Assembly (NCBI GenBank): GCA_017940415.1
Contig: JAGAYR010000018.1
Coordinates: 1-64,000 of the forward strand
Origin: Lachnospiraceae bacterium
GTDB taxonomy: Bacteria > Bacillota > Clostridia > Lachnospirales > Lachnospiraceae
DNA: 64,000 bases
Direction of reading: 5' to 3'
Part shown: positions 1 to 64,000 of the stretch, piece after piece
Numbering within the stretch: the stretch's first letter is position 1
Layout: every line of letters starts with the position of its first letter
The notes under the pieces: generated by a model
Databases searched by the model: none
What the model saw: the letters and a program-made list of their open reading frames with translations, nothing else
Told to the model about the DNA's origin: nothing
Program-made: the position numbers and the translations under genes

Positions 1-131
1 CCAAGAGTTTGCCTACAGCTTCCTTCAGATTCCACCTCGCGGTAAACACCCTTGCTGTTCAGCTATACACTTCCTCGTTGCCTAGGCGTGTTCGGGACTT
101 ACACCCGTTAGAGCGCGCCCATGGCGCGCAA
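1..131 (-). mobile_element. Group II intron, 5' end (domain I), truncated by window edge
   Basis: Read on the minus strand, this stretch starts near 131 and has the arrangement of a bacterial group II intron 5' region: a short GC-rich stem around an ATGGGC segment, then a GGGTGTAAGTCCCGAAC-type segment, then a block ending in an AATCTGAAGGAAGCTG-type stretch and GGCAAAC. These strings are familiar from domain I of clostridial group II introns. The intron continues left of the window, where the catalytic RNA domains and any reverse transcriptase/maturase would lie. It begins directly behind the T-tract of the uracil permease terminator, the site preferred by class C introns. I recognise it by eye and cannot fix the exact first nucleotide (130-133). 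Confidence 0.72.
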
Positions 132-171
132 ACAAAAACAACTCCTTACCTTGAATGCTTGGTAAGGAGTT
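132..171 (-). terminator. Rho-independent terminator of the uracil permease gene
   Basis: An 11-bp perfect stem (140-150 with 161-171) with a 10-nt loop is followed on the minus strand by a T-rich tract. It lies 24 nt beyond the permease stop codon. The intron end abuts the T-tract. Confidence 0.85.
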
Positions 172-195
172 GATTTATTATGTTCAGATTCTTAT

Positions 196-1617
196 TTATT
201 TCGTGATCTCTTTTTCGCTGATTCCGGAAAGATCTGCACCTGTTTCGGAACCTGCATCTTCATTGAAGTTGAAGTCTTTGCCGGGAAGAATCGCATTGAG
301 GAGAATACCTACAAGTGATCCGACTGCAAGACCTGAAAGAGCGATGTTTGCGCTTCCTACGCTGAAAGCGATTGCTCCTGCTGAGGAGAAGTTGATTCCG
401 ATTGAAAGTACAAGGATGAGAGCTGCGATGATAACGTTTCTGCTCTTGGTGAAATCAACCTGGGTCTCAACGATGTTACGTACTCCGACTGCGGAGATCA
501 TTCCGTAAAGTACAAGAGAGATACCGCCGACGGTTGCTGAAGGCATTGCCTCAATGATAGCTGCAAACTTGGGACAGAAGGACATGAGGATTGCAAAGTA
601 TGCAGCAAGTCTGATTACGAAAGGATCGAATACTCTGGTAAGAGTAAGAACTCCGGTATTCTCGCCGTAGGTGGTGTTTGCGGGTGCTCCGAAAAGTGAA
701 GCGATTGTGGTTGCAAGTCCGTCACCGGTAAGAGTTCTGTGAAGTCCGGGATCCTTGATGAAGTTACGGTTTACAGTTGAGGAGATAGCGGATACGTCTC
801 CGATGTGCTCCATCATGGTTGCGATAGCAATGGGAACGATGGTGATCGCTGCGGTGATAAGAAGTCCGTTGTGGATATCGGTACCGACATTCTTGGAATT
901 GGTGAAGATTGAGAATACGGTGTTTGAATACTTAACGGGAAGTCCAACCCAAGGAACTGCTGCAACACCTGAGAAATCAACATTTCCGGTAATGGCTGCT
1001 ACGACATATGATGCGATAACGCCGATGAGGATTGGAAGGATCTTGATCATTCCTTTACCCCATATGTTACAGATGATGATGGCCAGAATAGCTACGAGAG
1101 CGATGGGCCAGTTTGATGAGCAGCTGTCGATAGCTGATTTGGAAAGATTAAGTCCGATCGCTATTATGATGGGGCCTGTAACGATGGGAGGGAAGAATTT
1201 CATGACGCGGTTAGCGCCGAATACTTTGAAAAGAAGAGCAAGTACCAGATAGAGAAGTCCGGCAAGTGCTACTCCGAAGCATGCATAAGGGAGAAGCTCT
1301 TCTGAAGTCATCATTTCGCCGTTTGATTTGGCAATGGCAAGACCTGCGATGGTGCCGTATCCTGCAAGGAATGCGAAGGATGAGCCGAGGAATGCGGGAA
1401 CTTTCTTCTTGGTGATCAAATGGAATAAAAGAGTACCGAGGCCTGCAAAGAGAAGTGTAGCGGAAACGCTGAGGCCGGTAATAAGGGGAACGAGAACGGT
1501 TGAGCCGAACATTGCGAACATGTGCTGAAGGCCCAGAATCAGCATTTTGGGAGTTCCGAGGGTTTTAGCGTCGTAAATACCCTGTTCTCCGAGGATCGCT
1601 TTCTTGGAATCTGACAT
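196..1617 (-). CDS. uraA: Uracil permease (NCS2 family)
   Basis: This is a 473-residue polytopic inner-membrane protein of the nucleobase/cation symporter 2 family, importing uracil by proton symport. The N-terminal TM1 region (GLQHMFAMFGSTVLVPL) is typical. So are the EHIGDV motif in the TM8 area and the GAPANTTYGENTGVL block in TM10, which are characteristic of the uracil rather than the xanthine branch. The length is normal for the family. I chose the ATG at 1617 because AGGAGG lies just upstream; a longer reading to 1704 would run through the promoter leader. It is monocistronic, with its own promoter and terminator. Confidence 0.93.
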   Translation of the reverse strand: MSDSKKAILGEQGIYDAKTLGTPKMLILGLQHMFAMFGSTVLVPLITGLSVSATLLFAGLGTLLFHLITKKKVPAFLGSSFAFLAGYGTIAGLAIAKSNGEMMTSEELLPYACFGVALAGLLYLVLALLFKVFGANRVMKFFPPIVTGPIIIAIGLNLSKSAIDSCSSNWPIALVAILAIIICNIWGKGMIKILPILIGVIASYVVAAITGNVDFSGVAAVPWVGLPVKYSNTVFSIFTNSKNVGTDIHNGLLITAAITIVPIAIATMMEHIGDVSAISSTVNRNFIKDPGLHRTLTGDGLATTIASLFGAPANTTYGENTGVLTLTRVFDPFVIRLAAYFAILMSFCPKFAAIIEAMPSATVGGISLVLYGMISAVGVRNIVETQVDFTKSRNVIIAALILVLSIGINFSSAGAIAFSVGSANIALSGLAVGSLVGILLNAILPGKDFNFNEDAGSETGADLSGISEKEITK

Positions 1618-1741
1618 ATTATCCTCCTGAAATTGCTTGTCCGCAGGGGATTCCCCGCGAATCATCGATTGTATGGGGTGGCAACAATATTTAGTGCCCC
1701 GCACCGTTATTAATAATACATTTGGTATAATATCTCGTCAA
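1618..1741 (-). promoter_or_regulatory. Sigma-A promoter and about 90-nt leader of uraA
   Basis: On the minus strand TTGACG (1736-1741) and TATTAT (1713-1718) are separated by exactly 17 nt. Transcription would start near 1706, leaving a leader of roughly 90 nt. The leader holds a GC-rich hairpin of the form CGCGGGG-loop-CCCCTGCG near 1640-1660 but no T-tract, so I cannot call an attenuator or a known riboswitch. Confidence 0.7.
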
Positions 1742-1771
1742 CGCAAAGCAAATGTTATTTTAATATTTAGC

Positions 1772-1804
1772 AAAAAATCCCCCGCAGATCGCTCTGCGGG
1801 GGAT
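1772..1804 (-). terminator. Terminator of the major pilin gene
   Basis: A 12-bp perfect stem (1777-1788 with 1793-1804) and 4-nt loop is followed on the minus strand by six Ts. It lies 25 nt past the pilin stop and closes the pilus operon. Confidence 0.9.
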
Positions 1805-1828
1805 ATGTATTATATTTCCGGCTATTGA

Positions 1829-2275
1829 TTAGGGAGTTGCAGGAGCGGTGGTCTGCCATGCACCGTTTACAAGGTAGTAAACATGTCCTTTAACGGTTAC
1901 ACTTCCGCCGGTGATGATTCCGCCGCTGTAATTGAATGAGAATGCGGTAACATCGGTCTTGCTTACACCGGAAAGGGTGTAAACCGTATCACCGTATGTG
2001 GCGGTGGTGTTAGCAAGCACGCCTTCCATTTCAGCAATCTTGGTAACTGCAGTCTTGGTATTACCGTTATCGGTCTTGTATCCGTCGCCATATGCCTGGT
2101 CGATGGTTGCCTGAGCTGCCACTCTTACGGTCTGAGCTGTAGAGAAATCCTTCTCCGATCTTGCTCTGTCAATGTATCCTAAAAGGGTAGGAACAAGGAT
2201 TGCAGCAAGAATTGCCAGGATAACAAGTACGACGATGAGTTCTACGAGTGTAAAGCCTTTGTTGTTCTTTTTCAT
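1829..2275 (-). CDS. Major type IV prepilin-like protein
   Basis: This is a 148-residue class III-type prepilin. A short basic leader (MKKNNKG) is followed by the FTLVELIVVLVIL hydrophobic helix. Prepilin peptidase would cut after Gly7, and Glu12 is the conserved Glu at mature position 5. The C-terminal part is small, Thr/Gly/Val-rich and lacks an obvious disulfide loop. It is the last gene of the pilus operon, with a good ribosome binding site (AAGGAGGG), its own candidate promoter and a strong terminator, which suits a highly expressed major subunit. Assignment as the major pilin is inferred from size, position and separate transcription signals. Confidence 0.88.
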   Translation of the reverse strand: MKKNNKGFTLVELIVVLVILAILAAILVPTLLGYIDRARSEKDFSTAQTVRVAAQATIDQAYGDGYKTDNGNTKTAVTKIAEMEGVLANTTATYGDTVYTLSGVSKTDVTAFSFNYSGGIITGGSVTVKGHVYYLVNGAWQTTAPATP

Positions 2276-2341
2276 TATTTTTCCCTCCTTAGAATACAGA
2301 TAAGACTCCTTTAAGTTTTGTATCTGTTATTTATATCGGTC

Positions 2342-2370
2342 ATTATAACAAATACTTTAGCTTTTTGGGA
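2342..2370 (-). promoter_or_regulatory. Candidate promoter of the major pilin gene
   Basis: A perfect minus-strand -10 box TATAAT lies at 2342-2347, with only a weak TCCCAA-like -35 about 17 nt upstream. It sits in the 129-nt gap between the ATPase gene and the pilin gene. This would allow extra pilin transcription beyond operon read-through. Confidence 0.45.
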
Positions 2371-2404
2371 AAACCTTTTCCGTATTTGTCACAAATTTGA
2401 TAAA

Positions 2405-4090
2405 TTATTCGTTATAGGCAATTTTTTCCAGTTCTTCCATTGTCGTAATGCCTTTTTCCACAAGCTCAAGTCCGGCCTGCTTGAGGGTTTTCATACCCTG
2501 CTGTTCGACGGCGTATTTCTTGATGGTATCCGCATCCGCGCCATCTGCAATAAGCTTTCTGATGCCTCTGTCCACGTACAGAACCTCATGGACGGCAATT
2601 CGTCCGCTGTAACCTGTTCCGTGGCATTTTGCGCATCCTACGGCGGATTTGGCGCCCGGCATGTCACGTCCGGCAAAGGCTCTCTGATATTCATCCAGTC
2701 CCGTTACTCTGCCGCAGGCGGGACAAACCTTTCTCATAAGTCTCTGAGCGATGGCACCTACCAGAGCCGATGAGAGGAGATAGGGCTCAGCTCCCATATC
2801 GATAAGTCTTATTATGGTAGAAACTGCATCATTGGTATGAAGGGTTGAAAGGACCAAATGACCTGTGATAGCGGCTCTGAGGGATATGCTTGCTGTCTCG
2901 GAGTCACGGGTTTCTCCTACCATTATGATATCGGGGTCCTGTCTTAAGAGTGCCCTGAGTCCGGAATCGAAGGTCAGTCCTGCGGTAGGATGTACCTGCA
3001 TCTGGTTGAGTCTGTTCAGGTTCTTCTCCACGGGATCCTCGATGGTTGATATATTGACCTGTCTGTCCGAGAGAGAATCCAGAGCCATGTAAAGGGTAGT
3101 GGTTTTACCTGATCCTGTAGGTCCGGTGATATAAATAAGACCGTTGGGAGATTTGAGCATTCTGGTGAACTTTTCGTAATTATCCGGTTCCATACCGAAG
3201 GTGGATGCATTGTCTATCCTGGAGTTTCCGGCAAGGATTCTCATTACCACCTTCTCGCCGAATACGGTGGGTATTACCGATACTCTGACGTTTACTATCT
3301 GATCTCTGATCTTGATTCTGAAGTGACCGTCCTGAGGCACTCTCTTTTCTGCGATATCAAGTTCGGACATGATCTTGATACGTGCTATGAGTGAACCCTG
3401 AACGTTTTTCTGAAGGGTCATGTAATCGATGAGTGCACCGTCCATACGGAGGCGGACATGGATCTCTTTTTCGAAGGGTTCGATATGAACGTCGGATGCG
3501 TTGTCCTGGTAAGCCTTGTCCAAAAGGGAGTTGACCAGGTTTATTATGGGAGCATCATCCGCACCTGCACCCGCATCGATGACCATCTCTCTGACTTCCG
3601 AAGCTACTGCGGATTCATTGGCGGACTGTGCCGCTCTCTTGGTCTGAACCTCGGCATAGTAGTAGTTGATGGCGTTTTCTATGGAGGCACGCTCAGCCAG
3701 AACGGTTTCAACGTTCATACCGCTGGTCTGACGTACGTCTTCGATATTTATAAAATCAAGAGGGTCGTTTACCGCGACTATAAGTGTTCCTTCACGGAAT
3801 GCCACGGGAAGCATGAGATAGCTGGATGCCATCTGGCTGGGAATGGTTTTGACCGCATTGCTGTCTACGGGGTATGTGGACAGATCGACCACTTCAAGTC
3901 CCATACGGCTTCCCAGGGTGTAGAGCATCTGTGTTTCGGTGACGTATCCTTTTTCAATCAGGATCTCACCGAGTCTTTTCTTGGATTCTTTCTGTTCGTG
4001 AAGTGCATCAGCAAGCTGGGCTTCGTCGATATAACCCGCTGCAACCATCAGATCGCCGATTCTGATTTTGGTAGAAGAGCCTGCTTCCAT
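2405..4090 (-). CDS. pilB: Type IV pilus assembly ATPase PilB/GspE with MshEN-type c-di-GMP motif
   Basis: This 561-residue cytoplasmic hexameric ATPase would power pilin polymerisation. Residues about 10-60 form a bipartite R[IL]GxxLxxxGxxxxxxLxxxLxxQ repeat separated by five residues, which is the MshEN/GspE N-terminal motif known to bind cyclic di-GMP. The catalytic half has Walker A GPTGSGKTTT (about 323-332), Walker B DPDIIMVGE and the His-box region. A CPAC...CAKC zinc motif follows (about 454-488). The length is usual for PilB/GspE. AAGGGAG precedes the ATG. It is transcribed after pilO and before the major pilin. No PilT retraction ATPase gene is present in the window. Confidence 0.93.
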   Translation of the reverse strand: MEAGSSTKIRIGDLMVAAGYIDEAQLADALHEQKESKKRLGEILIEKGYVTETQMLYTLGSRMGLEVVDLSTYPVDSNAVKTIPSQMASSYLMLPVAFREGTLIVAVNDPLDFINIEDVRQTSGMNVETVLAERASIENAINYYYAEVQTKRAAQSANESAVASEVREMVIDAGAGADDAPIINLVNSLLDKAYQDNASDVHIEPFEKEIHVRLRMDGALIDYMTLQKNVQGSLIARIKIMSELDIAEKRVPQDGHFRIKIRDQIVNVRVSVIPTVFGEKVVMRILAGNSRIDNASTFGMEPDNYEKFTRMLKSPNGLIYITGPTGSGKTTTLYMALDSLSDRQVNISTIEDPVEKNLNRLNQMQVHPTAGLTFDSGLRALLRQDPDIIMVGETRDSETASISLRAAITGHLVLSTLHTNDAVSTIIRLIDMGAEPYLLSSALVGAIAQRLMRKVCPACGRVTGLDEYQRAFAGRDMPGAKSAVGCAKCHGTGYSGRIAVHEVLYVDRGIRKLIADGADADTIKKYAVEQQGMKTLKQAGLELVEKGITTMEELEKIAYNE

Positions 4091-4136
4091 ATCTAATCTC
4101 CCTTGTTCAAAATATTCAAAACGACATGGATGTCAT

Positions 4137-4970
4137 TTATTCTGTCTTATCTTTCATGTACAGGTTAACAGATATCTGTAACTGTCTCTGATCACTCTCA
4201 ACTACAAGTATCGATCCGTCTTCGAGAATAAAGGTGACGGGATCCATGGTGATCCATGTAAAACCGGTGATCCTTACTGAAGGATTGTGAGCCAGGTCAT
4301 CGATTATTGCCTGCTCGGCTTCAATATCACCTTCGACAACAAGTGTAAGCGCCACGCAGAGAAGACCTGAACTTTCGGTGGATGAAACATCTCTGAGTCC
4401 TGCGGAGTATTCTTCTACGGGATTTGAAATGATTCCCATATCCGATGATTCATATCCTGTCAGGAAACTGAGAACTGCTTCCTTATAATATGATCCGGAT
4501 TTTACTTTTTCCTCTTCCACGGCAGTTTCGGTGCTTTCGGTAACTGCTATAGTTTCAACGGTTTCGGATTCAGAAACGCGAAGATCGGAATATACATAAG
4601 GTTTTTCGTCTACGTATCCGTCGGGCATGCTGATGGTCAGATCCCTTGCAAGGAGTCCTCTTTTCAATACATAGGAGGTTACCAGTTTATCTATTTCGGA
4701 ACTGTCCATGTAGTCGTAGTAGATAGAAGTCGAATCCGCAAGGTCTTCGGCAAATCTGTCGGAAAGAGTTTCGGCAGTTGAAAGCCCGATTACTTTTGCT
4801 TCATTTTTTGCCTTAAGTGCCGATTCTATTCTGATCCTTTCCTGATCCTCCACGGTCTTCTTATAAAGCGGTCTTATAAGGCACCATCCGAAGATGAAAA
4901 TGATCACTATATAAACCAGCATGTTGAGAAGTTTTTTATCTCTGGCTGTGAGTGATGAACTGAAATTCAT
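4137..4970 (-). CDS. PilO/GspM-like pilus alignment protein
   Basis: This is a 277-residue bitopic membrane protein with a short cytoplasmic N-terminus, one TM helix (about 18-38) and a long coiled-coil-prone then alpha/beta extracytoplasmic part. That layout and its place directly after a PilM/PilN gene match PilO or GspM of the assembly platform. The sequence itself is too diverged for more than this family-level call. Its ATG follows the TAA of the preceding gene without any gap, so translation is probably coupled. Confidence 0.68.
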   Translation of the reverse strand: MNFSSSLTARDKKLLNMLVYIVIIFIFGWCLIRPLYKKTVEDQERIRIESALKAKNEAKVIGLSTAETLSDRFAEDLADSTSIYYDYMDSSEIDKLVTSYVLKRGLLARDLTISMPDGYVDEKPYVYSDLRVSESETVETIAVTESTETAVEEEKVKSGSYYKEAVLSFLTGYESSDMGIISNPVEEYSAGLRDVSSTESSGLLCVALTLVVEGDIEAEQAIIDDLAHNPSVRITGFTWITMDPVTFILEDGSILVVESDQRQLQISVNLYMKDKTE

Positions 4971-6452
4971 TTATTCTTCCTCCTTTGCAGAATCTCCGCT
5001 GAGGGTACAGATGACTTTGATGGACCAGGCACCGTCACTTTCATTCCATGAGTAGCCGGTATAGTCAACGTTTTCAAATATATCCATATCGAGCAGATCG
5101 GCTATGAACATATTGATATTCTCCACGGTAGGAGAGGAGGCGGTTGTTGCGAATACACCGTCTCCGGAATTGTAGGAACTGAATTCGACAGTAACATTGT
5201 GTTTGGCTGCTGCCTTTATTATCTGCTCGTTAACGGATGAATCTGGGATGGGATAAGTATCTATGTATTCCCTGAGCAGATCCACGCCTCCCTGCTGTTT
5301 TCCGTCTGCGGTGGAACGAACGATGAATGCATCATATTCCATGGCGCTTTGCATTACGTCGATACGCGAATTATAGTCTTCAAGATCACGCAGTCTCTTT
5401 GAGGTATTTATTCTTACCACGAGCATAAAGAGTGTGATAAGCAGTAATATCGCGGTCGTGATGATGACCGGTATGGATTTCCTGTATAGCTCAACCTTTC
5501 TTGTATATTTCTCATCGTTTTTCTTGATGGCCTTGAGAACGGGAAATCCTGTCTGAGGAACCACAAGACCCGCTATGGGATATATGAAGGCTGACAGGCG
5601 GTCATTCCATTTTTTGAAATGAATGTGTGAAGGAGCCGCAGTTCCGTGAACGGATATGTCGGGATCCGTATCTGCCAGGTATCCCTGAAGCATTGAAACA
5701 TCTTCGGGACTCATTCCTGCAAAGAACACATCGGTGATCGGGCTGGAGAGATGTTTGGATGATGCAAACTGCTTTATACCCGAAATGTTGCTTCTTATCT
5801 CTGCCGCAAATTCCTGTGTGCCGGGCTGCTGGAAGAGTCTTTTGGTGGAGTTGTAATAGTATTTGCCGTTTTCGTAAAGAATGGTAACAAGCATCTGTGC
5901 GTCACGGATCATATAGATGGCTGTAGCGCCTCTGATGCATGTTGCGAGTAGCTCCGTGGCCATGCTTACACCATCGTGTACGGAATTGAGAGTGATGCCT
6001 GCATCGGAGAAAATCTTTATGTACGTTTCTATGAAGGTGCGCTCTGCAACTTCGGTTACGATGTTCTGAGTTTTTTCCTTATTATTGGTTCCGATCAGAT
6101 ACCAGCCTTTTAAGGGCGAATCAAATCTGCCGAATTCATCCGGATTGGTCTGCTTTTCCAGATATTCGGTAACCTTTGTCTGCTTTGAGATAATAGGCAT
6201 GGTGATTCGGTTGGAGATGAGCTGGGGGCTGTTGATTATCAGATCAGCATTTCCGCTTATCTTGTTAACCGACCACAGCTCTTTGAGCTTGGCGGAAATA
6301 GCTTCGCCTCCTCCTTCGATGATGACACCGTTGAGGATGGCGTTTTCCGGCATGGGTGACTCAATGAGACGGTCTATGTATATAGACTTTCCTTTGCTCT
6401 TGCCGACAACGATCTGGATATTTTTGTTTGAAAAAAATACAGAAACGGACAT
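4971..6452 (-). CDS. PilM-PilN fusion protein (pilus assembly platform)
   Basis: The 493 residues form two modules. Residues 1 to about 310 resemble the actin-like cytoplasmic PilM/GspL fold, and one TM helix (about 327-347) leads into a coiled-coil and ferredoxin-like periplasm-side domain of the PilN type. In many bacteria PilM and PilN are separate and linked by the short PilN N-terminal peptide; here they form one chain, as in GspL. It lies between PilC and PilO, as expected. The GGGAGAG ribosome binding site supports the ATG at 6452. The family call depends on architecture and context more than on strict motifs. Confidence 0.72.
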   Translation of the reverse strand: MSVSVFFSNKNIQIVVGKSKGKSIYIDRLIESPMPENAILNGVIIEGGGEAISAKLKELWSVNKISGNADLIINSPQLISNRITMPIISKQTKVTEYLEKQTNPDEFGRFDSPLKGWYLIGTNNKEKTQNIVTEVAERTFIETYIKIFSDAGITLNSVHDGVSMATELLATCIRGATAIYMIRDAQMLVTILYENGKYYYNSTKRLFQQPGTQEFAAEIRSNISGIKQFASSKHLSSPITDVFFAGMSPEDVSMLQGYLADTDPDISVHGTAAPSHIHFKKWNDRLSAFIYPIAGLVVPQTGFPVLKAIKKNDEKYTRKVELYRKSIPVIITTAILLLITLFMLVVRINTSKRLRDLEDYNSRIDVMQSAMEYDAFIVRSTADGKQQGGVDLLREYIDTYPIPDSSVNEQIIKAAAKHNVTVEFSSYNSGDGVFATTASSPTVENINMFIADLLDMDIFENVDYTGYSWNESDGAWSIKVICTLSGDSAKEEE

Positions 6453-6473
6453 TTTCTCTCTCCCGTAAATAAA

Positions 6474-7670
6474 TTATTGACCTGCACCGATTGTTGAATA
6501 GGACTGGTAGATCGGAAGGATTACACCGATCATGATGAAACCTACGATCAAGGCCATTATTACTATCATGACAGGTTCGATGTATTTGACCATTCGTGTC
6601 AATGCCTGTTCGGATGCAAAGTCGAGATTGTCTGCGACACTTACGAGCATTGAATCCAGCGAACCTGTTTCTTCACCGACTCTTACGACGGATGAAAGTT
6701 TTGATACGAAACCGTCTACTTCATCCAGTGCATCCGACAGGAGACCTCCTGCCTGTACGGCTTTGATAACATCAGTGAATTGTTTTTCTATGTATGTATT
6801 ACCGATAGTCTGACGTGCTATTGCAAGGCACTGGTCTATGGGAATACCTGCCGAGTACAGTGAACTCATTGTTCTTGCAAATCTTGCGGAGTAGATTACC
6901 TTCTGGAGTTTTCCCAGAGGACCTCTTACTTTAAATCTGTCGATCACCAGTCTTACCGAAGGTATTCTTGATACTATTCCACCGAATATCCATATAAGTA
7001 CCGCAAAGACCAGAAGCAGGTACCAGTAGTGACTTACCAGATCACTTACTCCCAGCAGGAATCTTGTGGGAGCGGGAAGGACGGGCATTTCACTGAAGAG
7101 CTCTTCGAACTGCGGCATGATGAATCCGAATATGACTCCGACTACGCCCACGATAAGTCCCGCAAGGATCTTCGGGTAAGTGAGAGCGTTCTTGGCTTCG
7201 GATTCCAGTTTGTTTTCTTTTTGATATTGATCTGCCAGCCTGAGTGCGGTGGTATCAAGGTTTCCGGAGCTTTCCGCCGCTCTGAACATGTAAACGAGAA
7301 GCGGAGGAAATGCGGGATAAAGTTCTTCCATCGCCGTGGACAATGCGATACCCTGTACTACTCTGTCCCTGAGTCTCATATAGAGTTCCTTCTCATAGGG
7401 CGTTATGGATTCGTCCGATCCCTGGATTTCAAGAGCTCTCAGGATTGATATACCGGATTTGATGAGTTCTCCCATCTGTCTGCAGAAATCCGAAAGCTGA
7501 GATTTTTTCAGCGGCTTCAGAGCAATCTGCTTTGCTATTTCTTCGTAGTAAAGAAGCGTCTGATCTTTGGCACTGACAAGCTTTCTGATCTCTCTTTCGT
7601 CGGATGCTTTTATCCGGCCTTTGACCTGTTTTCCGTTTTTTGTTTGTGCTGTGTATCTGTAGTCAGGCAT
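6474..7670 (-). CDS. pilC: Inner-membrane platform protein PilC/GspF
   Basis: This 398-residue protein has the duplicated GspF/PilC domain (about 60-185 and 260-385) with hydrophobic helices after the first repeat and at the C-terminus. It starts with the usual MPDYRYTAQTKNGKQVKG segment. Characteristic stretches are FCRQMGELIKSGISILRAL in the first repeat and FARTMSSLYSAGIPIDQCL in the second. It anchors the ATPase and rotates or levers pilins into the fibre. The length is standard. It lies just downstream of an uncharacterised bitopic protein gene (8-nt gap) and upstream of pilMN (21-nt gap). Confidence 0.94.
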   Translation of the reverse strand: MPDYRYTAQTKNGKQVKGRIKASDEREIRKLVSAKDQTLLYYEEIAKQIALKPLKKSQLSDFCRQMGELIKSGISILRALEIQGSDESITPYEKELYMRLRDRVVQGIALSTAMEELYPAFPPLLVYMFRAAESSGNLDTTALRLADQYQKENKLESEAKNALTYPKILAGLIVGVVGVIFGFIMPQFEELFSEMPVLPAPTRFLLGVSDLVSHYWYLLLVFAVLIWIFGGIVSRIPSVRLVIDRFKVRGPLGKLQKVIYSARFARTMSSLYSAGIPIDQCLAIARQTIGNTYIEKQFTDVIKAVQAGGLLSDALDEVDGFVSKLSSVVRVGEETGSLDSMLVSVADNLDFASEQALTRMVKYIEPVMIVIMALIVGFIMIGVILPIYQSYSTIGAGQ

Positions 7671-7678
7671 AGTCTTGT

Positions 7679-8161
7679 TTATTCTCCTGCTGAGTATTCC
7701 AATACTTTAAAGTCGTAATATACGGTCCAGTCACCGTTCATTCCGTAAGTTCCGTCACCGCTTCCGGTTTCCTTGTATTCAACAAGATATTTTCCTTCCC
7801 TGTAGGAAAAAGATAACGGAATATCATTTTCATAATCCCATCCGGTCAGGGTTATCTCTCCGTCTATAGGTATCATGGTTTTCATCCTGGAGAGAGCATC
7901 GGGTGCAAGTCCGTTCTCGTAGGACGGATCATACATAGACTCATCACCCTTGTAGAATTCCAGCGATACCAGTTTCATCGCAACCCTGATGTCTTTGGCG
8001 TGAGCCAGAGCGGTTCTTGCACCTGAACTGATTCCGGATATCAGGACGATCACGCCGATGATCAAAGCAACTGCAATGATGGTCCGCGGGTACTTTCCGA
8101 ATCTGTCGGTACTTTTCTTTACGTAGAATTCAGTTTTGGAATTGCCTGTTAAATCATCCAT
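7679..8161 (-). CDS. Uncharacterised bitopic membrane protein in the pilus operon
   Basis: This 160-residue protein is not one I recognise. A hydrophilic N-terminus of about 25 residues precedes one TM helix (about 28-47). About 110 residues outside the membrane follow, rich in Asp, Tyr and Gly. There is no prepilin cleavage motif. An AGGTGA ribosome binding site precedes the ATG. Its position, 18 nt after the giant prepilin gene and 8 nt before pilC, suggests a role in assembly or in anchoring the giant prepilin. That role is only an inference from context. Confidence 0.6.
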   Translation of the reverse strand: MDDLTGNSKTEFYVKKSTDRFGKYPRTIIAVALIIGVIVLISGISSGARTALAHAKDIRVAMKLVSLEFYKGDESMYDPSYENGLAPDALSRMKTMIPIDGEITLTGWDYENDIPLSFSYREGKYLVEYKETGSGDGTYGMNGDWTVYYDFKVLEYSAGE

Positions 8162-8179
8162 GGTTATTCACCTGTTTGA

Positions 8180-11100
8180 TCAAGGTACGTTATATGTTCC
8201 TGTATTTCCGTTTACCGAATAATTAAATATTCCTGTCTTGGAAGGATCCGTTGAACCGAAGAGAAGATCTTCCGCATCGGCTCCTGCAGGATAGTTCGCG
8301 AGGGTTATATGATATGTCATCGATGTCTTGGTCTGGAATGTTCCGCCATTTTCACCGATTAGAGCACCCCACATATTCGAAGAGGATATATCGATACTTC
8401 CTCCGTTAGGTATATAAACATTGGTGCTGTCATTTTCGGTTCTTCCGAATGTGCTGGAGTTGTATCCTATGATTCCTCCGGCAGCGGTACCACCTGAAAC
8501 TTTAATACTTGAGTCGTTATTGGAGGTGAGGGATAAGAAAGGAGTGTTTGTATAATTACCTTCTATCTTACCTATAAGTCCTCCGGCATATGTTGCAGCC
8601 TTTACGGAAACGGTTGATGTTCCTTCGCACTTGATTGCGAGTGTTGTACCCTTTCCCATATTTCCGTCGGATAAGTGTCCGATATTTCCGCCTGCGGCAC
8701 TGCCTGTTGATTCGATACTGAGTACGGAGTTTTTAACTTCGATGGTTGCGCCGGAATAGTAGCAATTAGCCTCGGCACTTCCTATAGCACCTCCGGTATA
8801 TCCTGAACCTGTTATCGTAAGCTTGCAGCTGTCCAGAAGAATCTTGGGATTCTTATGAAGATTTGCGCCGTTTGTGATTCTGGAACATGCAAGTCCTGCG
8901 ATTCCTCCGACATAATTATTTCCTTTGATGGTGCATTCGGAAACCGGTGCAAGGGTTATTGCCGCTGCATTTTGGAATGTGTTGGAATATCCGATGATGC
9001 CACCTACATTATTGGTACCGGTTATGGTGATCTTTTTTCCGTTGAAAGTATATTTGGAGGCTTCAGAGGATGTGCCGTCATATACTTCTCCGAATATTCC
9101 GCCGGTGTTTGTGGTTCCGGTTATGGAAGATTCTTCTCCGGTGTATATCAGTTGGGAATTTCCCTCTATATAGGATTTGTTCTCAAAACATCCGATGATA
9201 CCGCCGGTATGATCCGCACCGGTTATGGATGATGCTTTTGCTTCATATATAAGTACGGCATAACCTTTTATGTGAATATTTGTATTGGCATATCCGATGA
9301 TGCCGCCTGTATAATCCGTTCCGGTAATGGATGTTCCTTCTCCGCCGAATGTCAGCTTGGAAGAGCTTTCTATGTTACAGCCGCTTATTGCTCCGAAGAT
9401 GCCGCCGGTGTATTTCTTGCCGGATATGGATCCGCCCTCGGATGCAAAAGTGATCACCGAACTGTTCCTGAAGTGTGAGCTTGTAACGGAACCTGCTATA
9501 CCGCCTGCATACTCGGGAGTTTCATCCGCAGAAGTGCATATGATATGAGCGCTTTCACCTGTGTAGCTTATTTCACCATAGATATTTCCTACGCTTTCAA
9601 TCTTACCTATGCATCCGCCTATATTTCCTTTTCCGGATATAAGTGAATTAACTCCGGTGTACAGGACATGAGCATTTGCACCGACTTCTCCGCCGCTTTG
9701 TCTTCCTACACATCCGCCCACATATTCGTATCCGTTAATGGCAAGGTTTGTAAGATCTGATTTGACGGTTCCGTAGATTTTGGTTCCCGAGCTGTTTCCT
9801 ATACATCCGCCCATGCGAGATGAAAGCAGCTTGTTCTCGGCTGACAGATATGTTCCTTCTATTGCAAGGATGTTTCCGGTCAGCGATATCTCGCCGGATT
9901 CATTTACGGTAGCCGTTCCTTCGAGATTACCGATAACTCCACCGATGTTGTTTCCGCCTCTTACATATCCGCCGTTTGAAGTCATTGTAATGGAAGAGTT
10001 GATCTTTACGGCATTAGTGCTGCTTCCGATACATCCGCCGACATTTCCACCGTCAGCCTGAATGATGGGAGCTGTGCTGTTTAAATATACGTATGAACTT
10101 ACCGAAACTGCCGAATTAAAATCTTTGTTTGTATTGAGAAGACCTATCGCACCGCCCGCGTTAATGTTTCTCGCATATACGTGAGAATAAGGATTCAATG
10201 TGACGATCATATCCGAAGAGGTGGAGTGGTTGGTATTGTCCAGTCTTCCGATCATTCCGCCCGCATTTTCGTAACTGTCAACATTAACGATAACGGTATT
10301 TCCGGATGCCTGAGAGGGAAGGTTAAATGCGGTTTTTATTTCCGAACTGCCGACATCAAGGTGTCCGATGAGTCCGCCTGCGTTTACGGTTTCGGAATCG
10401 TAAACGGTTCCCAAAGCCGTTGTTTTCGAAGCACTGATGTTAAGGGTTACGGTGCCTGCATCTCCCTGCACAAGAGTTAATGAAGAAGATGCTGAATTGG
10501 AGCCTGCCTTAAATAATCCGCACACACCGCCTGCGTTTGCCATAGCGTTTACGGTAACAGTACCGGAAACGATGGAACGAAGATTCATGTATGAGCAGAT
10601 ATATTGAGCATTACCGATTACACCTCCCGCATTTGACAGATCGGAGACTATTCCGGATCCGGACTGAAGCTTAGCTGTAATGGTAGTTGGTGTTCCCGAG
10701 GGATCGCTGCTGAGCGAACCTGTATGTGTGCCTATTGCGCCGCCGGCATTATTTCCGTAAGAGCGGATCGTTCCACTTTCGAAACAATAAATTGAACTTG
10801 CCCTGGGCATATAGCGGATCAAGCCTGCCACGCCTCCCACACCGGAATTGTTGCATTTGGAATCCGTAATGGGATAAGAGTTGGTGTTGCCGAGTATTGT
10901 TCCATAGTTGAAAGAAGCGATACGGAAAACAGGAAGGACATTCTGCCCGCCTGTGATCGCACCGATGGCACCGCCTATACCGCCTGTGTTTTTATCACCT
11001 GAGGTATTTAACTGAGGACCTGCATGAGTGCAGTCGCCGTATATTTCGCCCTTATTGATAACAGATATTATTACGTTTCCGTTAACGCCGTCTAAATTGT

Positions 11101-14100
11101 TTATCTTACCGACGGCGCCACCGGTTGTATGAGCATAACCGTAATAGGTTTTGTCTCCGGTACCGTCATTGTATTTATAAGAACCTATATGAGAAGTGCT
11201 TTCGTTAACTACCAGAATGCTTATCTGTGATACCTGACTGTCTGTGATGATACCTACGGCTCCGCCCAGGTTCTTGATATAACTCTTTCCGTCTGAGGAC
11301 GTGATAACACCCTCGTTTCTGACACGTATACTGATCGTGCCTCCACCGTACGTATTGATACGTCCGACTGCGCCGCCTATTCCGCATTCACGTTTAAGCT
11401 CCTTGGATTTCTCATCCGTCTTGAGCAGGAGATAGGAATGTGAATCGAGAGTTACATCTATTGCATATTCATCAGGTTCTATGGGGGATGCCAATCCCGG
11501 ATCTTCGGTTACCGTGAGGATTCCGTCTGTCGTACACGAATATGACAAAGTGGCAACCTTTGAACTCTGACAGAAACTTGAGTTGTTATTTAAGCTTCCG
11601 ACGGCACCGCCCAAAGAGTCGGATGTTGCATACAGTACGGAAGTGATGCCGGTTCCGAAATCTATGAGGGCATTATCTTTATCCTCGGTATTGTTGACGC
11701 GGATAAACGCATCGACATTACTTCTGGTGAAACCTAAGACAGCACTTACGTTTAACCAGTTTGCGGAAACAAATCGTCCGGTGGCTTCAAGGTGTCCATA
11801 GAGATAACCGGGGGCGTTTGCTACGGAGGTGGCTCCGTTGTCACCTACTATTCCTCCGCAGGCAGAGAGTTCATAGAGGTGCCATTTTCCCGAACCGTCC
11901 TTGTACAAAGATGTAACGATACAATTACTGAATTTGATCGTATTGCTGTCTTTATCAGTTATGGTGGAAGAACCGATGTTTCCGATATTGGTACCCACGA
12001 GTCCGCCCATTGGTGAGCTTCCCTTGAATATAAGCGCCTGAGTGGAATCGATAGTGGTGTTTACAAGGGATGTAACTACATCTCTTATCTCATCCGTATC
12101 ATCGGGTGAACCGTCCGGTATATCGTTAAGGAGCAGAGTCATTCCGTTTGCTCGGATGTTGATAATATTGCCGCGGTTAACATTAATGAGACCGTATCCG
12201 TCCAGAGATGATGCGTTCTGGTTCCTGTCAAAGAAGGATTCCATTCTCATCTGAAGATTATTGATGGAAGCTGTCTTTCCCGTAAGGGTATCGGTTTCTG
12301 CCTGAAGAGTTGTATGTGTATTAAGTTTGGGGATTGAGGGGAATGATACGACATTTAGATCGTCGCCGTATTCTTTGTGAGTTATCGTAGTGGGACCGGG
12401 TGCGGGAACAGGAGAATGAGGGACTATGCCCACACCGCTCACTGCGGAATATACCACAACATCACTGGAGTAAACGTTTCTTCCCGCAACAGTCTTTATT
12501 GTGTACCAGTTCAGGTCTCTTACGATTGAGTAGCAAACATCCACACCCGTATTGTTTTCCAGCATACGGATGTTATACAGATGTCTGTATGAAGTTATGA
12601 CAGCACTGTCGGTTCCACCTATGGTGGGCTTGGTGCCAACACTTCCTGCTCCGAGATCTCCGAAGTAAGAATTTACTACGGCATAACTTTTACCGCTTTC
12701 CCTTAATGCCGCATGATCCATATATCTGTATGTTCCTTCGGAACTGTAATACACGGGATCGTCGAGTGCTCTGCTTGCATAAACGGTATCGGTTGTAGCA
12801 AGGCCTGTTCCTTTGTATGCTGCGTAGGCATCACCGAAGTCATCATTTTCCGCATACATGGTAGCGTAGAAGTTGGTCGGGAATCCGTTTGCAGTGAGCT
12901 TGGTGATGTTGGGAACTGTCAGTCTGTGGAAACTGTAGTTGAGAGTTTTCAGGGTTTCCGCAGCTGTACCGGAAGCAGGATTCATTGCATTATCGATGAC
13001 GTTACGTGACATCATCGCATCGAGAGTAAGAGAGTAGTATACTCCCTCGGAAATTGTGGAACCGTACACATCATATATCTCGTAGGATATGGTGATGGGG
13101 AAATTGAAGTAGTTATCGTTCTGGAAAAGCTTGTTGCCTTCACTGTTATAGTCGAAGGCATAATGAGAAGCCGAAACCCTGTGCACGTATACTTTGGCAA
13201 CTGCCTGAATGGATGCCTTGTAAACGGTTATGGGTATTCCTCTGATATCACTGACCGTCTCTTTGGTATAGAGTACGGTGTAATCTCTTGTTCCCGTGTG
13301 TCCTATAAAAGAAAGATTGGTGGTGTGATCATTGAGCAAAGTATCGAAATTATCTTTGCTGAATTTCAGTGCCTCATAAAAACCTTTCTGATAAAGGCCT
13401 TGCTGAGGATAACCTTCGAAGATTGCATTTTCGTTAAGTACAAGATCACAGAACTTTTCATCGGAGTCTGCATTGTACAAAGAGAAAGTATAGTGAACAT
13501 GGTCGGGTACTCCGGTAACGGGATTGTCATCGGATTTGACGGACCATTTGATATCGAGAGTTTCTCCGTTCCTGAGAGTGAAATCATTTACTTCGACTTC
13601 TGATGGAACGAAAACGGAATCTATTGAGGACAGACTTACATCTCCGCAATAGTATCCGATAAGACTGGTGTTTTTACGATAATCACCGTCTCTGTAAGGA
13701 ACCGTAAGATCTGTATGATTGTTGTATGAACGAAGATCCCATGCGGTTCTCTTGCTGTCATAGAAAACAGAGCAGACGCTTGCGCTGAGGTGAAGATTAC
13801 CCGATGCATCCAGTGCCTTCTCTACATCGAATTCGATGGTGATGATTCCCGACATGACATCGGTTGCTTTGAAATCCTGATATATCAGTCCCTTAATAAA
13901 ATTGTTCTGAGCACTGTCCGTACCGGGAGTATATGTGACGGCATAACGCATATGCACGGACTGTCCGGGAAGAGAATTGGGAAGTTTATCCGGGAATAAT
14001 CTGAATGAACCGGGATTGAATTTTGTATCAAACAGTTCGCGGTTATTATCCTGAGAAGGATCTTCTGTTCCTATACCCGCTCCGTCCTCATCGTTCATTC

Positions 14101-14359
14101 CCTTGGGACCGATGAGATCTCTGCACCAGTCGTCCAGGCTTCCGTTTTCCGACATGTGATTTAAGGATGCCTGAGCGGACTGATAGATCGTTTCTGCGGT
14201 CCTTTGATTATTGTTGTACCTTGTCATGTCGATGTAGGCCATGATGCTGTAGACCGCAGCAGAAGCAAGTATTCCCAGTATTACCAGGACTACTATCATT
14301 TCAACCAGTGTAAATCCGGCATTGATATTCTTTTTTGAATCATGTTCTTTGAATATCAT
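8180..14359 (-). CDS. Giant prepilin-like adhesin with about 30 GLUG-type repeats
   Basis: The product has 2059 residues. The N-terminus is a true prepilin signal: a basic leader, cleavage after Gly15, mature FTLVEMIVVLVILGILASA and Glu20 at mature position 5. Residues about 60-760 are non-repetitive and beta-rich. From about 780 to about 2010 a Gly-rich unit of 30-45 residues, marked by GGxIG or GGIxG, recurs about 30 times. This resembles GLUG-type beta-helix repeats of surface adhesins. I chose the ATG at 14359 because it overlaps the upstream stop as ATGA; the longer reading to 14440 runs inside the preceding gene. Ordinary minor pilins have 150-300 residues. The likely role is a fibre-tip adhesin replacing a PilY1-type protein (inference). 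Confidence 0.85.
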   Translation of the reverse strand: MIFKEHDSKKNINAGFTLVEMIVVLVILGILASAAVYSIMAYIDMTRYNNNQRTAETIYQSAQASLNHMSENGSLDDWCRDLIGPKGMNDEDGAGIGTEDPSQDNNRELFDTKFNPGSFRLFPDKLPNSLPGQSVHMRYAVTYTPGTDSAQNNFIKGLIYQDFKATDVMSGIITIEFDVEKALDASGNLHLSASVCSVFYDSKRTAWDLRSYNNHTDLTVPYRDGDYRKNTSLIGYYCGDVSLSSIDSVFVPSEVEVNDFTLRNGETLDIKWSVKSDDNPVTGVPDHVHYTFSLYNADSDEKFCDLVLNENAIFEGYPQQGLYQKGFYEALKFSKDNFDTLLNDHTTNLSFIGHTGTRDYTVLYTKETVSDIRGIPITVYKASIQAVAKVYVHRVSASHYAFDYNSEGNKLFQNDNYFNFPITISYEIYDVYGSTISEGVYYSLTLDAMMSRNVIDNAMNPASGTAAETLKTLNYSFHRLTVPNITKLTANGFPTNFYATMYAENDDFGDAYAAYKGTGLATTDTVYASRALDDPVYYSSEGTYRYMDHAALRESGKSYAVVNSYFGDLGAGSVGTKPTIGGTDSAVITSYRHLYNIRMLENNTGVDVCYSIVRDLNWYTIKTVAGRNVYSSDVVVYSAVSGVGIVPHSPVPAPGPTTITHKEYGDDLNVVSFPSIPKLNTHTTLQAETDTLTGKTASINNLQMRMESFFDRNQNASSLDGYGLINVNRGNIINIRANGMTLLLNDIPDGSPDDTDEIRDVVTSLVNTTIDSTQALIFKGSSPMGGLVGTNIGNIGSSTITDKDSNTIKFSNCIVTSLYKDGSGKWHLYELSACGGIVGDNGATSVANAPGYLYGHLEATGRFVSANWLNVSAVLGFTRSNVDAFIRVNNTEDKDNALIDFGTGITSVLYATSDSLGGAVGSLNNNSSFCQSSKVATLSYSCTTDGILTVTEDPGLASPIEPDEYAIDVTLDSHSYLLLKTDEKSKELKRECGIGGAVGRINTYGGGTISIRVRNEGVITSSDGKSYIKNLGGAVGIITDSQVSQISILVVNESTSHIGSYKYNDGTGDKTYYGYAHTTGGAVGKINNLDGVNGNVIISVINKGEIYGDCTHAGPQLNTSGDKNTGGIGGAIGAITGGQNVLPVFRIASFNYGTILGNTNSYPITDSKCNNSGVGGVAGLIRYMPRASSIYCFESGTIRSYGNNAGGAIGTHTGSLSSDPSGTPTTITAKLQSGSGIVSDLSNAGGVIGNAQYICSYMNLRSIVSGTVTVNAMANAGGVCGLFKAGSNSASSSLTLVQGDAGTVTLNISASKTTALGTVYDSETVNAGGLIGHLDVGSSEIKTAFNLPSQASGNTVIVNVDSYENAGGMIGRLDNTNHSTSSDMIVTLNPYSHVYARNINAGGAIGLLNTNKDFNSAVSVSSYVYLNSTAPIIQADGGNVGGCIGSSTNAVKINSSITMTSNGGYVRGGNNIGGVIGNLEGTATVNESGEISLTGNILAIEGTYLSAENKLLSSRMGGCIGNSSGTKIYGTVKSDLTNLAINGYEYVGGCVGRQSGGEVGANAHVLYTGVNSLISGKGNIGGCIGKIESVGNIYGEISYTGESAHIICTSADETPEYAGGIAGSVTSSHFRNSSVITFASEGGSISGKKYTGGIFGAISGCNIESSSKLTFGGEGTSITGTDYTGGIIGYANTNIHIKGYAVLIYEAKASSITGADHTGGIIGCFENKSYIEGNSQLIYTGEESSITGTTNTGGIFGEVYDGTSSEASKYTFNGKKITITGTNNVGGIIGYSNTFQNAAAITLAPVSECTIKGNNYVGGIAGLACSRITNGANLHKNPKILLDSCKLTITGSGYTGGAIGSAEANCYYSGATIEVKNSVLSIESTGSAAGGNIGHLSDGNMGKGTTLAIKCEGTSTVSVKAATYAGGLIGKIEGNYTNTPFLSLTSNNDSSIKVSGGTAAGGIIGYNSSTFGRTENDSTNVYIPNGGSIDISSSNMWGALIGENGGTFQTKTSMTYHITLANYPAGADAEDLLFGSTDPSKTGIFNYSVNGNTGTYNVP

Positions 14360-15264
14360 TCGGTTGTGTCCTCTGCAAAAACAAGGATTGCACTTCTGGT
14401 ATACACGGGGCTTTCGGAAGCCTGCTCCGCATAATCGCAATCGTATACCTTGACGGTTACTTTAACGCTGAGTGGTCTCTGAAGATATAGTTCATCCGAT
14501 GAAGTCTGCAGGTCCGAGAATTCAAGGCTTACGGTATATCCGTTATAAGCCGTGGATGAAAAAGGAGTTGTGTAATCGTATCTGACTGCAGGATAGATGC
14601 AGCCTATGGTTTTGGATTCACCGTTATAGCTGCAGGGCTTGTTTTCTTTTCCGCACTGATAATATCCGAAGTGCACATAACCCTGGAGTGTTTCGGGAGT
14701 AGCCGAAGTGCTGTCTGCGGTAGGATAGAATCTGTAAACAGCTCTGGAGGATATTCCGCCGATTCCGTCACTGGGGTTGGGAAATACGTAGGAGGTTCCT
14801 TCCAGAATATTGGCATCCCTTACACTTTCAAAATTGGAATAGGAGATTGGCATGCAGGAATACACAGCCTGACAAAAGCCGGGATTTTTTCTGATTATGA
14901 GGACATTGCCTACGGAGTCGAATCTTGCGGTTCTGGGATCTGCCTGTTCGAATGTGCTGAGGAGTAACCCGTCACCGGTTGAAGGGCTGTAGGTACTTAA
15001 TCCCAGATTAACGATCCTGACTGATGCAAAATCATCTATGTATGCATCCGCACATTCTTCCCTCAGGGAATCAATGACCATGTCGGCAACAACCTGGGCT
15101 CTGCTCATGGATTGAAGCTGCAGATACAGTCTTGTGGAAGCAGGAAGCAGTGCTACGATCGCAGTGGCAAAGATCGCGGTAAGTGTCATGGAAACCAGAA
15201 GTTCCACAAGGGTGAAACCTGAGTCTTTTAGGGTATTTGATTTTTCAAAAAGTTTTATTTTCAT
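14356..15264 (-). CDS. Minor prepilin, GspJ/PilW-like
   Basis: This is a 302-residue prepilin with the leader ending KDSG, cleavage after Gly16, mature FTLVELLVSMTLTAIFATA and the conserved Glu21. Its size and sequence style fit the GspJ/PilW class of minor pilins that prime fibre assembly. The extracellular part has several Cys residues. The ATG at 15264 overlaps the upstream TGA as ATGA; a TTG at 15276 in the same frame is an alternative. The stop overlaps the start of the giant prepilin gene in the same way, so four prepilin-like genes are translationally coupled or nearly so. Confidence 0.83.
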   Translation of the reverse strand: MKIKLFEKSNTLKDSGFTLVELLVSMTLTAIFATAIVALLPASTRLYLQLQSMSRAQVVADMVIDSLREECADAYIDDFASVRIVNLGLSTYSPSTGDGLLLSTFEQADPRTARFDSVGNVLIIRKNPGFCQAVYSCMPISYSNFESVRDANILEGTSYVFPNPSDGIGGISSRAVYRFYPTADSTSATPETLQGYVHFGYYQCGKENKPCSYNGESKTIGCIYPAVRYDYTTPFSSTAYNGYTVSLEFSDLQTSSDELYLQRPLSVKVTVKVYDCDYAEQASESPVYTRSAILVFAEDTTE

Positions 15265-15611
15265 CTGAATACCCAATAGACCGAGTCACCGGATCTGTAT
15301 TGATATGCGGTGAGGTCGTGACTTGTATCGGTTCCCGGTATTGTGATCGTAACGGGAGCTTCAGGTGTGCGCATGGTGGTGCTGGGTGAGTTTGTCTTCT
15401 TCTCTTTGCTGAGTTCTTCACGGAAATTTTCATACTCCTCGTCGGCCGTACGCCTGATGTCGATGGAGTTGTTAATGGTAGCACTTGCGAAATTTATGGC
15501 ACCTGTGAACATGGCAACCACGATCATAAGAACGATGAATGCAACCATAACTTCCACAAGTGTCTCACCGCGGTTATCATTTATGAACTTGTCATAGGTT
15601 TTAACTGTCAT
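15261..15611 (-). CDS. Minor prepilin, GspI/PilV-like
   Basis: This is a 116-residue prepilin with leader MTVKTYDKFINDNRG, cleavage after Gly15, mature ETLVEVMVAFIVLMIVVAMF and the conserved Glu20. The first mature residue is Glu rather than Phe or Met, which is tolerated in minor pilins. The TLVEVMVAF pattern is typical of GspI/PilV proteins. It is the second gene of the operon, 8 nt after the first. The subclass assignment is inferred from order (K-, I-, J- and H-like) and hydrophobic helix sequence. Confidence 0.8.
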   Translation of the reverse strand: MTVKTYDKFINDNRGETLVEVMVAFIVLMIVVAMFTGAINFASATINNSIDIRRTADEEYENFREELSKEKKTNSPSTTMRTPEAPVTITIPGTDTSHDLTAYQYRSGDSVYWVFR

Positions 15612-15619
15612 GTCCTGAC

Positions 15620-16087
15620 CTACCTTTTGCTGTAACCGGATGCGGCACTTCCTGTGTATTCAGTGGTTTTGATATATGTTTCCCCCGCCGCGGTAGCTGT
15701 GACTGTTAATACATAGTATGTACCGGCGGTTCCTGTTTTTCTGGAGATGACTGCGTGAATGGAAGAATCGGGAATAGAACCGAAACCTGAAGTGAGAGGT
15801 ACAATGTCTCCTTCGGTTGCGGGATCCGCTATAAAAGAATCCAGATCAATCTGTGATTTGTGAAGGTTATCGGATGTTTCGTTTAAGATCAGTTCCTCGA
15901 TACGTGTGGAGAGACTGGTTGCCAGTTCGTAAGCCTGATTATATTTTTTGACGGAGTCCGCATCGGAAAGAAGCATCGAACCGATGGCAACTAAAGTAAG
16001 CGCCAGCGAGATTACGATGACACTGTAGATTGAAACTAAGACCAGACTCGCCCCTCTGTTAGATTTTAAGAAACTTGTTTTCCCCAT
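15620..16087 (-). CDS. Minor prepilin, GspK/PilX-like, lacking Glu5
   Basis: This is a 155-residue protein and first gene of the operon. The leader MGKTSFLKSNRG is followed by a mature ASLVLVSIYSVIVISLALTLV helix, with cleavage after Gly12. Position 5 of the mature protein is Leu, not Glu. Loss of Glu5 is a known trait of GspK, which caps the fibre tip and needs no partner above it. The remaining part is Asp/Ser-rich. The ribosome binding site is weak, so the ATG at 16087 is the least certain start in the operon. Confidence 0.72.
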   Translation of the reverse strand: MGKTSFLKSNRGASLVLVSIYSVIVISLALTLVAIGSMLLSDADSVKKYNQAYELATSLSTRIEELILNETSDNLHKSQIDLDSFIADPATEGDIVPLTSGFGSIPDSSIHAVISRKTGTAGTYYVLTVTATAAGETYIKTTEYTGSAASGYSKR

Positions 16088-16130
16088 AACCGAAAAATAA
16101 ATTATCTGACAATTTGTCTTTTCTTAGTAT

Positions 16131-16159
16131 TTATCGGCATTTTCACGCATCTATTTTAG
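16131..16159 (-). promoter_or_regulatory. SigD/sigma-28-type promoter of the pilus operon
   Basis: On the minus strand CTAAA (16155-16159) is followed after 16 nt by GCCGATAA (16131-16138), which matches the flagellar/motility sigma factor consensus TAAA-N15-GCCGATAA. Transcription would start near 16123, about 36 nt before the first minor prepilin. A sigma-A-like TAAAAT at 16153-16158 overlaps the -35 element but has no good -35 of its own. Confidence 0.68.
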
Positions 16160-16244
16160 CACAACGGACGTTATAAAGAGCATTTTTACCCGAAATTTCT
16201 TTAATTATGTAGAAATTTCCATATCTGTCACAAAAACAGCATAG

Positions 16245-16283
16245 AAAAAACAAATGGGGACGGTTCCAAAAAGAACCGTCCCC
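16245..16283 (-). terminator. xylA terminator built from a REP-like palindrome
   Basis: An 11-bp stem GGGGACGGTTC/GAACCGTCCCC (16256-16266 with 16273-16283) is followed on the minus strand by ATTTGTTTTTT. It lies 30 nt past the xylA stop. The stem belongs to the GGGGACGG family seen elsewhere in the window. Confidence 0.82.
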
Positions 16284-16313
16284 GATGGCTTATATAACGG
16301 AGGGATTAATAAA

Positions 16314-17633
16314 TCAGCTGAATAAAATGTTGTTCAAAACAGTCTCTAAGTACTCCTGTCTTCCGGATCCGGGAGATGCGGGCTTCTTAAGCTCTGCGGC
16401 ATGTGCGGCAGCTTCTTCGAGAGTGATGCTTCTGTCGCGAATCTTCTTGCCGATGCCGTCCGAGTAGCTTGAATAGCGGTCTTTGACGAATTCATCGATG
16501 CGGCCGTCTTCGATGATTGCGGCGGCTTTGATCAGACCGAGAGCGAAGGCATCCATTCCGGAGATGAACGCATAGAACATGTCCTCGGGAGTGTTGGAAG
16601 GGCGGCGGTTCTTAGAATCGAAGTTGAGTCCGCCCCTTAATCCGCCTGCTTTCAGAATCTCATACATAGCCATGGTGGTGTCGTATACATTGGTGGGGAA
16701 CTGATCCGTATCCCATCCGAGAAGGGTATCACCCATATTTGCATCAACTGAACCCATCATGTCTTCTACGGCGCAAACTCTGAGTTCATGCTGGAAAGTG
16801 TGTCCCGCAAGAGTCGCGTGGTTTGCTTCGATGTTCATTCTGAAATCTTTATCGAGGCCGTTCTTTCTGAGGAATCCGATGGCAGTTGCCGCATCAAAAT
16901 CATACTGATGCTTCATGGGTTCCTTCGGCTTGGGCTCGATATAGAAATCTCCGGTAAATCCGATCTTACGTCCGTAGTCTCTTGCAAGAGTGAAGAGTGT
17001 AGCGATATTTTCCTGCTCAAGCTTCATGTCTGTATTGAGGAGAGTCTCATAGCCTTCACGACCGCCCCAGAATACATATCCCTTTGCTCCAAGCTTCACC
17101 GCATTCTCTAGTCCCTTTTTAACCTGTGCTGCTGCAAAGCACCATACGTCTGCTGAGTTGGAACTTGCGGCTCCGTTCATGAATCTGGGATTGCTGAACA
17201 TGTTGCAGGTTGCCCAGAGACATTTGATGTCGGTACCCTTTGTTTTCTCTACAATGTAATCAGTGATCTCATCGAGTCTTCTGTTGGTCTCGTTAATATC
17301 CTCGGGATCTTCGGGACAGATATCAGCATCATGGAAGCAGTAGTACTTGATACCCAGCTTTTTCATGAATTCGATACCCGCATCAACCTTGGCCTTGGCA
17401 TGTTCCATTGTTCCGGGAACAGCGCCGAAACTCTTGTCCGCAGTTCCGGTACCGAACATGTCGACACCGTTTGCACAGAGATTGTGCCACCATGCCATGG
17501 CAAAATTCAGATGTTCCTCCATAGTCTTGCCCATGATGACTTTTTTGGCATCATAGTACTTAAAAGCAAGAGGGTTCTTGCTGTCTTTTCCTTCGAATTT
17601 GATCTCGGGAATATTGGGGAAAAACTCACTCAT
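16314..17633 (-). CDS. xylA: Xylose isomerase
   Basis: This 439-residue cytoplasmic enzyme interconverts D-xylose and D-xylulose using Mg2+, Mn2+ or Co2+. The catalytic His region [11 protein letters not shown], the metal-binding IEPKPKEP block with HQYD, and the [12 protein letters not shown] and WDTDQFPTN segments are all present. The length matches the class II (long) isomerases. AGAGGTG precedes the ATG. No xylB or xylose transporter lies next to it. A candidate GTTAG-N6-CTAAC operator sits at its transcription start. Confidence 0.97.
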
Positions 17634-17652
17634 AAATACACCTCTTTCTATA

Positions 17653-17700
17653 GGTTAGTAATAACTAACTTAATCATATCATTTTCGTGGGTAAATACAA
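17653..17700 (-). promoter_or_regulatory. xylA promoter with operator site 1
   Basis: On the minus strand TTGTAT (17695-17700) and TATGAT (17673-17678) are 16 nt apart. The inverted repeat GTTAG-TTATTA-CTAAC (17654-17669) begins 3 nt after the -10 box, over the expected start site, which is a repressor position. The same repeat recurs near 17824, 19879 and 26112. Confidence 0.65.
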
Positions 17701-17781
17701 TTATTATTTTATAAAAATGCGATAAAATTCAGTATTTATGTGGGATGGTTCTTTATTGAAAAAAAGTTAAAAAGAAAAGTA

Positions 17782-17840
17782 TTGACATAAACCTATCTGC
17801 ATGGTATGTTTATACACGTAGCAGTTAGGTGTAACTAACC
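17782..17840 (+). promoter_or_regulatory. Flavodoxin promoter with operator site 2
   Basis: TTGACA (17782-17787) and TATGTT (17805-17810) are separated by 17 nt. The inverted repeat GTTAG-GTGTAA-CTAAC (17824-17839) follows just downstream of the expected start, again a repressor position. The leader from there to the ATG is about 55 nt and holds nothing else I recognise. Confidence 0.7.
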
Positions 17841-17896
17841 GAGTCTCCAAAATAATATCACACATCTGATTTGTTGTACAGAAAGGTTTACTTTTT

Positions 17897-18319
17897 ATGA
17901 GCAAGATAGCGATTGTTTTCTGGAGCGGAACGGGCAATACCGCTCAGATGGCTCAGGCAATAAGTGACGGAGCTTCCGTAGCCGGTGCCGAGACCAAGTT
18001 GATAAACGCATCGGAATTCGGTCCTAACGATATGGACGAATATGATGCCATTGCACTGGGATGTCCCGCAATGGGAGCAGAGGTGCTTGAAGAAACAGAG
18101 TTCCAGCCTATGTTCGATTCCATTGAATCCAGCCTCTCCGGCAGAAAGATAGCACTTTTTGGTTCTTACGGATGGGGAGACGGAGAATGGATGAGACAGT
18201 GGGAAGAGCAGGTCAGAGCAGACGGTGCACTTCTTGTAGGTGACCCTGTCATAGCCCACGAAGCTCCCGATGAGAACGCGCTTTATGAGTGCCGTGCTCT
18301 CGGAAGATCCCTTATTTAA
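17897..18319 (+). CDS. Flavodoxin
   Basis: This 140-residue protein is a short-chain flavodoxin, a soluble FMN electron carrier that often replaces ferredoxin under iron limitation. The FMN phosphate-binding loop SGTGNT (residues 10-15) follows the first beta strand. The GCPAMGAE and GSYGWGDGEW segments are the typical isoalloxazine-flanking loops. AGAAAGG precedes the ATG. It is monocistronic, divergent from xylA, and under an operator-like repeat shared with xylA, enolase and the NifU-like gene. Confidence 0.93.
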   Translation: MSKIAIVFWSGTGNTAQMAQAISDGASVAGAETKLINASEFGPNDMDEYDAIALGCPAMGAEVLEETEFQPMFDSIESSLSGRKIALFGSYGWGDGEWMRQWEEQVRADGALLVGDPVIAHEAPDENALYECRALGRSLI

Positions 18320-18375
18320 TCACACAGACCTCCAATTGGCTTAAGCAGCCTGTACATTTCAACCCCCTACACAAA

Positions 18376-18407
18376 GAAACCGCCCCCTCCGGGCGGTTTC
18401 TTATTTT
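18376..18407 (+). terminator. Flavodoxin terminator
   Basis: A 10-bp stem GAAACCGCCC/GGGCGGTTTC (18376-18385 with 18391-18400) is followed by TTATTTT. The hairpin could also act weakly on the enolase transcript from the other side. Confidence 0.85.
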
Positions 18408-18423
18408 ATGCTTACACACTAAT

Positions 18424-18443
18424 GGGGACGGCGAACCGTCCCC
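18424..18443. repeat. REP-like palindrome GGGGACGG-loop-CCGTCCCC
   Basis: This 8-bp perfect stem has a 4-nt loop, which reads TTCG on the minus strand. It lies in the convergent flavodoxin-enolase gap, 39 nt beyond the enolase stop. It belongs to the dispersed GGGGACGG family and has no clear T-tract of its own. Confidence 0.7.
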
Positions 18444-18482
18444 ATCAGCCTGACTGATTATAAGAATTTCAGGAGGGAAAAT

Positions 18483-19868
<1,386 letters not shown>

Positions 19869-19877
19869 TTATTCGCT

Positions 19878-19931
19878 GGTTAGGCACGACTAACCATAAG
19901 GATATTATCATAGGAGATTGATGCGTGTCAA
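19878..19931 (-). promoter_or_regulatory. Enolase promoter with operator site 3
   Basis: On the minus strand TTGACA (19926-19931) and GATAAT (19904-19909) are 16 nt apart. The repeat GGTTAG-N6-CTAACC (19878-19895) starts 8 nt beyond the -10 box, over the expected start site. It also lies about 90 nt upstream of the divergent epimerase gene. Confidence 0.68.
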
Positions 19932-19981
19932 TATGATAAAATGCTGATTGATCGCAGTTTTCCCCTGTGGAGGAGATAATA

Positions 19982-20599
19982 ATGAACTCTGAAATAATCA
20001 GTGTTGAACGCATGCGAAAAAGTGATGCATATACTATAGAGAATTTTGTTCCGAGCAAGGAACTGATGTACCGTGCGGCAAAAGGCATATATGACTCCTA
20101 TAATGAATGGCCGGATAAAAAAATTGCCATTGTGGTGGGCGGAGGCAATAATGGCGGAGACGGATATGCTCTGGCCGGAATATTAAAAGAGAACGGATTG
20201 GATCCTGTGGTTATCAAAGTCTCCGATAAGATGAGTGATGACGGTAAGTATTATTGCGATATAGCTTTGGAACGTGGCGTTCAAATTGTTTCTTATATGG
20301 AAGATACCGATCTCGGAAAATATGACATTATTGTCGATTGCATTCTGGGAACGGGTTTTGTCGGAGAAGTAAGAGGAACTGCGGCTGAGGCTATTGATTC
20401 GATCAATAGCAGCGGTGCCTATGTAATAAGCGTTGATATAAATTCCGGAATGAACGGAGATACGGGAGAAGCATCGAAGGCCGTGCGTTCGGATCTGACA
20501 GTCTCCATAGGTTATATCAAAACCGGGCTGGTCACCGAATCAGCCGGCCGTTACATAGGAAAATTAGTTAATGTTGATATAGGTATAGTCCTTGTATAA
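19982..20599 (+). CDS. nnrE: NAD(P)H-hydrate epimerase (YjeF N-terminal domain, stand-alone)
   Basis: This 205-residue protein carries only the YjeF_N domain, which interconverts the R and S forms of hydrated NAD(P)H for repair. The GGGNNGGDGYALAG loop and the DCILGTGFVGEVRG segment with the conserved Asp are clear, as is SVDINSGMNGDTGE. In many bacteria the epimerase is fused to the NAD(P)HX dehydratase; that domain is absent here and not next door. I chose the ATG at 19982, with GGAGG 8 nt upstream, over a GTG at 19967 that overlaps this ribosome binding site. Confidence 0.9.
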   Translation: MNSEIISVERMRKSDAYTIENFVPSKELMYRAAKGIYDSYNEWPDKKIAIVVGGGNNGGDGYALAGILKENGLDPVVIKVSDKMSDDGKYYCDIALERGVQIVSYMEDTDLGKYDIIVDCILGTGFVGEVRGTAAEAIDSINSSGAYVISVDINSGMNGDTGEASKAVRSDLTVSIGYIKTGLVTESAGRYIGKLVNVDIGIVLV

Positions 20600-20644
20600 T
20601 CGGGGTTTTTGCGGGATATTAATGTATTTTTAAAAAAACAATAC

Positions 20645-20721
20645 TTGACCTTTTTATGTAAACGGTAGTATCATCGCACCTGTTGTTTGCTTTTTTAGCA
20701 GACAACAGGATTATTTTTTTT
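20645..20721 (+). terminator. Perfect 12-bp hairpin with T-tract just before a lipoprotein gene
   Basis: CCTGTTGTTTGC (20679-20690) pairs fully with 20698-20709 across a 7-nt loop, followed by ATTATTTTTTTTT, a textbook intrinsic terminator. It could end the epimerase transcript. However, it lies only 17 nt upstream of the lipoprotein ATG, and a possible TTGACC (20645-20650)/TAGTAT (20666-20671) promoter with short 15-nt spacing lies upstream of it. The 3' arm also contains the only ribosome-binding-like string, AACAGGA. Confidence 0.75.
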
Positions 20722-20737
20722 GAGTAGAAAAAATATT

Positions 20738-21547
20738 ATGAAAAAGAGAACTATTGCAACTTTACTTTCACTTGTTATGGCATTCAGCCTTACTGCTTGT
20801 GCAGGCGGATCCGACAACACCGATTCCAGAGACGTAGTTGTTGAGGAGGAGACCGAAGCAGAGGATACTGATTCCGAAGCAGAGGATACTGATGCAGAGG
20901 ATGCTGATGCAGAGGATGCTGATTCTGAAGCAGAAGATGCAGATGCTGAGGAAGAGGATACCGAAGCTGCTGATGCAGCAGACGTTTTTGGTGTAGTTGA
21001 CGGAGACGTTTACACCAACGAGTATTTCGGAATCAAGATCGAAGCTATCGACGGCTATTCTTTCGCTGATGACGAAACTCTTGTAGAACTCGGACTTATG
21101 ACCGGCGAACTTCTTGGTGAGGGCGATACTCTTGCAGCAGAAGCTATGAAGAACTCTCTTGAGTCAGGCGAGACCGTTATCGACTGCTATCTTGTTGATG
21201 CTGATTTCATGAATTCTATCAACCTTACCTTATCAAGCACTGACAGCAGCCTTACTCAGGATGACGTTGCTGATATGATCGATGCATCCCTTTCCATGCT
21301 TGTTTCTACTTATGAGTCAATGGGTGCTTCTGATGTAGTATGTGAGCGTGAAACCACTTCTTTCCTTGGTGAAGAGGTTCCCTGCATCCGCACCACCGGT
21401 GTTTTCGAAGTTCAGGGAACTACTATTGATCTCGATGTTGTTCAGGTTGTTCTTGTAAAGGACGGATATACCGCTACCATTACCGCAACCACTTATATGG
21501 ACGATGAGACCGCAACTCTTCTTGACACTGTTTCAGTTATCGACTGA
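20738..21547 (+). CDS. Lipoprotein with acidic low-complexity linker
   Basis: This 269-residue predicted lipoprotein has a basic start, a hydrophobic signal and the lipobox LTAC (Cys21). Residues about 33-83 are an Asp/Glu/Ala-rich tract with direct repeats such as EAEDTD and DAEDADAED, likely an extended spacer. The remaining 180 residues form a globular domain beginning YTNEYFGIKIEAIDGYSF, resembling PsbP/DUF-type extracellular domains seen in Lachnospiraceae; I cannot assign a function. A TTG at 20720 is an alternative start with a slightly better spaced AACAGGA. It has its own terminator. Confidence 0.82.
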   Translation: MKKRTIATLLSLVMAFSLTACAGGSDNTDSRDVVVEEETEAEDTDSEAEDTDAEDADAEDADSEAEDADAEEEDTEAADAADVFGVVDGDVYTNEYFGIKIEAIDGYSFADDETLVELGLMTGELLGEGDTLAAEAMKNSLESGETVIDCYLVDADFMNSINLTLSSTDSSLTQDDVADMIDASLSMLVSTYESMGASDVVCERETTSFLGEEVPCIRTTGVFEVQGTTIDLDVVQVVLVKDGYTATITATTYMDDETATLLDTVSVID

Positions 21548-21565
21548 TTAAACTGATATTGAATG

Positions 21566-21600
21566 GCTGCCGCACTGTTATTGGTGCGGCAGCTTTTTTT
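21566..21600 (+). terminator. Terminator of the acidic lipoprotein gene
   Basis: A 10-bp perfect stem GCTGCCGCAC/GTGCGGCAGC (21566-21575 with 21584-21593) is followed by seven Ts. Confidence 0.92.
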
Positions 21601-21647
21601 ATGATAATATGTATGTTGCGAAGGGGAGAAAGTATTAGGGTGTACAA

Positions 21648-23519
21648 ATGTCGGAGTATAAGGAAAGCAAAGATAACCCTTTGCACAAGGAATATAGCAT
21701 GCTCAGCAATACATGCTATATCATTCGGAAAATGGCTGAATATCAGCCGTCTGTTTTATTTCTGATGGTTCTTGGCTTTGTGGTCAAGTCCGTCTTTCCC
21801 TATTTCATGGGAATTTTCGGCAAGTATGTAATAGATATTATACAGACAGATAACGGAGCTTCCGGTGAGAGTGAGCTCATAAAGATTATTCTGATTGCAG
21901 CAGGCGCTGCGGCGGTTCTCAGATTTTGCTCGGCACTGTCGGATTCCAAAACCTGGTATCGGTACATTAACGTTCGTATGAATCTTATAACCGAACGTAT
22001 CGCGAAGGTACTGAGTCTTGATTATGAGACTCTTGAAAAGCCCGATGTACTGGATGTGGCGGAACGTGCAAGCCAGGCAACAAATGATAACAGTAATGGT
22101 GTGGAAGGCATGATGAGGCTTATCCCTCAGCTTGGTGAAAATGCGCTTACCGTTGTTGTTACTTTTACTGCGGTTATGATTCTGGATCCCAGACTCATCA
22201 TAGCCATGATCATTCTTACGGTAGTTCAGTATATTTATTTCAGACGCATAATAAAGATTGATAAAAAAGAGGTTTGGGACAGACTTTCCGGATCTTGGCG
22301 CAGCCGCAACTATATGGAAAGGATCACTCAGGATTTCGATTATGCGAAAGATATAAGACTCTTTAATCTGAAGGATTTTCTGACTGAAAAGTTTGAAAAG
22401 ATCAATGCGTTTTTTATAGACAGGAACGATCATCATCACAGACTATGGCTTCGTTATAACTTTGTATCCGCGGCTTCGGGAACGGTGATAAAAATACTTG
22501 TTTATGCCGTTTTATTTACAGCCGTGCTTAAAAAGGATATGTCTGCCGGCGATTTCACCATGTTCCTTACTTTTTCCCTGGCATTTGCAAATGCTCTGTT
22601 CGGCCTTCTCCAGAGATCCGGAGATTACAAAAAAGCAAGTCTTGAGACTGATGATTTCCGATCTTTCATAGACCTTAAGACTGAAGATGATGACAAAGAA
22701 TACATTCCCGTTCCGGATACAGACTCTTATGAGATCGAGTTTGTTGATGTCAGCTATAAGTATCTTAAATCTGACAAAGAGGCTTTATCACATCTGAATC
22801 TGAAGATTCGTCCCGGTGAGAAACTGGCTGTGGTCGGACTTAACGGTGCCGGTAAAACCACCATGATAAAACTCCTTCTGAGACTGTATGATCCCACGGA
22901 AGGATATATCACTCTGAACGGTACAGATATAAGAAATTTTAAACGCGCGGATTATTACAAACTGTTCGCACCTGTTTTTCAGAATGTTGAGATATTTGCA
23001 TTCTTAATGTCCGAGAATATTGCCATGCTGAGAGCGGATGATCTGGATACGGAAAAGGTTCGCAGATGTGCATGTGAGGCGGGACTTGAAGAAAGACTTG
23101 TTTCTTTAACCAAAGGGATCGAAACTCCGCTTACCAAGATCGTTGAAGATGACGGAGTTGATCTGTCCGGAGGTGAAAAACAAAAACTGGCATTGGCTAA
23201 GGCACTTTACAAGGGGGCGAAGATTGTGGTTCTCGATGAGCCCACGTCTGCTCTCGATGCCATTGCGGAACAGTCTTTGTATGAAAGCTTTGACGATATG
23301 ATCGGTGATAAATCTGCAGTCTATATTTCGCACAGACTTGCTTCTACCGGATTCTGCGATCGTATCGCCATGTTCGAAAACGGTCATCTGGTTGAGTACG
23401 GAAGTCATGACGAATTGATGAAATCAGGCGGAAAGTATGCCGAGATGTTCAATACTCAGGCTCAGTATTACCGTGAAAACCCTACAGACTCAGAAAGCGG
23501 GGTGACCGCAAATGCATAA
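21648..23519 (+). CDS. ABC exporter half-transporter 1 (TM-NBD)
   Basis: This 623-residue fusion has about six TM helices (residues about 30-320) followed by an ATPase domain. Walker A is GLNGAGKTT, the signature is DLSGGEKQKLALAKAL and Walker B is KIVVLDEPTSALDA, followed by the switch His in YISHRLAS. It is of the type I exporter fold. It overlaps the next gene by 8 nt, so the two products very likely form a heterodimer. The substrate is unknown: no peptidase domain or precursor peptide gene is visible nearby. Confidence 0.9.
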   Translation: MSEYKESKDNPLHKEYSMLSNTCYIIRKMAEYQPSVLFLMVLGFVVKSVFPYFMGIFGKYVIDIIQTDNGASGESELIKIILIAAGAAAVLRFCSALSDSKTWYRYINVRMNLITERIAKVLSLDYETLEKPDVLDVAERASQATNDNSNGVEGMMRLIPQLGENALTVVVTFTAVMILDPRLIIAMIILTVVQYIYFRRIIKIDKKEVWDRLSGSWRSRNYMERITQDFDYAKDIRLFNLKDFLTEKFEKINAFFIDRNDHHHRLWLRYNFVSAASGTVIKILVYAVLFTAVLKKDMSAGDFTMFLTFSLAFANALFGLLQRSGDYKKASLETDDFRSFIDLKTEDDDKEYIPVPDTDSYEIEFVDVSYKYLKSDKEALSHLNLKIRPGEKLAVVGLNGAGKTTMIKLLLRLYDPTEGYITLNGTDIRNFKRADYYKLFAPVFQNVEIFAFLMSENIAMLRADDLDTEKVRRCACEAGLEERLVSLTKGIETPLTKIVEDDGVDLSGGEKQKLALAKALYKGAKIVVLDEPTSALDAIAEQSLYESFDDMIGDKSAVYISHRLASTGFCDRIAMFENGHLVEYGSHDELMKSGGKYAEMFNTQAQYYRENPTDSESGVTANA

Positions 23520-25275
23520 GATCATAGCTGTTATAAAAGTGTTGTTCAAAACTACCGCTAAGAAGTATCCGTTTTTCTTTGTACTGAAAATATTCCGAAT
23601 GCTGGTTACTACCGCTATGCCTTTCATTGCACTTTTTATTTCACCGCTTATCGTGGATGAAGTGGTGGGAGACAGAGATGTAAAAAGACTTATTACACTT
23701 GCAGCACTTCTTATCGGACTGGAGATGGTTTTCCAGCTGCTTAATGATCTGACCACGAACTATATCAACAGATACAGCACACGTATCGAGAGATATTTTG
23801 ATATTCTGATGAGCAGGCATGTTATGGAACTTGACTTCCAGCTTACGGAAGACAAAGAAGCTCTTGAACAGATAGAAAAAGCCAGAACCGGAATGGACTG
23901 GTACTCCGGTGGCGTTAACGGAATCTCGGATCAGTTTTTCTACTTCCTGAGTAATCTTATAAAGGCTGCCGGATTTATCACGGTGATCTCAGTATATGCT
24001 CCGATCCTTCTTGCGGTGATGGTTGTTTATACTGCAGTAAATTCTCTGTTTGTTCTGAAACGAAACAAGATAAGTATTGAAGCTTTCGCAAAACTTTCCA
24101 AAGTCAACAGACTGTTCGGATATTTCGGCTGGAATATAGTCGACCACCGTTATGCCAAGGATATAAGACTTTATGATGCTCAGGGCATGATGGTAAACAG
24201 CTGGAAGGAAAATACCGCTAAAAGTAATTCTCATTGGAAATGGCAGGGAGACAAGAGCTTCCCACTGATCCTTGCAAGTGAATATCTGGATCTTGGAAGA
24301 AGCATATTCGCTTACTTTTATGTGGCACTTTTGGCCATCCGTAAGGTTATCGGAGTCGGAACCTTTACCCAGCTTATATCCGCAGAGACCGGACTGGACA
24401 ACGCAATCGGCGGAATGATACAGAATGTGACCGAGCTGATAAAGCGCTGCAATTATGCGTATGAGTACGTTGTTTTCATGGATTATCCCGAGGCACTGGC
24501 CAAAGGAAACCGTCCCATAGAAAAGAAACCGCACGAGATAGAATTCAAGCATGTATCATTTGCTTATCCGAAAACGGACCGTAAAGTGATTGATGATGTG
24601 AGCATAAAGATTGTACCCGGAGAACATCTCTCAATCGTGGGTCTTAACGGTGCGGGAAAAACAACCTTTATAAAACTGCTATGCAGACTCTACGACCCTA
24701 CCGAGGGTGAGATACTCGTAGACGGTATTGATATCAGAGAATATGATTACGTCTCGTATATGGAACAGTTTGCACCGGTGTTCCAGGACTTCAAACTTTT
24801 CGCCTTCTCGGTAAAAGAAAACATCGCCTTCACGGACGACACTGCCGATACCATCGCACTTACGGACAGAGTGGGGCTGCATGATTTTGTGGCAGGACTT
24901 GATAAAGGAACGGATACAAACCTGTTCAAGTTCTTTGATGAAGAGGGAGTTGAGCCTTCCGGAGGAGAACAACAAAAAATCGCGATCGCCAGAGCTTTGT
25001 GTAAGGACGCCCCGGTTGTTATCCTGGACGAGCCTACCGCAGCACTTGATCCGATCGCGGAATATGAGATATATAAGCAGTTTAATTCGCTTGTAGGTGG
25101 AAAATCGGCGTTCTACATTTCGCACAGACTTTCCAGCTGTCAGTTCTGCGACAAGATTGCGGTGTTCTCCGGCGGACATATAGCCGAATACGGAACACAC
25201 GCAGAACTTGAAAAGATCCCCGGCGGAATCTATGCGGAAATGTTCGAAGCCCAGGCGAAGTATTACAAGAATTGA
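23512..25275 (+). CDS. ABC exporter half-transporter 2 (TM-NBD)
   Basis: This 587-residue partner of the preceding exporter has the same layout. Walker A is GLNGAGKTT, the signature is EPSGGEQQKIAIARAL, Walker B is PVVILDEPTAALDP and the switch His lies in YISHRLSS. In the first protein the position before the signature is DL and here EP, while both ATP sites look catalytically competent, unlike degenerate heterodimers. The start ATG lies within the end of the upstream gene. No terminator is evident before the convergent exoA gene. Confidence 0.9.
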   Translation: MHKIIAVIKVLFKTTAKKYPFFFVLKIFRMLVTTAMPFIALFISPLIVDEVVGDRDVKRLITLAALLIGLEMVFQLLNDLTTNYINRYSTRIERYFDILMSRHVMELDFQLTEDKEALEQIEKARTGMDWYSGGVNGISDQFFYFLSNLIKAAGFITVISVYAPILLAVMVVYTAVNSLFVLKRNKISIEAFAKLSKVNRLFGYFGWNIVDHRYAKDIRLYDAQGMMVNSWKENTAKSNSHWKWQGDKSFPLILASEYLDLGRSIFAYFYVALLAIRKVIGVGTFTQLISAETGLDNAIGGMIQNVTELIKRCNYAYEYVVFMDYPEALAKGNRPIEKKPHEIEFKHVSFAYPKTDRKVIDDVSIKIVPGEHLSIVGLNGAGKTTFIKLLCRLYDPTEGEILVDGIDIREYDYVSYMEQFAPVFQDFKLFAFSVKENIAFTDDTADTIALTDRVGLHDFVAGLDKGTDTNLFKFFDEEGVEPSGGEQQKIAIARALCKDAPVVILDEPTAALDPIAEYEIYKQFNSLVGGKSAFYISHRLSSCQFCDKIAVFSGGHIAEYGTHAELEKIPGGIYAEMFEAQAKYYKN

Positions 25276-25282
25276 TGCTTGA

Positions 25283-26038
25283 TTAGCCTTTGATCACAAG
25301 CTCTACGGGACAGTGATCGGAACCCGTGATATCCGTGTGAATATCCGCACTGACAAGTCTGTCCTCCAGCTTCTTTGAAGTTACGAAATAGTCAATACGC
25401 CATCCCGCATTTTTTTCTCTTGCGTGGAATCTGTATGACCACCAGGAGTAGATGTCTTTTCTGTCGGGATAGAAATATCTGAATGTATCTATATATCCGT
25501 TGTCCAGCACCTTACCGAATGCGGCTCTTTCTTCATCTGAGAAGCCCGCATTGTGGTGATTGGATGACGGATTTTTAAGGTCTATCTCATTGTGGGCTAC
25601 ATTTAAGTCGCCGCAGTAGATGACAGGCTTTTTCTTCTCCAACTTAAGAATGTAGGCAAGGAATGCCTCTTCCCACTTCATACGATAGTCCAGACGGGCG
25701 AGCTCGTTCTGCGAATTGGGTACATATACGGTTATGAAGTAGAAATCATCGAATTCGGCAGTGATCACACGGCCTTCATGGTCGTGCTCCTCTATGCCTA
25801 TTCCGTAGGTTACGCTTACTGGTTCTTTTTTTGAAAAAAGAGCGGTTCCCGAATATCCCTTTTTCTCGGCGTAGTTCCAGTACTGATGGTAGCCGGGGAG
25901 ATCAAGAGAGAACTGTCCCTCCGAGAGTTTGGTTTCCTGAAGGCAGAAAATATCCGCATCCAGCTTCTTAAATGCCTCTTCAAAGCCCTTTCCTGCACAG
26001 GCTCTGATTCCGTTTACATTCCATGAGATGAATTTCAT
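25283..26038 (-). CDS. exoA: Exodeoxyribonuclease III (AP endonuclease)
   Basis: This 251-residue Mg2+-dependent endonuclease/exonuclease/phosphatase-fold enzyme cuts DNA at abasic sites and trims 3' ends in base excision repair. It shows MKFISWNVNGIRAC at the N-terminus, the metal-ligand Glu in LQETKL, the YCGDLNVAHNEIDLKNP block, the WRIDYF segment and the C-terminal SDHCPVEL with catalytic Asp-His. I chose the ATG at 26038, preceded by AAAGGA. A minus-strand TATAAT lies near 26073. It faces the exporter operon with a 7-nt gap between the stops. Confidence 0.96.
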   Translation of the reverse strand: MKFISWNVNGIRACAGKGFEEAFKKLDADIFCLQETKLSEGQFSLDLPGYHQYWNYAEKKGYSGTALFSKKEPVSVTYGIGIEEHDHEGRVITAEFDDFYFITVYVPNSQNELARLDYRMKWEEAFLAYILKLEKKKPVIYCGDLNVAHNEIDLKNPSSNHHNAGFSDEERAAFGKVLDNGYIDTFRYFYPDRKDIYSWWSYRFHAREKNAGWRIDYFVTSKKLEDRLVSADIHTDITGSDHCPVELVIKG

Positions 26039-26110
26039 ATCTCTTTTCCTTTCGGTAATGATTTCGACCATTATACCATTTATGACGCCTGTTTGCCCGT
26101 AATAAGCTAT

Positions 26111-26172
26111 TGTTAGTTATGGCTAACCAGTCATACTTGCATCTGTACAAAATTCACGAAAAAATGTATAAT
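26111..26172 (+). promoter_or_regulatory. Operator site 4 and candidate promoter of the NifU-like/GGGtGRT operon
   Basis: The inverted repeat GTTAG-TTATGG-CTAAC (26112-26127) lies in the divergent exoA/NifU-like region. A plus-strand TATAAT at 26167-26172 lacks a strong -35, and the repeat would lie near -60 to it, unlike at the other three genes. Either another start site is used or the repeat acts differently here. The leader from about 26179 to 26253 ends in AAGGAGG. Confidence 0.5.
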
Positions 26173-26253
26173 TTTGTCTCAGATGCGTGATTTTATAAGT
26201 AGTTCAAGAAGATCTATGATGAATCATTCACATTCTATTAAGGAGGCTACTAC

Positions 26254-26946
26254 ATGATTTATTCAACAGAAGTAAAAGCGATGTGTCCTGTACATCAGGG
26301 CGTACATCACGGCGCTGCACCCATTCCTGAAGAAGCAAAATGGGTAAAGTCCAAAGAAATTAAGGACATTTCCGGTTATACTCACGGTATCGGCTGGTGT
26401 GCTCCTCAGCAGGGTGCCTGCAAACTTTCTCTTAATGTTAAGGACGGAATCATTCAGGAAGCTCTTGTTGAGACCATCGGTTGCTCAGGTATGACTCATT
26501 CCGCAGCTATGGCATCCGAGATTCTTCCCGGACTTACCGTTCTCGAAGCTCTTAACACCGATCTCGTTTGCGACGCTATCAACACCGCAATGAGAGAGCT
26601 CTTCCTTCAGATCGTTTACGGACGTACCCAGTCTGCATTCTCTGAGGGCGGACTTCAGATCGGCGCAGGTCTTGAGGACCTTGGTAAGGGCGCTCGTTCA
26701 ATGGTTGGTACCACTTACGGAACTCTCGAGAAGGGACCCAGATATCTCGAGCTTACCGACGGATATATCACTCACCTTGCTCTTGACGAGAACGATGAGA
26801 TCATCGGTTACAAGTACATCAACTTTGGTAAGATGATGGATTTCATCAAGGCCGGCGAAGATGTCGTAAAGGCAGTTGAGAAGGCTCAGGGTCAGTATGG
26901 CCGTGTTGCTGATGCTGCTAGACTTATTGACCCTCGTAAAGAGTGA
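26254..26946 (+). CDS. NifU-like Fe-S scaffold-related protein (GGGtGRT partner)
   Basis: This 230-residue soluble protein resembles the iron-sulfur scaffold family at residues about 45-125. The segments GIGWCAPQQGACKLSLNVKDG and ETIGCSGMTHSAAMASEIL provide conserved Cys residues, in the style of IscU/NifU N-terminal domains. It is found as a two-gene unit with GGGtGRT proteins in Clostridia. A strong AAGGAGG precedes the ATG. The exact cluster or cofactor handled is unknown. The flavodoxin-type operator upstream fits an iron-related role (inference). Confidence 0.83.
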   Translation: MIYSTEVKAMCPVHQGVHHGAAPIPEEAKWVKSKEIKDISGYTHGIGWCAPQQGACKLSLNVKDGIIQEALVETIGCSGMTHSAAMASEILPGLTVLEALNTDLVCDAINTAMRELFLQIVYGRTQSAFSEGGLQIGAGLEDLGKGARSMVGTTYGTLEKGPRYLELTDGYITHLALDENDEIIGYKYINFGKMMDFIKAGEDVVKAVEKAQGQYGRVADAARLIDPRKE

Positions 26947-26964
26947 TAAAGGGAGGATATGAAA

Positions 26965-27984
26965 ATGGCAAAATTTGAATCTTATGAAAGAAGAGAGCCC
27001 CAGATCCTTGCTAAACTCGCTGAGTACGGTATTAAGTCGATCGATGAGGCTGAACAGATCACCAAAGACGCAGGACTTGATGTTTATCACATGATCGAGA
27101 ACATCCAGCCTATCTGCTTTGAGAATGCTAAGTGGGCATACACCGTAGGTGCTGCCATCGCTATCAAGAAGGGATGCCGCAAGGCTGCTGACGCTGCAGC
27201 TGCTATCGGAGAAGGACTCCAGGCATTCTGTATCCCCGGATCCGTTGCTGATACCCGTAAGGTTGGTCTCGGACACGGAAATCTCGGAAAGATGCTCCTT
27301 GAGGAGGAGACCGAGTGCTTTGCATTCCTCGCAGGACACGAGTCATTCGCAGCTGCTGAAGGCGCAATCGGTATCGCAGAGAAGGCTAACAAAGTTCGTC
27401 AGAAGCCCCTTCGCGTTATCCTTAACGGTCTCGGAAAAGACGCTGCACAGATCATCTCCAGAATCAACGGATTCACCTTCGTTGAGACTGAGTACGATCC
27501 TTACACCAACACTGTAAAGGAGGTTTCCAGAACCTGCTACTCCAAGGACGCTAACAGCCCCAGAGCAAAGGTTAACTGCTACGGTGCAAACGATGTTTGC
27601 GAAGGCGTTGCAATCATGTGGAAAGAGAACGTTGACGTATCCATCACCGGAAACTCAACCAACCCCACCAGATTCCAGCATCCCGTTGCAGGTACCTACA
27701 AGAAGGAGAGACTTGAGGCAGGCAAGAAGTACTTCTCGGTTGCTTCAGGCGGCGGTACCGGACGTACCCTTCATCCCGATAACATGGCTGCAGGTCCCGC
27801 TTCCTACGGTATGACCGATACCATGGGACGTATGCACTCAGACGCTCAGTTCGCAGGATCTTCTTCAGTTCCCGCACACGTTGAGATGATGGGACTTATC
27901 GGAGCAGGTAACAACCCCATGGTTGGTATGACTGTTTCTACCGCAGTTTCTATCGAAGAGGCTGCTAAGGCAGGAAAGTTCTAA
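26965..27984 (+). CDS. GGGtGRT protein
   Basis: This 339-residue protein contains the family-defining GGGTGRT motif near residue 265, within SVASGGGTGRTLHPDN, plus MGMTVSTAVSIEEA-type Gly/Met-rich ends. The family is of unknown biochemical function and is encoded beside NifU-like scaffold genes. It has several conserved Cys (IQPICFENAKW, FCIPGS). I chose the ATG at 26965, 8 nt after GGGAGG; the ATG at 26959 is too close to the ribosome binding site. Codon use is strongly biased (many GGA, ATC, CTC), suggesting high expression. Confidence 0.92.
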   Translation: MAKFESYERREPQILAKLAEYGIKSIDEAEQITKDAGLDVYHMIENIQPICFENAKWAYTVGAAIAIKKGCRKAADAAAAIGEGLQAFCIPGSVADTRKVGLGHGNLGKMLLEEETECFAFLAGHESFAAAEGAIGIAEKANKVRQKPLRVILNGLGKDAAQIISRINGFTFVETEYDPYTNTVKEVSRTCYSKDANSPRAKVNCYGANDVCEGVAIMWKENVDVSITGNSTNPTRFQHPVAGTYKKERLEAGKKYFSVASGGGTGRTLHPDNMAAGPASYGMTDTMGRMHSDAQFAGSSSVPAHVEMMGLIGAGNNPMVGMTVSTAVSIEEAAKAGKF

Positions 27985-28014
27985 TCAGAACCTGTTTCAT
28001 ATATGAATAAAATG

Positions 28015-28047
28015 AGCTCCCGGAGAATTTTCTCCGGGAGCTTTTTT
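28015..28047 (+). terminator. Terminator of the GGGtGRT operon
   Basis: A near-perfect GC-rich stem GCTCCCGGAGA/TCTCCGGGAGC (28015-28025 with 28031-28041) is followed by six Ts. Confidence 0.93.
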
Positions 28048-28048
28048 A

Positions 28049-28079
28049 GTGGAACGGAAGAACCGTCCCCCTGTTTCAA
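28049..28079. repeat. REP-like palindrome overlapping the 3' end of a phosphatase gene
   Basis: The sequence begins GTGGAACGG and ends ACCGTCCCCCTGTTTCA, the same arrangement as at 30053-30091 but without the left GTGAAACAG arm. On the minus strand its TGA (28076-28078) is the stop codon of the histidine phosphatase gene, so the repeat entered or evolved at the gene end. Confidence 0.68.
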
Positions 28080-28636
28080 ATAAGCTTTTTGAGTACGCAG
28101 TTTTCGATACCCTCCTTCCAGAAATCTTTGATGGGAAGGTTTCTGATACGGGTGATGATGGACGAATTCATGGCACCGTGTCCCACTATGAGGACATCCT
28201 TACCTTCTTCAAGCAGCGGGTATACCTTCTCCTCAAGAAATTCACCTGTTCTTGACATAAGGTCATCCATGCTTTCGCCGCCTTCCGCAGCTTCAATATA
28301 GTTCTCCGGCTCTTTGAAAAAAACTCTGATGTAGCAATTAGGATCTTCGAAGCTGTTGTGAACTCCTTCGTATATTCCGAAGTTCATCTCCCTTAACCTG
28401 TCATCGTAGATTATGGGGATATCTCTTCCCGCAAGCAATATCTCTGCGGTTTTCTTTGCTCTTTGAAGAGGGGAGCAAAATGCTATATCGAAATGCACAT
28501 CCCTGTACCTTATTGCCGCATCTTCCGCCATCTTTATTCCGGTCTCATTCAAGGGAATGTCTGTTTTACCTTGCAATATATGTTTGTCGTTCCAATCCGT
28601 TCTTCCGTGACGGATTATATATAAACTGCCGCTCAT
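28076..28636 (-). CDS. Histidine phosphatase superfamily protein (phosphoglycerate mutase-like)
   Basis: This 186-residue cytoplasmic phosphatase has the catalytic RHG motif (IIRHGRTDWN, nucleophile His10), the second Arg/Glu region (AFCSPLQRAKKTAEI and EMNFGIYEG) and the second His in LIVGHGAMN. It is of the cobalamin/adenosylcobalamin phosphatase or general PhoE-like type. Nothing in the neighbourhood points to a substrate. AAAGGG precedes the ATG. Its stop codon lies inside a REP-like repeat. It is divergent from the flavin reductase gene. Confidence 0.92.
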   Translation of the reverse strand: MSGSLYIIRHGRTDWNDKHILQGKTDIPLNETGIKMAEDAAIRYRDVHFDIAFCSPLQRAKKTAEILLAGRDIPIIYDDRLREMNFGIYEGVHNSFEDPNCYIRVFFKEPENYIEAAEGGESMDDLMSRTGEFLEEKVYPLLEEGKDVLIVGHGAMNSSIITRIRNLPIKDFWKEGIENCVLKKLI

Positions 28637-28723
28637 CCGTGGCCCTTTCTTTTTACGTGCTAAATTTCCTGAAATATTTTATACTATAGTTTGATTTTTG
28701 GCTATCAGGAGAGAGATAATATT

Positions 28724-29290
28724 ATGAGTAAGGTCGAATTTGCAAAGCCTGGAAATTTCCTTTATCCCTTGCCTGCAGTGATGGTAAGCTGTCACGACGG
28801 AAAGGGAAATAACAATATCATAACTATAGCGTGGACCGGAACAGTATGCTCCGATCCTCCCATGGTATATATATCTGTCAGAAAAGAAAGACATTCCTAT
28901 CCCATGTTAAAAGAAACCGGAGAGTTTGTAATAAATCTTATCTCCGAGGATCTCACATATGCCATGGATAAAGCGGGATGCACCACCGGTGCCAAGATCG
29001 ATAAGTTTAAGGAATTAAATCTTACACCCGCTGAGAGTTTCAAGGTTGCTGCACCTTCCATAAAAGAAGCTCCCGTTTGTATCGAGTGCAAGGTTACGGA
29101 AGTGAAGGAACTGGGAACCCATGATATGTTCCTGGCGGAAGTTGTGAGCGTGTCCGTTGATGAAAAGTATCTTGATGAGAAGGGTGTTTTCCATATGGAT
29201 CAGTGCAATCTCGTTGCATATGAGCACGGAGCATACAGAAAGATGTCTGACACCATAGGAACCTTCGGATATTCTGTGAGGAAAAAATAA
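28724..29290 (+). CDS. Flavin reductase-like (FMN-binding) protein
   Basis: This 188-residue protein belongs to the flavin reductase-like/FMN-binding split-barrel family. The segments NIITIAWTGTVCSDPPMVYISVRKERHSY and GEFVINLISEDL match its flavin-binding face. Such proteins bind FMN and may reduce flavin or act as flavoredoxin in anaerobes. I chose the ATG at 28724, preceded by AGGAGAG; a longer reading from 28691 runs through the ribosome binding site. The -10-like TATACT at 28680-28685 is a possible promoter. The stop overlaps the next start by one base. Confidence 0.9.
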   Translation: MSKVEFAKPGNFLYPLPAVMVSCHDGKGNNNIITIAWTGTVCSDPPMVYISVRKERHSYPMLKETGEFVINLISEDLTYAMDKAGCTTGAKIDKFKELNLTPAESFKVAAPSIKEAPVCIECKVTEVKELGTHDMFLAEVVSVSVDEKYLDEKGVFHMDQCNLVAYEHGAYRKMSDTIGTFGYSVRKK

Positions 29291-30027
29291 TGGAAAACAA
29301 AGGTATGAAGATTGTGATCATCGGAGGTGTAATCTTACTCTTATTGATGATCATCGGAATCAACGTTTATCTGAACAGTGATTTTGACACCACTCCGGTG
29401 GCGGATTATACATATACACAGCCCGCGGACGTATCTGAACCGGTTGTAAGTCTGTCGGAGATCAGCACCGAGCAGATTGAAGCGGGAGCCGTAGAGGGAT
29501 CTGAAGGTTTCGAAACGGATGAAGAATCAGAAGCTGCTGAGGGTGAAGATCATACTGAACCGGTGGAACCTGTGACAGCAGATCCTGTAGAGACTGAGCC
29601 TGCACCGGCAGCCTCGTCGGAAGCTCCGACACCTGCAACTGCTACACCTCAGGTTGATAATCCCGTAGTGGAGAACACGACTCCTCCCGAAGAAATCCCT
29701 GTTCCCGAAGTAGCAGAGGTTGTTACTCCCGAGCCCGTAGCTCCTGTGGTGACTGCACCTGCATATCGTTTCAGGAATGAAAGACTTCTTACGGAGCATT
29801 ATGAAAAGCATGGAATAGAGATGGGATTTCCCAATGCTACGGCATATGAAGCAGCGGCTTCCGCGGTTATCACCAATCCGAATTCTTTATTTAAGATAGA
29901 AGCGGAGGATGGTGACGGAGTTTATTATCTGGAAGCTACCAATGAGTTTGTAATTCTCTCTACAGACGGTTACATCAGAACCTATTTCCTTCCCAGCTCG
30001 GGTAAGGCATATTTCGACAGACAGTAA
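29290..30027 (+). CDS. Membrane-anchored protein with Glu/Pro/Thr linker and toxin-like C-terminal domain
   Basis: This 245-residue bitopic protein has a TM helix at about 7-25 and an extracytoplasmic low-complexity Glu/Thr/Pro/Val linker (about 30-155). The C-terminal domain of about 85 residues contains TEHYEKHGIEMG, KIEAEDGDGVYYLEATNEFV and DGYIRTYFLPSSGKAYF. This His-box plus YIRTYF pattern resembles the C-terminal nuclease domains (BECR fold) of polymorphic toxins, although no immunity gene is visible beside it. The domain may be repurposed. Translation is coupled to the upstream flavoprotein gene through a TAATG overlap. The domain resemblance is from memory and needs a profile search. 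Confidence 0.62.
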   Translation: MENKGMKIVIIGGVILLLLMIIGINVYLNSDFDTTPVADYTYTQPADVSEPVVSLSEISTEQIEAGAVEGSEGFETDEESEAAEGEDHTEPVEPVTADPVETEPAPAASSEAPTPATATPQVDNPVVENTTPPEEIPVPEVAEVVTPEPVAPVVTAPAYRFRNERLLTEHYEKHGIEMGFPNATAYEAAASAVITNPNSLFKIEAEDGDGVYYLEATNEFVILSTDGYIRTYFLPSSGKAYFDRQ

Positions 30028-30052
30028 TTTAATATTTGCAGGCCGGTGGGCC

Positions 30053-30116
30053 GTGAAACAGTGGAACGACAGAACCGTCCCCCTGTTTCACGACTCATCG
30101 GCTTATTTTTTTTGAA
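30053..30116 (+). repeat. REP-like palindrome within a terminator
   Basis: The outer arms GTGAAACAG (30053-30061) and CTGTTTCAC (30083-30091) enclose GTTCCAC/CCGTCCCC-type inner sequence. A second outer pairing GCCG (30043-30046)/CGGC is followed by TTATTTTTTTT. This is the fullest copy of the family in the window and probably ends the preceding transcript. Confidence 0.78.
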
Positions 30117-30196
30117 CCTTTAAAGATTTTTTAAGAAATGGATTGTTACTATGTCATCACAGTCGTAAATAAGTTTTGAAAAAGAAGAGGTAAAAC

Positions 30197-30991
30197 ATGG
30201 CAGAAATTTGTTTGGAAGCTAAGGATCTATGCAAGACGTACATAGTCGACGGATTCAGCAACAACGTACTACAAAATATTAATCTTCAGATAGAAGAAGG
30301 AGAGTTCGTCTCCATAATGGGACCCAGCGGATCGGGTAAATCGACTTTGCTTTATACGATAAGCGGAATGGATGACATGACTGCGGGCAAGGTTATCTTC
30401 GACGGAAAAGATCTTTCCGAGATGAATGAAAAACAGCTTACGAAAATGAGACTTCTCAAGATGGGTTTTATTTTCCAGCAGATGTACATGATGAAAAAAC
30501 TCAGCATCATGGACAATATAGTTCTTCCGGGTTATCAGGCGGGACTCGTTTCAAGGGATGAGGTCAATAAGAAGGCTGAAGACTTGATGAGAAAACTCGG
30601 CATCATTGAAACTGCAGGAAGAGAGATTACTGAAGTGTCAGGAGGTCAGCTTCAGAGAGCCTGCCTTGCCAGGGCACTTATCAACAGCCCCAAGGTTCTT
30701 TTTGCGGATGAGCCTACTGGAGCGCTTAACTCGAAAGCATCGATGGAAGTTTTGGAAGAATTGGTCAAGGCCAACAAGTCCGGTACTACGGTCCTTATGG
30801 TGACTCATAGTGAGAAGGTGGCCGCCAGTTCCGACAGGATAATCTATCTGGTGGACGGGGATGTACAGGGCGAACTTGTCCTCGGAAAGATTGGGTCCTC
30901 GGACGATGAAACCGGAAAAAAGAGTGATGCGGAGATGCTTCAGATAAGAGAAAGAAAACTCAGGAAATGGCTTGAGGAGATGGGGTGGTAA
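30197..30991 (+). CDS. ABC transporter ATP-binding protein (MacB/BceA-like)
   Basis: This 264-residue cytoplasmic ATPase has Walker A GPSGSGKST, the QQ-loop FIFQQMYMMKKL, the signature EVSGGQLQRACLARAL and Walker B VLFADEPTGALN. The DEPTGALN ending and FQQ are typical of the LolD/MacB/BceA group that works with FtsX-type permeases. Residues beyond about 225 form an extra charged tail. AGAGG precedes the ATG. It begins a five-gene operon with permease, lipoprotein hydrolase, response regulator and kinase. Confidence 0.93.
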   Translation: MAEICLEAKDLCKTYIVDGFSNNVLQNINLQIEEGEFVSIMGPSGSGKSTLLYTISGMDDMTAGKVIFDGKDLSEMNEKQLTKMRLLKMGFIFQQMYMMKKLSIMDNIVLPGYQAGLVSRDEVNKKAEDLMRKLGIIETAGREITEVSGGQLQRACLARALINSPKVLFADEPTGALNSKASMEVLEELVKANKSGTTVLMVTHSEKVAASSDRIIYLVDGDVQGELVLGKIGSSDDETGKKSDAEMLQIRERKLRKWLEEMGW

Positions 30992-30992
30992 A

Positions 30993-33458
30993 TTGTATTT
31001 CAGAATGTTAAAAAAAGATCTTAAGGACAAGATCGCGTTAAATATAGTTCTGTGTATATTCATGATGATCGCTGCAACTCTTATAGTTACGAGCGCGGGA
31101 TTCGTATATACATTTATAGCCGGAATAGATGAAACATATAAGAAGTGTAATACTTCCGATATTATCTTCATGTTTGACAGAAGCTTTTCGGAATCCGATC
31201 ATCAGATGGAAGTGATCGAAGAGACTTTGAGAAAATATCCGGAGATAGGAGAGATATCGGTTTCGGAAAGGATTTTTACCGAAACTTCAAGATTACAGTT
31301 TGAGGGAATCGATAAAAGAAGCGTAACAAATCTTTATGCCGGAAGCTTTATGATATCTCCCGTGAGCAGAGATCAAAACATACCCTATGATCTGAATAAT
31401 GAACTATTCACTTTGGAGAGCGGATGCGTGGCTTTGCCGGAGGTTATGGCAGATAATTCCGGCGCACGCCCCGGCGATAAGATCACTGTTACAACAGACC
31501 TGGGTAATATATATGAGTTTACCATAGCTTATATATTCAAAGACCCCAGTACATCAATGATCAATAAGATACTGTTTTCGGACTCCGATATGGAGATACT
31601 TAAGAGTGAATTTACATGTATGAGAAATCTTTATGAGATCACACTTATCAAACCTTTTTCGAGCGTAACTCAGCTTCAAAAATGGGGATGGAATCTTAAC
31701 GATGAACTTCACAGATTAAGTGAAGATGGAATCATAACCGGTGAAGTTCACGGAGTTACCACGGGTAAAAGTAATACATACACGGATGAAGCAATGATAG
31801 CGCTGATAGTCAGTATCTTTATGGGATTGATGGGACTGTCACTCATACTGCTGATATTCATGGCTATTTCTTTTACTCTTCATGCAACCATAAAAAGAGA
31901 AGAAAAAGAGATAGGTACCATGAAGGCTATCGGCGTGGATTCCCTGTCATATAAAACTCTTTTCATAGTTAAATATATTGCTTTTGCAATCCTTGGAGGA
32001 ATAGTCGGGCTTTTTGCGGGTGTGCCCTTACAGGAGAAACTTGTAAGCAGATTTGTAGTAAATACTTTAAGCCCTGACAAGAATGTCATAATATTAATGG
32101 GAATCCTCGGAAGTACAGCTTTTATCTTACTGATGATTGCTTTTTCATTCATATCACTCAGGCGGATGAATAAGATATCTGTTATGGATACTATTCACGG
32201 TGAAAACAGAGGCGAGAGATTCAGCAGGATTCCGGGACTGTCCATTAACAAACTATCAAAAATATCTGTTCCTTCATATCTGGCTGTTCAGGATATAGTA
32301 CGTAAACTCAAGAGATATTTGTTTCTGATAGTAAGTTATACTATCGGAATGCTGATCATCTTTCTGGTCTTCCAGCTTAAAAGAACGGTTATCAGTGATG
32401 ATTACAGGAGAACCTATTGGGGGATTGCTGACAGAGAAGTGATGATCAGGCCTGAAGATGCTTTAAGAGACAGGCTCATCAGTCAGACCGGCAGTTACAG
32501 AAATTTATATCTTTATTATGAGAAATATTATAACGATAACGGAATACCGCTTAATATCCAGCTTGCGGACTATCAGAGCTGTTTTCTTATAAAAGATAGT
32601 GAAAAACTCGGAGTAAATATCTTATTCGGTGATTATGATATCAGCAGATTGAAGATCGTAGAGGGCGGCCATATACCTGAACTTCCCAATGAAATTGTGA
32701 TATCACATTTTGCTGAAAATACTTACGGAATAGATCTTGGCGATGTGATAACGCTGGAATATAGGGTTTATGATGACAACGGATTTGATATCGTTACGGT
32801 TAACCGTGATTTTATTGTCACAGCATATGTTGAGTCACTTGGAAATGCACAAAGTCCGAGTATATATATGAATATGAGTGACAGGAACATGGTGATAGAT
32901 GATTTTGATATTTTCAATGAAGGAATTGACTGCCCGGACAGTGAATACGATGAATATATAGAGAAAATGCGTGCCGTAAACGATGAGATCATGATCTGGG
33001 ATTACGATCAGGTCATGGATTACGAATTGGGTAATTCTTTCGGAAAATTGCTTAATCTGCTTGCTATTGTTACAGGATCGATCATGGCAATCACTCTCTT
33101 TTCAATGTCATTTTTGTATCAGCAGATCTTTATAGAAGAAGAAACCTCCGATATAGCAATGCTTAAGAGTCTCGGCTTTGACGGATCGAGTATAAGAAAA
33201 TGGCATTTTGTGAGGTTTGCATGTTTGATAGCCATATCTGCTGTCTTATCAATTATCCTTTCATTTACTTTGAGCAGATTTGTATTCGATTGGATAGGAA
33301 GCGTGACACTCTGCGTAACATCATTTAAGATTGCATATCCTCCGGTATTAGCGATAGTAACCCTGCCGATGATATTGCTGGCGATAATCACCGCAGTTAT
33401 GGCAGCATCCTTTGATGCTATGGATCGTATAAAGATTTGGAGAATACGTAATGAATAA
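30993..33458 (+). CDS. FtsX-type ABC transporter permease
   Basis: This 821-residue permease has an N-terminal TM helix, a large extracytoplasmic domain, three TM helices (about 260-390), a second TM and extracytoplasmic domain, and a final three-helix FtsX domain (about 680-815). The segments IKREEKEIGTMKAIGVD and DIAMLKSLGFDGSSIRKW are the conserved FtsX cytoplasmic loops. I chose the TTG at 30993 because homologues commonly begin MYF-[RK]-x-L-K-K-D-L. This start lies one base after the ATPase stop, with GGGGTGG just upstream. The substrate is likely an antimicrobial or cell-wall peptide (inference). Confidence 0.88.
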   Translation: MYFRMLKKDLKDKIALNIVLCIFMMIAATLIVTSAGFVYTFIAGIDETYKKCNTSDIIFMFDRSFSESDHQMEVIEETLRKYPEIGEISVSERIFTETSRLQFEGIDKRSVTNLYAGSFMISPVSRDQNIPYDLNNELFTLESGCVALPEVMADNSGARPGDKITVTTDLGNIYEFTIAYIFKDPSTSMINKILFSDSDMEILKSEFTCMRNLYEITLIKPFSSVTQLQKWGWNLNDELHRLSEDGIITGEVHGVTTGKSNTYTDEAMIALIVSIFMGLMGLSLILLIFMAISFTLHATIKREEKEIGTMKAIGVDSLSYKTLFIVKYIAFAILGGIVGLFAGVPLQEKLVSRFVVNTLSPDKNVIILMGILGSTAFILLMIAFSFISLRRMNKISVMDTIHGENRGERFSRIPGLSINKLSKISVPSYLAVQDIVRKLKRYLFLIVSYTIGMLIIFLVFQLKRTVISDDYRRTYWGIADREVMIRPEDALRDRLISQTGSYRNLYLYYEKYYNDNGIPLNIQLADYQSCFLIKDSEKLGVNILFGDYDISRLKIVEGGHIPELPNEIVISHFAENTYGIDLGDVITLEYRVYDDNGFDIVTVNRDFIVTAYVESLGNAQSPSIYMNMSDRNMVIDDFDIFNEGIDCPDSEYDEYIEKMRAVNDEIMIWDYDQVMDYELGNSFGKLLNLLAIVTGSIMAITLFSMSFLYQQIFIEEETSDIAMLKSLGFDGSSIRKWHFVRFACLIAISAVLSIILSFTLSRFVFDWIGSVTLCVTSFKIAYPPVLAIVTLPMILLAIITAVMAASFDAMDRIKIWRIRNE

Positions 33459-34869
33459 GCTTATGAAAAAAGAGACGTTTAATAAATTAATACCAGTCAT
33501 ATGTACCTTAGGCATTTTGACCTTTATATCCGGTTGCGGAACTGCTTCTGAATCCGTGACTTCAACGGGAATGGTCAAGGTAGGATCTATGAACGTTGAA
33601 ACGGATCCCGGATATACGGATATAAGCCCGCGTGAGTCTGTGATTGAAAATTTTGTTTCGGATGAAGGACTTTGCAGGATCGATAAATATGAATCATATT
33701 ATGATGTAACGCTCGATTACGAAAATGGCACTCCTTCGGAAGTGGGAGAGGCATATGCTCGGACGCTGCTTAAGGCCGTACCGGATTATGAAGAAATATT
33801 CGAACCTTATCTGTATGAGAATATCAGAGGACTTTTTAACGGAAGAGAGATTAATTACGATGCTCTGGAAAAAAGGATCATGACTCTTGAAGCCTCAATA
33901 CGTGAGGAGTACAGGAATGAAATCGAAGGATTTGCGTATGCAATGGCAGCAGGCGCTGAAGGCTATTGCGAGGATGGAAAGCTCAGTTATATAGAAGCGA
34001 TCACCATGCAGATGATCCCCGATGCATTAAGACCTACAGCCTGCAGTGCGCTTACGGTCGGAGGTTCTATTACAGAGACCGGAGAAAGGATCTCTCTTCG
34101 AAATCTTGAATGGTACCTGGGAAGCAGTGAACAGATGACTCAGATCCACTCCGTCGCTCATCTGATAAAGGGAGATAAAACGATCACTTCCATAGGTGTC
34201 CTCGGTCTTCTCGATATGATCACTGCGATCAATGATAACGGTGTGTTTATCGGGATACTGGATGTCGGAACCGTAAATGAGATGCCGTTTGTCTATGAAG
34301 GCAAAAAATGTTATACATATGAAATAAGGTATGCTTTGGAAACTTTCGATAACGCACGGGATGCCGCAGAATTTCTGAACAAAGAAAGCGGAGATTTTAC
34401 CTGGTGTCATAATCTTCTGGTGACGGATGAAACGGATGCATTTTGTTGTGAGAATCCCACAAGTGAAGCTGTGGAAGCCGGAAGAGCGATAGCCGTGATC
34501 AGAACATGCGATTCTGAACTTATGGAAGGTATTACCTGGGATACACCGGATGCACTCTGCATTGTAAATACGTATGCAACGGCAGGTAATCAGGACGGAT
34601 TTACAGGTCAACTTGGAGAAATTAACCGTTTTGTGAAGTATAATAATTATGTCAAAGAAGCTGGAATTTTCTCGGTTGCTGATATGAAGGGGATCATGGC
34701 ACATGAGATTGTAGATCAGTACGAGGTGCCGAATGTTCATAACAGCGGAACGGTACATACCGTGATAGTCGATTATGCTACCGGCGATATTCATGTGGCA
34801 TTCACTGCCGGCAGATGTGCGGATGATATACCGGAATATATATTGGTAGGTAACTACGGAGAGACATAA
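33451..34869 (+). CDS. Lipoprotein with C45/choloylglycine-type Ntn-hydrolase domain
   Basis: This 472-residue predicted lipoprotein has signal and lipobox FISGC (Cys29). From about residue 198 the sequence TACSALTVGG followed by SLRNLEWYLG matches the start of acyl-CoA:6-APA acyltransferase/choloylglycine hydrolase-like domains, where a Cys nucleophile is exposed by self-cleavage and the RN[FL][DE]W motif follows. Cys198 is the candidate nucleophile. If it cleaves, residues 29-197 would stay lipid-anchored. It starts inside the permease gene (8-nt overlap) with GGAGA upstream. The likely role is outside the cell, on an amide bond of an antibiotic, signal or peptide. Confidence 0.75.
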   Translation: MNKLMKKETFNKLIPVICTLGILTFISGCGTASESVTSTGMVKVGSMNVETDPGYTDISPRESVIENFVSDEGLCRIDKYESYYDVTLDYENGTPSEVGEAYARTLLKAVPDYEEIFEPYLYENIRGLFNGREINYDALEKRIMTLEASIREEYRNEIEGFAYAMAAGAEGYCEDGKLSYIEAITMQMIPDALRPTACSALTVGGSITETGERISLRNLEWYLGSSEQMTQIHSVAHLIKGDKTITSIGVLGLLDMITAINDNGVFIGILDVGTVNEMPFVYEGKKCYTYEIRYALETFDNARDAAEFLNKESGDFTWCHNLLVTDETDAFCCENPTSEAVEAGRAIAVIRTCDSELMEGITWDTPDALCIVNTYATAGNQDGFTGQLGEINRFVKYNNYVKEAGIFSVADMKGIMAHEIVDQYEVPNVHNSGTVHTVIVDYATGDIHVAFTAGRCADDIPEYILVGNYGET

Positions 34870-34870
34870 T

Positions 34871-35551
34871 ATGACAGATATTCTCATTATTGAGGATAAT
34901 GAAGAGCTGGGCCTGCTTATCAGCGATTTTCTCAAACGCGAAGGATATTCCGTTGCTTGGGAAAAGAGTGCGGAAGCGGGTCTGGAACTCGCCGGGAAAG
35001 CAGCATTTAAAATGCTGCTTCTTGACGTTATGCTCCCGGGGATGAACGGATACGAAGCACTTCAGGAGATCAGGAAGGATCAAAAACTTCCAGTTCTTAT
35101 GATGAGTGCGAAAACGGATGAACAGAGCAAAGTGCTCGGATTTGAAGTGGGAGCCGATGATTATATCGATAAGCCTTTTTCTTTTAAGGTACTGGGCCTT
35201 AAGATAAAAGCGCTTATGAAGCGTACCTATGATCTTACCGAGGACAGACAGCTTCTTACCTACGAAAATATAACTCTGGATGTGGGAGCCAGAACTGTTT
35301 TCAAAGGTGATGAGCAGATACAGATAACCGGTAAGGAATATGAGCTTCTTGAGTACATGATGAGGCATCCCAGTCAGATACTGAACAAAGAGAAAATCTT
35401 CAACGAAATATGGGGAGTTGATTGTTTCAGTGACCTTGGAAGCCTTAATGTGCATATAAGATGGCTCAGAGAAAAACTTGAAGATGATCCCAAGAATCCT
35501 AAACTTATTAAAACGGTTTGGAGAGTAGGATATCAATTCGGAGGCACCTGA
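34871..35551 (+). CDS. OmpR-family response regulator 1
   Basis: This 226-residue regulator has a receiver domain (about 1-115) with acidic pocket IEDNEE, phospho-acceptor Asp in LLLDVMLPGMNG, Thr/Ser position MMSAKTDEQ and Lys in YIDKPFS. A winged-helix DNA-binding domain follows, with GKEYELLEYMMRHPSQILNKEKI and the C-terminal RWLREKLEDDP and TVWRVGYQF. It begins 1 nt after the Ntn-hydrolase gene, so it is in the same operon as the transporter it probably controls. Confidence 0.94.
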   Translation: MTDILIIEDNEELGLLISDFLKREGYSVAWEKSAEAGLELAGKAAFKMLLLDVMLPGMNGYEALQEIRKDQKLPVLMMSAKTDEQSKVLGFEVGADDYIDKPFSFKVLGLKIKALMKRTYDLTEDRQLLTYENITLDVGARTVFKGDEQIQITGKEYELLEYMMRHPSQILNKEKIFNEIWGVDCFSDLGSLNVHIRWLREKLEDDPKNPKLIKTVWRVGYQFGGT

Positions 35552-35553
35552 TC

Positions 35554-36906
35554 ATGAAGAGAGCTGCAAAACTCTATATTGTTACGGTGTCTCTTTTTGC
35601 GCTTATTTTTGTATCGGCAAACATGGTGCTTAACGTGATGAGCCGTAGACATGAAGCCGGTATTTATATACTCATGAACAGAGTCTTTAGTGAGATACAA
35701 AGCAGGTGCGAAGAGTATCCGTTTGAAGAACTGTCCTCCGATACAGTCACCGGGATAATTGGTGATGTTTATTACGGAAAAGTCCGGGAATACGCTTCTG
35801 AATACGGAAGAGAAAACCTTCCGGAAAAAGTATATTTCATCGATGCTTCGTATTTAGAAAGTGATGTCACTCTTTTGAACAGGGCAAAAAAATACGAAAA
35901 GATCTGGCTTCTTCAGAGCGATGAAAAAGTAGCCGGATTTGTAGTGTTTGAATATGAAGAATCAAACTTCGGAACAATCAGACTCCTTATCAATATATGC
36001 GTTACCTGCGGTCTTCTCATAGCACTCGGACTGTGCATATACATAAATGTTTATGTACTCGGACCGTTCAATAAGCTTTCCGCTTATCCCGAGAAGCTGT
36101 CCAAAAATCAGCTTACCGAAAAACTTCCCGAGACGAAGAACCGCCTCTTTGGACGTTTTACATGGGGCATTAATATGTTAAACGATAAGCTTGCAAGTGA
36201 CAGGAAGAGGATAGATGAACTCAGCAGGGATCATCTGACTATGCTTACCACCATTGCCCACGGTATCAAAACTCCTGTTGCGAATATAAAGCTCTATGCG
36301 GATGCAATAGAAACCGGTCTGTACCAGCCTGACGGAGTTATCAATGAAAGTGATGCGGACGTTGCTTCCAAGATTTCTAAAAATGCCGATGATATCACTG
36401 AGATTGTAAAGGAACTGATCGATAAAGCATCCGGCGGAGTTGTGGATTTTGAACCGGAGATAAAGAATTTCTATCTGAGTGAACTGACCGATTTCCTGAC
36501 CGAAGAATATGGAAAACGTCTCGAGGTTCTCAGAATACCTCATGAATTTACGGTTGATTTCAATTCCATGATAAAGAGCGATAAGACAGGTCTGTGCCGT
36601 ATCCTGTCGCAGCTTATGGAGAACGCCATCAAGTACGGAAACGGAGAGGGAATCTTCGTGCGGATCAGAAAGGACGAAGAGGGCTACTACCTGTCCGTAC
36701 GGAATAAGGGCAAGGTTATCGATAAGAAGGAACTTCCTTTTATATTCAACAGCTTCTGGAGAGGTTCCAATTCCGAGGGAATAGAAGGAAGCGGAATAGG
36801 ACTGTTTGAAAGCTTTGAAATCGCACGCAGACTGGACGGGGAGATATATGCCCGGGCTGATGCGGAAAATGGTGAGATGGAGTTCGAAGTATTCATAAAT
36901 GCCTGA
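35554..36906 (+). CDS. Sensor histidine kinase 1
   Basis: This 450-residue kinase has TM helices at about 8-28 and 150-175 around a roughly 120-residue extracytoplasmic sensor, then a HAMP-like linker. The dimerisation/H-box is TIAHGIKTPVANIKLYAD. The ATPase part has N-box LMENAIKYG, a G1 DKKE-like region and G2 EGSGIGLFESFEIA. The H-box reads HGIKTP rather than the common HELKTP. The ATG at 35554 is preceded by GGAGG; the regulator stops 3 nt earlier. Confidence 0.93.
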   Translation: MKRAAKLYIVTVSLFALIFVSANMVLNVMSRRHEAGIYILMNRVFSEIQSRCEEYPFEELSSDTVTGIIGDVYYGKVREYASEYGRENLPEKVYFIDASYLESDVTLLNRAKKYEKIWLLQSDEKVAGFVVFEYEESNFGTIRLLINICVTCGLLIALGLCIYINVYVLGPFNKLSAYPEKLSKNQLTEKLPETKNRLFGRFTWGINMLNDKLASDRKRIDELSRDHLTMLTTIAHGIKTPVANIKLYADAIETGLYQPDGVINESDADVASKISKNADDITEIVKELIDKASGGVVDFEPEIKNFYLSELTDFLTEEYGKRLEVLRIPHEFTVDFNSMIKSDKTGLCRILSQLMENAIKYGNGEGIFVRIRKDEEGYYLSVRNKGKVIDKKELPFIFNSFWRGSNSEGIEGSGIGLFESFEIARRLDGEIYARADAENGEMEFEVFINA

Positions 36907-36907
36907 G

Positions 36908-36922
36908 GTGACAGTGGGGACG
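36908..36922 (+). repeat. Partial REP-like arm GTGACAGTGGGGACG
   Basis: This is the left arm of the same element as at 41160, located right after the kinase stop; the right arm is missing, so it is a decayed or half copy. Confidence 0.5.
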
Positions 36923-36962
36923 CTACTATTACCTGCTTGACATCAAGCTTAAAAGAATGTAG

Positions 36963-36998
36963 GATAACGTTGTTACGTAACAGCGTTATCTTTTTTAT
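36963..36998 (+). promoter_or_regulatory. 28-bp inverted repeat before tetR: operator and/or terminator
   Basis: GATAACG at 36963-36969 pairs with CGTTATC at 36984-36990, and the inner TGTTAC/GTAACA is also complementary, leaving one mismatch per arm and no loop. A TTTTTTATT tract follows, so it can serve as the terminator of the preceding operon. Its place 20 nt upstream of the TetR start codon, and a related palindrome at 37693, suggest an autoregulatory operator. Confidence 0.6.
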
Positions 36999-37010
36999 TC
37001 CGGAGATAAT

Positions 37011-37625
37011 ATGAAAAGAGATAATGATCAGGGAACGAGAGAACTCCTGATAGAAGCAGCCAAAAAAGAATTCCTGGAAAAGGGCTACAACAAAGCTTCA
37101 CTCCGAACCATCTGTGCAAATGCCGGAGTCACAACCGGTGCTTTGTATTTCTTTTTTGAGAATAAAGCAGACCTGTTTGCGGCGATAGTCGACCCTCCCT
37201 TGAAGGAACTGAAGGCAATCCTCATAAAGCATTTTTCCGAGGATATAGAGGAAATCAGGAAACTGAGTTCACTCGAAGAAGTCGACACGGATCACAGCGA
37301 GATAAGCGATTTGATCGTGGGACATATCTACAATAACTACGATGCTTTTTCACTCATTCTCAACGCTTCCGAAAACACGGTATATGAAAATGTGGTTGAT
37401 GAACTCGTAGACATGGTGGACAGATCGATTCCGGCCATGATGAGCCAGATCAGGGGGTATACATATGACGAGTACATGTCCCACTGGATGGCACACATAT
37501 CACTGGATGCGTTTATCCATGTTTTCAGACATGAGAGGGATGCGGAAAAAGCAAAACAGAGACTCAGAGGAATTCTGAATTATCTGGTAATGGGCTGGAT
37601 ACAGCTCGCAATGGTAAAACAATAA
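37011..37625 (+). CDS. TetR-family transcriptional regulator
   Basis: This 204-residue repressor has the N-terminal helix-turn-helix domain (about 8-55): RELLIEAAKKEFLEKGYNKASLRTICANAGVTTGALYFFFENKADLF is split over the usual TetR positions, with the recognition helix at TTGALYFFF. The C-terminal ligand/dimer domain is unlike any I recognise. GGAG precedes the ATG. It lies upstream of the ABC ATPase and permease genes, and palindromes near both promoters make it the probable regulator of the transporter. Confidence 0.93.
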   Translation: MKRDNDQGTRELLIEAAKKEFLEKGYNKASLRTICANAGVTTGALYFFFENKADLFAAIVDPPLKELKAILIKHFSEDIEEIRKLSSLEEVDTDHSEISDLIVGHIYNNYDAFSLILNASENTVYENVVDELVDMVDRSIPAMMSQIRGYTYDEYMSHWMAHISLDAFIHVFRHERDAEKAKQRLRGILNYLVMGWIQLAMVKQ

Positions 37626-37668
37626 GTCAGACATTTAACCGCTTCGCAAATCGGAGAGATCCTTTTTG

Positions 37669-37709
37669 TTGAAGCGGAAAAAAATAACATTTACATAACA
37701 CTGTTATGT
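37669..37709 (+). promoter_or_regulatory. Promoter of the second ABC transporter with TetR-type operator
   Basis: TTGAAG (37669-37674) and TACATA (37692-37697) are 17 nt apart. The palindrome ACATAACA-C-TGTTATGT (37693-37709) overlaps the -10 box, so a bound repressor would block RNA polymerase. The ATAAC/GTTAT half-sites are shared with the 36963 repeat. Confidence 0.62.
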
Positions 37710-37730
37710 TGAAAGAGAGGGAATGAAAAA

Positions 37731-38432
37731 ATGTATCTTGAGATCAAAGATGTGAAGAAAAGCTACGGAGCAGGCGGAAGTTATGTGCAGGTGCTCAAAG
37801 GTGTAAACACCGGAGTTGAGAAGGGACAGATGTGTGTAATCCAGGGAACATCCGGCTCGGGTAAGTCCACTCTTTTGAACTGTATAGGCGGTCTTGATTA
37901 TATGGATTCGGGATCTATCACAGTTGACGGCACCGAAATTTTCGGCATGAAAAACGCAGCTCTTTCCGATTACAGGAGGGACAATCTCGGTTTTATCTTC
38001 CAGTTTTACAATCTGGTCCCCAACCTTACGGTAAAAGAAAACATTCAGGTCTGCGAATACCTCACCAAAGATCCTCTTAATATGGATGAGCTTCTGGATG
38101 TGCTGGGACTTACTGAGCATCAGAATAAATTCCCGGCCCAGCTTTCCGGAGGACAGCAGCAAAGATGCGCAATAGCAAGGGCACTTATCAAGAACCCCAA
38201 ATTGCTCCTTTGCGACGAACCCACCGGTGCGCTTGATTCCGCTACATCAAGAGACATCCTTGTTCTTCTCGAACAGATAAATGCTAAATACGGAACCACA
38301 ATGCTTATCGTAACTCACAACAATTCTATCAAGAATATGGTTCACAAAGTGATCTTCCTTAAAGACGGAATCGTGAAGAAAGAATACCTTAACGAAACAA
38401 GAGTACCCGCAAGTGAATTGGAGGATCTGTAA
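37731..38432 (+). CDS. ABC transporter ATP-binding protein (LolD/MacB-like)
   Basis: This 233-residue ATPase has Walker A GTSGSGKST, Q-loop FIFQFYNLVPNLTV, signature QLSGGQQQRCAIARAL and Walker B LLLCDEPTGALD, with the His switch in IVTHNNS. It overlaps the permease start by one base. Together they form a typical two-gene FtsX-type export or lipid-associated system. AGAGAGGG precedes the ATG. Confidence 0.94.
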   Translation: MYLEIKDVKKSYGAGGSYVQVLKGVNTGVEKGQMCVIQGTSGSGKSTLLNCIGGLDYMDSGSITVDGTEIFGMKNAALSDYRRDNLGFIFQFYNLVPNLTVKENIQVCEYLTKDPLNMDELLDVLGLTEHQNKFPAQLSGGQQQRCAIARALIKNPKLLLCDEPTGALDSATSRDILVLLEQINAKYGTTMLIVTHNNSIKNMVHKVIFLKDGIVKKEYLNETRVPASELEDL

Positions 38433-41158
38433 TGAACAGAATTTTGAGGAAAAGATTTCCCAGGCAGATAAGGGTGGATTTTTTCAGACTGGGAAGCCTC
38501 TTTTTGATGATCGCCCTTTGCATGTATATAGTTATTGCTCTGGTTGATGCGGCGGAAGTTATCATCACCGGAACCGAAAAGAATCAGATTGCAAGCCGGA
38601 TCGAAGATGGACAGTTTACGGTGTTCAATCCATTGAGTGATGCTCAGCTTGAAGAGATAAGAAATGCCGGAGTTACGGTAGAACCACACATCAGTTACGA
38701 CATGACTCTTGATGACGGTTCGATTATCAGGGTGTTTAAAAACAGAGAACTCATTGATACCTTAACCCTTGATGAAGGAAGGCTTGCATCAGGAGAAAAT
38801 GAGATCGTTCTTGAGAAAAGATATTGTGAAGTACATGACATAAGTGTCGGAAGTGTTCTTTCCATCGGCGGAGAAGAATTCACCGTAACCGGAATAGGAA
38901 GCACGGTTGATTATGATGCGCCTTTAAAGAAACTTACTGATACCGCTGTGGACAGTACGATTTTCGGAACGGGATTTGTTTCACCGGAAGGTTATGATCA
39001 TCTTAAAGATATAGCAAAGACAGGCACCGAAGATCTGACCTATGCTTTTATTCTGAACGGTGTTATGAGTACCGATGATTTCAAACAGATGATCAAGGAT
39101 TTCGAATTCGATTACAGATCCGTTGACGATCCTTATTACCTGGAACTTCTGGAAGATTCATACGGCAAAAAGGACGAGATCCGTGACGGAATAAGTGAAC
39201 TGGTTGACGGAGCAAGAGAACTTAATGAGGGCGCAGGCGAGCTATACGACGGAGCAGGTGAGTTATACGATGGCACGAAAGAACTTGAGGATGGTCTCGG
39301 ACAGATTGCGGATGGAAGTGAGAAACTTTACGACGGTGTAAAGGGACTTAAGAAATCTTTATCCGTTATTCCGGGTGCGGCTGACGGTGTAAAGCCTCTT
39401 GTAAGCGGTATGTCCGATCTTAACGATGCGGTGCATGAAGCGTATGAAGGTTCCGGTGAACTCAGAGAAGGAGCCGGAGAATTGTATGACGGTGCAGGTG
39501 AGCTCTATGATGGGACAAGCGATCTCTATGACGGAGTCCTGGAATTACAGGAAAAATCCGATGAGATGCTTGATGAGATCTTCAATACCTCACCCGATAA
39601 CTTAACCGCATTCTTGTTAAAAGAAGACAATCTGCGCATCGGCGGAGCGGCAGGCGATATCGAGATCAACAAAACCGTGGGACTTGTGGACGGTATTGTG
39701 GTCATCATTCTTTTTACCTATGTTCTTTCGGTATTTGTGATCAACCAGATCAGGGAAGAAAGTTCTACCATCGGTGCACTTTATTCACTGGGAGTTAAGA
39801 AAAAAGATCTCCTTAAGCATTACATATTTATGCCTACCGTTATTTCACTTCTTGGCGGTATATGCGGTGCGGCAGTGGGACTCAGCGGATTCGGAAGCAG
39901 CTGGCAGATGTCGGATTCTTATAACTATTATTCCATTCCCGCATTCGATAAGGTTATTCCGGCATATCTGATAGTTTATGCTGTGGTGATGCCACCTGTT
40001 GTCAGTATCATTGTCAATTACCTTGTTATTAATAAGAGCCTTTCAAGAACCGCACTTTCTCTTATCAGAAATGAGCAGAAGGTTTCCAAGAGTAAAGATA
40101 TTGCTCTTCCCAACATGCCCTTTATCAAGAAGTTCAAGATAAGACAGATGCTTCGCGAAAGGCGTGCAGTTCTTACCGTAATCCTGGGAATGGCAATCTC
40201 ACTTATGATCTTTATGATGGGACTTAACTGTTACGTCTTGTGTAAGCATATCGGAGAATACTCCAGCAGGGATACACGATATGAGTACATGTACACTTTA
40301 AAATATCCTCCCAAGGAAGTTCCCGAAGGCGGTGAGGCCTGCTTTATCACTTCCCTGCAGAAGGAGAGCCTCGGATATACCATTGATGTTACCGTAATGG
40401 GTATAGATGATAACAATCCTTACATTAATGTAAAAACGGTAAATGCCAAAAACAGAATTGTCATCTCTGACGCGGTTGCAAGCAAGTACGGTGTTTCAGT
40501 TGGAGATAAACTCGTGCTTACGGATAATGCCAACGATATGGATTATGCATTTACCGTTGAAGATGTTGTTCCCTATTGCTCCGGACTTACCGTGTTTATG
40601 AACATCGACAGCATGAGAGAACTGTTCGGTGAATCGGATGATTATTACAATGCGGTCATGGCTGACCACAAGCTGGATATCGAAGAGGGAAGACTGTACG
40701 CCGTAACTACCAAGGCTGATATCGATAAAGCCTCCGGTGTGTTTGTGGAACTCATGGCACCTGTCTTTACCCTTCTTATAGGAATGAGCACCGTTATATT
40801 CTGTCTTGTAATGTATCTCATGACTTCAGTTATGATTGATAAAGCATCTTTCGGTATTTCTCTTATGAAGATCTTCGGATTTAATAAGAAGGAAGTCAGA
40901 AAGCTTTACCTTGATGGAAACAAAACAGTCATTGCCATCGGAGCACTTGTGGCGATACCTCTTGCCAAGATCATTACAGACAGGATGTTCCCCATGTTTG
41001 TGGCAAACGTTGCCTGCGGCCTGCCATTGAAGTTTGAGTGGTATTACTATCTTGTGATCTATGCAGCCATCATTATCTTCTATAACCTGGTAAGCCTTCT
41101 TCTTACCGGTAAACTCAGCCGCATGACACCTGCGGAAGTGCTAAAAAACAGAGAATAA
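38432..41158 (+). CDS. FtsX-type permease with repeated extracellular stalk
   Basis: This 908-residue permease has an N-terminal TM helix (about 20-45), a MacB-like extracellular domain, and then at about 250-390 a run of 7-residue units close to GA-x-E-L-Y-D, such as GAGELYDGAGELYDGT and LREGAGELYDG. Such YhgE/Pip-like stalk repeats form long helices. FtsX helices follow at about 415-560, then a second extracellular domain and final FtsX domain (about 765-900). FGISLMKIFGFNKKEVRKLY is the conserved loop. It ends just before a REP-like element. Confidence 0.9.
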   Translation: MNRILRKRFPRQIRVDFFRLGSLFLMIALCMYIVIALVDAAEVIITGTEKNQIASRIEDGQFTVFNPLSDAQLEEIRNAGVTVEPHISYDMTLDDGSIIRVFKNRELIDTLTLDEGRLASGENEIVLEKRYCEVHDISVGSVLSIGGEEFTVTGIGSTVDYDAPLKKLTDTAVDSTIFGTGFVSPEGYDHLKDIAKTGTEDLTYAFILNGVMSTDDFKQMIKDFEFDYRSVDDPYYLELLEDSYGKKDEIRDGISELVDGARELNEGAGELYDGAGELYDGTKELEDGLGQIADGSEKLYDGVKGLKKSLSVIPGAADGVKPLVSGMSDLNDAVHEAYEGSGELREGAGELYDGAGELYDGTSDLYDGVLELQEKSDEMLDEIFNTSPDNLTAFLLKEDNLRIGGAAGDIEINKTVGLVDGIVVIILFTYVLSVFVINQIREESSTIGALYSLGVKKKDLLKHYIFMPTVISLLGGICGAAVGLSGFGSSWQMSDSYNYYSIPAFDKVIPAYLIVYAVVMPPVVSIIVNYLVINKSLSRTALSLIRNEQKVSKSKDIALPNMPFIKKFKIRQMLRERRAVLTVILGMAISLMIFMMGLNCYVLCKHIGEYSSRDTRYEYMYTLKYPPKEVPEGGEACFITSLQKESLGYTIDVTVMGIDDNNPYINVKTVNAKNRIVISDAVASKYGVSVGDKLVLTDNANDMDYAFTVEDVVPYCSGLTVFMNIDSMRELFGESDDYYNAVMADHKLDIEEGRLYAVTTKADIDKASGVFVELMAPVFTLLIGMSTVIFCLVMYLMTSVMIDKASFGISLMKIFGFNKKEVRKLYLDGNKTVIAIGALVAIPLAKIITDRMFPMFVANVACGLPLKFEWYYYLVIYAAIIIFYNLVSLLLTGKLSRMTPAEVLKNRE

Positions 41159-41159
41159 G

Positions 41160-41188
41160 GTGACAGTGGGGACGATTAATCGTCCCCA
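41160..41188. repeat. REP-like palindrome after the permease gene
   Basis: GTGACAGT is followed by GGGGACGATT/AATCGTCCCC (41168-41177 with 41178-41187), a perfect 20-nt palindrome. It lies one base after the permease stop, and a second copy of the GTGACAGTGGGGACG arm is found at 36908. Confidence 0.7.
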
Positions 41189-41204
41189 TTCTTGTATGTT
41201 GAGT

Positions 41205-41232
41205 TTGACAGGTATTATTATATATGTATATG
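41205..41232 (+). promoter_or_regulatory. Promoter of the second two-component pair
   Basis: A perfect TTGACA (41205-41210) is followed after 16-18 nt by TATATG or TATGTA in an AT-rich run. The start codon is about 30 nt further on. This makes the regulator and kinase transcriptionally separate from the upstream transporter. Confidence 0.6.
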
Positions 41233-41260
41233 TATGTAAATACTTGGAGCGTAACCTGAT

Positions 41261-41962
41261 TTGAGAATACTTGTTGTAGAAGATGAAAAAGAAATAGCGG
41301 AGGGCCTGCAGGAAGTTCTCTACCGTGCCGGTTATGAATCCGATGCGGTTTATGACGGGAATTCCGGGCTTGATTATATCAGGACAGGTATATATGACCT
41401 GGTTCTTCTGGATATTATGCTGCCTGGGATGAACGGCCTCGACGTACTTAAGACTGTAAAAGGTGAAGGCATTAAAACTCCGATCATTATTCTGACTGCA
41501 AGATCCATGGTTGATGATAAGATTGCGGGTTTTGATCACGGAGCAGATGATTATCTGACCAAACCCTTTGATTCCAGAGAACTTCTTGCGAGAATCAAAG
41601 CAAGACTCAGAAATACCGGTGACCAATCCGGAGATCAGAACGGACACAGTTTATCCGCATATGATATCGAACTGGATCAGTCCACATATAAACTCAGTCA
41701 TGGAGAAAAGTCGGTAAAACTGTCCGGAAAAGAATTTCAGTTCATGGAATATCTGATGCTTAATAAAGGTATTATTTTATCTCACGATACCATCGCTTCC
41801 AAAATCTGGGGAATAGATGATGAGAGTGATTATAACAGCATTGCGGTATATGTATCGTTTCTCAGGAAGAAACTCAAGTTTATCGGATCGGAAGCTGCCA
41901 TAGTAACCAAGAAGGATATCGGTTATTCGTTAGAGGAAAACGATGGAAAAAAGCATTCGTAA
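41261..41962 (+). CDS. OmpR-family response regulator 2
   Basis: This 233-residue regulator starts at a TTG, reading MRILVVEDEKEIAEGL, with TTGGAG upstream. The receiver domain has acidic pocket VEDEKE, phospho-acceptor Asp in LVLLDIMLPGMNG, Thr in ILTARS and Lys in YLTKPFD. The winged-helix domain contains GKEFQFMEYLMLNKGIILSHD and ends TKKDIGYSLEE. The gene overlaps the following kinase gene by 20 nt. Confidence 0.94.
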   Translation: MRILVVEDEKEIAEGLQEVLYRAGYESDAVYDGNSGLDYIRTGIYDLVLLDIMLPGMNGLDVLKTVKGEGIKTPIIILTARSMVDDKIAGFDHGADDYLTKPFDSRELLARIKARLRNTGDQSGDQNGHSLSAYDIELDQSTYKLSHGEKSVKLSGKEFQFMEYLMLNKGIILSHDTIASKIWGIDDESDYNSIAVYVSFLRKKLKFIGSEAAIVTKKDIGYSLEENDGKKHS

Positions 41963-43136
41963 GAAATTCGTCATTGTAACGACGATAATGATGACGGCGC
42001 TGATTGCCATACTCTTGGTAGGAAATTATATCTATCAGGATTTCTGGTACGAAAGAGACATGCTCAGGCTTGCGGGTATTTTGCTGGAAGGCGAGGCATT
42101 TGATGATCAGACACCCATCAACAGCGATCTTATATTTGATGAGATAATTGAAGATGAACCCATCATATACGTTGTTGCGGATGAAGATCGTAACATAATA
42201 TCCAAGCAGATCATCGGGACGAATGATGCTAAGATTTATATTCCCGATAAAGTAATCTACAAAATGCTTAATGCCGATTCCGACAGGTATAAAATAAACG
42301 GTTATGTTTTCTCCTGCCGTTCAAACAGTGACGGAACCATATCTCTTGTTGCGCTTAAACCCGGTATGTATGACGGAACCCTCAGAAAAATCATCGGAAG
42401 AATAATCCTGATTTCCGGCGGAATAGTACTGATCATCCTGATATCATTTATTCTTTCGAGATTTGTAACCCTTCCTGCACGTGAAGCTCTTGAAAGAGAG
42501 AAAAGATTCATATCGGATGCCAGCCACGAACTTAAGACCCCTCTCGGAGCGATAAGTATAAATGCGGAAGCACTTGATATAAGCGGTAAGGACAGCGTGT
42601 ATGTGAAAAATATCCTGTCGGAAACCGCCCGCATGAACAGGCTTATCGAAAATCTTCTGACTTTGTCGAAATTGGAAGAAAGCAAACTGGACGAGAAAAA
42701 AGCTTTTTCCCTTTCTGATGTGGTGCAGGAAATGTGCCTGACTTATGAAAGCGTTGCGTTCGAGAAGGGCAGAGAGTTCAGCTTCGATATAGAAGAGAAG
42801 ATCATTCTGTACGGTAATTCTGACGAGATCAGGCAGCTCATCGCCATTCTCCTGGATAATGCCATCAAAAACAGTGAATCCGGTGGAAAACTATCCCTAG
42901 AATGCTATAAAGGAGCTTCGGGAACCAAAATCAAAGTATCCAACACCGGTCCCGGTATAAAAGAAGACGATCTGGAACACATCTTTGACAGATTTTATAC
43001 AACGGATCAGTCACGAAACAGCGGCTCGTTCGGTCTGGGGCTTTCAATAGCCAAGGAGATCGTCTCCAGGCATGACGGAACCATAAATGTGGCCAGCGTA
43101 CCTAATGAGAAAACAGTTTTCACCATAATTTTCTAA
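41943..43136 (+). CDS. Sensor histidine kinase 2
   Basis: This 397-residue kinase has TM helices at about 10-28 and 148-172 around a short extracytoplasmic region, and no clear HAMP. The H-box is SDASHELKTPLGAISIN, the N-box LLDNAIKNSE, the F-box and G2 FDRFYTTDQSRNSGSFGLGLSIAKEI, followed by a C-terminal strand. It is a standard HisKA/HATPase protein. It pairs with the overlapping OmpR-type regulator. Confidence 0.94.
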   Translation: MEKSIRKKFVIVTTIMMTALIAILLVGNYIYQDFWYERDMLRLAGILLEGEAFDDQTPINSDLIFDEIIEDEPIIYVVADEDRNIISKQIIGTNDAKIYIPDKVIYKMLNADSDRYKINGYVFSCRSNSDGTISLVALKPGMYDGTLRKIIGRIILISGGIVLIILISFILSRFVTLPAREALEREKRFISDASHELKTPLGAISINAEALDISGKDSVYVKNILSETARMNRLIENLLTLSKLEESKLDEKKAFSLSDVVQEMCLTYESVAFEKGREFSFDIEEKIILYGNSDEIRQLIAILLDNAIKNSESGGKLSLECYKGASGTKIKVSNTGPGIKEDDLEHIFDRFYTTDQSRNSGSFGLGLSIAKEIVSRHDGTINVASVPNEKTVFTIIF

Positions 43137-43159
43137 GCACACCTCAGGGTGTGCTTTTT
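43136..43159 (+). terminator. Terminator after kinase 2
   Basis: An 8-bp perfect stem AGCACACC/GGTGTGCT (43136-43143 with 43148-43155) and 4-nt loop is followed by TTTTT. The first base is the last base of the TAA stop codon. Confidence 0.88.
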
Positions 43160-43237
43160 AAATTTCTTCAATATTATTTTAATCTTGGGGTGATAGATTA
43201 AATTCGGTTGTAAGTGTCCGGTAATGAGGTACTACTG

Positions 43238-43831
43238 ATGGAGAAGATTAAAGAAAACGGCAACACTCCCAACAAGGGGAAACTGGTAAAGACATGCACT
43301 ATTGTGATCACGGCTCTCGCAATGCTGGTGCTCCTTAAGTTTATGCTTGCCTTGCACATAACATCCGTGGAAGATTTCAGGGATTTCATAAACAAATTTG
43401 GGATCGTAGGGCCCGTTGTGTTGACAATATTTCAGGCAATTCAGGTTGTAGTTCCGGTATTACCGGGATATCTGGGATGTGCCGCAGGGGCTATGGTATT
43501 TGGTACAACTGTGGGATTCATCTGTAACTACGTGGGCATTTGCGCCGGTTCCATAGCGTCCTATTTTATAGCCAGAAAGCTGGGAATAGATGTTGTATTG
43601 GCAATGTTCTCGGAAAAACAGTATAATAAATGGTCCGAGCGTATTTGCAAAAAGAGGTCATATGACAACTTTCTGTTTGTAGCAACCTTGCTGCCGCTGT
43701 TCCCGGATGATTTTCTGTGTTACTTTTCCGGGCTCATCAAGATGAACGCAAAGAGATTCATCGGGATAATACTGCTTGGAAAGCCCTGGTGTATCCTTGC
43801 TTATTCGTTAATATTCGGATTGATCAAATAA
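43238..43831 (+). CDS. VTT-domain (DedA/TVP38-like) membrane protein
   Basis: This 197-residue polytopic protein has a TM helix at about 15-35 and then the VTT/SNARE-associated domain: FGIVGPVVLTIFQAIQVVVPVLPGYLGCAAGAMVFG, GSIASYFIARKLG, and the later FLFVATLLPLFPDDFLCYFSG motif. Some members of this family move lipids between leaflets. I chose the ATG at 43238, preceded by GAGGT, over a GTG at 43214. It sits upstream of two phospholipid-synthesis genes (27-nt gap), so lipid transport is a plausible role (inference). Confidence 0.88.
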   Translation: MEKIKENGNTPNKGKLVKTCTIVITALAMLVLLKFMLALHITSVEDFRDFINKFGIVGPVVLTIFQAIQVVVPVLPGYLGCAAGAMVFGTTVGFICNYVGICAGSIASYFIARKLGIDVVLAMFSEKQYNKWSERICKKRSYDNFLFVATLLPLFPDDFLCYFSGLIKMNAKRFIGIILLGKPWCILAYSLIFGLIK

Positions 43832-43858
43832 AGATCCGATTATGGGAGAGATAAAGAA

Positions 43859-44500
43859 ATGGGAATGAAGAAACCACTCGGTTATTACAATTACACCGTA
43901 GTACTTACCTATCTGGGAATGCTGTTTTCGTTTGCCGGAATACTGACATCTTTTTCGGGAAAGTATCTTGATTCGATTATCCTGCTCATGGCAGCCGGCA
44001 TTTGCGATATGTTTGACGGAAGCGTAGCTTCAACCAAACCCAGGACCGATGCAGAGAAAAGATTCGGCATACAGATAGATTCACTCAGCGATCTGATAAG
44101 CTTTGGTGTAATGCCTGCCATTTTTGTATTCATGATCACAGGTCAGACAGTTCTTGCCGCATTCGTATCAGCATTATATACACTGGCAGCACTTATCAGA
44201 CTTGCATATTTTAACGTTACCGAAGAAGATAGACAGAGACAGACCACCGAGAAAAGAAAGTATTACAACGGAGTACCTGTTACAACCATCGCGGTTCTCC
44301 TTCCTCTTGCTTATCTCGTACAGAATAAGTTCGGAATCAGCGGAACTGCAGGGTATGTTGTAATGCTCGTTGTAGTGGGAATTGGATTCATCGCTCCCGT
44401 GGAGATAAAAAAGCCCAATATTGTTGGTAAGATCTGCCTTATCATAGTTGGCATAACCGAACTCCTCAGTGTTCTGTTCATGGGATGGGATCTTGTATGA
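43859..44500 (+). CDS. pssA: CDP-diacylglycerol-serine O-phosphatidyltransferase
   Basis: This 213-residue inner-membrane enzyme makes phosphatidylserine from CDP-diacylglycerol and serine. The CDP-alcohol phosphatidyltransferase signature (D-x2-D-G-x2-A, then G-x3-D-x3-D) is seen as CDMFDGSVAS followed by GIQIDSLSD. About six TM helices are present. Family position (serine rather than glycerol phosphate or inositol as acceptor) is supported by the decarboxylase gene that overlaps its stop as ATGA. Confidence 0.92.
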   Translation: MGMKKPLGYYNYTVVLTYLGMLFSFAGILTSFSGKYLDSIILLMAAGICDMFDGSVASTKPRTDAEKRFGIQIDSLSDLISFGVMPAIFVFMITGQTVLAAFVSALYTLAALIRLAYFNVTEEDRQRQTTEKRKYYNGVPVTTIAVLLPLAYLVQNKFGISGTAGYVVMLVVVGIGFIAPVEIKKPNIVGKICLIIVGITELLSVLFMGWDLV

Positions 44501-45318
44501 GTAAAGAGTCACTGTCAATCCTTTTCCTGTACAGGACAGTTCCGGGCAGGATGCTTCTGAAGCTTCTGGTACAGCCTGAAGTATCCAAGGTGGCAGCTCA
44601 TTTAATGTCTTCGCCCGTATCCCGGGCGTTTGTTCCCGCATTTATCAAAAAGAACAATATCGATCCGGAGTATTATATTGAACCCGCCGGAGGATACAGA
44701 TCTTTTAATGATTTCTTCACCAGGAAGATGAAGCCTGAGTATGTCAGGGAGTATGAAGACGGGATAATAAGTCCATGCGACGGTCTTTTGACGGTATTTG
44801 ATATTGATGAGGATTCCGTTTTTGAAATCAAGAATTCCCGATACAGTGTACGCGGGCTCCTGAGAGATAAGAAACTATCTGAGAGATTTGCGGGTGGAAC
44901 GGCTTTGATCTTCAGGCTTACTCCGAGTCACTATCACAGATATTGTTATCCCACGGATGGTACGGTATATGCCAATCGAAGGATTAACGGTGAGCTTCAC
45001 TGTGTCAGACCTGTAGCCCTTGAGACATTTAAGGTGTTTACGCAAAATTCCAGAGAATACTCCGTCATAAAGTCCGAAGAGTACGGAAGAATCATTCAGA
45101 TGGAAGTCGGAGCCATGCTGGTGGGAAAAATCTCAAACAGGCACTTTTCCGAAAAACATTTCAGCGTAAAAGGCGGCGAGGAAAAAGGATATTTTGAATA
45201 CGGCGGATCCACGATAATCCTTTTGCTTGAGAATCGCATCGAACTTAATGAAGAAATCTTGAACAGGGAGCCGGTTAACGGTGAGATACCCGTAAAGATA
45301 GGCGAGAAATTAATATAA
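44497..45318 (+). CDS. psd: Phosphatidylserine decarboxylase
   Basis: This 273-residue proenzyme converts phosphatidylserine to phosphatidylethanolamine. The pyruvoyl-forming self-cleavage site near residue 234 reads GGST, in FEYGGSTIILL, rather than the LGST of proteobacterial forms; Ser would become the pyruvoyl group. Other matches are FNDFFTRKMKPE, SPCDGLLTVFD, LTPSHYHRYCYPTDG (catalytic His) and MEVGAMLVGKI. The ATG at 44497 overlaps the pssA stop; an ATG at 44485 is an alternative. Confidence 0.94.
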   Translation: MSKESLSILFLYRTVPGRMLLKLLVQPEVSKVAAHLMSSPVSRAFVPAFIKKNNIDPEYYIEPAGGYRSFNDFFTRKMKPEYVREYEDGIISPCDGLLTVFDIDEDSVFEIKNSRYSVRGLLRDKKLSERFAGGTALIFRLTPSHYHRYCYPTDGTVYANRRINGELHCVRPVALETFKVFTQNSREYSVIKSEEYGRIIQMEVGAMLVGKISNRHFSEKHFSVKGGEEKGYFEYGGSTIILLLENRIELNEEILNREPVNGEIPVKIGEKLI

Positions 45319-45321
45319 AAA

Positions 45322-45367
45322 GTCCAATGAAATGCAGTTAAACCTGCGAATTTCATTGGGCTTTTTG
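45322..45367 (+). terminator. Terminator of the pssA-psd operon
   Basis: A 12-bp outer stem GTCCAATGAAAT/ATTTCATTGGGC (45322-45333 with 45350-45361) with an inner GCAG/CTGC stem is followed by CTTTTTG. It is followed directly by TATAAT (45369-45374), a -10 box for the next gene remnant. Confidence 0.85.
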
Positions 45368-45412
45368 TTATAATGGAAGCAATATCGTGATTTAGGAGAA
45401 AAAGAGAGCAAG

Positions 45413-45650
45413 ATGAAAAATACTGTTAAGTTACAATATCCACACTGACTTTGGGCGCCGACGGATCTTATAAAGATGTTGCCGGTGATATATCGATAAT
45501 CGGAACATATACCGTTGATTCAATAAACGGAACTCTTACTGTAAATGAGAAAGAATACGGAATGGTTTTTACATACAGCTACGAATAACCGATGATAAGC
45601 TGACCCTCCAGCTTGACGGTGAAAATCCGAGGAATTTTCTAAGACAGTGA
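45413..45650 (+). pseudogene. Decayed small secreted-protein gene
   Basis: A good TAGGAGA ribosome binding site precedes an ATG, but translation stops after 11 codons (MKNTVKLQYPH). From 45445 another frame reads TLGADGSYKDVAGDISIIGTY..., with SINGTLTVNEKEYGMVFTYSYE before a stop at 45586. A third frame continues DDKLTLQLDGENPRNFLRQ to 45650. Together these look like the GTYTV-TLTV-F-Y-Y-DDKLTL repeats of a small extracellular/lipoprotein domain, broken by a large N-terminal deletion and frame changes. The 409-nt gap between psd and the next gene holds only this remnant, its promoter-like TATAAT and the psd terminator. Confidence 0.65.
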
Positions 45651-45727
45651 TTTAATTCCCTGAAACTGCAGAAAAAGCTGGGGATGACTTGTTCCAAAGA
45701 TCTGATTGTTTGGATGTGGAGATAAAA

Positions 45728-46264
45728 ATGGTTGTATTGGTAATCGATATTCAAAAAGGAATAACGGATAACAGATTATTTGATTTTGAAGGATTCATAA
45801 GTAATACAAAACGAGTTATTGAAACCGCCAGATCTAACGGCGTAGAGGCTATATACGTCCGTCATGATGATGGCCCCGGAACAGGCTTTTCTGTAGGTGA
45901 TGAGGATTTCGAGATAGCGGAACAAGTCTCGCCTATTAATACAGAGAAGATTTTTGATAAGACTATCAACAGCTGCTTCGGTAACAAGGATCTATCTGAG
46001 TATTTGCAGAAATTGGATGATAAGCGCCTGATGATAGTCGGGTTACAGACCAATTACTGTATAGATGCTTCCGTAAAATCCGCATTTGAAAAAGGCTTTG
46101 AAGTTATTATCCCTGCGGGAACCAATTCGACTTTTGATAATGACTATATGGATGCCGAGACAACATATCATTACTACAACGATATGATGTGGCCGAAAAG
46201 ATTTGCCAAGTGTGTTTCAGTTGATGAAGCTGTTTCGATGTTAGCAGGCGGAGTTTCAAGATGA
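45728..46264 (+). CDS. Isochorismatase-like cysteine hydrolase
   Basis: This 178-residue soluble hydrolase belongs to the isochorismatase/nicotinamidase superfamily. The catalytic Asp is in VLVIDIQKG (Asp7), and the nucleophile Cys in IVGLQTNYCIDASV, with the usual non-prolyl cis-peptide-like region before it. The Lys of the triad probably lies in the IFDKTINSCF segment. The substrate is unknown; nicotinamide or isochorismate use is not supported by neighbours. TGGAGA precedes the ATG at 45728. It overlaps the next gene as ATGA. Confidence 0.9.
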   Translation: MVVLVIDIQKGITDNRLFDFEGFISNTKRVIETARSNGVEAIYVRHDDGPGTGFSVGDEDFEIAEQVSPINTEKIFDKTINSCFGNKDLSEYLQKLDDKRLMIVGLQTNYCIDASVKSAFEKGFEVIIPAGTNSTFDNDYMDAETTYHYYNDMMWPKRFAKCVSVDEAVSMLAGGVSR

Positions 46265-46785
46265 CGACATATTTTGATGACGGGACGATCAAGATCAGGA
46301 GCATGATTCCCGAAGATGCCAAAGTTTTGTATGATACATACTTATCCTACGGCTGGCATCCTTCTTTGGAAAATTATGAAAATTATTATAACGAACAGGA
46401 AGCAGGAGAAAGACTTGTTTTTATTGCTGAGTATGAAGGCAGAGTCTCGGGGCAATGTACTCTGGTTCTTAATCCGTCGGAAGGACCTTGGGTTAATCAG
46501 GGATATCCCGAAATAGTAGATCTGACGGTTTTCTTTGATGTGCATAATAAAGGAATCGGTAATAAGCTTTTGGATGCTGTCGAGAAAGAAGCCTCTAAGA
46601 TCTCAAAAATAGTGTATCTGGCTGTCGGAGTTCATTCGGGATACGGCCCTGCACAGAGAATGTATGTTAAAAGAGGATACAATTTTGATGGCAGCGGAGT
46701 CTGGTATCAGGGAAAGCAGTTGGAACAATATGCTCCCTGCGTAAATGACGATGACCTTCTGCTGTTTATGTCCAAGGATTTATAA
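46261..46785 (+). CDS. GNAT-family N-acetyltransferase 1
   Basis: This 174-residue acetyltransferase has the acetyl-CoA-binding motif A region VDLTVFFDVHNKGIGNKLLDAVEKEA (Gln/Lys-x-x-Gly-x-Gly form NKGIGN) and motif B with QRMYVKRGYNFDG. The start codon overlaps the isochorismatase gene stop. The substrate is not identifiable; the fold is closest to general GNATs acting on small molecules or proteins. Confidence 0.88.
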   Translation: MTTYFDDGTIKIRSMIPEDAKVLYDTYLSYGWHPSLENYENYYNEQEAGERLVFIAEYEGRVSGQCTLVLNPSEGPWVNQGYPEIVDLTVFFDVHNKGIGNKLLDAVEKEASKISKIVYLAVGVHSGYGPAQRMYVKRGYNFDGSGVWYQGKQLEQYAPCVNDDDLLLFMSKDL

Positions 46786-46805
46786 CTTCTGTTGAGATTA
46801 AGAAT

Positions 46806-47621
46806 ATGGTTCATTTGGAACAGGTTACTCAGGATAATATTGATGAATTGATCGGATTGGCTGTAAGTAAGGAACAGGAGTCCTTTGTTTCTACTGTAGC
46901 CGAATCTCTTGCGCAAGCATATGTGTATTCCGATAACGCCTATCCCTTTGCTGTCTATGAGGATGAAACATTAGTCGGTTTTATCATGATGGGCTATTAC
47001 GAGGTTAAGCATTATTACACGTTGTGGAAATTCCTTATCGATCACAGATATCAGAATAAAGGCTACGGACGAAAGGCACTTGAATTAGGTATTGCATTCA
47101 TAAAAGATAAATTCAATCCGCCTGATATATACACCGGTGTTGCTACGGGAAATAACGTGGCTAAGAATCTATACTGCTCTGTTGGCTTTGAAGAAACAGG
47201 TCTTATCGAATGCGGAATGGAAGAACTGAGACTGACATTCAAAGAGTATTTATATCATGGTAGTCCGTTGAAACTTGATAAGCTTATTCCAAACCGAGCC
47301 TATGACACAGGATTTGAAGAGGGCTGTCAGTGTGCTGTCTACGCGACCGAAAATCGGAATATGGCCATATGTTTTTCACTTGGATGCATCAAGGAAAAAG
47401 ACAACGCTGAACGAACAATGATGCCTGAGTATGGTGATAAGATGATTTTTAAAAATTGCCATCCTAACTATGGTGGAAAAGGTTATCTGTATCTGCTTGA
47501 TAAAAAGGACTTTACGCATGCCTTGGGAAGCCAGTGGGTGTGTTATGAAGAAATTGTTCCTGAAAAGATAATAGAAATAAATGTGGACGATTATTTGCAC
47601 CTTTGTGAAATAGATTGTTGA
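46806..47621 (+). CDS. GNAT acetyltransferase fused to an ADP-ribosyltransferase-like tail
   Basis: This 271-residue protein has two parts. Residues 1 to about 145 are a GNAT domain: WKFLIDHRYQNKGYGRKALELG is the acetyl-CoA loop and NVAKNLYCSVGFEETG motif B. The C-terminal 125 residues read YLYHGSPLKLDKLIPNRAYDTGFEEG followed by CAVYATENRNMAICFSLG. This YHGS...LxP...VYAT...A pattern resembles small ADP-ribosyltransferase (Arr-like/ART) folds. The tail seems complete, ending YEEIVPEKIIEINVDDYLHL. The fold match of the tail is from memory. The ribosome binding site is weak. Confidence 0.72.
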   Translation: MVHLEQVTQDNIDELIGLAVSKEQESFVSTVAESLAQAYVYSDNAYPFAVYEDETLVGFIMMGYYEVKHYYTLWKFLIDHRYQNKGYGRKALELGIAFIKDKFNPPDIYTGVATGNNVAKNLYCSVGFEETGLIECGMEELRLTFKEYLYHGSPLKLDKLIPNRAYDTGFEEGCQCAVYATENRNMAICFSLGCIKEKDNAERTMMPEYGDKMIFKNCHPNYGGKGYLYLLDKKDFTHALGSQWVCYEEIVPEKIIEINVDDYLHLCEIDC

Positions 47622-47639
47622 ACTTTTTAGAGGAAAAGA

Positions 47640-48476
47640 ATGGATTTTGCATCATTTGTAAATGATATAGAAAGAAACGGATGGAATGTTTTCGGAATCG
47701 AAGTATACAAAGACGGAAAATTGATACATTCATGGGGAGATACACAGGACTCGATCCATGATATGTACTCGGCAACAAAGACGGTTTTGTCAGTTGCTTT
47801 TGGCATCATGTATGACAGAGGACTGATCGGGCTTGATGATCCGATCTTGAAATACATATCCACACCTGCCGGGCCCGGATGGGAGAAGGTAACGATCAAA
47901 CGCCTTCTCACAATGTCGTTGCTAGATCTTCCATTCAGAGCTGAGGGTGATAACTGGATTCAGTATTCCATGAACTGTGATGTCAATCCTGATGAGCGTG
48001 GATTCAATTACAGTAATATTTGCACCTATCTGGTGGGCGTAGCACTGGCGAATATACTTGGTTATGATCTCGGGAAGTTTATAGAGGATGAGATATTTGC
48101 ACCTTTAAATATTGATGAGTTTGAATATTCCAGAAGCCCGGAGGGATATTTCTATGGTGCATCCGGCATGAAACTTTGTGTTCATGATCTGAGCAAATTC
48201 GGACTTCTTCTTATGAACGGTGGGGTGTACGAAGGCAGACGTATTGTCTCTGAAGAATATGTTAAAATGGCGACTTCTGTTCAGCAGATGAACAGAGAGG
48301 GAGGATACGGTTTCTATATCTGGAAGTACCGTGACGGTTACAGCATCAACGGTAAATGGAAACAGAAATGTTATATCCTGCCATCCGACGGTATCATCGT
48401 GACATATCTTTCCCATATTGAGGATGATTCACATGATCTTCTGGATAGCATGGAAAGGAATATATTGGGGATTTAA
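47640..48476 (+). CDS. Serine hydrolase of the beta-lactamase/PBP fold
   Basis: This 278-residue hydrolase has the SxxK motif SATK (Ser44-Lys47), a YxN motif in FNYSNICTYLVG and a C-terminal segment with the strand before the active site; no clear KTG triad is seen (it may be KWKQKCY-type). It has no signal peptide, so it is probably a cytoplasmic esterase or amidase of the class C/EstB group rather than a secreted beta-lactamase. AGAGGA precedes the ATG. Confidence 0.9.
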   Translation: MDFASFVNDIERNGWNVFGIEVYKDGKLIHSWGDTQDSIHDMYSATKTVLSVAFGIMYDRGLIGLDDPILKYISTPAGPGWEKVTIKRLLTMSLLDLPFRAEGDNWIQYSMNCDVNPDERGFNYSNICTYLVGVALANILGYDLGKFIEDEIFAPLNIDEFEYSRSPEGYFYGASGMKLCVHDLSKFGLLLMNGGVYEGRRIVSEEYVKMATSVQQMNREGGYGFYIWKYRDGYSINGKWKQKCYILPSDGIIVTYLSHIEDDSHDLLDSMERNILGI

Positions 48477-48479
48477 AAA

Positions 48480-48998
48480 ATGCTGCTTAATAACAACTTA
48501 GAGACGCCGAGACTTATTATACGTTCCTGGAAAAGAACAGATACTGATTTTACGTTGAACCTTTGGGGTGACCGGGAAAATGGAAAATATATGTCAGATC
48601 CTGCCCGTGAAAATCAGGATGAAGATTATCTTCAAGCTGTTGCTGAGATGGAGGATAATCCGAACGGATATTATTTGATCGCAGTTTTAAAAGAGAACGG
48701 AAATCAAGTTGGCACGTGTTGTGCATTTCCTGAAAACGGAAACTATGATATCGGATATTGCATTTCCAAAGATCATTGGAAAGAGGGCCTTGGAACCGAA
48801 ATGATCGGTGCACTTATTAACTGGATCAAAGAAAACGGAGGAAAAACGGTCACCGGTGAAGTGGCTGATGCCAATCTTGTGTCGATTGCACTTCTTCGTA
48901 AGCATGGCTTTTCGGAAGACAGGAAATCCAGGTACAAAAAATGGGGAGAAGAAACATATTTTGATGCACATTACTACAAATTAATCATTGGAGGATGA
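48480..48998 (+). CDS. GNAT-family N-acetyltransferase 2 (RimJ/RimL-like)
   Basis: This 172-residue protein begins LETPRLIIRSWKRTDTDF, the usual RimJ/RimL-type opening. The acetyl-CoA loop is CISKDHWKEGLGTEMIGALI and motif B is SIALLRKHGFSEDRKSRYKKW. The substrate is unknown. It is 3 nt after the serine hydrolase gene, and its stop lies in the next gene's ribosome binding region. Confidence 0.9.
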   Translation: MLLNNNLETPRLIIRSWKRTDTDFTLNLWGDRENGKYMSDPARENQDEDYLQAVAEMEDNPNGYYLIAVLKENGNQVGTCCAFPENGNYDIGYCISKDHWKEGLGTEMIGALINWIKENGGKTVTGEVADANLVSIALLRKHGFSEDRKSRYKKWGEETYFDAHYYKLIIGG

Positions 48999-49000
48999 CT

Positions 49001-49837
49001 ATGTTAGCTGAGTTTGAAGCCGGATATGAAAAGGAAGATAAAGAAATCGTAGTTTTATTAAAAGACCAATGCAATGGCGCCGGTGTTTTTGAGAAGAAAT
49101 GGCTTATACCTTCAGTAAATTTCATTGCATCAATCGATGAAACCACCGGAGAGATGCTCAAGGAAGAAGGAAGGATTGAGTGGATCATTGAGAATGATCC
49201 TTCCAGAAAAGGCTGGGGATATGATTTTAAACAGTATGGTATATACAGGCTTCTTGTGAGAAAGTGTGTTCAGAAAGAATTGTCTCCTTATCAAAGTGCC
49301 TTTATGAATAACAGGTACATGCTGGTCAAGATTCTCGAACAGAATGTAAGTGATGATAAACTCGAAGAATATAAGGAGTATCTGTCGAAACCTGTCCTGA
49401 TTGAAACTAAGTATGGAAATTTTGAACTGGACAGATCTTTATCCTGGTTTAGCGCTGATATTATCGAACTGAGCGGATTCGAGGTTTCCGTAAGCCTTGA
49501 AACCGATGAAGATAATGGCGATACTGCCGACGGTGCACTTCAGACATTTTTGAATACAGCAGAAAATTTTGGGGAATTTGATAAAAAGATTAAGGAAACG
49601 GCAGCAAAATATCTTCTGGACCTTGCGAATGATTGGCTGGCAGACAACGATGAAGCAGAAGTAGACGAAATCACAAAAGAGATGTTTATAGATTCCATTG
49701 AAATATCCGAAATGACGGTTTCTCCAGATGGAAGTATAACTCTTTATTATGATGACGGAGATATGTTCTGGGGACATGCAATTGAAATAAGCGTAGAACC
49801 TGACGGAACTGTCTCAGATGCAAACATTGCAGGATAG
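49001..49837 (+). CDS. DUF2262-like protein
   Basis: This 278-residue soluble protein has a variable N-terminal half (about 1-135) and a C-terminal domain. The latter includes the ELDRSLSWFSADI region, the LLDLANDWLAD and TKEMFIDSIEISEMTV segments, and YYDDGDMFWGHAIEISVEPDG at the end; these match my memory of DUF2262 (function unknown). I chose the ATG at 49001, six bases after GGAGG; the ATG at 48995 is too close. DUF2262 proteins often occur in toxin-immunity neighbourhoods with SUKH-type proteins, which also lie downstream here. Confidence 0.78.
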   Translation: MLAEFEAGYEKEDKEIVVLLKDQCNGAGVFEKKWLIPSVNFIASIDETTGEMLKEEGRIEWIIENDPSRKGWGYDFKQYGIYRLLVRKCVQKELSPYQSAFMNNRYMLVKILEQNVSDDKLEEYKEYLSKPVLIETKYGNFELDRSLSWFSADIIELSGFEVSVSLETDEDNGDTADGALQTFLNTAENFGEFDKKIKETAAKYLLDLANDWLADNDEAEVDEITKEMFIDSIEISEMTVSPDGSITLYYDDGDMFWGHAIEISVEPDGTVSDANIAG

Positions 49838-49864
49838 AGAAGAAAAGCGCATGAGGTGATTAAA

Positions 49865-50644
49865 ATGAGAATTGGTGCTTATCAATTCGAAATAACCGGT
49901 GATGAAGAACATAATTACGAGTGCATTCGGAAAGGAATTGAAAAAGCGACAGCAAGTGACGTAAGACTGCTCGTTTTTCCTGAATGCGCTGTGACAGGTT
50001 ATCCGCCTCATTGTATCAAATCTTCTTCAGATGTAAATTTCCCGGTAGTGAATATAATACATGATCGCATTCAGGCACTTGCTGAAGAAAATGATATTTT
50101 TCTTGTGATTGGGACAATTCTTGAAGAGGGCGAGAATCATTATAATGCAGCAATACTGTTTAGCCCGGACGGTCAGCATGTGATTTATCGAAAACGCGCA
50201 TTATGGGGCTGGGATCGTGAAAACTTTTTTGTTGGAGAAGATTCAGGTGTAGTGAAAATAGATTCGTATAAGGTAGGCATTCGAATTTGCTTTGAAGTAC
50301 GTTTTCCGGAATTTTTCCGAGAACTATATAAAGAACAGACGGATTTGAATTTAATTCTGTTTTTTGACAAATCCGACAGAGAAGATTTTGAAAGATATAA
50401 TCTGATAAAGGGGCATATCCAAACCAGGGCTGTCGAAAATGTCTGTCATATCCTTACGTGCAATACATCTGCCGTTTATCAGACTGCTCCAACAGGATTA
50501 TATGACCGTTCGGGCAGAACTATGATTGAATTGGAAAGAGATAAAGAAGGTTTGTTGATTTACGATTTTGATCCGACACCTATGGATTTTGGAGAACTTG
50601 GTCGAAAGGAAATCTCGGATTTTCTGAGTGGATTCAATGTTTAA
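49865..50644 (+). CDS. Carbon-nitrogen hydrolase (nitrilase superfamily)
   Basis: This 259-residue enzyme has the nitrilase triad: Glu40 in LVFPECAVTGYPP, Lys in VIYRKRALWGWDREN and Cys in GIRICFEVRFPEFF. It likely cleaves a small amide or carbamoyl compound. The ATG at 49865 is preceded by GAGGTG; a GTG at 49856 in frame is less likely. The substrate class cannot be read from the sequence. Confidence 0.9.
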   Translation: MRIGAYQFEITGDEEHNYECIRKGIEKATASDVRLLVFPECAVTGYPPHCIKSSSDVNFPVVNIIHDRIQALAEENDIFLVIGTILEEGENHYNAAILFSPDGQHVIYRKRALWGWDRENFFVGEDSGVVKIDSYKVGIRICFEVRFPEFFRELYKEQTDLNLILFFDKSDREDFERYNLIKGHIQTRAVENVCHILTCNTSAVYQTAPTGLYDRSGRTMIELERDKEGLLIYDFDPTPMDFGELGRKEISDFLSGFNV

Positions 50645-50666
50645 CGGATTACATACAACGAACAGA

Positions 50667-50756
50667 ATGGAAAAAGACAAAATATATGAGTTTGATCCGA
50701 TAGATAATGAAAGTACACTTTTAGCAAACTCAATTGAAGAGTTTTATAGACGATGA
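50667..50756 (+). pseudogene. Short ORF, possible remnant of a SUKH-type protein
   Basis: The 29-codon frame reads MEKDKIYEFDPIDNESTLLANSIEEFYRR. This resembles the end of SMI1/KNR4 (SUKH) domains, where an aromatic-rich strand is followed by a SFEEFL-type helix. It has no obvious ribosome binding site and lies between two unrelated genes, so I read it as a leftover of a deleted gene rather than a functional peptide. Confidence 0.4.
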
Positions 50757-50790
50757 CAAATCGAGATTTTCCCTGCCGTGGAGGTTGCAA

Positions 50791-51639
50791 ATGAACAAGA
50801 TCAAAATGATCGCTGACCGCGAAACGAATTATATATATCATATGCTGTCTGTGGCCAAATGCGGTTATAACAATGACTATGGTGCAAAATATCGCAGCGA
50901 TTATCCGGAAGAGGACCTTGTTACGCTGAAAAAGCACGAGAGCCTTATCACATGTGCGGGAGGTTCACATTGGGGAGAATTGTATACTCTTATGCTTTGT
51001 TATCCTGCTACACAATGGACCGAGGACGCTAAATCCTTTTACCGGGAGATTATAAACCAGGCTGACAGCGGAGATGTACCCGAACAGTATCTTGCTCTTG
51101 CCCCGGCTGCACGGGAGATAGCGGATGTCATGGTTAGGAACTATGACCATTATATTAACGATATATGGCCGGAGGACAGGAAACTTTTGGAGGATTATAT
51201 TGCCCGGGTGATGCCCCTTTTTGAACAGAGTGACTTTACTGATCGGGCAGAAACAGTTGTGGGGTGCAAATTATCTGTGGAAGCGTTTCACCCTTCCATG
51301 GTCACATCTATTCAGCATGGTGCTGAAGCCATCGACGTTTCCGAGACCACGGATATATTCGGAATCAGTCGTAGTCCGGAAGACAGTTTCCTTTTTATCG
51401 GACACGAGTTTATTATCTATCTGCTGAAGCAGGCATTACGGGAAGAGGATGCCTTCAAACGCTTTGAAACTTGGGAACCGACTGAAGCGCTGGCTGAATA
51501 CTATCTGAAAAAGCTGACCGGGAATACGCTCTTTGGCGGAGTGCAAAAATGGATTGATCTATACAGCCAGTATTCAGAGAATGGTGAACAGTCCGCTGCC
51601 GGACTATACAGAACGGCCCTGGAGAAAAATAATCTATGA
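50791..51639 (+). CDS. Unrecognised soluble protein
   Basis: This 282-residue protein matches no family I know. It has no signal or TM helix, is helix-rich, and contains His/Trp/Tyr-rich stretches such as HESLITCAGGSHWGELYTLMLCYPATQW and FLFIGHEFIIYLLKQALREEDAF. GGAGG six bases before the ATG and intact codon use indicate a real gene. The spacing to the next gene is 72 nt. I give no function. Confidence 0.7.
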   Translation: MNKIKMIADRETNYIYHMLSVAKCGYNNDYGAKYRSDYPEEDLVTLKKHESLITCAGGSHWGELYTLMLCYPATQWTEDAKSFYREIINQADSGDVPEQYLALAPAAREIADVMVRNYDHYINDIWPEDRKLLEDYIARVMPLFEQSDFTDRAETVVGCKLSVEAFHPSMVTSIQHGAEAIDVSETTDIFGISRSPEDSFLFIGHEFIIYLLKQALREEDAFKRFETWEPTEALAEYYLKKLTGNTLFGGVQKWIDLYSQYSENGEQSAAGLYRTALEKNNL

Positions 51640-51711
51640 TTTGATAATTGTTGAGACGGAACAGTGTTTCGGCACTCCGACACGATACATTTTTCCTGAG
51701 AAGATTAAGAA

Positions 51712-52692
51712 ATGATATCCGACAAACGCAAAACCATATATCTGATCATTTTGCTTTCTGTCTGTATTGTTATCCTCCTGATCCTGATGATGAATATGGG
51801 TGTAGATCAAACTCCCCATGCAGAACCTGTGGCACAGGATGAAGTGATCATGCAGGATGATTCCCCGGTCACAGATAGCAACGTTGTTGAGGGAAGTAAT
51901 CAGGGCCTTGAAACTTTGGATGAACCGATCGCTTCTGAAGAATCTGATGAGGTGGTTCTTCAGCATATTCCGGGTGATGTTTGGAAGGCTGCCTTTGACA
52001 CCTATGAAAAGGAACATAATGCTGCAGAAACTATCGAAGCAGTAATGCCGCAGATAACTGCGAATTCCGAAAATGAAGCTGAGTTGAATGCAAATCTTTC
52101 GGCTATGGAATCTTTCTTTTCATACTGGGATAACGCAAACGAAAAAGATTTCGTCAATATGGGAGAACTTACGGATGATCTTCCTGATGACAACAGTCTG
52201 TGTATCGTAATACTTGGTTTTTCACTGTCTCCTTCGGGAGAAGTCAAGGATGAATTGCTTTGCCGCCTTGATGCAGGAATTGAAGCGGCAGAAAAATATC
52301 CGAACGCATATATTCTTGTTACCGGGGGAGGGACGGCTTTGATGGCACCATCGGTAAAAGAAGCCGATAAAATGGCGGAGTATTTGATCGAGAAGGGTAT
52401 AGATCCTTCAAGGATCATTGTGGAGAACGAGTCACTTTCCACATCAGAAAATGCTGTCTATTCCGAAAGGATTATAAGAAATAACTATCCGAAGATCAGG
52501 GATATTTTCATTGTTACCAGCGACTATCATGTGCCTATGGCGTGTTCGATATTCAATGGCTGGTTTATTATGATGAATTCCGATCTGAAGGTAATATCCA
52601 ATTATGCATGCGATCCCGGCAGTCTTGTTACCTTTAAGATCAAAGACCAGGTGTATTGGATGAAAGAATTGCTGTATTTTTATACTGCCTAA
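51712..52692 (+). CDS. DUF218/YdcF-like membrane-anchored protein
   Basis: This 326-residue protein has an N-terminal TM helix (about 9-28), an acidic extracytoplasmic linker of about 130 residues, and a C-terminal DUF218 (YdcF/SanA-like) domain from about 155. The domain shows IVILGFSLSPSGEV, DAGIEAAEKYPNAYILVTGGGTA, EADKMAEYLIEKGIDPSRIIVENESLSTSENA and IVTSDYHVPMA. DUF218 proteins bind nucleotide-like ligands or act in envelope lipid metabolism; the reaction is unknown. It is out of step with the classical YdcF only by having the long acidic linker. Confidence 0.88.
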   Translation: MISDKRKTIYLIILLSVCIVILLILMMNMGVDQTPHAEPVAQDEVIMQDDSPVTDSNVVEGSNQGLETLDEPIASEESDEVVLQHIPGDVWKAAFDTYEKEHNAAETIEAVMPQITANSENEAELNANLSAMESFFSYWDNANEKDFVNMGELTDDLPDDNSLCIVILGFSLSPSGEVKDELLCRLDAGIEAAEKYPNAYILVTGGGTALMAPSVKEADKMAEYLIEKGIDPSRIIVENESLSTSENAVYSERIIRNNYPKIRDIFIVTSDYHVPMACSIFNGWFIMMNSDLKVISNYACDPGSLVTFKIKDQVYWMKELLYFYTA

Positions 52693-52718
52693 TAAGAACT
52701 GATTGTGGAGGAAATGTG

Positions 52719-53978
52719 ATGTACAGACCTGAAATTGCCCCCAGGGGATGGAACAGCTGGGATTGTTACGGAGCAGCTGTTACTGAGAAAGAAGTAAGAC
52801 AGAATGCTGAGTTTATGGCTGCTCATTTGAAACAGTATGGCTGGGAATATGTTGTAGTGGACATACAGTGGTATGAGCCGGGCGCTACAACACATGAGTA
52901 CAGGCCCTTTGCGGATCTGTGCATGGACGAGTATGGAAGACTTATTCCCGCACCGAACAGATTTCCTTCTGCTGCAGACGGCAAGGGTTTTGCACCGCTG
53001 GCTGAGTATGTTCATTCTCTTGGTCTTAAATTCGGTATCCATATTATGAGAGGAATTCCGCGTCAGGCAGTGCATAAGAATCTGCCTGTACTTGGAACGG
53101 ACAAGACTGCAAGGGATGCTGCAAGATTCAACAGCATCTGCATGTGGAACCCTGATATGTACGGAGCGATAGCTGATGAAACCGGCAGAGCTTATTATGA
53201 TTCCATTTTTAAGCTCTATGCAGAATGGGGTGTGGATTTTATAAAATGCGATGACATATGCAGAGAGCTTCCTCATGAGGAAGCGGAGATGAAAATGCTG
53301 TCAGAAGCACTTAATACCTGCGGAAGAGAAATGGTACTTTCGCTTTCTCCCGGACCTGCACTTCTTGAAAAGGCCGAGCTTTATAAGCAGATTTCGAATA
53401 TGTGGCGTATTACGGATGATTTCTGGGATGATTGGAAACTTCTGTATGCTATGTTTGAACGCGCAGAAAAGTGGAGTATTCATGCCGGAGCAGGTCACTT
53501 CCCCGATGCGGATATGCTTCCCATTGGCCCCATTAAGCAGGATTATGATGTAAATAACAGAACTGCATTTTCGGAGGAAGAACAGATAACCATGATGACT
53601 CTTTGGAGCATCATGCGCTCGCCTCTTATCATCGGTGGTGAAATGACGGGATTTGACGATTTCACCATGAAACTTATCACGAACGAAGCTGTTTTGAAGA
53701 TGCATGCGAATTCCAGAAATGCCCATCAGATCTTCAGAAGAGAGATTTGCGGAAAAGAGTTTATTCTCTGGACCGCGGATGACTGTGACGGCGGAAAGTA
53801 TCTGGCTGCTTTTAATGCTTCGGATGAAGACGGATGCCTTGAGTTCGGAATTGAAGAGCTTGAAGACATACCGGTCGGAAGTAAAGCAACTGAACTTTGG
53901 ACAGGGGACAGCATTGTCATTGAATCCGGTTTTTCCGCAAATATCCCGGCTCATGGTGCTAAAGTATTCAAAATTTGA
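52719..53978 (+). CDS. GH27-family alpha-galactosidase-like enzyme
   Basis: This 419-residue enzyme has the GH27 TIM-barrel opening PRGWNSWDCYG, the YVVVDIQWYEPG segment, the FGIHIMRGIPRQA loop, the nucleophile region VDFIKCDD (Asp178) and the acid/base region WRITDDFWDDW. No signal peptide is seen, so the enzyme is probably cytoplasmic and would act on imported oligosaccharides. Members of this branch may act on other alpha-D-galactosyl or arabinopyranosyl links, so substrate is unproven. GGAGG precedes the ATG. Confidence 0.9.
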   Translation: MYRPEIAPRGWNSWDCYGAAVTEKEVRQNAEFMAAHLKQYGWEYVVVDIQWYEPGATTHEYRPFADLCMDEYGRLIPAPNRFPSAADGKGFAPLAEYVHSLGLKFGIHIMRGIPRQAVHKNLPVLGTDKTARDAARFNSICMWNPDMYGAIADETGRAYYDSIFKLYAEWGVDFIKCDDICRELPHEEAEMKMLSEALNTCGREMVLSLSPGPALLEKAELYKQISNMWRITDDFWDDWKLLYAMFERAEKWSIHAGAGHFPDADMLPIGPIKQDYDVNNRTAFSEEEQITMMTLWSIMRSPLIIGGEMTGFDDFTMKLITNEAVLKMHANSRNAHQIFRREICGKEFILWTADDCDGGKYLAAFNASDEDGCLEFGIEELEDIPVGSKATELWTGDSIVIESGFSANIPAHGAKVFKI

Positions 53979-54014
53979 ATGTGAGAGTGAGAAATACTTA
54001 TAAGGAGCGATTTC

Positions 54015-54563
54015 TTGAAAGTAGTGATTATCAGACATGCGGAGGTGGATCTTTGTTGGAACAGACAAAGCACATCAGAGGTGTTTGATGCTGATTGTCG
54101 CAGATACGATAGTGCGTCAATTAAAGAACTGATGTACAAAATTCCGTTGATCGAATATCAGAGAATATATATCAGTGAATTATCAAGAAGCAGAGATACG
54201 GCAAAAAGATTATTTCCGGATCAAGAATACATAGTATCCGAGCTTATAAATGAGGTTCCTCTCAGATCGAGTTTTGATACGAAAAAGAAGGTGCCGCTTT
54301 GGTTCTGGAATTCATCCGGGCGTCTACAGTGGTTTATTAACAGCTCCAGACAGTTTGAGGGGCATAAAGAAACAGTAGAGCGGGCAAGACAGTTTGTTAC
54401 AATGATATGTAATGAGAATAAAGACTCAGCAGTTGTTACACACGGTTTCTTTATGCATACTTTGCTAAGGGAGCTGAAAAAAGCCGGCTTCAAAACCGAT
54501 AAATCTTCTGCTGAATACAAGAACGGAGAATATGTTATAGCGGAAAGGTCAGGGGAAAACTGA
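54015..54563 (+). CDS. Histidine phosphatase superfamily protein 2
   Basis: This 182-residue protein starts at a TTG, reading MKVVIIRHAEVDLCW, with AAGGAG upstream. It has the catalytic His (His8) and the second His in AVVTHGFFMHTLL, and a weak RHG-type motif (RHA). The middle is unlike the other phosphatase in this window. The activity may be phosphatase or a non-catalytic relative. It is closely spaced with its neighbours. Confidence 0.82.
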   Translation: MKVVIIRHAEVDLCWNRQSTSEVFDADCRRYDSASIKELMYKIPLIEYQRIYISELSRSRDTAKRLFPDQEYIVSELINEVPLRSSFDTKKKVPLWFWNSSGRLQWFINSSRQFEGHKETVERARQFVTMICNENKDSAVVTHGFFMHTLLRELKKAGFKTDKSSAEYKNGEYVIAERSGEN

Positions 54564-54593
54564 AGGAGATGCCCATTAGAAAGGACAAAGAAT

Positions 54594-55043
54594 TTGGAAG
54601 AGAAAGTTATACAATATGTGAAAACGGATAAAGAATTGCAAAAACATATATGGATAATGCATCTGAAATCCGATGATTTGTTGGGCACTTACATTGCATT
54701 TGGAATAATACTGTTTCCTGAAGTGTTTATAATGATAGCAATTCCCATGATTTTTGTTCCTATAGTAATTGCAGAAATTCTGATTGAATTTTTTGTTATA
54801 TTCAAAAAGAGGCAATATACAATAGAAATATATGAGGTTAAAGAAATCAACGACAATATTGTTTTTAACAAACAAAAATACATAGAATGCGTATTAGCAA
54901 AACCGGATAACAAAAGGTTAGACGGTTATGTCAGCGGTAAAATCATTAGAAACCGAAATGAAAAGATAAGTATTGGCGACAAGGTAATTGCTGTCAAAGT
55001 AGGAAAAGAAAATATTGTTACAGAATATAAAACTGATATTTAG
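54594..55043 (+). CDS. Small two-TM membrane protein, paralogous to the SUKH protein tail
   Basis: This 149-residue protein starts at a TTG with AAGGACAAAG upstream. It has two hydrophobic helices (about 32-50 and 52-70) then a soluble tail of about 75 residues with a beta-rich pattern, YTIEIYEVKEINDNIVFN and ISIGDKVIAVKVGKEN. The same layout, two helices then Y...I..IK...I and I..GD...I, forms the C-terminal part of the next gene's product. No family is known to me. Confidence 0.65.
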   Translation: MEEKVIQYVKTDKELQKHIWIMHLKSDDLLGTYIAFGIILFPEVFIMIAIPMIFVPIVIAEILIEFFVIFKKRQYTIEIYEVKEINDNIVFNKQKYIECVLAKPDNKRLDGYVSGKIIRNRNEKISIGDKVIAVKVGKENIVTEYKTDI

Positions 55044-55057
55044 GAGAGAATCGCAAA

Positions 55058-55984
55058 ATGTTTGAAAATGTAAACTTGGATGATTTGTGGTATGAAGGCG
55101 AATATTATGATAAGGAAGAATATGAATGTGGTGATATTGAGTCGGACGATCTTATTGAAAGTATAGAAAATGATCTGGGTTTTAAATTGCCCCAGTCATA
55201 TATTTTTTTGATGAAGAAGCATAACGGAGGACTATTAAACAAAAATTGCGTCCAAATAAATAAGAGAGACACATTTAACGACCTTGAAGGAATATTTGGA
55301 CTCGGAAGAACCAAAAGACATTCCATATGTGAAGAAAATAAGTATAAATCCTATTATGAAGAAAATTTGATTTCAATCTGTTCATCAAATTCAGGACATA
55401 ACAAGATCTATCTGGATTACAGTATCTGCGGAACGGATGGGGAACCGAGAGTGATTGCTATAGACAATGAATGTTTTGACGATGTTAATCCTCACCCCTG
55501 GGTGCTGGCGGATAACTTTGAGACTTTTATAGAATCCTTGCATGAATATACTGAAGACGATGAAGAAACCGAAGCATCGGATCTGTTTCATCCGGACGAT
55601 AATATCCATAAGTTAGTGAAGAAAAAAGTTTTGGTGCAAAGTAATGGCTGGATCGTTAAATTTGTGTTGGGTGTTCTTTTGGTATCTGTTGCCGGATTTG
55701 TTATCGGAATAAAGTTTTTAGGATATCTGATCCCTTTTGAATTATTCGGTGGAATACTTCTGCTTATCATGTATGTGATTGCATCAATAGATATTTTCAA
55801 AAGAAAATACAGATGCTGGTATGATGAAATAGCGGATATAAAAGAAGAAAATGGTATAAAAAACTATGTGCTAAAAGACACGGAACGAAAGATGTTTTTT
55901 ATAGTTGGAAAAAAGGAAGAAATACATGTAGGTGATAGATTTTTATGTATAACGGATGGTTATGCTTTTAAGTATGATAAATAA
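55058..55984 (+). CDS. SUKH (SMI1/KNR4)-family protein with membrane tail
   Basis: This 308-residue protein has an N-terminal SUKH domain (about 1-170). Matches include IESIENDLGFKLPQSYIFLMKKHNGG, IFGLGRTKRHSICEEN, SGHNKIYLDYSICGTDGEPRVIAID and WVLADNFETFIESLHEY. Two hydrophobic helices (about 198-250) and a small soluble tail follow, like the preceding protein. SUKH proteins are mainly immunity proteins of polymorphic toxin systems. Fusion to a membrane tail would place the SUKH domain at the inner membrane. TAGGAGAG precedes the ATG. No partner toxin gene is visible. Confidence 0.82.
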   Translation: MFENVNLDDLWYEGEYYDKEEYECGDIESDDLIESIENDLGFKLPQSYIFLMKKHNGGLLNKNCVQINKRDTFNDLEGIFGLGRTKRHSICEENKYKSYYEENLISICSSNSGHNKIYLDYSICGTDGEPRVIAIDNECFDDVNPHPWVLADNFETFIESLHEYTEDDEETEASDLFHPDDNIHKLVKKKVLVQSNGWIVKFVLGVLLVSVAGFVIGIKFLGYLIPFELFGGILLLIMYVIASIDIFKRKYRCWYDEIADIKEENGIKNYVLKDTERKMFFIVGKKEEIHVGDRFLCITDGYAFKYDK

Positions 55985-56035
55985 ATTATATTCCAGGATA
56001 ATACAACAGAAAAACGATGATTTAAGGAGAATGTC

Positions 56036-56203
56036 ATGAAGAAAAATAAAATCTGGATAGCAATGCTTATTATGGGCTTATGTTTCATTGTTACTGGTGT
56101 TACGCAGATATATTGGCACAATTATGCTTTATCCATTTGGCAGATTATTATGGGATTAGTTGAGATTGTACTTGCGTTAATACAGAAGAAACACGAAAAA
56201 TGA
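56036..56203 (+). CDS. Small two-helix membrane protein (55 aa)
   Basis: The frame reads MKKNKIWIAMLIMGLCFIVTGV and ends KKHEK. Two hydrophobic segments (about 6-24 and 33-48) are joined by a short loop with QIYWHNY. A good TAAGGAGA ribosome binding site precedes the ATG. I recognise no family. It is intact and probably real. Confidence 0.62.
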   Translation: MKKNKIWIAMLIMGLCFIVTGVTQIYWHNYALSIWQIIMGLVEIVLALIQKKHEK

Positions 56204-56233
56204 TAGTAAATAATTGATGCAGTATAATTATTA

Positions 56234-56605
56234 ATGATGAATATGAATATAAAGAAGATTATTAAAAAATACATTTTTCTGATCATACCATTGTTGATTT
56301 TATTATCAAACGGACTGATTTTAAAAAATTTTGACGGAGACTATTCATCTCTATCCGATGATATGACGGCATTTTATGGTATTATGATTGTTATTACGGT
56401 TTCTCCGGTGGTGTGTTTGATCATAGAAATTATGGGCTTTGTTAGGGCTGTCGGCTGCTACAGGGAAATAGATGAAGATGAACCATATAGTATTAAAAGA
56501 AAAGGTGTAGGATATGTGATATTGCACGGTGGAGCGATACTTATAACAATCGTATGGTTCTGCGCAATGCTCTATATTAATTATCAGTTTTTATCACGTC
56601 GATAA
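56234..56605 (+). CDS. Small three-helix membrane protein
   Basis: This 123-residue membrane protein has hydrophobic helices at about 13-30, 47-70 and 95-115. The ATG at 56240 (MNMNIKK) may be the real start, since no clear ribosome binding site fits the first ATG. No family is known to me. It lies between two other small genes in the accessory stretch. Confidence 0.58.
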   Translation: MMNMNIKKIIKKYIFLIIPLLILLSNGLILKNFDGDYSSLSDDMTAFYGIMIVITVSPVVCLIIEIMGFVRAVGCYREIDEDEPYSIKRKGVGYVILHGGAILITIVWFCAMLYINYQFLSRR

Positions 56606-56610
56606 GGAAA

Positions 56611-56775
56611 ATGAGAATCTATTCAACGGAAGAAAAAGCAAGAGATCCCATTCAAAGTCATAAAGACTTGGAAGGATTTAAAGATCTGACGTTGGAGTGT
56701 TTTGAAATACATGAATATGAACTAGATAGATCAAGCTGGAATGACGGATTCACAACAGTTCGTTATGGACAGTAA
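56611..56775 (+). CDS. Small soluble protein (54 aa)
   Basis: The frame begins MRIYSTEEKARDPIQSHKD and ends WNDGFTTVRYGQ, with a TAAGGA ribosome binding site 4 nt before the ATG. It is short, soluble and charged. It resembles short end fragments of toxin-immunity proteins, but that is only an impression. It may be intact or a truncated gene. Confidence 0.5.
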   Translation: MRIYSTEEKARDPIQSHKDLEGFKDLTLECFEIHEYELDRSSWNDGFTTVRYGQ

Positions 56776-56822
56776 TACCGGAAAATATATTTCAGGATAA
56801 TTGAGGAGAGAAGACGTATTTT

Positions 56823-57548
56823 ATGACAGGTTTAGGAACAATAATTAATACGGTAGCAATTATCGTCGGAGGAATAATTGGTCATTTTACCGGAAAACTG
56901 TTTAAGCAGGAACAGCAGGCAGCACTTAATAAGGCATGTGGAATAAGTGTGCTGTTTATTGCCATAGCCGGAGCAATGCAGGGAATGCTGCATATTGATG
57001 CCGATGCCGTAGTCAGCGGAAAATCCATGCTGGTTGTACTTTGCCTTGCAATCGGTACGATCATAGGAGAATTGATCGGAATAGAAAAGGGATTTGAAAG
57101 ATTTGGAGAATGGCTGAAAAAAAAGACGGGGAACAGTGGAGATAAGCAGTTTGTGAATGCATTCGTCACGGCTTCTCTGACAGTATGCATAGGAGCTATG
57201 GCTATTGTGGGAGCAATTCAGGATGGAATAACAGGTGATTACTCGACACTTGCTGTAAAAGCGGTACTCGATCTCATAATAATAGCGGTGATGACCTCTT
57301 CGCTTGGAAAGGGATGCGTTTTTTCAGCGATACCGGTTCTTGTATTTGAAGGAATTATAACGTTATTCGCCAGACTTGTTTCTCCCGTCATGACAGATAT
57401 GGCAATAGCTTATCTTTCGTTAATCGGTTCTATTTTGATATTCTGTGTAGGTGTAAATCTTGTTTGGGGTAAGACTATACGAGTGGCTAATATGCTTCCG
57501 GCTGTGATTCTCACGGTAATTGCAGCATATATACCATGGGCATTTTAA
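56823..57548 (+). CDS. DUF554-family membrane protein
   Basis: This 241-residue polytopic protein has about seven TM helices with the family-typical start GTIINTVAIIVGGIIG, the GEKFER-like segment IEKGFERFGEWL, the block TVCIGAMAIVGAIQDG and the end VWGKTIRVANMLPA. DUF554 (YdfK/YqgA-like) members are possible transporters of unknown substrate. TTGAGGAG lies some distance upstream. It is a stand-alone gene. Confidence 0.92.
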   Translation: MTGLGTIINTVAIIVGGIIGHFTGKLFKQEQQAALNKACGISVLFIAIAGAMQGMLHIDADAVVSGKSMLVVLCLAIGTIIGELIGIEKGFERFGEWLKKKTGNSGDKQFVNAFVTASLTVCIGAMAIVGAIQDGITGDYSTLAVKAVLDLIIIAVMTSSLGKGCVFSAIPVLVFEGIITLFARLVSPVMTDMAIAYLSLIGSILIFCVGVNLVWGKTIRVANMLPAVILTVIAAYIPWAF

Positions 57549-57620
57549 GAAAATCAAGTTTGTTCGGGTAATGCGATGGAGTATTATATTGGAATATAAT
57601 CGACTAAAGGTTTAAGTGTT

Positions 57621-58157
57621 ATGTATCTTGAAACTGAAAGAACAATTATAAGATCAATCAGTCGCGGAGACGAGAAATCATATGCTGAGATGGCCAAAGA
57701 CGGAAGCCTTGCCGAAATCGGATTTGATGATTCTTTTTCAGACTGGGCAAATAACTGGATAGATGAAGCACTTGAACTGACCGAAAAAGACGATCCGAGA
57801 GCGGATTATATCCCGTGCGCTGTTCTGCTGAAGTCGACCGGAGATGTAATAGGAAACATCGGATGCACATATTTCGAAGATACGGACAGGATAGGCATTT
57901 GCTACTTTTCCGGTGCGGACTATCGAAAGAAGGGATATACAAGTGAGGCTGTAAAAGCATATGTCCGGTATTTTTTTGACCACTATAATGAGAATGAGAT
58001 AATTGCAGTGATCAAGGATAATAACGCGGCATCTTGGAGGACGGCCGAAAAGTCGGGTTTTAAACTGCTCGAAACTAAGATGTACAAAGATATTGGCGAT
58101 GAAAATGAAGAATTATATCGTTTCTATTCGATTGAGAAAAACGATATATCCGGGTGA
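57621..58157 (+). CDS. GNAT-family N-acetyltransferase 3 (RimJ/RimL-like)
   Basis: This 178-residue protein starts YLETERTIIRSISRGDE, with the acetyl-CoA loop YFSGADYRKKGYTSEAVKAY and motif B NNAASWRTAEKSGFKLLETK. It is one of four GNAT domains within 12 kb. The substrate is unknown. The ribosome binding site is weak, but the start agrees with the family's normal N-terminus. Confidence 0.9.
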   Translation: MYLETERTIIRSISRGDEKSYAEMAKDGSLAEIGFDDSFSDWANNWIDEALELTEKDDPRADYIPCAVLLKSTGDVIGNIGCTYFEDTDRIGICYFSGADYRKKGYTSEAVKAYVRYFFDHYNENEIIAVIKDNNAASWRTAEKSGFKLLETKMYKDIGDENEELYRFYSIEKNDISG

Positions 58158-58166
58158 AGATTTTTG

Positions 58167-58197
58167 AAGACAGGGAAAAATTTTTCCCTGTCTTTTG
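58167..58197 (+). terminator. Terminator before addB, overlapping its promoter
   Basis: The 14-bp near-perfect stem AAGACAGGGAAAAA/TTTTTCCCTGTCTT (58167-58180 with 58181-58194) is followed by TTTG. TATAAT at 58199-58204 directly follows and would serve addB. Confidence 0.82.
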
Positions 58198-58198
58198 T

Positions 58199-58242
58199 TA
58201 TAATGGAGCCATAGGTTTTGAAACCGATTATGGAGACGGAAA
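58199..58242 (+). promoter_or_regulatory. Candidate promoter of addAB
   Basis: TATAAT (58199-58204) directly behind a terminator, with no strong -35. The leader to the ATG is about 30 nt and GGAGACG precedes the start. A similar terminator-TATAAT arrangement precedes the pseudogene at 45369. Confidence 0.5.
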
Positions 58243-61200
58243 ATGAGCTTACTGAGACTGGTGACCGGGCCTTCCGGGTCCGGGAAAAGCAGAACTGTAT
58301 ATGAAGAAGTGATCAGGCGTGCCGGGGAGGAAAAAGACCGTAATTTCTTTTTCATAGTTCCCGATCAGGCAGCTATGTCCGCACAGAAGGCTCTTGTGGA
58401 ACTCAGCCCGGATAAAGGAATCCTGAATATTGATGTTCTGGGATTCGGAAGACTGTCCCACAGGATACTGGAAGAGACCGGCCAGGAAGAAATACCTGTT
58501 CTTGACGATATGGGTATGAGCCTGATTCTCCAGAAGATAGCAGCAGCACATGAGAAGGATCTTCCTGTACTTGGATCACGTCTTCAGTCAGCGGGATATA
58601 TCGCTGAGGTTAAGAGCGCCCTTTCCGAATTCATGCAATATGGTATATCTCCCGAAGGTATGGACGAGATGATTGACTGTGCCATAGGAAGGGGAGTACT
58701 GAAAGGCAAGCTTAAAGACCTGAAAACAATCTTCGGATTGTTCGAGGAGTATATTTCCGGTCATTACATCACAAGGGAAGAAAAGCTTGATATTCTCTGC
58801 AGCGCCATTCCGGAATCTTCATTGCTTCCGGATTCGGTCATGGTTTTTGACGGATTTACCGGTTTTACTCCCGTTCAGATGAGGGTTCTTGGAAGCCTCA
58901 TGGGCAGATGCTCCGAGATGATCGTAACTCTTGAATGTTCGGAAGACGAAGATGTTACCACACCTGCGGCCGAGGAGGATCTCTTTTATCTGAGTCATAA
59001 AACGGCTCTCGGGCTTATTAAGCTTGCTCGTGAAAACGGAATGGACATAGCTCCTGCTGAGATGTGCTCACATAAGATCTCCGATCCGGATCTGGCTTTC
59101 CTGGAGAAGAATCTTTTCCGTAAAAAGAAAACAACGCCTCTTAGCGCTCATTCCGGTTCCATACATATATCCGAAATGACGGATCCCGCAAGAGAGGTTC
59201 ATTACATAGGCGTTCAGCTTAGAGACCTTCTTGCAAAAAAGGCTTATGCCTACAGGGATATAGCAATTGTGTGCGGTGATATATCCGTATATGCTCCTTA
59301 TTTTGAAAAGGAATTTTCTCTTATGAAGATTCCTTATTATCTCGACTGTGTTAAATCTATCGGTCTTGATCCCCTGGTTGAAACCGTGGAGGCTTATCTT
59401 GAAGTCTTTACTGAAGATTATTCCTACGAATCCCTGACCAGATTTCTGAAAGCCGGACTTACTGATCTTGAACCGGATGAGGTTGATCTGATGGACAACT
59501 ACATCAGGCAGACCGGTATAAGAGGATATAATTCCTGGCACAGGGAATTTACCAGAAAGATTCAAAGCAGGAAGCATGACCCGGAGTATCTCACCCGGAT
59601 AAATACCATAAGAGAAAAGATCATCAAACTCACTGCTGTATTTGAAGGAGCTGATTCCAAGGCGCCTGCCCGTCTTACAGCCGGAGAGTATGTTAAGCGT
59701 CTGTACGGTGCTCTGATATCCATGGATGCCCCGGAAAAACTCAGAGGCATTAAGAGAGAATTTGAGGAACAGGGAGACCTTTTAAGAAGCAGGGAGTTCG
59801 GCACTGTATGGAAATTATTTGTCGATCTCTTCGATAAGATATATTTGCTCACAGGCGATGAAGAAGTAAGCCTTAAGACATTCTCCGAAATGATAGAAGC
59901 AGGTGTAGGAGAGATGAGAGTGCCCGGTCTTCCTCAGAATGTGGACAGGGTTTTGATAGGCGATATAGGAAGATCCAGACTGGGTAATGTCAAAGTACTC
60001 TTTCTTGCGGGAGCAAATGACGGAAATATTCCCGCGGCAGTATCGGGCAAGGGAATAATCTCGGATCTTGACAGAGAATTCTTATGTGAAAAGGGAATTG
60101 AACTTTCACCTACACCCAGACAGCAGATGTACACGCAGAGGCAGTATCTGTATATGAATATCTGCAAGCCTACGGATGCACTTTTCCTGTCTTATTGCAG
60201 AGTTAAGACTGACGGAAAATCGACACGTCCGTCATATTTGATATTCCTTATTAAAAGACTTCTTCCTTATACTTCTGATATTTACCTGCCTGAAGAAGAC
60301 CGCGTAGAAAACAGAGTAGGAACCCGTGAGGATGCTCTTCAGATTCTGTCCGGTTTGATGAGAGAATATGCGGATATCAAAGAAAACTATGACAAGACGG
60401 GCGAGACATTTGCACTTTATTCCGCTATAGGAGATTCGGACGGAGAGAGAAAACTTCTTAAAGAATCCGTATATAAAAAATATCTTGATCTTCCCCTTTC
60501 AAACGAAGCGGTTGATAAGCTGTATCCTGATGAACTGAAAGGAAGCGTAAGCTCCATGGAAGTCTATGCGGGATGTCCGTACAGATACTTCCTCAGCTAC
60601 GGTCTGGGAGTGCGTCCTGTTGATGAAGCTGAGATTCAGTCTTCGGATAACGGAGCTCTTGCACATGACATTTTGAAGATGTTTACGGGAAGACTCAGTG
60701 ACGACGGATTGGACTGGACTTCTTTTACGGATGAATATGCCGAGGGCGTTATTCCGGCCATAGCAAATGATATTACTTCCCGAACAGACGGATTGTACCT
60801 TATAAATGAGAGAAACAGATACAATATCACAAGACTTTCCAGACTTGTGATCAATTCCGCACGTTTTGTAAGGGACGGACTGAAGGCGGGGTCGTTTAAG
60901 CCTTTAAAATCCGAGGAACCTTTCGATATGGAACTTCCTCTTCCGAACGGAAAGAAACTTCATATGAACGGATTCGTCGATCGTATCGATACCGCTCCCG
61001 GAGAAAACGGAACTTACATTCAGATAGTGGATTATAAATCCGGAAGTAAGGATATTAATCTGTCCATGCTGATCGACGGAAGACAGATTCAGCTTCCACT
61101 CTATATGTACAGTGAAAGCAAGGCACTTGATGCCATCCCTGCATCCATGCTTTATTTTCACATTCAGGATCCGGTACTTGATATCGGGAGTGAAGGCGAT

Positions 61201-61641
61201 ATCGAAAAATCGGATGAAGAATTTCTGAAACGCATGAAATCAAAAGGTGAGATCCTTGGAGAAGAGGAAGCTCTTGTTCTTCTCGACAGGGCTTTTGAAG
61301 GAATGCCGCCTTCCGCATCTTCCAAGTATTTAAATGTCTCTTTGAAAAAGGACGGAGACTTCACCGCGGCAAGTAAAGTATTGCCGTCATCCGTTATGGA
61401 TATGGTTTTAAAGGAAGCGGTTGACGTTGTTAAAAAGGAAGCCTGTGAGATCTTCGAAGGTAAGATCTCCATAGATCCTTATACCTCTTCCTGCGAATAC
61501 TGCCCATACTCGGCAGCCTGCGGGATGGATAAGAAGATACCGGGTTATAAAACAAGAAGCGATAAGAATAAGAAACGCTCCGAGATAATAGATGATCTGA
61601 AGAAAAAGTATGCGGAGGGAGGTGAAGATAATGGCATTTAA
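58243..61641 (+). CDS. addB: ATP-dependent helicase/nuclease subunit B (AddB)
   Basis: This 1132-residue AddB has Walker A in VTGPSGSGKSRTVYEE (about 8-23), a helicase-like fold without a full motif set, and the C-terminal RecB-type nuclease domain from about 760. The 4Fe-4S Cys residues appear as YAGCPYRYF near 780 and CEYCPYSAACG near 1085. The nuclease metal site includes NGFVDRIDTA and VDYKSGS. It works with AddA in double-strand-break repair. The length is normal. It overlaps addA by 11 nt. Confidence 0.95.
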   Translation: MSLLRLVTGPSGSGKSRTVYEEVIRRAGEEKDRNFFFIVPDQAAMSAQKALVELSPDKGILNIDVLGFGRLSHRILEETGQEEIPVLDDMGMSLILQKIAAAHEKDLPVLGSRLQSAGYIAEVKSALSEFMQYGISPEGMDEMIDCAIGRGVLKGKLKDLKTIFGLFEEYISGHYITREEKLDILCSAIPESSLLPDSVMVFDGFTGFTPVQMRVLGSLMGRCSEMIVTLECSEDEDVTTPAAEEDLFYLSHKTALGLIKLARENGMDIAPAEMCSHKISDPDLAFLEKNLFRKKKTTPLSAHSGSIHISEMTDPAREVHYIGVQLRDLLAKKAYAYRDIAIVCGDISVYAPYFEKEFSLMKIPYYLDCVKSIGLDPLVETVEAYLEVFTEDYSYESLTRFLKAGLTDLEPDEVDLMDNYIRQTGIRGYNSWHREFTRKIQSRKHDPEYLTRINTIREKIIKLTAVFEGADSKAPARLTAGEYVKRLYGALISMDAPEKLRGIKREFEEQGDLLRSREFGTVWKLFVDLFDKIYLLTGDEEVSLKTFSEMIEAGVGEMRVPGLPQNVDRVLIGDIGRSRLGNVKVLFLAGANDGNIPAAVSGKGIISDLDREFLCEKGIELSPTPRQQMYTQRQYLYMNICKPTDALFLSYCRVKTDGKSTRPSYLIFLIKRLLPYTSDIYLPEEDRVENRVGTREDALQILSGLMREYADIKENYDKTGETFALYSAIGDSDGERKLLKESVYKKYLDLPLSNEAVDKLYPDELKGSVSSMEVYAGCPYRYFLSYGLGVRPVDEAEIQSSDNGALAHDILKMFTGRLSDDGLDWTSFTDEYAEGVIPAIANDITSRTDGLYLINERNRYNITRLSRLVINSARFVRDGLKAGSFKPLKSEEPFDMELPLPNGKKLHMNGFVDRIDTAPGENGTYIQIVDYKSGSKDINLSMLIDGRQIQLPLYMYSESKALDAIPASMLYFHIQDPVLDIGSEGDIEKSDEEFLKRMKSKGEILGEEEALVLLDRAFEGMPPSASSKYLNVSLKKDGDFTAASKVLPSSVMDMVLKEAVDVVKKEACEIFEGKISIDPYTSSCEYCPYSAACGMDKKIPGYKTRSDKNKKRSEIIDDLKKKYAEGGEDNGI

Positions 61642-64000
61642 AGCAACAGCAGAACAGGCTAAGATCATAAATGCCAGAAATACCAGCCTTCTCGTAAGTG
61701 CTGCAGCGGGGAGCGGTAAGACTGCAGTTCTTGTTGAGAGGATAGTCTCCCTTGTGTGCGATGAGAAGAACCCCGTTGATATAGACAGAATACTTGTTGT
61801 TACCTTCACTCAGGCAGCCGCCGCGGAGATGAAGGAGAGAGTATTAAAAAGGATCAACGAGAAGCTGGAAGAAGATCCTGAGAATGAACATCTTCAAAAA
61901 CAGGTAACCCTTGTTCATCAGGCACTTATCACAACCATAGACTCATTCTGTCTTGATGTAGTACGAAACCATTTCCAGGAAGTGGGTATCGAGCCTGACT
62001 TCAGAGTTGCAGATGAGGGTGAAGCAAAACTCATCAGGCAGGATGTTCTTTCCCGTGTTCTTGAGAAAGCATATGCGGATAATGATCCGGAATTTATAAA
62101 CTGTGTTGAAACATTTTGCCCGGGTAATTCCGATGCCGCATTGGAGGAGCTGATAGTTTCTCTTTGCGGTATTGCGGATTCTTATCCCTGGCCCGAGGAC
62201 TATCTCGAAGAAAGAAGAAACGATCACAGCATTTCATCCGTGGAAGAACTTAAAGGGTCCGAGCTTGAAAAAGCGGTTTTGAAAGCATCCTACGGATATA
62301 TATTATATGCGATCTCATATATAGAAAGCGCCATAAGACTTTGCGAAGATCATGATTTTCTTGCCAACTATATCGAAACCTTCGATGCAGACAGGGAATA
62401 CTTCGAGCGCATCGCTTCCGTCACCCGGACAGGCTCGCTCGAAGATATGTATTCCTTAATGGGCGATGCATACAGCGCAAAGGGCAAGTTGAAAGCTGTC
62501 CGTACCAAGACGGACGAAGATAAAGAGATCAAAGAACTGTTCGGAGAACCTGCCAAGAAATTCAGGGATGAAGCCTGGAAGATGATCGATAAGATGATCT
62601 TACGATATTATTCTTTTCCTTTGGAAGAACAGGTAAGAATGATCTCCGAAAGCGGTAAGGCGGTAAATGTACTTATAGACCTTGCGATTTCTTATTATCG
62701 CGAATATGCTGCGGAGAAGCATAAAAAGCATGTTGTGGATTTCTCCGACATGTCGCACATGGCTTTAAATATCCTTGCGGAAAAGAAAACATCCGGCGGG
62801 AAAATAATACCCGTGCCCACGGATGCCGCGCTTGAATACCGTGACAGGTTTGCTGAAGTTATGACCGATGAGTATCAGGACTCCAACCTGATACAGGAGA
62901 TCATATTGTCGGCCTTGTCCGCTGAGGATATCGGACGATATGACAGATTTATTGTCGGTGATGTAAAGCAGAGTATTTACAGCTTCAGACAGGCGCGCCC
63001 CGATCTGTTTATAGAAAAGCAGGAAGAGTATACGAAGATTCCTCCGAGAATGGAAGTTGATCTCTCCGGTAATTTCAGAAGCAGAACTGAGGTTATCGAT
63101 TCCGTAAACAGAGTATTTGAGAGGATAATGCACAAAGAAACCGGCGGCATAGAATATGACGCTGATGCCGCTTTGATCGCAAAGGCCGAATATCCGGAGA
63201 ATACTAATTGCAAAACCAAGCTTATCATATACGATAACAAGATGATGGAAGAAGCTGCTGAAGCAGAGGCGGCATCTTTCAATGATGCTGACGGCGACGG
63301 CGGGGATTTCCGTGCGAGTGCCGCGGATTTCATGGATGACGTTTCCGATAAGAGTGAATTGGAAGCGGTTATCGTTGCATCTCAGATAAAAGAACTTTTG
63401 AAGACCCAGCGGATATCTGACGGTAACAAAGATAATCCGGGTCTCAGAAATATCTCCTTTAAAGACATAGTGATCCTGAGAAGAAGTACAGGTTCCGTAA
63501 CTGAAGTATATCGTAAGGTATTTGCCGATATGGGTATTCCTTTTTATGCGGAAGGCAAGAACGGATATTTCAAAACCACCGAAGTAAGTCTTCTTCTCCA
63601 GTATTTGAGGGTTCTGAGCAATCCTCTCGATGATGTGCCGCTTTATGCCGTGATGCATTCTGTTTTCGGCGGCTTTGACGAAAATGAGATTGCACTTATC
63701 AGGGCAGGCAGAATAAAGAACCATCCTTTATATGAAAGCCTTCTTATGGCTTCCGAAAGGATGGAAGATTCGGAAAATGCCGGAAGCATATCCGATTCGC
63801 TTCGTGAGAAAGTATGTGCATTTTTGGATTCCTTGGACAAGTACCGTAAGCTGAGCGGTTATCTGACGGTAAGACAGCTTCTTGATAAGATCACTTCCGA
63901 CTTCAGATATATAGAGATGGTCGGTGCACTTCCGGGAGGACAGGGAAGATCCGGAAATGTTCAGATGCTTCTTGTAATGGCATCTTCTTACGAGAAATCC
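61631..64000 (+). CDS. addA: ATP-dependent helicase/nuclease subunit A (AddA), 3'-truncated by window
   Basis: The frame is open for 790 codons to the window end. It begins MAFKATAEQAKIINARNTSLLVSAAAGSGKTAVLVERI in the usual UvrD/RecB N-terminus, with Walker A SAAAGSGKT (about 23-31), motif Ia LVVTFTQAAAAEMKER and motif II area VMTDEYQDSN, and motif III GDVKQSIYSFRQARP. The helicase domain is thus seen; the C-terminal nuclease domain lies beyond the window. AddA usually has about 1200 residues. It overlaps addB in a GAGGTGA-AAGATA-ATG-like coupling. Confidence 0.95.
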   Translation, partial: MAFKATAEQAKIINARNTSLLVSAAAGSGKTAVLVERIVSLVCDEKNPVDIDRILVVTFTQAAAAEMKERVLKRINEKLEEDPENEHLQKQVTLVHQALITTIDSFCLDVVRNHFQEVGIEPDFRVADEGEAKLIRQDVLSRVLEKAYADNDPEFINCVETFCPGNSDAALEELIVSLCGIADSYPWPEDYLEERRNDHSISSVEELKGSELEKAVLKASYGYILYAISYIESAIRLCEDHDFLANYIETFDADREYFERIASVTRTGSLEDMYSLMGDAYSAKGKLKAVRTKTDEDKEIKELFGEPAKKFRDEAWKMIDKMILRYYSFPLEEQVRMISESGKAVNVLIDLAISYYREYAAEKHKKHVVDFSDMSHMALNILAEKKTSGGKIIPVPTDAALEYRDRFAEVMTDEYQDSNLIQEIILSALSAEDIGRYDRFIVGDVKQSIYSFRQARPDLFIEKQEEYTKIPPRMEVDLSGNFRSRTEVIDSVNRVFERIMHKETGGIEYDADAALIAKAEYPENTNCKTKLIIYDNKMMEEAAEAEAASFNDADGDGGDFRASAADFMDDVSDKSELEAVIVASQIKELLKTQRISDGNKDNPGLRNISFKDIVILRRSTGSVTEVYRKVFADMGIPFYAEGKNGYFKTTEVSLLLQYLRVLSNPLDDVPLYAVMHSVFGGFDENEIALIRAGRIKNHPLYESLLMASERMEDSENAGSISDSLREKVCAFLDSLDKYRKLSGYLTVRQLLDKITSDFRYIEMVGALPGGQGRSGNVQMLLVMASSYEKS

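Follow-up and report, generated by a model that had tools for sequence, protein, structure and literature searches.

Modular pilins, in which a non-pilus domain is joined to a pilin module, are already a known concept, and they are a known route for pili to gain adhesins. In the monoderm pilus of S. sanguinis, PilB (vWA) and PilC (lectin) each have a small pilin module, a short link, and a large C-terminal module, and these modules are placed below the apical pilin, like wings (PMC8179133, PMC9934059, PMC10628169). The order from the apex is given as PilA, PilC, PilB, with the two modular pilins below the apical one (PMC9934059, PMC10628169). ComZ from Thermus thermophilus is a DNA-binding pilin that is argued to be located at the tip; its pilin part is GspK-like, and its beta-solenoid, of about 380 residues, lies within the pilin frame (PMC6561018). 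Diderm type IVa pili have PilC/PilY1, a large proposed tip effector by the H-I-J-K pilins (PMC9934059, PMC10191384), and the Pih pilus of Pelobacter carbinolicus, also a diderm, has three "large minor pilins," which are said to be far bigger than their counterparts in other pili (PMC3543383). Among pilins with multiple extra domains, the extreme case in a 2021 InterPro survey has 860 residues and 12 repeats, and its authors point out that modules without database signatures are missed (PMC8179133).

We analyzed a window of 64,000 nucleotides from a Lachnospiraceae bacterium (contig JAGAYR010000018.1 of assembly GCA_017940415.1). It encodes a giant prepilin of 2059 amino acids at 8180..14359 (-), with its ATG at 14359 and its stop at 8180; we place this protein in the H slot of a minor pilin set (see below). 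This is about ten times the normal size of a subunit. (The list of open reading frames also has an upstream TTG start, which would give 2086 amino acids, but it is the ATG that shares bases with the stop of the preceding gene, as described below.) The N-terminus is MIFKEHDSKKNINAG followed by FTLVEMIVVL, and the signal would be cut after Gly15, in the context KNINAG/FTLVE, so that Glu20 is at +5 of the mature protein. Pfam's N_methyl model matches (E = 1.3e-7, 31.4 bits, cut-off 21.2), which identifies a class III prepilin signal. Thus, an earlier reading of the sequence alone (the first-pass annotation), which described a 2059-residue prepilin with a complete signal, is borne out. Pfam lists no other family in the giant at E ≤ 0.1, and Pfam and NCBIfam together gave no matches beyond the pilin N-terminus. 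The giant in the window has no LPxTG-like or RGD motif.

The giant lies in an operon for a type IV pilus, all on the reverse strand. The genes are transcribed in the order K-like, I-like, J-like, giant, 160-aa protein, PilC, PilM/N-like, PilO-like, PilB, major pilin candidate, and a permease, which we take to be of the UraA type. The K-like prepilin (15620..16087 (-), 155 aa, GASLVL) has no Pfam match. The I-like prepilin (15261..15611 (-), 116 aa, GETLVE) matches N_methyl with 26.9 bits. The J-like prepilin (14356..15276 (-), 306 aa) matches N_methyl with 29.9 bits and is also assigned by gene order; its stop and the giant's ATG share 4 bases. By coordinates, the same overlap is present in 9 of the 11 orthologous loci L038-L048 (all but L046 and L048). 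The K-like prepilin has Leu at +5, and none of the 24 members of its family that we examined (this one counted) has Glu there. The tip-capping K of other systems also lacks Glu5 (PMC9934059).

Downstream of the giant is a 160-aa protein with one hydrophobic stretch and no family match (7679..8161 (-)), which is PilP-like by position only. It is followed by the platform protein PilC/GspF (6474..7670 (-), 398 aa, T2SSF E = 2.6e-53), a PilM/PilN-like protein (4971..6452 (-), 493 aa), and a PilO/GspM-like protein (4137..4970 (-), 277 aa). The last two are assigned by position and by weak matches (TIGR01175 for PilM, 13.9 bits with a cut-off of 133; T2SSM, E = 0.059, below the cut-off). Then come the assembly ATPase PilB (2405..4090 (-), 561 aa), with T2SSE at E = 2.9e-126 and TIGR02538 at 571 bits, below its cut-off of 675.65, and the major pilin candidate (1829..2275 (-), 148 aa, N_methyl 41.1 bits). 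PilT is encoded elsewhere in the genome, and it scored above the cut-off in all four genomes tested. The genome also encodes a PF01478 peptidase; PilD with PF06750 was found in G012 and G028 and was not found in G000 or G034.

The giant appears to be built from several modules. The signal and pilin module take up about residues 1-205 (13745..14359 (-)). They are followed by a low-confidence linker (about 204-267, pLDDT < 50), a beta-rich middle domain (about 259-505), a second low-confidence region (about 527-578), a beta-helix cap (about 585-760), and a long predicted beta-helix (785-2059; 8183..12007 (-)). In the AlphaFold2 model, which has moderate confidence for the pilin module, there is a helix at 18-71 and strands at 134-143, 172-183, and 188-201, that is, the long N-terminal helix and small alpha/beta domain of a type IV prepilin. 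The first-pass annotation had counted about 30 GGxIG repeats. We found 32 instances of GGx[IVLAFMC]G in the giant, all within 785-1965; in 2000 shuffles of residues 751-2059, the mean was 1.6 and the maximum was 6. The repeat region is predicted to fold as a beta-helix, probably with one coil per GGxIG repeat.

Comparisons to known folds were less direct. Foldseek against the PDB, with both models, gave nothing at E ≤ 0.001 (the best were 0.038 and 1.0e-3, and the latter is the Fap2 adhesin 9qe7), so we base the beta-helix class on the predicted strands and a second structural look, which was a re-ranking of Foldseek's own hits only. The first four rows of one second-look list are of the IgA1-protease type, and the lists also include GH28 polygalacturonases, PL6 lyases, GH110 enzymes, and phage tailspikes. 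The predicted structure fits a beta-helix of the M26/GLUG type. However, the giant has just 11-12% identity to the beta-helices of IgA1 protease (7uvk) and of Bacteroides BACOVA_03286 (3n6z), it has no match to a protease family, and it is attached to a pilin. A sequence search of solved structures with the giant found pilin N-termini only, and the same search with the beta-helix region found no match. The repeats had been called GLUG-like, which stands for the predicted fold class and not for Pfam membership: the best match of GLUG (PF07581) in the giant has 11.2 bits (E = 2.57), below the cut-off of 20.5, and for the repeat regions of the giant and 11 homologues, no GLUG match is listed at E ≤ 10. 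One relative, L095, does pass the GLUG cut-off (32.8 bits).

The first-pass annotation had placed the giant where H pilins sit, with K-, I-, and J-like prepilins encoded just before it, and our results agree. The giant completes an H-I-J-K set: the order is K-I-J-giant in the window and H-K-I-J in other operons. To compare pilin modules, we built an HMM of residues 46-215 of the window protein from the core giants, leaving out the beginning of the helix, and ran it on 295 open reading frames. The first 18 (E ≤ 0.04) were all H-slot or giant pilins, and 14 of these had E < 0.002; the next was a PilB at E = 0.12, and no major, K, I, or J pilin scored better than E = 1.2. The HMM recognised short H pilins from four other loci (198 aa, L108, E = 6.9e-7; 213 aa, L107, 1.6e-5; 189 aa, L113, 1.3e-4; 191 aa, L114, 9e-5). 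It did not recognise the giants L103 (E = 0.46) and L105 (1.7, in the wrong region). If the HMM is started at residue 60, the 198- and 213-aa pilins reach just E = 0.005 and 0.05, which puts much of their signal in residues 46-60. The short H pilins stop at about residue 208, where the graft begins. The giant is therefore built like a modular pilin in the sense of Raynaud et al. 2021, with a non-pilus part, including the predicted beta-helix, grafted on from about 208. The claim that a beta-helix is covalently attached to a minor pilin is thus supported, by the structural model for the beta-helix and by the HMM for the pilin module.

The gspH equivalog TIGR01708 gives the giant 25.9 bits, and its cut-off is 80; therefore, we call the giant an H-slot pilin, by position and shared module, and not a GspH. 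In solved pilins, matches to the giant's sequence profile are almost confined to the N-terminal helix. One set of second-look rows shows no GspH or FimU chain, but it covers only 255-566 and 584-1150, with residues 1-254 barely sampled.

When we searched 59 genomes with the giant (its own included), 22 had a match, several by the pilin N-terminus only. Orthologous PilC (at least 78% identity) is present in 11 of 31 congeneric genomes, including its own, and all 11 match the giant, although in G010 the match is a fragment at a contig end. The remaining congeneric genomes have only PilC of at most 49% identity (12 genomes) or no PilC (8 genomes). Scanning named genomes with the full alignment yielded 35 loci, some of which come from the same genomes as the G-numbered set. 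Their titles are Lachnospiraceae, Clostridiales, Clostridia, Oscillospiraceae, Ruminococcaceae, or Saccharofermentans. Twelve record titles mention a rumen, omasum, or jejunum sample, and nine further titles have RUG or RUI labels, presumably from rumen collections. P6A3, AC2028, NK4A179, XPB1003, AB2028, and KHP2 do not have a MAG mark. In 27 of the 35 loci, the giant is complete (1933-3779 aa), and in 6 it runs off the contig end. The other two are L070 (G007), a 378-aa stub with the remaining operon absent, and L077, whose 5' end is cut and whose frame is interrupted (an open part of 821 aa and then one of 1062 aa). Thirty-four of the 35 loci have the prepilin signal, the exception being the 5'-cut L077, which is also the only locus where the repeats lie in a separate (second) open reading frame. 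With a predicted beta-helix fold for the repeats and a signal retained in these 34 loci, we did not encounter the results that the first-pass annotation had named as contradicting it. In the more distant loci L076, L079, L080, L086, and L088, the K-I-J block is on the giant's other side or is turned, but it is still in the locus. We rejected one candidate short pilin, L052 (G008), listed at 321 aa, because it is cut by a run of N.

Searching more widely, a profile of the N-terminus matched 73 of 392 genomes of the order, many through nothing more than the universal pilin helix. The match ran through the pilin module (to profile position 152 or beyond) in 19 genomes: 16 were in open frames of at least 1000 aa (one of these, in G135, has two stops inside the match), two were in ordinary pilins (L107 and L108), and one was in a 561-aa frame. 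We examined 17 stretches from this search. In L092-L100, the H-slot protein is a giant (1171-3722 aa) and is followed by K-, I-, or J-like pilins, of which some are only weak matches. In L107 and L108, the H position of H-K-I-J is filled by proteins of just 213 and 198 aa. L101-L105 have giants of 1625-4035 aa, and a clear H-K-I-J order was not seen there. A class-wide search matched 145 of 391 genomes, many via the helix only, and it added a 191-aa H pilin before K-I-J (L114) and, at the end of a contig, one of 189 aa that is followed by K-I (L113). It also added 483- and 501-aa versions (L115 and L116) beside a P160-PilC-PilM/N-PilO-PilB set like that of the window. These two match the pilin module (E = 9e-59 and 1.4e-62) and the middle domain (3.5e-20 and 4e-23), and their comparisons to the beta-helix cap gave no match (E = 0.12 and 0.2). 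In other giants, the cap region (575-760) matches in L092 (E = 1.2e-14), L093 (3e-11), and L095 (8.3e-9), and is weak or absent in the rest. L076 and L090 have added Listeria-Bacteroides repeats. The largest giants have 3779 aa among the complete relatives and 4708 aa in an open frame. Given the sizes and the module matches, these proteins share one common design, from the pilin only up to pilin, middle domain, cap, and helix.

Sequence comparisons indicate that purifying selection acts along the full length of the giant. Relative to G027, the whole gene has a dN/dS of 0.12; the pilin module is lower (0.05-0.06) and the distal helix is higher (0.17-0.18). Relative to G012, the distal half is higher again, with dS near or at saturation. 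Orthologues share an identity of 0.76 with the giant at the N-terminus, and this declines to about 0.4 in the distal part. At 1576-1800, about 30% of aligned positions are gaps, and whole repeats have been gained or lost. The distal coils evolve the fastest and vary in number, as expected for a binding surface.

The giant is probably an H-slot minor pilin of a monoderm type IV pilus, with a C-terminal graft that forms an adhesive side arm below the tip. After cleavage at Gly15, its N-terminal helix would be packed in the fibre next to the minor pilins I, J, and K; K, which lacks Glu5, would be at the very top. Beyond the pilin module would come the flexible linker, then the beta-rich domain, and then the beta-helix, with about 30 coils; at one 0.48-nm coil per repeat, its length would be roughly 15 nm. 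The beta-helix would project sideways just below the tip as the adhesive arm, and PilT could let the cell pull on a target that the arm holds. The ligand might be plant fibre, mucus, or another microbe. In known complexes, the H pilin is positioned beneath K, which makes a subapical side arm likelier than an apical cap. Of the suggestion of a fibre-tip adhesin that is covalently part of a minor pilin, we keep the covalent graft in the H slot and move it from the apex to just below. By analogy, the H subunit would hold a place like that of the S. sanguinis modular pilins. Adhesion to cellulose has been linked to type IV pili in Ruminococcus albus, and such a link is proposed for R. flavefaciens (PMC3672088), which makes fibre a reasonable candidate ligand.

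Alternatively, the giant might be inserted along the shaft and coat the fibre. Glu5 is kept, so the N-terminus does not forbid this, and Raynaud et al. 2021 allow a shaft position if the linker is flexible (here, its pLDDT is below 50). However, the giant is in the H slot, adjoining K, I, and J, and the bulky modules of S. sanguinis were judged to be incompatible with the filament body (PMC10628169), so we consider insertion along the shaft unlikely. The operon could also encode a secretion pseudopilus, with the giant being exported and then retained at the surface or released. T2SS models for the platform and the ATPase do score well, but the existence of PilT and a separate major pilin candidate, and the prepilin signal in all 34 related loci that keep the 5' end, make this improbable.

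The beta-helix might instead be a pilus-borne enzyme, acting on pectin or other polysaccharides, for example. This would fit the GH28, PL6, and GH110 enzymes and the tailspikes in the second-look lists, as well as the 12 of 35 related records with rumen, omasum, or jejunum in their titles. But the listed enzymes share a generic right-handed beta-helix, and IgA1-protease-type structures head one list. Also, Pfam lists no glycoside hydrolase or lyase in the giant or in the repeat regions of 11 homologues. HExxH is absent from the giant and from the 17 other proteins that we read (three of them short), so the giant is not an M26-type protease. An enzyme is improbable as well, to about the same degree as a pseudopilus. 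Finally, the interrupted frame of L077 and the stub in G007 might suggest an artefact of assembly or annotation, or a decaying gene. Conservation refutes this: there are 27 complete giants in 35 loci, some in records without a MAG mark, and dN/dS is 0.12 across the length. The side-arm reading is the one that we retain.

Among the known systems, PilC/PilY1 is not itself a pilin, whereas the giant is, and the giant has no match to the PilY1 beta-propeller (PF05567) at E ≤ 0.1. The first-pass annotation had the giant replacing PilY1. This implies a loss, but monoderms are described as having no PilY1 (PMC9934059). (Our own search for PilY1 found it in 0 of 31 genomes, but the control was silent too, so this is uninformative about absence.) S. 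sanguinis PilB is 50.5 kDa with a vWA module, while the giant's graft consists of a middle domain and then a predicted beta-helix more than 1200 residues long. In contrast to ComZ, the graft follows the pilin module, is in the H slot, and is far longer. The Pih pilins are similar by description only, and they are from a diderm. In the literature that we searched, with subscription journals mostly outside reach, no giant H pilin is described. As far as that literature goes, the size, the location in the H slot, the C-terminal beta-helix graft, the conservation in gut Clostridia, and the size series are new.

On balance, we lean towards a broader view, in which the H pilin of gut Clostridia became a giant arm through an ancient graft of a GLUG/M26-type beta-helix. 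The proteins would range from 1171 to over 4700 residues. Whole coils would have been gained or lost, some members would have acquired Listeria-Bacteroides repeats, and others would lack the helix. The arm would be a covalent counterpart of PilY1, and no type IV pilin of greater size would be known. Such giants would have been missed because no domain model sees the graft. The family is two to four times the size of the 860-residue case in the survey, and it raises a physical question, the passage of so large a rod through the cell wall on a growing pilus. The natural series (pilin only; with the middle domain; with the beta-helix; with Listeria-Bacteroides repeats) lets the function of each module be compared. 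Since type IV pili are tied to cellulose adhesion (PMC3672088), the giant may be an attachment organ of fibre-dwelling gut bacteria.

Some loci from relatives have shortened, split or possibly duplicated genes. In genome G007 (L070 / L054), the gene for the giant pilin is reduced to a 378-aa stub. The gene for the UraA-type permease lies directly after the stub, and the remaining genes of the operon are missing. The genes may have been lost naturally, or the arrangement may come from a join made during assembly. In one relative (L038), the PilMN gene is present as two ORFs, and in another (L047), the gene for the assembly ATPase PilB is present as two ORFs; either decay or sequencing error could account for these splits. 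Genome G027, a MAG, contains a second K-I-J-giant fragment (contig 30; L056 / L072), which is about 53% identical and represents either a second locus or contamination.

Some giants have additional domains near the C-terminus: Listeria-Bacteroides repeats (Flg_new) form six stretches in the 3779-aa giant of L090 and one stretch in the 3634-aa giant of L076. A remote giant (L051:1988-9343; 2451 aa) has 46 GGxxG motifs and a sub-threshold match to the carbohydrate-binding module CBM_5_12 (21.8 bits, versus a cut-off of 26.2). Elsewhere in the window's own genome, a 1019-residue open frame (G000:C20:94136-94600) has four weak matches to GLUG (at best 18.2 bits, versus a cut-off of 20.5). A tRNA scan of the whole window (64,000 nt, including 26072-64000) found no tRNA.

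The giants of relatives can also be larger. In G017, a second type of pilus has a giant pilin of at least 4708 aa (L049:2-14125), whose frame is open at the contig end and which adjoins the major pilin of that pilus. In G032, the giant has 2835 aa, and the I-like and J-like pilins alongside it are both large (579 and 629 aa; L050:11665-15302), so this bacterium may carry grafts on several minor pilins.
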